A stretch of 12,172 nucleotides of DNA from the NCBI GenBank assembly GCA_012514775.1, contig JAAYZQ010000583.1:1-12172 (forward strand), in the 5' to 3' direction. The notes beneath the pieces were generated by a model. That model was not told the origin of the DNA and did not search any database. It worked only from the letters and a program-made list of their open reading frames with translations. Below are positions 1 to 12,172 of the stretch, one piece after another. Source of the stretch: Anaerolineaceae bacterium (GTDB lineage: Bacteria > Chloroflexota > Anaerolineae > JAAYZQ01). The translations under genes and the position numbers were made by a program. Each line of letters opens with the position of its first letter. The stretch's first letter is position 1.

Positions 1-31
1 GCCCCCCGCTATGTTGGTTACTTTCTTCCAT
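1..31 (-). CDS. 5' end of an off-window gene (partial)
   Basis: The first ten codons of a leftward gene appear to begin at the ATG whose complement is at 29-31, reading M-E-E-S-N-Q-H-S-G-G before the window ends. The start is supported by a purine-rich Shine-Dalgarno stretch (GAGGAAG) about 6 nt upstream and by an extended -10 promoter about 30 nt further up. No product can be named from ten residues. It points away from the dipeptidase gene and would be an independent or downstream transcription unit. A chance ATG behind a real promoter, with the true start outside the window, remains possible. Confidence 0.45.
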   Translation of the reverse strand, partial: MEESNQHSGG

Positions 32-62
32 TCCTGCTTCCTCGCCCGGCAAGTTTGCACAC

Positions 63-91
63 ATTATAGCACATAGCGCCGGATCGCGCCA
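63..91 (-). promoter_or_regulatory. Extended -10 promoter for the left-edge gene
   Basis: On the minus strand TATAAT (complement of 63-68) is preceded by TG at the extended -10 position (TGCTATAAT). The -35 region at 86-91 (TGGCGC, 17-nt spacer) is poor, which an extended -10 can tolerate. The predicted transcript would start near 56, about 25 nt before the candidate ATG. Confidence 0.5.
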
Positions 92-153
92 TTCTGGGCA
101 CTCCGCATGGAGGTGGCGCATTCGGCTTTGCTACAAGCCCGTGCGTAAAGTCG

Positions 154-175
154 GGCGGGACCAACTTGGTCCGCC
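154..175 (-). terminator. Hairpin 3' of the dipeptidase gene
   Basis: An inverted repeat (GGACCAA/TTGGTCC around a single C, extended by GGC/GCC with one bulged G) lies 17 nt after the stop codon of the M20 gene. In the direction of that gene it is followed only by ACTTTAC, a weak U-tract. It is probably an imperfect intrinsic terminator or a 3'-end-stabilising hairpin. Confidence 0.4.
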
Positions 176-191
176 TGTTGACTTATCTGGC

Positions 192-1577
192 CTACGCCTT
201 CCCCATACCCGCCAGCAGCCCGTAATAGTGTACCAGGGTCTCGATGCCCCGGTAAAAGGTGGGCAGGTGATATCGCTCGTTGGGCGCGTGGGCGTTGTCG
301 TCGGGCAGCCCAAAGCCCATAAGCACCACGGGCGCGCCCAGGACGTCCATGAGGTTGGACACGATGGGCAGGCTGCCGCCGGCGCGCATGTAGACGGGCG
401 GCCGGCCAAAACCCAGCTCATAGGCCCGATGCGCGGCCCGGATGGCAGGCGCCTGGTAGTCGATAAAGGCCGGCCGCGCAAGGCCCAGAGTCCGCACGGT
501 GTACTCGACCGTCGGCGGCATCAGCAACTCCACGTGTTGGGTGAACAGCCGGGCGATCTCCTCCGGGTCCTGGTCGGGCACAAGGCGCATGGAAACCTTG
601 GCCAGGGCGCGGGCAGGGATGACGGTCTTTTTGCCGGCGCCGGAGAAACCGCCGGCAAAGCCGTGGATATCGAGGGTGGGCCGCACGGAGGTCCGCTCCA
701 TGGCGCTGTAGCCCAGCTCGCCGGCCAGGGCGCGGACGCCGGTCAGCCGCCGCGTCGTCTCGTCGTCGGTGGGTACCTCGGCCAGCAGTGCCCTCTCTTC
801 GTCGCCCAGGGGCCGCACGCGGTCATAAAAGCCGGGGATGGCCACCCGCCCGGTCTCCACGTCCTGCAACCGGGCAAGGACGCGCACCAGGACGTTAAAG
901 GGGTTGTCCACCGCGCCGCCAAAGGTGCCCGAGTGAAGGTCGGTGGCGGGGCCTCGGACCTCGACTTCCATGTAGGCCATGCCCCGCACGCCGTACTGGA
1001 TCGCCGGTTGGTCGGGCCCCAGGATGCTGCCATCGCTGATGAGGATGGCACCGGCGGCCAGGCGCTCCCGATTCTCGCGGATAAACTCGGCCATGTGCGG
1101 GCTGGAGATCTCTTCCTCCCCTTCGGCCATCACCTTCACGTTAATGGGCAGGCGCCCCGCCGTCTTCAGGTAGGCATCGAGGGCCGATAGGACGGCAAAG
1201 AGCTGCCCCTTGTCGTCGGACGCGCCCCGGGCATAGAGCATGTCGCCGCGCACCGACGGCTCAAAGGGCGGGCTCTCCCACTCTTCCACGGGATCGACGG
1301 GCTGCACGTCATAGTGGCCGTAGGCCAGGAGCGTTGGCGCCTCGGGTCCGGCCCCCAGCCACTCGCCATAGACCACGGGATACCCTTCCGTGGGCAAAAG
1401 CTCAACCCGCTCCAGGCCGGTACGGCGCATGTGTTCGACCAGCCAGGCGGCTGCTCGCTCCATGTCGGGCGCTCGCTCGGGCAGCGTGCTGATGCTGGGG
1501 ATGGTCAGCAGGTCTTGCAGCAGAGCCAGGTAGTCACCCCGGTTCTTGTGTGCGTGGGCCAAGGCGTCGTCGATCAT
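192..1577 (-). CDS. M20 family metallodipeptidase
   Basis: A 461-residue cytoplasmic zinc peptidase of the M20/carnosinase-like dipeptidase group, expected to cut dipeptides or short peptides. The N-terminal catalytic half carries the metal motifs: H88 and D90 in GHYDVQP, D121 in ASDDKG, the E155-E156 pair in EGEEEIS, and D182 in SDGS. A dimerisation (lid) domain follows, with the conserved H215 in DLHSGTFGG. The C-terminal ligand H430 is in DDNAHAPNE. All five metal ligands and the catalytic pair are present and length is normal for the family, so it should be active. The start is the ATG complemented at 1575-1577 because AAGGAG sits 5 nt upstream; a longer frame from 1601 would put that site inside the gene. 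It has its own near-consensus promoter and diverges from the lipid hydroxylase operon. Exact substrate (dipeptide, beta-Ala-X or acylated amino acid) cannot be told from sequence. Confidence 0.95.
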   Translation of the reverse strand: MIDDALAHAHKNRGDYLALLQDLLTIPSISTLPERAPDMERAAAWLVEHMRRTGLERVELLPTEGYPVVYGEWLGAGPEAPTLLAYGHYDVQPVDPVEEWESPPFEPSVRGDMLYARGASDDKGQLFAVLSALDAYLKTAGRLPINVKVMAEGEEEISSPHMAEFIRENRERLAAGAILISDGSILGPDQPAIQYGVRGMAYMEVEVRGPATDLHSGTFGGAVDNPFNVLVRVLARLQDVETGRVAIPGFYDRVRPLGDEERALLAEVPTDDETTRRLTGVRALAGELGYSAMERTSVRPTLDIHGFAGGFSGAGKKTVIPARALAKVSMRLVPDQDPEEIARLFTQHVELLMPPTVEYTVRTLGLARPAFIDYQAPAIRAAHRAYELGFGRPPVYMRAGGSLPIVSNLMDVLGAPVVLMGFGLPDDNAHAPNERYHLPTFYRGIETLVHYYGLLAGMGKA

Positions 1578-1642
1578 GATCGCTCCTTGTCTGGCAAACA
1601 CCCCCGGCAGCAGGCCGGCGGGCAGGATCGTCTCCGCTTCCT

Positions 1643-1671
1643 ATTATGCCCCCATCCGTCCCCGATGTCAA
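1643..1671 (-). promoter_or_regulatory. Promoter of the M20 dipeptidase gene
   Basis: On the minus strand TTGACA (complement of 1666-1671) and CATAAT (complement of 1643-1648) are separated by 17 nt, a near-perfect sigma70-type promoter. The start point would lie about 60 nt upstream of the dipeptidase ATG at 1577. Confidence 0.8.
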
Positions 1672-1710
1672 CTCCCGGGGGCGGCGGCAGCCGCGCGCTG
1701 CTGCCGGCCT

Positions 1711-1738
1711 GCCCCTCCCCGCCATCCCGGGGAGGGGC
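1711..1738. repeat. GC-rich perfect hairpin in divergent spacer
   Basis: GCCCCTCCCC at 1711-1720 is the exact reverse complement of GGGGAGGGGC at 1729-1738, giving a 10-bp stem with an 8-nt loop. It sits between the two divergent promoters (1643-1671 and 1775-1804). Its pattern of C-rich arm, short loop and G-rich arm resembles the elements at 5619-5664 and 8499-8568, so it is probably a short or diverged member of that repeat group. It might also act as a terminator-like insulator or an operator. Confidence 0.5.
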
Positions 1739-1774
1739 CTTATCCAGGAGGGGTTCCCGCCGGGAAGGGTTACC

Positions 1775-1804
1775 TTGACGGTTTCGACCGAGTGGGATTA
1801 TAAT
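1775..1804 (+). promoter_or_regulatory. Promoter of the hydroxylase-epimerase-MFS operon
   Basis: TTGACG at 1775-1780 and a perfect TATAAT at 1799-1804 are spaced by 18 nt. Transcription would start near 1811, leaving a leader of about 60 nt before the ATG at 1871. Confidence 0.8.
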
Positions 1805-1870
1805 GGGGGCAGCCCGGCCGTCCGTGCCACATCCGGCACCGGAGAACCGTGGGGAAGAGGAGAGCAGGCC

Positions 1871-2503
1871 ATGTCCGAGGTAAAGCACTATGCCCTGGTC
1901 CACGATCAAGAGCCGCTGCGGCTGTTCCGCTCCGACTTCCTGGAGTTCTTTACCCACATCCATCCCCTGGTGGTGCTGCTCATCTGGCTGCCCGTCAGCG
2001 GCTATTTCGCCTTCCTGGCCGTCCGCGATGGCAGCGCCCTGAGCGTGATCATCGGCCTCCTGGTGGGCCTCTTCCTGTGGACCCTGACCGAGTACCTGCT
2101 GCACCGCTTCGTGTTTCACTTTCCGCCTCGCAGCGAGCGCCAGGAAAAGATCCTGTTTCTTTTCCACGGGGTACATCACGCCCAGCCCAAGTGCAAGACG
2201 CGCCTGGTGATGCCCCCGGCGGTCAGCATTCCCCTGGCGGCGCTGTTTTACGGGCTCTTCTGGCTGGTGGTGGACCAGGCCCTGGGGCTGCCAGCCTGGC
2301 TGCCGCCCATCTTTGCCGGGTTTATCGCCGGGTACCTGATCTACGACATGACCCACTATGCCACCCATCACTTTTCCATGCGCCGCCGCCTGCCCAAGGC
2401 CCTCAAGCGCCATCACATGCAGCACCACTACAAAACGCCCAATGCGCGTTTTGGCGTCAGCTCGCCGCTGTGGGACTTGGTGTTTGGAACCATGCCAGGG
2501 TAG
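1871..2503 (+). CDS. Fatty acid 2-hydroxylase-like membrane enzyme (sterol desaturase superfamily)
   Basis: A 210-residue integral-membrane di-iron hydroxylase resembling the catalytic domain of the Scs7/FA2H group, which adds a hydroxyl at C2 of fatty acyl chains. Histidine clusters that hold the iron centre are all present: HRFVFH (78-83), HGVHH (99-103), HYATHH (162-167) and HHMQHH (181-186). The stretch around YLIYDMTHYATHH and the C-terminal FGVSSPLWDLVFGT are typical of this group. Hydrophobic segments lie at about 31-50, 56-76, 116-135 and 142-160. Unlike yeast Scs7 it has no fused cytochrome b5 domain, so electrons must come from a separate carrier. I chose the ATG at 1871 because a GGAGAG-type ribosome site precedes it by about 8 nt and the promoter lies just above; the longer open frame upstream is non-coding leader. 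It is the first gene of a three-gene operon, with a 44-nt gap to the next. The lipid acted on is not known. Confidence 0.88.
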   Translation: MSEVKHYALVHDQEPLRLFRSDFLEFFTHIHPLVVLLIWLPVSGYFAFLAVRDGSALSVIIGLLVGLFLWTLTEYLLHRFVFHFPPRSERQEKILFLFHGVHHAQPKCKTRLVMPPAVSIPLAALFYGLFWLVVDQALGLPAWLPPIFAGFIAGYLIYDMTHYATHHFSMRRRLPKALKRHHMQHHYKTPNARFGVSSPLWDLVFGTMPG

Positions 2504-2547
2504 CAGGGACTGGGGGACCCTGCCTGTACGAACCGGGAGGGAGTGCG

Positions 2548-3612
2548 ATGCAGATCACACACGTGGAGGTCGTTCCGCTGCAGCTCGGGTTGCGGCTGCC
2601 CTACCGGGCGGCTGCCCACGAACAAGAGATCGACCGCATCGACTGCGTTTTTGTGCGCATCGAGACGCGGGACGGCCGCGTGGCCTGGGGCTGCGCGGCC
2701 TTTGATCCGGCCTTGACGGGCGAGACACCCGAACAGGTGCTGAGCGCCTGCCGCGCCTGCGCCGACCGCGCCCGCGACCTGAACCCCCTGAACACCGAGT
2801 ATGCCCTGGCCGAGCTGATGCCCCTCACCGAGGGCACGCCCTCGGCCTGCTGCGCCTTTGACGTGGCCTTTTACGACCTGCTGGGCCTGGCAGCGGGCCT
2901 GCCGCTGCACCGGCTTCTGGGAGGCTACCGCTATCGCATCCAGACGTCCATCACCCTGAACGTGGCCCCGGCCAAGGAGACGGTGGACATGGCCCAGGAG
3001 CGCGCCAGGCAGGGCTTTCGCATTCTGAAGCTCAAGGGCGGCCTGGACCCCGAGGAGGACGTGCGACGCGTGCGAGATGTGGGGCGAGCGCTTCCGGAGC
3101 TGACCCTGCGCCTGGACGCCGAGCAGGGCTATACCATCCAGGAGGCGCTAGACGTGGCCCGGGCGCTGGAGGGCAAGCTGGAGATGCTCGAGCAGCCAAC
3201 TCCCGCTGCCGATGTGGACGCCCTCCGAGAGGTGACGAGGCAATCGCCCATCCCCATCCTGGCCGACGAGTGCGTGAGCAGCCCCGCTTCGGCCCTCCAG
3301 ATTGCCGGCCAGCATGCGGCCCACGGCCTGAGCGTCAAGCTGAGCACCTGCGGCGGGCTGCACTGCGGCCGCCAGATCGACGCCATTGCCCGGGCGGCGC
3401 AGATGTCCACCATGGTCGGCTGCATCAACGAGCCCGCTCTGCTCATCGCCGCCGGGCTGGGCCTTGCCCTAAGCAGTCCCAACGTGCGCTATGGCGACCT
3501 GGACGGCCACTTTGACCTCATCGGCGATCCCACGCTGCCCGGTTTTGCCTTCGAGGATGGCTGGCTCGTGGCGCGGGACGTGCCGGGGCTGGGCTGCACC
3601 GTCGAGCTGTAG
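2548..3612 (+). CDS. Enolase-superfamily enzyme, probable dipeptide epimerase
   Basis: A 354-residue protein with the capping domain (about 1-125) and (beta/alpha)7-beta barrel of the muconate-lactonizing-enzyme subgroup. Catalytic lysines are K161 and K163 in the KxK motif (LKLKGG) and K264 on the opposite face (VKLSTCGG). Magnesium ligands are D190, E215 (LEQP) and D240 (ADEC). A DxD pair at D317/D319 (GDLDG) matches the residues that bind the peptide amino group in L-Ala-D/L-Glu epimerases such as YkfB and YcjG, so a dipeptide epimerase is the best call, with N-succinylamino-acid racemase or another MLE-type enzyme as alternatives. One oddity is DAE at 190-192 where DAN is usual, so the third ligand position is changed from N to E. 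The ATG at 2548 has a GGGAGGGAG ribosome site. It lies between the lipid hydroxylase and the MFS gene and is probably co-transcribed with both; the divergent M20 dipeptidase suggests a shared role in peptide salvage. Confidence 0.88.
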   Translation: MQITHVEVVPLQLGLRLPYRAAAHEQEIDRIDCVFVRIETRDGRVAWGCAAFDPALTGETPEQVLSACRACADRARDLNPLNTEYALAELMPLTEGTPSACCAFDVAFYDLLGLAAGLPLHRLLGGYRYRIQTSITLNVAPAKETVDMAQERARQGFRILKLKGGLDPEEDVRRVRDVGRALPELTLRLDAEQGYTIQEALDVARALEGKLEMLEQPTPAADVDALREVTRQSPIPILADECVSSPASALQIAGQHAAHGLSVKLSTCGGLHCGRQIDAIARAAQMSTMVGCINEPALLIAAGLGLALSSPNVRYGDLDGHFDLIGDPTLPGFAFEDGWLVARDVPGLGCTVEL

Positions 3613-3678
3613 GAGCTTTGGCCGAGGCATGCCAGCGTCCAGCCGGAAAAATCTCCCGATAGCGAGGGAACGAGAACG

Positions 3679-4962
3679 TTGCCATCATTGTCGCCAGACC
3701 CTGTAGCCCCGGGACCGCAAGGGCCGCGGGAGCTGTCCCTGCGGGCCCAACTGGCCATCATCTTTGTTGCCCGCACGATCCTGAACACCGCACACCGCAT
3801 CGTCTATCCCTTCCTGCCGGCCATCGCCCGCGGTCTGGGCCTCTCTGTGGCGGCGGCGGGCAGCCTCGTCACGGCACGTTTCGTGGCCGGTCTGGCAGCG
3901 CCTTTCCTGGGCCCGTGGACCGATCGCCAGCCACGGCGGCGCATCATGCAGGTGTCGCTGGGCATCTTTGCCCTGGCCGCCGCGCTCATGGCCGTCAGCC
4001 GGGGACTGGGCCTGGCCGTCCTGGCCTTTGCCCTGTTTGGCCTGTCCAAGGTGCTCTACGACCCCGCGGTGCATGCCTACATGGGCGATACGGTGCCCTA
4101 CGATCGGCGCGCCTGGGCCGTCGGCACGGTGGAGCTGGCCTGGTCCGGGGGCTGGCTGCTGGGTGTGCCGGCCACCGGCTTTCTCATCGAGCGCTTCGGC
4201 TGGCGCTCGCCCTGGGTGGCCATGGCCGTGTTGGGCGTGCTCAGCATGGGTCTGACGCGCATCAGCCTGCCGCTCGGGCGGCCGGCAGACCGCGCGCCCG
4301 GCAGCAGATCCGCGCTGCGCTCCCTCCTGCCCACCTGGCGGAGCTTGTTGCGGCGCCGCCCGGTGATCGTGCTGCTGGCCACAACCGTGCTGATCCTGGC
4401 CTCCATCGAGATCCCGTTCATCGTCTACGGCGCCTGGCTGGAAAGCTCCTTCGGCCTCAGCCTCAGCACCCTGGGGCTGGCATCCATCGCCATCGGCGCG
4501 GTAGAGGCGGTGGCCGAGTTCGGCACCACGGTCATCACCGACCGCCTGGGCAAGCGGCGCAGCGTGCTGATGGGCCTGTTGTGCCTGGCGGGCTGCCTGC
4601 TCCTGCTGCCGATGCTGGCCAACATGGGGCTGGTCCTGGCCATGTCGGGCCTGGTGGCTGCCGTGTTGTGCTTCGAGTTCAGCATCGTCTCGCTGCTGCC
4701 CCTGGCCACCGAGCTGGTCCCCGAGGCGCGGGCTTCGCTGTTGTCGCTGAACATGATGGCCATGAGCGCGGGCCGCATGATCGGGGCCACGTCGGGGGGT
4801 TGGCTCTGGGAGTGGCAGCCGGAGGGCATCGGCGTCCAGGCGGCGGCGGGCGCCGGCTGCGCCCTGGTCGCCGCCCTGCTGCTATGGCGGGGCATGACCG
4901 AGATCCCTGCCGCGGCTCCTGCCGCGCCCGTGCCCGGCTCCCGGCAGGCGGAGGACTCCTGA
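3679..4962 (+). CDS. MFS transporter
   Basis: A 427-residue inner-membrane carrier of the major facilitator superfamily with about 12 hydrophobic helices in two halves, separated by a basic loop at about 200-227. The loop 2-3 signature G-P-W-T-D-R-x-P-R-R-R lies at 78-88, and a related motif, T-D-R-L-G-K-R-R, at 287-294 marks the same loop of the second half. The last 20 residues are Ala/Pro-rich and cytoplasmic. The start is taken as the TTG at 3679 with GAGGG 10 nt upstream; a second TTG at 3688 is possible, and no ATG or GTG start lies before the first helix. It is the third gene of the operon, 66 nt after the epimerase-like gene with no terminator between. Substrate is unknown; context allows uptake or export of peptides or amino acids, but efflux of an unrelated compound is equally compatible with the sequence. 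Confidence 0.9.
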   Translation: MPSLSPDPVAPGPQGPRELSLRAQLAIIFVARTILNTAHRIVYPFLPAIARGLGLSVAAAGSLVTARFVAGLAAPFLGPWTDRQPRRRIMQVSLGIFALAAALMAVSRGLGLAVLAFALFGLSKVLYDPAVHAYMGDTVPYDRRAWAVGTVELAWSGGWLLGVPATGFLIERFGWRSPWVAMAVLGVLSMGLTRISLPLGRPADRAPGSRSALRSLLPTWRSLLRRRPVIVLLATTVLILASIEIPFIVYGAWLESSFGLSLSTLGLASIAIGAVEAVAEFGTTVITDRLGKRRSVLMGLLCLAGCLLLLPMLANMGLVLAMSGLVAAVLCFEFSIVSLLPLATELVPEARASLLSLNMMAMSAGRMIGATSGGWLWEWQPEGIGVQAAAGAGCALVAALLLWRGMTEIPAAAPAAPVPGSRQAEDS

Positions 4963-5048
4963 CAGGCATGGTGGGCGGTCGGGAACTGGCCTGGCCGGCC
5001 ACTCGACCTCACGACAGCCTCACAGGCGCAAAGTGTGTGCTCGTGCTC

Positions 5049-5078
5049 TTGCAAGCAAAAGATGGATTATGGTATAAT
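5049..5078 (+). promoter_or_regulatory. Strong extended -10 promoter for the small membrane protein
   Basis: TTGCAA at 5049-5054 and a perfect TATAAT at 5073-5078 are 18 nt apart, and the -10 is extended (TGGTATAAT). This AT-rich island stands out from its surroundings. Transcription would start near 5085, giving a leader of about 95 nt before the ATG at 5179. The rest of the 216-bp gap after the MFS gene shows no clear terminator. Confidence 0.82.
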
Positions 5079-5178
5079 GTACGACAGGAGTTTGACTCGA
5101 ACAGCGTCACCATCACTGGCCGGCTGCGCCAGGAAGCGCGGAGCCGGGTTTCGACCGTGAACTTCGCGAGGAGGAGAG

Positions 5179-5613
5179 ATGTCCGAAGACGAACGCAGGC
5201 GTCAGTACGGGGAAAAGGACGAGAAACAGGAAAAGGAGGAAGAAAAAGAGGAAAAGACCTGGGACGAGAAGTGGCGCCGGGATCCCATCAACGCCGCGGT
5301 GTGGGCCGTGATCCTGATCTGGGCCGGACTCGTCCTCCTGGCCAGCAACCTTGGCCTCTTTGACCGGTTCGAGGTCATAGACGGGTGGGAGCTATTTTTT
5401 GTCGGTGCCGGAATCATCCTCCTCCTGGAGGTCGTATTTCGCCTGCTCGTTCCGGCCTACCGCCAGCCCATCATCGGCAACATGATCCTGGCCATTGTCT
5501 TTTTGGCCATCGGCCTCGGCGGCCTGGTAAACTGGGGCGTCATCTGGGGCCTGGCCATCATCGCCATCGGCCTCTACCTCCTCCTCGGAGGATTGCGGCG
5601 CCGACGGGAGTAA
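5179..5613 (+). CDS. Small four-helix membrane protein, DUF5668/LiaI-LiaF-like
   Basis: A 144-residue protein of two parts. Residues 1-34 are extremely charged and Lys/Glu-rich (MSEDERRR..., then alternating E and K), probably a cytoplasmic disordered or helical tail. Residues about 38-139 hold four hydrophobic helices (about 40-60, 71-92, 99-118, 120-138), each pair ending in glycine-rich turns, and the protein finishes with RRRRE. The helical part resembles the DUF5668 / LiaF N-terminal membrane module found in envelope-stress proteins, but the C-terminal LiaF domain is absent. The ATG at 5179 follows a strong GAGGAGGAGAG ribosome site. It is monocistronic, with its own extended -10 promoter and a convergent gene downstream. 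Codons for the tail make an almost pure purine run in the DNA at about 5209-5263. Role unknown; membrane stress sensing is only a guess from family likeness. Confidence 0.82.
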   Translation: MSEDERRRQYGEKDEKQEKEEEKEEKTWDEKWRRDPINAAVWAVILIWAGLVLLASNLGLFDRFEVIDGWELFFVGAGIILLLEVVFRLLVPAYRQPIIGNMILAIVFLAIGLGGLVNWGVIWGLAIIAIGLYLLLGGLRRRRE

Positions 5614-5618
5614 CCTGA

Positions 5619-5664
5619 CTCCCCAGCCCCCTTCCCTTGCGGGGGAGAGGCCGGGGGAGAGGTC
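5619..5664. repeat. C-rich/G-rich intergenic repeat, possible two-way terminator
   Basis: Begins CTCCCCAG, continues with CCCCCTTCCCTTGC, then GGGGGAGAGGCCGGGGGAGAGGTC. The C-rich and G-rich arms can fold into an imperfect hairpin around TTGC. It shares CCCCCTTCCCT and the tail GGCCGGGGGAG(A/G)GGTC with the element at 8499-8568. It fills the gap between two convergent genes, 5 nt after one stop and 3 nt from the other, so it may end both transcripts. Confidence 0.6.
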
Positions 5665-5667
5665 GCT

Positions 5668-6819
5668 CTACAGCCTGCCCAGGTTGCCGGTCCGGAACTC
5701 GTCCCATCCGTAGCGCAGCGGCGTCCACCACTTCTCGCGGCCGATGCAGCGAAAGTAGGGTGGCTGCATGGCTACGATGAGGTCGCCGATCTTGTAGCGC
5801 GCCAGGATGGGCGTCGACACGACGAGGCTGCCCATCTCGCCGCGTCGCATTTCGTGGAGCATCTTGATGCCGGAGCGGGTCTGGACTTCGAAGAAGAACA
5901 GGTCATAGTTCGGCACCCAGGCCCGTTTTTCGTCCCGCTGCTGCCCGAACATCCCCTCCGTGGCACCATAGATCTCGCGGATGGCAGCCGGCCCGTAAAG
6001 GGCCTGGAGGACGGGGACGTAGGCGGTGTTGATGGCGGGCACGCTGCCCAGGGTCATGATCTGCGTCTTCCACAGATCCCTGGGATAGGCGCGGTGGGTG
6101 CGGTGCACGTAGCGGCCAAAGTGGACCGCCGTGGTGGCCACCCCCCCGACCAGCGTGACGTTTTCGTCCTTGCACTTTTGATAGGCCAGCTCGAAACGGG
6201 CATCCCAATCGGCGGCCGTCTTGCCGCCGCCCAGGGCATCGATCTCGGCCTGGGATGGCACGGAACGGATGGGCGTCGCGGCCGAAACGTGCCGGGTATA
6301 GATGCCCGAGCTGTAACCGTACTCTACTTCCCGGTCGCCGACGCGCACGGTGCCGACGATGGATGGAAAGTTGAGGTTAAGATTCACGCCCTGAAAGAGG
6401 TCCATGCGCCCGGTGGTGGCCACATAGTTCATCATCGCCCGCCCGGCGCTGACCCGCATGCGCAGGTCGGTGGGGGTCATGGGGATGAATTTCGATTCGC
6501 CCTTCGTGGTGCCACGGGTGATGGCCCAGCCAATGGGCTCCTCGTTGAGGAGCAGGCCGACGTCGCCGGCCATCACGCGCTCCATGAGGGGCTTGTAGCC
6601 GGCGTCGTAGGTGGTGACGGGAAATGCCCGGCGATAGTCCGCCAGGCTGCCCACCTGGGCCGCGCCATGCTGCCGGCCGTATTCGGTCTGGGCATAGGTC
6701 TGCAGGTAACGATGCAAGACGGCTTCCTGGGCCCGTTGCGGATCGGCAATGGACTCGTTCCAGGGCTGCAAGAAGCCCTTCAGCCTGTCGACCGCCGACG
6801 CTCTTTCCTGGCTAACCAT
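5668..6819 (-). CDS. GH3-fold adenylating protein, short form
   Basis: A 383-residue member of the GH3 (auxin-responsive promoter family) branch of the acyl-adenylate-forming superfamily, which activates a carboxylate with ATP and usually joins it to an amine. ATP-binding motif I is TRGTTKGESK (101-110), motif II YGATEG (284-289) and motif III YKIGD (342-346). The usual first residues of motif I (S/T-S-G-T-T) read T-R-G-T-T here. GH3 proteins are typically about 500-600 residues; this one ends 37 residues after motif III and so lacks the mobile C-terminal domain that completes the second half-reaction. Its stop codon lies 3 nt from the repeat at 5619-5664. The ATG complemented at 6817-6819 is chosen because AAGGAGG lies 7 nt upstream; the longer frame to 6936 runs through the promoter. 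It may be a natural compact form or a gene truncated at its 3' end. No substrate can be inferred. Confidence 0.85.
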   Translation of the reverse strand: MVSQERASAVDRLKGFLQPWNESIADPQRAQEAVLHRYLQTYAQTEYGRQHGAAQVGSLADYRRAFPVTTYDAGYKPLMERVMAGDVGLLLNEEPIGWAITRGTTKGESKFIPMTPTDLRMRVSAGRAMMNYVATTGRMDLFQGVNLNLNFPSIVGTVRVGDREVEYGYSSGIYTRHVSAATPIRSVPSQAEIDALGGGKTAADWDARFELAYQKCKDENVTLVGGVATTAVHFGRYVHRTHRAYPRDLWKTQIMTLGSVPAINTAYVPVLQALYGPAAIREIYGATEGMFGQQRDEKRAWVPNYDLFFFEVQTRSGIKMLHEMRRGEMGSLVVSTPILARYKIGDLIVAMQPPYFRCIGREKWWTPLRYGWDEFRTGNLGRL

Positions 6820-6827
6820 GGTTCTGC

Positions 6828-6840
6828 CTCCTTGAAGGAG
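6828..6840 (-). promoter_or_regulatory. Palindrome covering the GH3 ribosome-binding site
   Basis: The sequence CTCCTT-G-AAGGAG is a near-perfect palindrome in which one arm is the Shine-Dalgarno sequence of the GH3 gene and the other an anti-Shine-Dalgarno. In the transcript, CUCC and GGAG could pair around a 5-nt loop and hide the ribosome site. The stem is short, so any effect on translation is uncertain; it could instead be an operator half-site pair. Confidence 0.35.
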
Positions 6841-6841
6841 C

Positions 6842-6868
6842 TCGACATTGGAGCAGGCCAAGTATAAC
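6842..6868 (+). promoter_or_regulatory. Candidate promoter of the exonuclease-WYL gene
   Basis: TCGACA at 6842-6847 and TATAAC at 6863-6868 resemble -35 and -10 boxes, but the spacer is only 15 nt. The -10 overlaps that of the opposite-strand GH3 promoter, sharing bases 6863-6866. It is the only promoter-like pair I see before this operon. Confidence 0.4.
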
Positions 6869-6889
6869 ATAGAGGATCGAGGCAGGCAA
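6861..6889 (-). promoter_or_regulatory. Promoter of the GH3-like gene
   Basis: On the minus strand TTGCCT (complement of 6884-6889), a 17-nt spacer and TATACT (complement of 6861-6866) form a good sigma70 promoter with an extended -10 (TGTTATACT). The leader to the ATG at 6819 would be about 35 nt and includes the palindrome over the ribosome site. Confidence 0.7.
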
Positions 6890-6941
6890 ACCGGCATCCG
6901 AGATCGTGTGCCTCGGGCGCCGGGACGTGGCCGCAAACGAG

Positions 6942-7778
6942 ATGATCTATCGATGTGATCCCGACCAGCCCCTGGCGGAAACCAACTTTGCCGTGTTCGA
7001 CGTCGAGACGACCGGCCTGAGCCCGGCCTATGGCGACCGGGTGTGCGAAGTGGCCTGTGTGCGCCTCACGGGCGAGCTGGAAGTGGAGCGGTTCGAATCC
7101 TTTGTCGATCCGGGCAGGTCCCTCTCGCTCGGGGCGGCGGCGGTGAACGGCATCACGCCCGACATGTTGGCAGGCGCGCCTCCCTTCTCGGACGTGGCCG
7201 GGCGCCTCCTGTCGCTTCTCGACGGTGCCGTGCTGGTGGCCCACAACGCCCCCTTTGACCTGGGCTTCCTGGCCATGGAGCTCGAGATCGCGCACGTACC
7301 CCCACCCGAGGGCGAGGTGTTGGACACCTTGACCCTGGCGCGGCGGGCCTTTCGCTTTCCGCGCAACGGCCTGCAGGCACTGGCCCGCGCCCTCCAGATC
7401 GAGGCCGCCACGGCCCACCGGGCCCTGGGTGACGCCTGCACGACGGCCGAGGTGCTGGCGCGCATCCTGTGGGAGGTGGAGGCGCGCTGGGGTGTGCGCA
7501 CCCTGGGCCAGCTCCTGGACTTTCAGGGGGGCTCTATCCCTTATCCCTTCCCTCAGTCGCTGCCGCTACCCCCGCCCATCGCCGAGGCTCTGCAGTGTAA
7601 TGGGCAGGTGCGTATGCGTTACGTCGACGCCCGAGGGCAGGAAACCGTCCGCCTGGTGCGCCCCCTCCACGTGCGCGAGCAGCGAGGATACCTCTACCTG
7701 GTGGCCCACTGCCACCGGGCGGGCGAGTTGCGCACTTTCCGCCTCGATCGCGTGGTCGAGCTGGCCGCGGAGGACTGA
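6942..7778 (+). CDS. DnaQ-like 3'-5' exonuclease fused to a C-terminal WYL domain
   Basis: A 278-residue two-domain protein. Residues about 15-178 are a DEDDh exonuclease of the DNA polymerase III epsilon type: D20 and E22 in FDVETTG, the VNGIT motif at 68-72, D106 in HNAPFD, and H159 and D164 in AHRALGDA, so all five catalytic residues are present. Such enzymes remove nucleotides from 3' ends of DNA or RNA with two metal ions. After a linker (about 180-210), residues about 212-274 match the WYL domain: a strand ending MRYVDA, RPLHV, then GYLYLVAHC in place of the W-Y-L signature, and R264-x-F-R-L-D-R at the end. WYL domains are regulator modules thought to bind nucleic acids or nucleotides, often in defence and DNA-damage regulators. 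No helix-turn-helix is present. The start is uncertain: ATG 6942 is favoured, though GTG codons at 6906 and 6927 are in frame and the ribosome site is weak. The next gene follows after 3 nt. Confidence 0.88.
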   Translation: MIYRCDPDQPLAETNFAVFDVETTGLSPAYGDRVCEVACVRLTGELEVERFESFVDPGRSLSLGAAAVNGITPDMLAGAPPFSDVAGRLLSLLDGAVLVAHNAPFDLGFLAMELEIAHVPPPEGEVLDTLTLARRAFRFPRNGLQALARALQIEAATAHRALGDACTTAEVLARILWEVEARWGVRTLGQLLDFQGGSIPYPFPQSLPLPPPIAEALQCNGQVRMRYVDARGQETVRLVRPLHVREQRGYLYLVAHCHRAGELRTFRLDRVVELAAED

Positions 7779-7781
7779 GGC

Positions 7782-8297
7782 GTGAGCGACACGACCGAGC
7801 AGGTATACGTCGAGCTGGCCGACCTCCAGGCCTTTTTGCGCCAGGTGGAAGGCATCGACGACCTGCCCCCGGGCATTACCTTGCGGCCGGTGAACCAGGC
7901 AAGCGACGAAGCTGTCATCGCCGAACTGTACAACGCCGCTTTCCGCGAGCCCCTTGAAAAGGTGACGGCCCGCGACGTCGCCGGCTATGCCCGCCACCCG
8001 GGACTGGAGCACGAGGGCGTCTTCCTGGCCTTTGACGGCCCCCTGGCCGTCGGGCTGGTGGTGGGCCGCGTGGACGTGCCCGCGCCGGGCGGCGACGCGC
8101 ATCGCGGCGCCGTGGAGCTGCTCGCCATCCGGCCCGGCTACCGGCGACGCGGCATCGGCCGGGCACTCATCTTCCGGGTCTTTCGCTGGCTGGTGGAGCA
8201 CCAGGTGTGGCGGGTGGGAGCCGCGGCGGAAAACCCGGCCATCGTCGGCATCCTGGAAAGCTACGGCTTTCGCCCCACACCCCCACCCGGTCCCTGA
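7782..8297 (+). CDS. GNAT family N-acetyltransferase
   Basis: A 171-residue cytoplasmic acetyltransferase of the GNAT fold, moving acetyl from acetyl-CoA to an amine. Motif A with the pyrophosphate-binding loop R-x-x-G-x-G is at 121-126 within VELLAIRPGYRRRGIGRAL. Motif B follows as GAAAENPAIVGILESYGF (146-163), where the N151 and Y161 positions are typical. The first 30 residues (acidic, helical) come before the start of the GNAT core at TLRPV. The GTG at 7782 is the start, with a GAGG ribosome site overlapping the end of the exonuclease gene 3 nt upstream, so the two are very probably co-transcribed and translationally coupled. The C terminus ends in a Pro-rich tail. The acceptor is unknown: it might be a small molecule, a protein or the partner itself. 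GNAT proteins are common and the pairing may be incidental. Confidence 0.88.
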   Translation: MSDTTEQVYVELADLQAFLRQVEGIDDLPPGITLRPVNQASDEAVIAELYNAAFREPLEKVTARDVAGYARHPGLEHEGVFLAFDGPLAVGLVVGRVDVPAPGGDAHRGAVELLAIRPGYRRRGIGRALIFRVFRWLVEHQVWRVGAAAENPAIVGILESYGFRPTPPPGP

Positions 8298-8415
8298 AAC
8301 ATGCACCAACCGCCTGGCGATAACTAGACCAAACCAGTCCTATTGTGATCTTGCTTACTGTACGCCGGCCCCTCTTGCATATACTGGATGCACTCCTTTC
8401 TCCTCCTTGTGAGGG

Positions 8416-8450
8416 AAAGAGCGGGGTCTCACCCGAGGCCTCGCTCTTTT
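8416..8450 (+). terminator. Intrinsic terminator after the exonuclease-GNAT operon
   Basis: AAAGAGCG at 8416-8423 pairs with CGCTCTTT at 8442-8449 and an inner GGGT/ACCC stem can stack inside; the right arm runs into a T tract (TTTTT from 8447). It lies about 120 nt after the GNAT stop codon and just before the next promoter. Confidence 0.65.
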
Positions 8451-8476
8451 TCATTTCCCCGGGATGGTTGTATAAT
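8448..8476 (+). promoter_or_regulatory. Promoter of the alpha/beta hydrolase gene
   Basis: A perfect TATAAT at 8471-8476 is preceded by TTTTCA at 8448-8453 with a 17-nt spacer. The -35 overlaps the T tract of the upstream terminator. The transcript would start near 8483 and carry the whole hairpin repeat at 8499-8568 in its leader of about 100 nt. Confidence 0.6.
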
Positions 8477-8498
8477 CTGGCGCAAGGGAACCTAATCG

Positions 8499-8568
8499 CC
8501 CGGCCCCCTTCCCTACAAGGGAAGGGGGGCCCTCCTCGCCGTATCGAGGATGGGCCGGGGGAGGGGTC
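8499..8568. repeat. C-rich/G-rich hairpin repeat in the hydrolase leader
   Basis: CCCCCTTCCC at 8504-8513 and GGGAAGGGGG at 8519-8528 form a perfect 10-bp stem, extended by a T-A pair, around a tiny loop. A spacer with its own small GAGG-type pairing follows, then GGGCCGGGGGAGGGGTC. The ends match those of the 5619-5664 element; the middle section is longer here. It ends about 14 nt before the ATG of the hydrolase. Confidence 0.65.
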
Positions 8569-8581
8569 AGAAGGCGTGTCA

Positions 8582-9523
8582 ATGGACGGCGAGGCAACCC
8601 GAGAGTACGGATCGGTGATGGTCGGCGGCGAGGCGGTGCAGTTCGAGTTGCGCACCGTCGATGCTCGCTCGGAGGCGCGGCGCGCCCACGACGCCCGGGC
8701 CGGCCGGCCCGCGGGCAACGTCCTGATATTGGTCCCCGGACACGGCCAGACCGTGGACGGACCCCGGAACCTGCTGACAACCGCCGCCGAGCTGTCCTGC
8801 TCGGGCATCGCCTGCTGCATCGATCCGGTGCCCGCCCGGGGCGGGGATCACGCCGAGGCAAAGGCGATCGTCGCCATTGCCCGGGAGACCATCGCCTGCC
8901 TGTTCCCCGGGGAAATGCAGCACGGCGTGCCCATCCAGGCCACGGTCGTGGGCTGGTCCCACGGTGGGGGCGAGGCGCTGCGGGCCGCCAGCCAGGACCC
9001 GGACCTGTTCCCCCAGTATCTTGGGCTCTGCCCCGCCGGCCTCGTGGAGCGGCGCCCCGCGGAGCTGGTGTGCAGCTTTTTTCAGGAGTCCATGCGCGTC
9101 GCGGGCCGCAACCTCGTGTGGGGGAACATGCGCTGTATCCTCACCATCCTGCGCGTGGGCGCAAACCTCCTCAAGGGGCTCCTGTGGGATCTGGCGCGCA
9201 GCCGCTCTTTGCGGCGGCTCATCGCCGACGTGCGCTGGGCGTGCAGGCGGGTTCCGGGCCCCACCTTTGGCTACACAGGCGAGGTCGTACTCCTCTGGGC
9301 TGAGGGCGACAGCGTGGTCCGCTGGCGCGACGCGTTCCAGGGGTGCAATTGCGGCCAGGAGATCGAGCGCTCGCTGCCCGACTTCTCCCGGGACAACTTT
9401 CCCCTCGCCGGCCGCGTGGAGGTGCTGATCCTGCCGGGCGATCACCTCTCACCCGAGGTGGACAGCGCCTCGTTCTTGACGGCGGGCCTGGGCCTTTTGG
9501 GACAACTCCGCCAGCCTCAGTGA
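8582..9523 (+). CDS. Alpha/beta hydrolase
   Basis: A 313-residue soluble alpha/beta-hydrolase-fold protein with no signal peptide. The oxyanion-side motif is PGHGQT (52-57, HG at 54-55). The nucleophile elbow is G-W-S-H-G at 124-128 with S126 as the catalytic serine. The acid is probably D243 in WAEGDSVV and the histidine H288 in PGDHLSPE. A helical, basic cap segment lies at about 165-225 between the elbow and the acid. This order matches esterases, lipases and related hydrolases, but the substrate is not readable. The start is taken as ATG 8582; a GTG at 8576 is also possible, with AGAAGG upstream. The open frame back to 8345 crosses the promoter and the hairpin repeat and is not coding. 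The gene is alone on its strand here and its 3' end overlaps the opposite-strand phosphatase gene by 7 bp, with no terminator between. Confidence 0.85.
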   Translation: MDGEATREYGSVMVGGEAVQFELRTVDARSEARRAHDARAGRPAGNVLILVPGHGQTVDGPRNLLTTAAELSCSGIACCIDPVPARGGDHAEAKAIVAIARETIACLFPGEMQHGVPIQATVVGWSHGGGEALRAASQDPDLFPQYLGLCPAGLVERRPAELVCSFFQESMRVAGRNLVWGNMRCILTILRVGANLLKGLLWDLARSRSLRRLIADVRWACRRVPGPTFGYTGEVVLLWAEGDSVVRWRDAFQGCNCGQEIERSLPDFSRDNFPLAGRVEVLILPGDHLSPEVDSASFLTAGLGLLGQLRQPQ

Positions 9524-11772
9524 ACCTCGACGGCTAACATGGTCATATCGTCAAACTGGTCGGCCGTGCCCTGGTGGGCCGCCAGCTCGGCAAAGAGGGC
9601 GTCGCACAGGTCAGCGGTCGCCACCCCGGCCCTGGCGCGAAGTTGAGCGATGAGGCGCTCGCGGCCAAAGGCCCGGCCGTCGGGCGAGATGGCGTCGGTC
9701 AGCCCGTCGGTGTACAGCACCAGCCGATCCCCCGGCTGCAAATCGATGGCCTCCTGCGAGAGATAGAGCTCGTCCATGTCGGGAAAGCCCAGGGGCAGCC
9801 CTTCACCTCGCAACTGGTGCACCTCTCCCGCCCGCAAGAGGATGGGCAGATCGTGGCCGGCGCGAACGTAGGTCAGGCGCCGGCTGGCCGTGTCCACCAC
9901 GCCGTAAAAGACGGTGATAAACTTGCTGGACCGGCCGAGCTCCTGGAGGAGCCGGTGCACGGTGTGCAGCACCTCCTCGGGTGGAGGCGGGGAACCCGCG
10001 CCGGCCGTGCGCTGGCGGCGCGCCTCGGCACGGATCAGGCTGTGCACCTGGGCCATGTACAGGGCCGCCGCCATGCCCTTGTCCGACACGTCGCCGATGA
10101 CCAGGCCAAAACGGTCGGCGTCCAGGAGGATGACGTCGTAAAAGTCGCCGCCCACCCAACGGGCCGGCTCGCTGCGAGCGGCAAAGGTATAGCCCGGCAC
10201 CAGGGGAAAGACCCGGGGAAGCACGCTCTGCTGTACCTGCCGGGCCAGCTCCATCTCGCGCTCCAGGCGCTCCTTCTGCACCAGCTCCGCCTGGGCAGCC
10301 TCCAGTTGGCGGACCTTGTCGCGGAGGGCCTCGGTCAGCCCGGCGCGCTGGATGGCCATGGCCGCCTGGTTGCCAAAGGCGCGCAGCAGGGCCACCTCGC
10401 CGGGGGCAAAGCGCGCTTTCTGGCTGGTGTGGACGATCATCAGGCCCACCGGCTGGCCTTCCGCCACAAAGGGCACGCGCAGGGCGGCACGCAGGGCATC
10501 GGCCGTCACGTCCGTGGGCTGCCTGGGCACGCCCGGGGGAAATCCCGAACAGGGCTCCGGCTCGTTGCCCACCTGCGAGCCAAACACCGACTGCGCCTCC
10601 AGCGACATGCCGACGAGAGAGGGATCCCAGCCGGTCACGGCCAGCACCTCAGCCGAGCCGGACTCGGGCCGCAAGAAGTAGAGGATGGCGCGGTCGGCGC
10701 CGCACAATTGCGAGGCGTTGCGGCACAGCCGGCCGGCCAGCTCTGACAGGTTGGTGGAGGCAATGAGCGCCTGGCCGATGCTCTCCAGGGAGATCAGGGC
10801 CTCGGTGCGCTGCTGGAGCACCCGGTTGGCCGCTTCCAGCTCGGCCAGCCTGCGCTCCAGGGCCACCTTGGCCTCGAGGGTCGCCTGCTCGCTGGCGCGC
10901 AAAAGGCGATAGGTGCGACGCAGCCGGCCCGCCTCCAGGCGCTGCACGTCGCCGGGGGGCAGGGCTCCCCGGGCGGCGAGGCCCAGGACGTAGGCCGCGA
11001 TGGGCAGGCCACTGGGCTGCTCTTCCACGGCTCCTGCCCCGGGATCCGGATGCCAGATGTCAAAGGCAGTCACCTCGCCTTCGCGCCCCGTTCCCCTACA
11101 GCGGGCGCAGCCCTGCTCCCGGAAATAGGTACCCTCACGCAGCAGCGGCTCGAAATCGGAGAAGCTCTGGCACCAGCCCTCCAATTCCTCGGGATCCGGC
11201 TGGGCCGGCACCTTGCAGTGGGAACAGAGGGTGGGCAGGCGCTCCACGGCCACGACCCACGTCAGGGCCGACAGGAGCTCTCGCGACACGCCCAGGTCGA
11301 GGAGAAATCGGGCGACTTCTGCGCCGCGAAAGACCGTGTCGACCTGGGTCAGGACCCGCAGCCCTCCGGCCGCCGCGTGGAGGGCAGCCGCCGCGCTGCT
11401 GGCATCCAGCCGCTCCACAAGGAGCAGATCCGGCCCGCGTGCCGCCGCCTCGGCAATGGCCTCGGCATGTGACTTGCCGGGCGGCCACGAGGCAAACTGC
11501 ACCCGGCGCCGTAGGTCGCGGGGCAAACGCTGCGACGGATCGCCGGTGACCAGCAAGGCCTGCTGGCGGGGACGGGCGTCGAGCATCTCGCGCATCAGGA
11601 TCCGCCAGATGGTAGCCCGGCCGCTGGGCAACAGCCCGGCCTCGCCCCGGGGCAGGACGGCAGTCCGCGGGTCGAGGCCCGCAACCACGACGAGCCCCGG
11701 CCCTCCGGCCGCGATCTGGGCGATGAGGCCCTCGACCTGCGGCAGGTGGGTCAGGTCATCCAGCTTGAGCAT
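9517..11772 (-). CDS. SpoIIE-type protein phosphatase with degenerate GspE/PilB-like N terminus and GAF domain
   Basis: A 751-residue multi-domain signalling protein. Residues about 10-245 resemble the C-terminal ATPase domain of type II secretion / type IV pilus motors: a Walker-A-like PSGRAT (49-54, with R for K), a Walker-B-like PDLLLVERLD (114-123), LTQVDT where the His box is usual, and the tetracysteine site C183/C186 (LCSHCK) and C222/C225 (CARCRGTG). The motif changes suggest it no longer hydrolyses ATP. A predicted coiled coil (about 290-328) leads to a GAF sensor domain (about 330-477), another coiled coil (about 480-515), and a PPM/SpoIIE serine phosphatase domain (about 525-751). 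Metal ligands of the last are D543 and D546 (GGDFYD), D561 (GDVSDKG), D689 (YTDGLTD) and D741/D742 (DDMTM), all intact. It probably dephosphorylates an anti-sigma-factor antagonist. The start is ATG 11772, with GTG 11784 as an alternative; both lie inside the upstream gene, implying coupling. Confidence 0.9.
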   Translation of the reverse strand: MLKLDDLTHLPQVEGLIAQIAAGGPGLVVVAGLDPRTAVLPRGEAGLLPSGRATIWRILMREMLDARPRQQALLVTGDPSQRLPRDLRRRVQFASWPPGKSHAEAIAEAAARGPDLLLVERLDASSAAAALHAAAGGLRVLTQVDTVFRGAEVARFLLDLGVSRELLSALTWVVAVERLPTLCSHCKVPAQPDPEELEGWCQSFSDFEPLLREGTYFREQGCARCRGTGREGEVTAFDIWHPDPGAGAVEEQPSGLPIAAYVLGLAARGALPPGDVQRLEAGRLRRTYRLLRASEQATLEAKVALERRLAELEAANRVLQQRTEALISLESIGQALIASTNLSELAGRLCRNASQLCGADRAILYFLRPESGSAEVLAVTGWDPSLVGMSLEAQSVFGSQVGNEPEPCSGFPPGVPRQPTDVTADALRAALRVPFVAEGQPVGLMIVHTSQKARFAPGEVALLRAFGNQAAMAIQRAGLTEALRDKVRQLEAAQAELVQKERLEREMELARQVQQSVLPRVFPLVPGYTFAARSEPARWVGGDFYDVILLDADRFGLVIGDVSDKGMAAALYMAQVHSLIRAEARRQRTAGAGSPPPPEEVLHTVHRLLQELGRSSKFITVFYGVVDTASRRLTYVRAGHDLPILLRAGEVHQLRGEGLPLGFPDMDELYLSQEAIDLQPGDRLVLYTDGLTDAISPDGRAFGRERLIAQLRARAGVATADLCDALFAELAAHQGTADQFDDMTMLAVEVH

Positions 11773-12172
11773 CGCCGGCGACACCCCACAGGGGCTTGAC
11801 GGAGGCTATCCAGTCTTCCATGCCATCGGGGCTTTCGGGAAACGCCTCGTAGTGCTCCCGGATGCGGCCAGCCCGGCCCGAGACCTCGAGGAGCCGGCCC
11901 AGGCTGGCCCGGGAGAAGCGGCGCGTGGCCACTCCCCAGAAAAGCTTGGCGCCCATGGCCAGCGTCTTGGCCAGGTCCATCTCGGTGGCATAGTGAAGGT
12001 TCATCTGCTCGAAATCGCTGCTGCCAAAGATCAGGTCCTGTTGAAACAAGTAGTCCACCTCGGCCCGCGACAGCTCGGCGGCGGCGGGGAGCTGGACAAA
12101 CATGGAGGCAAACCTGGCGCCCTGATCCCGAAAGTAGCGGACGTTGTAGGGCCACAGGGCGGCGCGGCTCGC
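11756..12172 (-). CDS. Unrecognised protein, 3' part only (runs off the window)
   Basis: The frame is open from the right edge to a stop at 11756-11758, giving the last 138 residues of a protein whose start is outside the window; the ATG at 12103 lies in mid-protein, since the codons above it also read as plausible protein (ending WPYNVRYFRDQGARFAS). The visible part is mixed charged and hydrophobic, probably helical, with no transmembrane segment, signal peptide or motif that I recognise. Notable stretches are VDYLFQQDLIFGSSDFEQMN and WIASVKPLWG near the C terminus. It overlaps the phosphatase start by 17 bp, so the two are probably one operon and the product may act in the same signalling pathway. 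Confidence 0.7.
   Translation of the reverse strand, partial: ASRAALWPYNVRYFRDQGARFASMFVQLPAAAELSRAEVDYLFQQDLIFGSSDFEQMNLHYATEMDLAKTLAMGAKLFWGVATRRFSRASLGRLLEVSGRAGRIREHYEAFPESPDGMEDWIASVKPLWGVAGDAQAG

What the first reader, a model, noticed from the sequence alone, without database searches (positions are those of the whole stretch)
9517..11772. Pilus/secretion-ATPase remnant fused to GAF and SpoIIE phosphatase
The first 245 residues keep the overall plan of a GspE/PilB motor (P-loop-like, Walker-B-like, LCxxC and CxxC zinc site, in the right order and spacing) but the P-loop lysine, the G-E of Walker B and the His box are altered, while the phosphatase metal site is intact. A dead motor domain as sensory or docking input to a partner-switching phosphatase is not an architecture I know as standard; it could report on pilus or secretion machinery state.
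Basis: partly seen in the sequence, partly recalled or inferred. Interest (0 to 1): 0.72.

Follow-up and report, generated by a model that had tools for sequence, protein, structure and literature searches.

The report
Dead pilus-motor domain driving a phosphatase
In some Chloroflexota bacteria, a pilus/secretion motor domain that has lost residues needed to burn ATP has been kept as the front end of a signalling phosphatase; this looks like a conserved sensor module and not a broken gene, but what it senses is unknown.

The parts
9517..11772 (-). Whole gene: GspE/PilB-CTD-like domain, coiled coil, GAF, coiled coil, SpoIIE/PP2C phosphatase, 751 aa
10924..11772 (-). Residues 1-283: complete GspE/PilB C-terminal domain (RecA-like core plus zinc subdomain), no N1/N2 domains
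11611..11631 (-). Degenerate P-loop LPSGRAT (residues 48-54); Arg52 in place of the Lys; preceded by an insertion of variable length after Gly32
   Evidence: R in 81 of 86, Q 4, K 1; G51 in 86 of 86; G32-S50 spacing varies
11407..11427 (-). Degenerate Walker B (residues 116-122, LLLVERL); GE replaced mostly by (D/E)-(R/K/Q)
   Evidence: catalytic Glu column is Glu in 3 of 86; an acidic residue stands one place earlier in 84 of 86; HMMER, MAFFT and hhalign place the columns alike
11335..11349 (-). His-box equivalent (residues 142-146, TQVDT): His replaced by Asp145, preceded by near-invariant Gln143
   Evidence: D 85 of 86, Q 85 of 86, T146 81 of 86
11215..11226 (-). Zinc-site cysteines C183/C186
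   Evidence: 86 of 86
11098..11109 (-). Zinc-site cysteines C222/C225
   Evidence: 86 of 86
10759..10950 (-). Long helix 275-338, heptad coiled coil linking motor-like domain to GAF; hydrophobic positions 284, 291, 298, 305, 312, 319, 326
   Evidence: helix in model; D275-L326 is 51 residues in 85 of 85, L326-C357 is 31 in 84 and 37 in P0042; hydrophobic periodicity peak at 3.5
10351..10752 (-). GAF domain, residues 341-474
   Evidence: PF01590 45.5 bits, cut-off 22.4
10222..10404 (-). Long helix 457-517 linking GAF to phosphatase
   Evidence: helix in model; L462-E501 is 39 residues in 79 of 85 and 25 in 6 of 85
9520..10218 (-). SpoIIE/PP2C phosphatase, residues 519-751, metal-binding Asp residues intact
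11756..12172 (-). Upstream neighbour, cut by the window end; resembles the C-terminal part of a digeranylgeranylglycerophospholipid reductase; overlaps the start of the fusion gene by 17 bases
   Evidence: NF041080, 35.2 bits, whole-protein cut-off 580

Best explanation
This is an RsbU-like (SpoIIE-type PP2C) serine/threonine phosphatase of Chloroflexota whose input domain is an exapted, hydrolysis-dead C-terminal domain of a GspE/PilB motor. Shown by sequence or model: the five-part order, the stereotyped change of the motor's catalytic residues, the kept zinc site, the intact phosphatase metal site, and linkers whose length is fixed or changes almost only by heptads. Inferred: ATP hydrolysis is lost; the protein is a parallel dimer; the motor-like domain and the GAF domain each bind a ligand or partner; the change is passed through the two coiled coils and dimerises or aligns the PP2C switch helices, as reported for RsbU; and the active phosphatase removes phosphate from a STAS-domain antagonist, so releasing a partner (a sigma factor or other target) from an RsbW-like kinase. 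The motor-like domain works as a regulated scaffold or sensor and not as an engine.
For: Fold and family of each domain. Stereotyped degenerate site and kept zinc site in 86 proteins. Purifying selection on the N-domain: dN/dS about 0.16 to 0.27 in the four pairs computed. Near-rigid linkers: D275-L326 51 residues in 85 of 85; L462-E501 39 in 79 and 25 in 6, a difference of 14; periodicity 3.5 in the first linker. Phosphatase Asps intact. All 86 proteins carry SpoIIE in the precomputed Pfam column. All 20 fusion-bearing genomes encode HATPase_c_2 and STAS matches over cut-off (STAS counts include long transporter-like frames). Coiled-coil-gated activation of RsbU and its proposed generality: PMC12143880 (abstract and passages seen).
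Against: No phosphatase assay, partner or signal is known. No STAS or kinase gene is a recurrent neighbour: outside the fusion no gene cluster recurs in more than 3 of 21 loci, and none of the 33 recurrent clusters scanned is STAS or HATPase. The Walker B change is less clear than the others: an acidic residue stands one place before the catalytic column in 84 of 86, and a one-residue deletion nearby leaves some room for another alignment. One member keeps the P-loop Lys. One row (P0042) has six extra residues between L326 and C357, which is not a heptad step. The second linker's hydrophobic periodicity peaks at 3.4, not 3.5. The whole-protein model has pTM 0.47, so relative domain placement is not defined, and only monomers were modelled.
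Confidence: 0.72

Rival explanations
1. The dead motor domain docks on a pilus, type II secretion or Tad machine (for example by competing with the true motor at the platform) and reports its state to the phosphatase.
For: The domain is a real relative of PilB/GspE with an intact zinc site. 18 of 20 fusion genomes have a platform (T2SSF) match and 17 of 20 have a T2SSE match of 100 bits or more besides the fusion. M. xanthus PilB is reported to affect exopolysaccharide output through its active site, apart from pilus assembly (PMC11656802 section 13 read).
Against: 299 of 396 class genomes have T2SSF over cut-off, so 18 of 20 is not enriched (Fisher p 0.18). G069 (contigs over 1 Mb) and G115 have neither yet carry the fusion. 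No T2SSF or over-cut-off T2SSE match lies on any fusion contig, though several of these contigs are short (4.5-25 kb). The N1/N2 domains are absent. Completeness values were not available, so single absences are weak.
Confidence: 0.1
2. The degenerate pocket still binds a nucleotide or another small ligand without hydrolysing it, so the domain is an intracellular ligand (for example adenylate or nucleotide second-messenger) sensor. This is a sharper version of the best explanation.
For: Positions homologous to the ATP site are more conserved than the domain average although several residues are changed (homology-fixed set 3.42 against 2.47 bits, reached by 12 of 20000 random sets; six substituted positions only 3.29, reached by 358 of 20000). 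An acidic residue is kept next to the catalytic Glu column in 84 of 86. Lys-to-Arg P-loop mutants of RecA-fold proteins can bind ATP without hydrolysis (recalled, not looked up).
Against: An insertion of variable length sits inside the P-loop between Gly32 and Ser50 and is modelled with low confidence, so a normal phosphate-binding loop is unlikely. Two of the six substituted positions (53, 121) are not conserved. No ligand was tested. Conservation could reflect folding.
Confidence: 0.3
3. A decaying remnant: the motor-like domain is an evolutionary leftover without function.
For: The P-loop Lys and the His box are lost and the Walker B Glu is displaced or lost. N-domain dN/dS is higher than that of the phosphatase in all four pairs.
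Against: Invariant zinc cysteines, conserved replacement residues, dN/dS well below 1 and a fixed D275-L326 length in 85 of 85 rows.
Confidence: 0.03

Closest known systems
PilB/PilF/GspE assembly ATPases (Pfam T2SSE, PF00437)
   Different: No N1/N2 domains; P-loop Lys and His box replaced in nearly all members and no Glu at the catalytic column in 83 of 86; fused to GAF and SpoIIE; no T2SSE or T2SSF gene on the fusion contigs
RsbU / RsbP / SiaA / RssB family SpoIIE-type PP2C phosphatases
   Same: PP2C domain with metal Asps, N-terminal sensor joined by a helical linker
   Different: The sensor is a dead motor domain plus GAF; no RsbV/RsbW-like gene among the recurrent neighbours
GAF-SpoIIE and receiver-like GAF-SpoIIE phosphatases
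   Same: GAF then helical linker then PP2C; one such protein lies beside the fusion in G115
   Different: No motor-like domain
MshEN/GSPII N-terminal domain proteins
   Same: Also built from parts of the GspE/PilB motor (PMC12943098, passages seen)
   Different: They use the N-terminal c-di-GMP domain; here it is the C-terminal ATPase domain, and PF05157 was not found

Membership tests
GspE/PilB motor ATPases | CTD fold (RecA-like core plus zinc subdomain) | tested here: met
GspE/PilB motor ATPases | Four zinc-site cysteines in two pairs | tested here: met
   all four Cys columns 86 of 86; first-pair spacing is three in 84 of 85 rows, shorter in P0047
GspE/PilB motor ATPases | Walker A GxxxxGK(S/T) | tested here: not met
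   Lys in 1 of 86; Arg in the window protein; loop interrupted by an insertion
GspE/PilB motor ATPases | Catalytic Glu of Walker B | tested here: not met
   Glu in 3 of 86; Arg in the window protein; same columns by HMMER and hhalign; caveat: acidic residue one place earlier in 84 of 86
GspE/PilB motor ATPases | His box | tested here: not met
   Asp in 85 of 86, Glu in 1
GspE/PilB motor ATPases | N2 domain needed for the canonical hexamer | tested here: not met
   First aligned residues are 1 of the model with 128 of PilF 5oiu and 233 of EpsE 1p9r; no PF05157
GspE/PilB motor ATPases | ATP hydrolysis | not testable with these tools
   needs an assay
SpoIIE/RsbU-type PP2C phosphatases | PP2C fold and Pfam SpoIIE | tested here: met
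SpoIIE/RsbU-type PP2C phosphatases | Metal-binding Asp residues | tested here: met
   D543, D546 and D561 in 85 of 85; TDG Asp in 83 with 2 gaps; D741 and D742 at 90% or more of 52 rows
SpoIIE/RsbU-type PP2C phosphatases | Helical linker of conserved register between sensor and PP2C | tested here: met
   with the P0042 exception between L326 and C357
SpoIIE/RsbU-type PP2C phosphatases | Phosphatase activity on a STAS antagonist | not testable with these tools
   needs an assay
Partner-switching system | RsbW-like kinase and STAS antagonist in the genome | tested here: met
   20 of 20 genomes over cut-off for PF13581 and PF01740; not shown for the window's own genome, which is not held
Partner-switching system | Kinase or antagonist gene linked to the phosphatase gene | tested here: inconclusive
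   HATPase_c_2 gene about 3 kb from the fusion in G115 and about 10 kb in G069, each beside another SpoIIE gene; STAS and HATPase_c_2 matches about 23-27 kb away on the fusion contig of G248; the match list is cut; none of 33 recurrent neighbour clusters is of these families

The most novel reading that the evidence does not exclude
The ATP site of a secretion/pilus motor was rebuilt into a non-hydrolysing nucleotide or small-ligand receptor, with an expanded P-loop, Arg for Lys, Asp for His and a new near-invariant Gln. This pseudo-motor now gates a partner-switching phosphatase, making a new class of intracellular sensor for serine/threonine signalling in Chloroflexota.
Probability: 0.3. Interest if true: 0.75.

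Novelty: new variant of a known kind. Interest (0 to 1): 0.6.

Why it matters
Sensor domains of SpoIIE-type phosphatases are the open end of bacterial partner switching. Here a motor ATPase domain was recruited as such a sensor, changed its catalytic residues in a stereotyped way and kept its fold and zinc site. It gives a clean, testable case of a pseudo-ATPase as a signalling input. It also gives a natural experiment for the coiled-coil-register model of phosphatase control, since a length change of exactly two heptads is seen in the second linker.

Tried and rejected
Pilus-reporter reading: tested by gene neighbourhood and genome content and not supported. Single-genome frame-error reading: rejected.

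Stand-alone or other-output versions of the domain: the alignment search, whose length range is about 137-437 aa, gave 9 short proteins. Read by eye they look like truncations, several ending in tails that do not continue the family sequence; they were not checked against DNA. In 400 phylum genomes the alignment matched 55: 4 strongly (277-319 bits, open frames 740-889 aa; two of the four, G002 and G069, were already known) and the rest at 59 bits or less, most in frames of ordinary motor length. Proteins longer than about 1300 aa were outside the length range, and all three protein searches scored only about 8000 candidates each, so 86 is a lower bound. The 86 are all distinct, but five pairs are 90% or more identical, so they are not 86 independent lineages.

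The first pocket-conservation test used positions partly chosen after seeing conservation. It was replaced by a set fixed by homology. A substitution-only set gave a weaker result (358 of 20000).

dN/dS: five pairs were set up, and one (L118/L124) was dropped because the GAF anchor was not found; the most diverged pair has dS 1.6, near saturation.

One of the five comparison motors (P0053) itself has Gln in the His box.

Papers: searches listed no paper, by title and abstract start, that describes this fusion. They cover open-licence PMC text only, so this is weak evidence of absence.

Full report
What is there. The reported stretch codes on the minus strand, from ATG at 11772 to a stop at 9517, for 751 residues. 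Pfam finds T2SSE (111-241, 32.4 bits against a cut-off of 24.9), GAF (341-474) and SpoIIE (552-750, 164 bits). NCBIfam gives PilB, TfpB and GspE models within residues 103-239, far below their whole-protein cut-offs, as expected for a partial relative. Sequence search of solved structures gives Thermus PilF at 1e-10 over residues 99-237, including both CxxC pairs. Profile-profile comparison with six PilB/GspE proteins gives probability 99.1, E 4.8e-19.

A stereotyped, altered site. The N-domain search found 51 fusion proteins, and a second search from a divergent member found 35 more. The 86 are distinct, with five pairs at 90% identity or more. All 86 carry SpoIIE in the precomputed Pfam column, and 72 of 86 carry T2SSE there. 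Only 6 of the 86 show an organism name, all Chloroflexi or Anaerolineae. In an alignment with five motor proteins the P-loop Lys is Arg in 81 of 86 (Gln 4, Lys 1), the catalytic Glu column is Glu in 3 of 86, and the His box is Asp in 85 of 86. A Gln two residues before it is present in 85 of 86, and each of the four zinc cysteines in 86 of 86. HMMER and hhalign place the Walker B columns the same way, but an acidic residue stands one place earlier in 84 of 86, so loss of the Glu function is less certain than loss of the Lys and His. The P-loop is interrupted by an insertion of variable length. A set of ten positions fixed by homology to the ATP site is more conserved than the domain average (3.42 against 2.47 bits; 12 of 20000 random sets reach it). 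Six substituted positions alone average 3.29 bits (358 of 20000), two of them poorly conserved. dN/dS in the N-domain is about 0.2, 0.2, 0.16 and 0.27 in four pairs, higher than in the phosphatase but well below 1. I take this as exaptation, not decay.

Linkers. The helix from the motor domain to the GAF has 51 residues between D275 and L326 in 85 of 85 rows; from L326 to C357 there are 31 residues in 84 rows and 37 in one (P0042). The helix from GAF to phosphatase has 39 residues between L462 and E501 in 79 and 25 in 6, a difference of 14 residues or two heptads. Hydrophobic residues in the first helix are common at 284, 291, 298, 305, 312, 319 and 326, with a periodicity peak at 3.5; the second helix peaks at 3.4. 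This fits signalling coiled coils. Work on RsbU reports that a coiled-coil linker dimerises and activates the phosphatase and argues that this is general (PMC12143880, abstract and passages). The metal-site Asps are intact.

Distribution and context. In 396 genomes of the class of G002 (a Chloroflexi MAG), 36 had a match. 17 are fusions in single frames of 717-907 aa; G001 is split over two contig ends; G166 is broken between two frames in its assembly; G295 has only a short fragment; and 16 are weak matches (43.3 bits or less), mostly in frames of ordinary motor length. Loci fetched from 19 fusion genomes (20 stretches) plus the window share no gene cluster beyond the fusion in more than 3 of 21 loci. 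Representatives of all 33 clusters seen in two or three loci were scanned against Pfam (9, 24). They are metabolic enzymes, transporters, regulators and the like, four without a family, and none is a pilus, secretion-motor, STAS or HATPase family. Of the 20 genomes, 17 have a T2SSE match of 100 bits or more besides the fusion and 18 have T2SSF. G001, G069 and G115 lack the former; G069 and G115 also lack the latter. In the class as a whole 299 of 396 have T2SSF over cut-off, so there is no significant enrichment (p 0.18). Two sub-cut-off T2SSE matches (about 21 bits) do lie on the fusion contigs of G069 and G115, tens of kilobases away, in open frames of 868 and 885 aa whose identity was not followed. 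Completeness values were not available for these genomes; G069 has contigs over 1 Mb.

Partner switching. HATPase_c_2 and STAS matches over cut-off occur in 20 of 20 of these genomes. Among the listed matches, an RsbW-like gene lies near the fusion in G115 (about 3 kb) and G069 (about 10 kb), each beside a second GAF-SpoIIE phosphatase with a weak receiver match. In G248 a STAS and HATPase_c_2 group lies about 23-27 kb away on the same contig. The substrate therefore remains inferred.

Precedent. A review states that in Myxococcus xanthus PilB Walker A and B mutants alter exopolysaccharide production, suggesting that substrate-free PilB signals (PMC11656802, section 13). That makes a hydrolysis-dead PilB domain as a signalling module plausible, but it does not show it here.

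Verdict. The pilus-state part is not supported. It is a new variant of the SpoIIE phosphatase kind; I found no description in the searches listed under Tried and rejected.

Noticed in passing
window 6906-7778 (+): A 290-aa protein joining an exonuclease domain (RNase_T, 119 bits) to a WYL domain (60.8 bits), an uncommon pairing to my knowledge.
   Followed up: no
window 11756-12172 (-): The upstream gene overlaps the fusion start by 17 bases, suggesting translational coupling to a geranylgeranyl-reductase-like protein; no such family appeared among the recurrent neighbour clusters of other loci.
   Followed up: partly
window 5668-6936 (-): GH3 N-terminal domain protein (83.9 bits), a family best known for plant acyl-amido synthetases (recalled).
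   Followed up: no
P0047 (921 aa): One fusion carries an extra C-terminal GNAT acetyltransferase domain and an altered first cysteine pair spacing.
   Followed up: partly
P0053 (635 aa): A different combination: a GAF domain in front of a PilB-type ATPase with an intact P-loop but Gln in the His box.
   Followed up: no
L124:4191-8070 and L132:1356-3672: An RsbW-like kinase gene beside a GAF-SpoIIE phosphatase gene with a weak receiver match, close to the fusion in G115 and about 10 kb from it in G069.
   Followed up: partly
P0018, P0025, P0026, P0041, P0043, P0049: Six members have the GAF-phosphatase linker shorter by exactly 14 residues, a natural two-heptad difference.
   Followed up: partly
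P0089: At least one member keeps the P-loop Lys (SGKT in P0089), a possible intermediate or reversal.
   Followed up: no
L126 (G166:C28): The G166 copy of the fusion lies in two frames (147 and 452 aa) in its assembly, either a frameshift in the genome or an assembly error.
   Followed up: no
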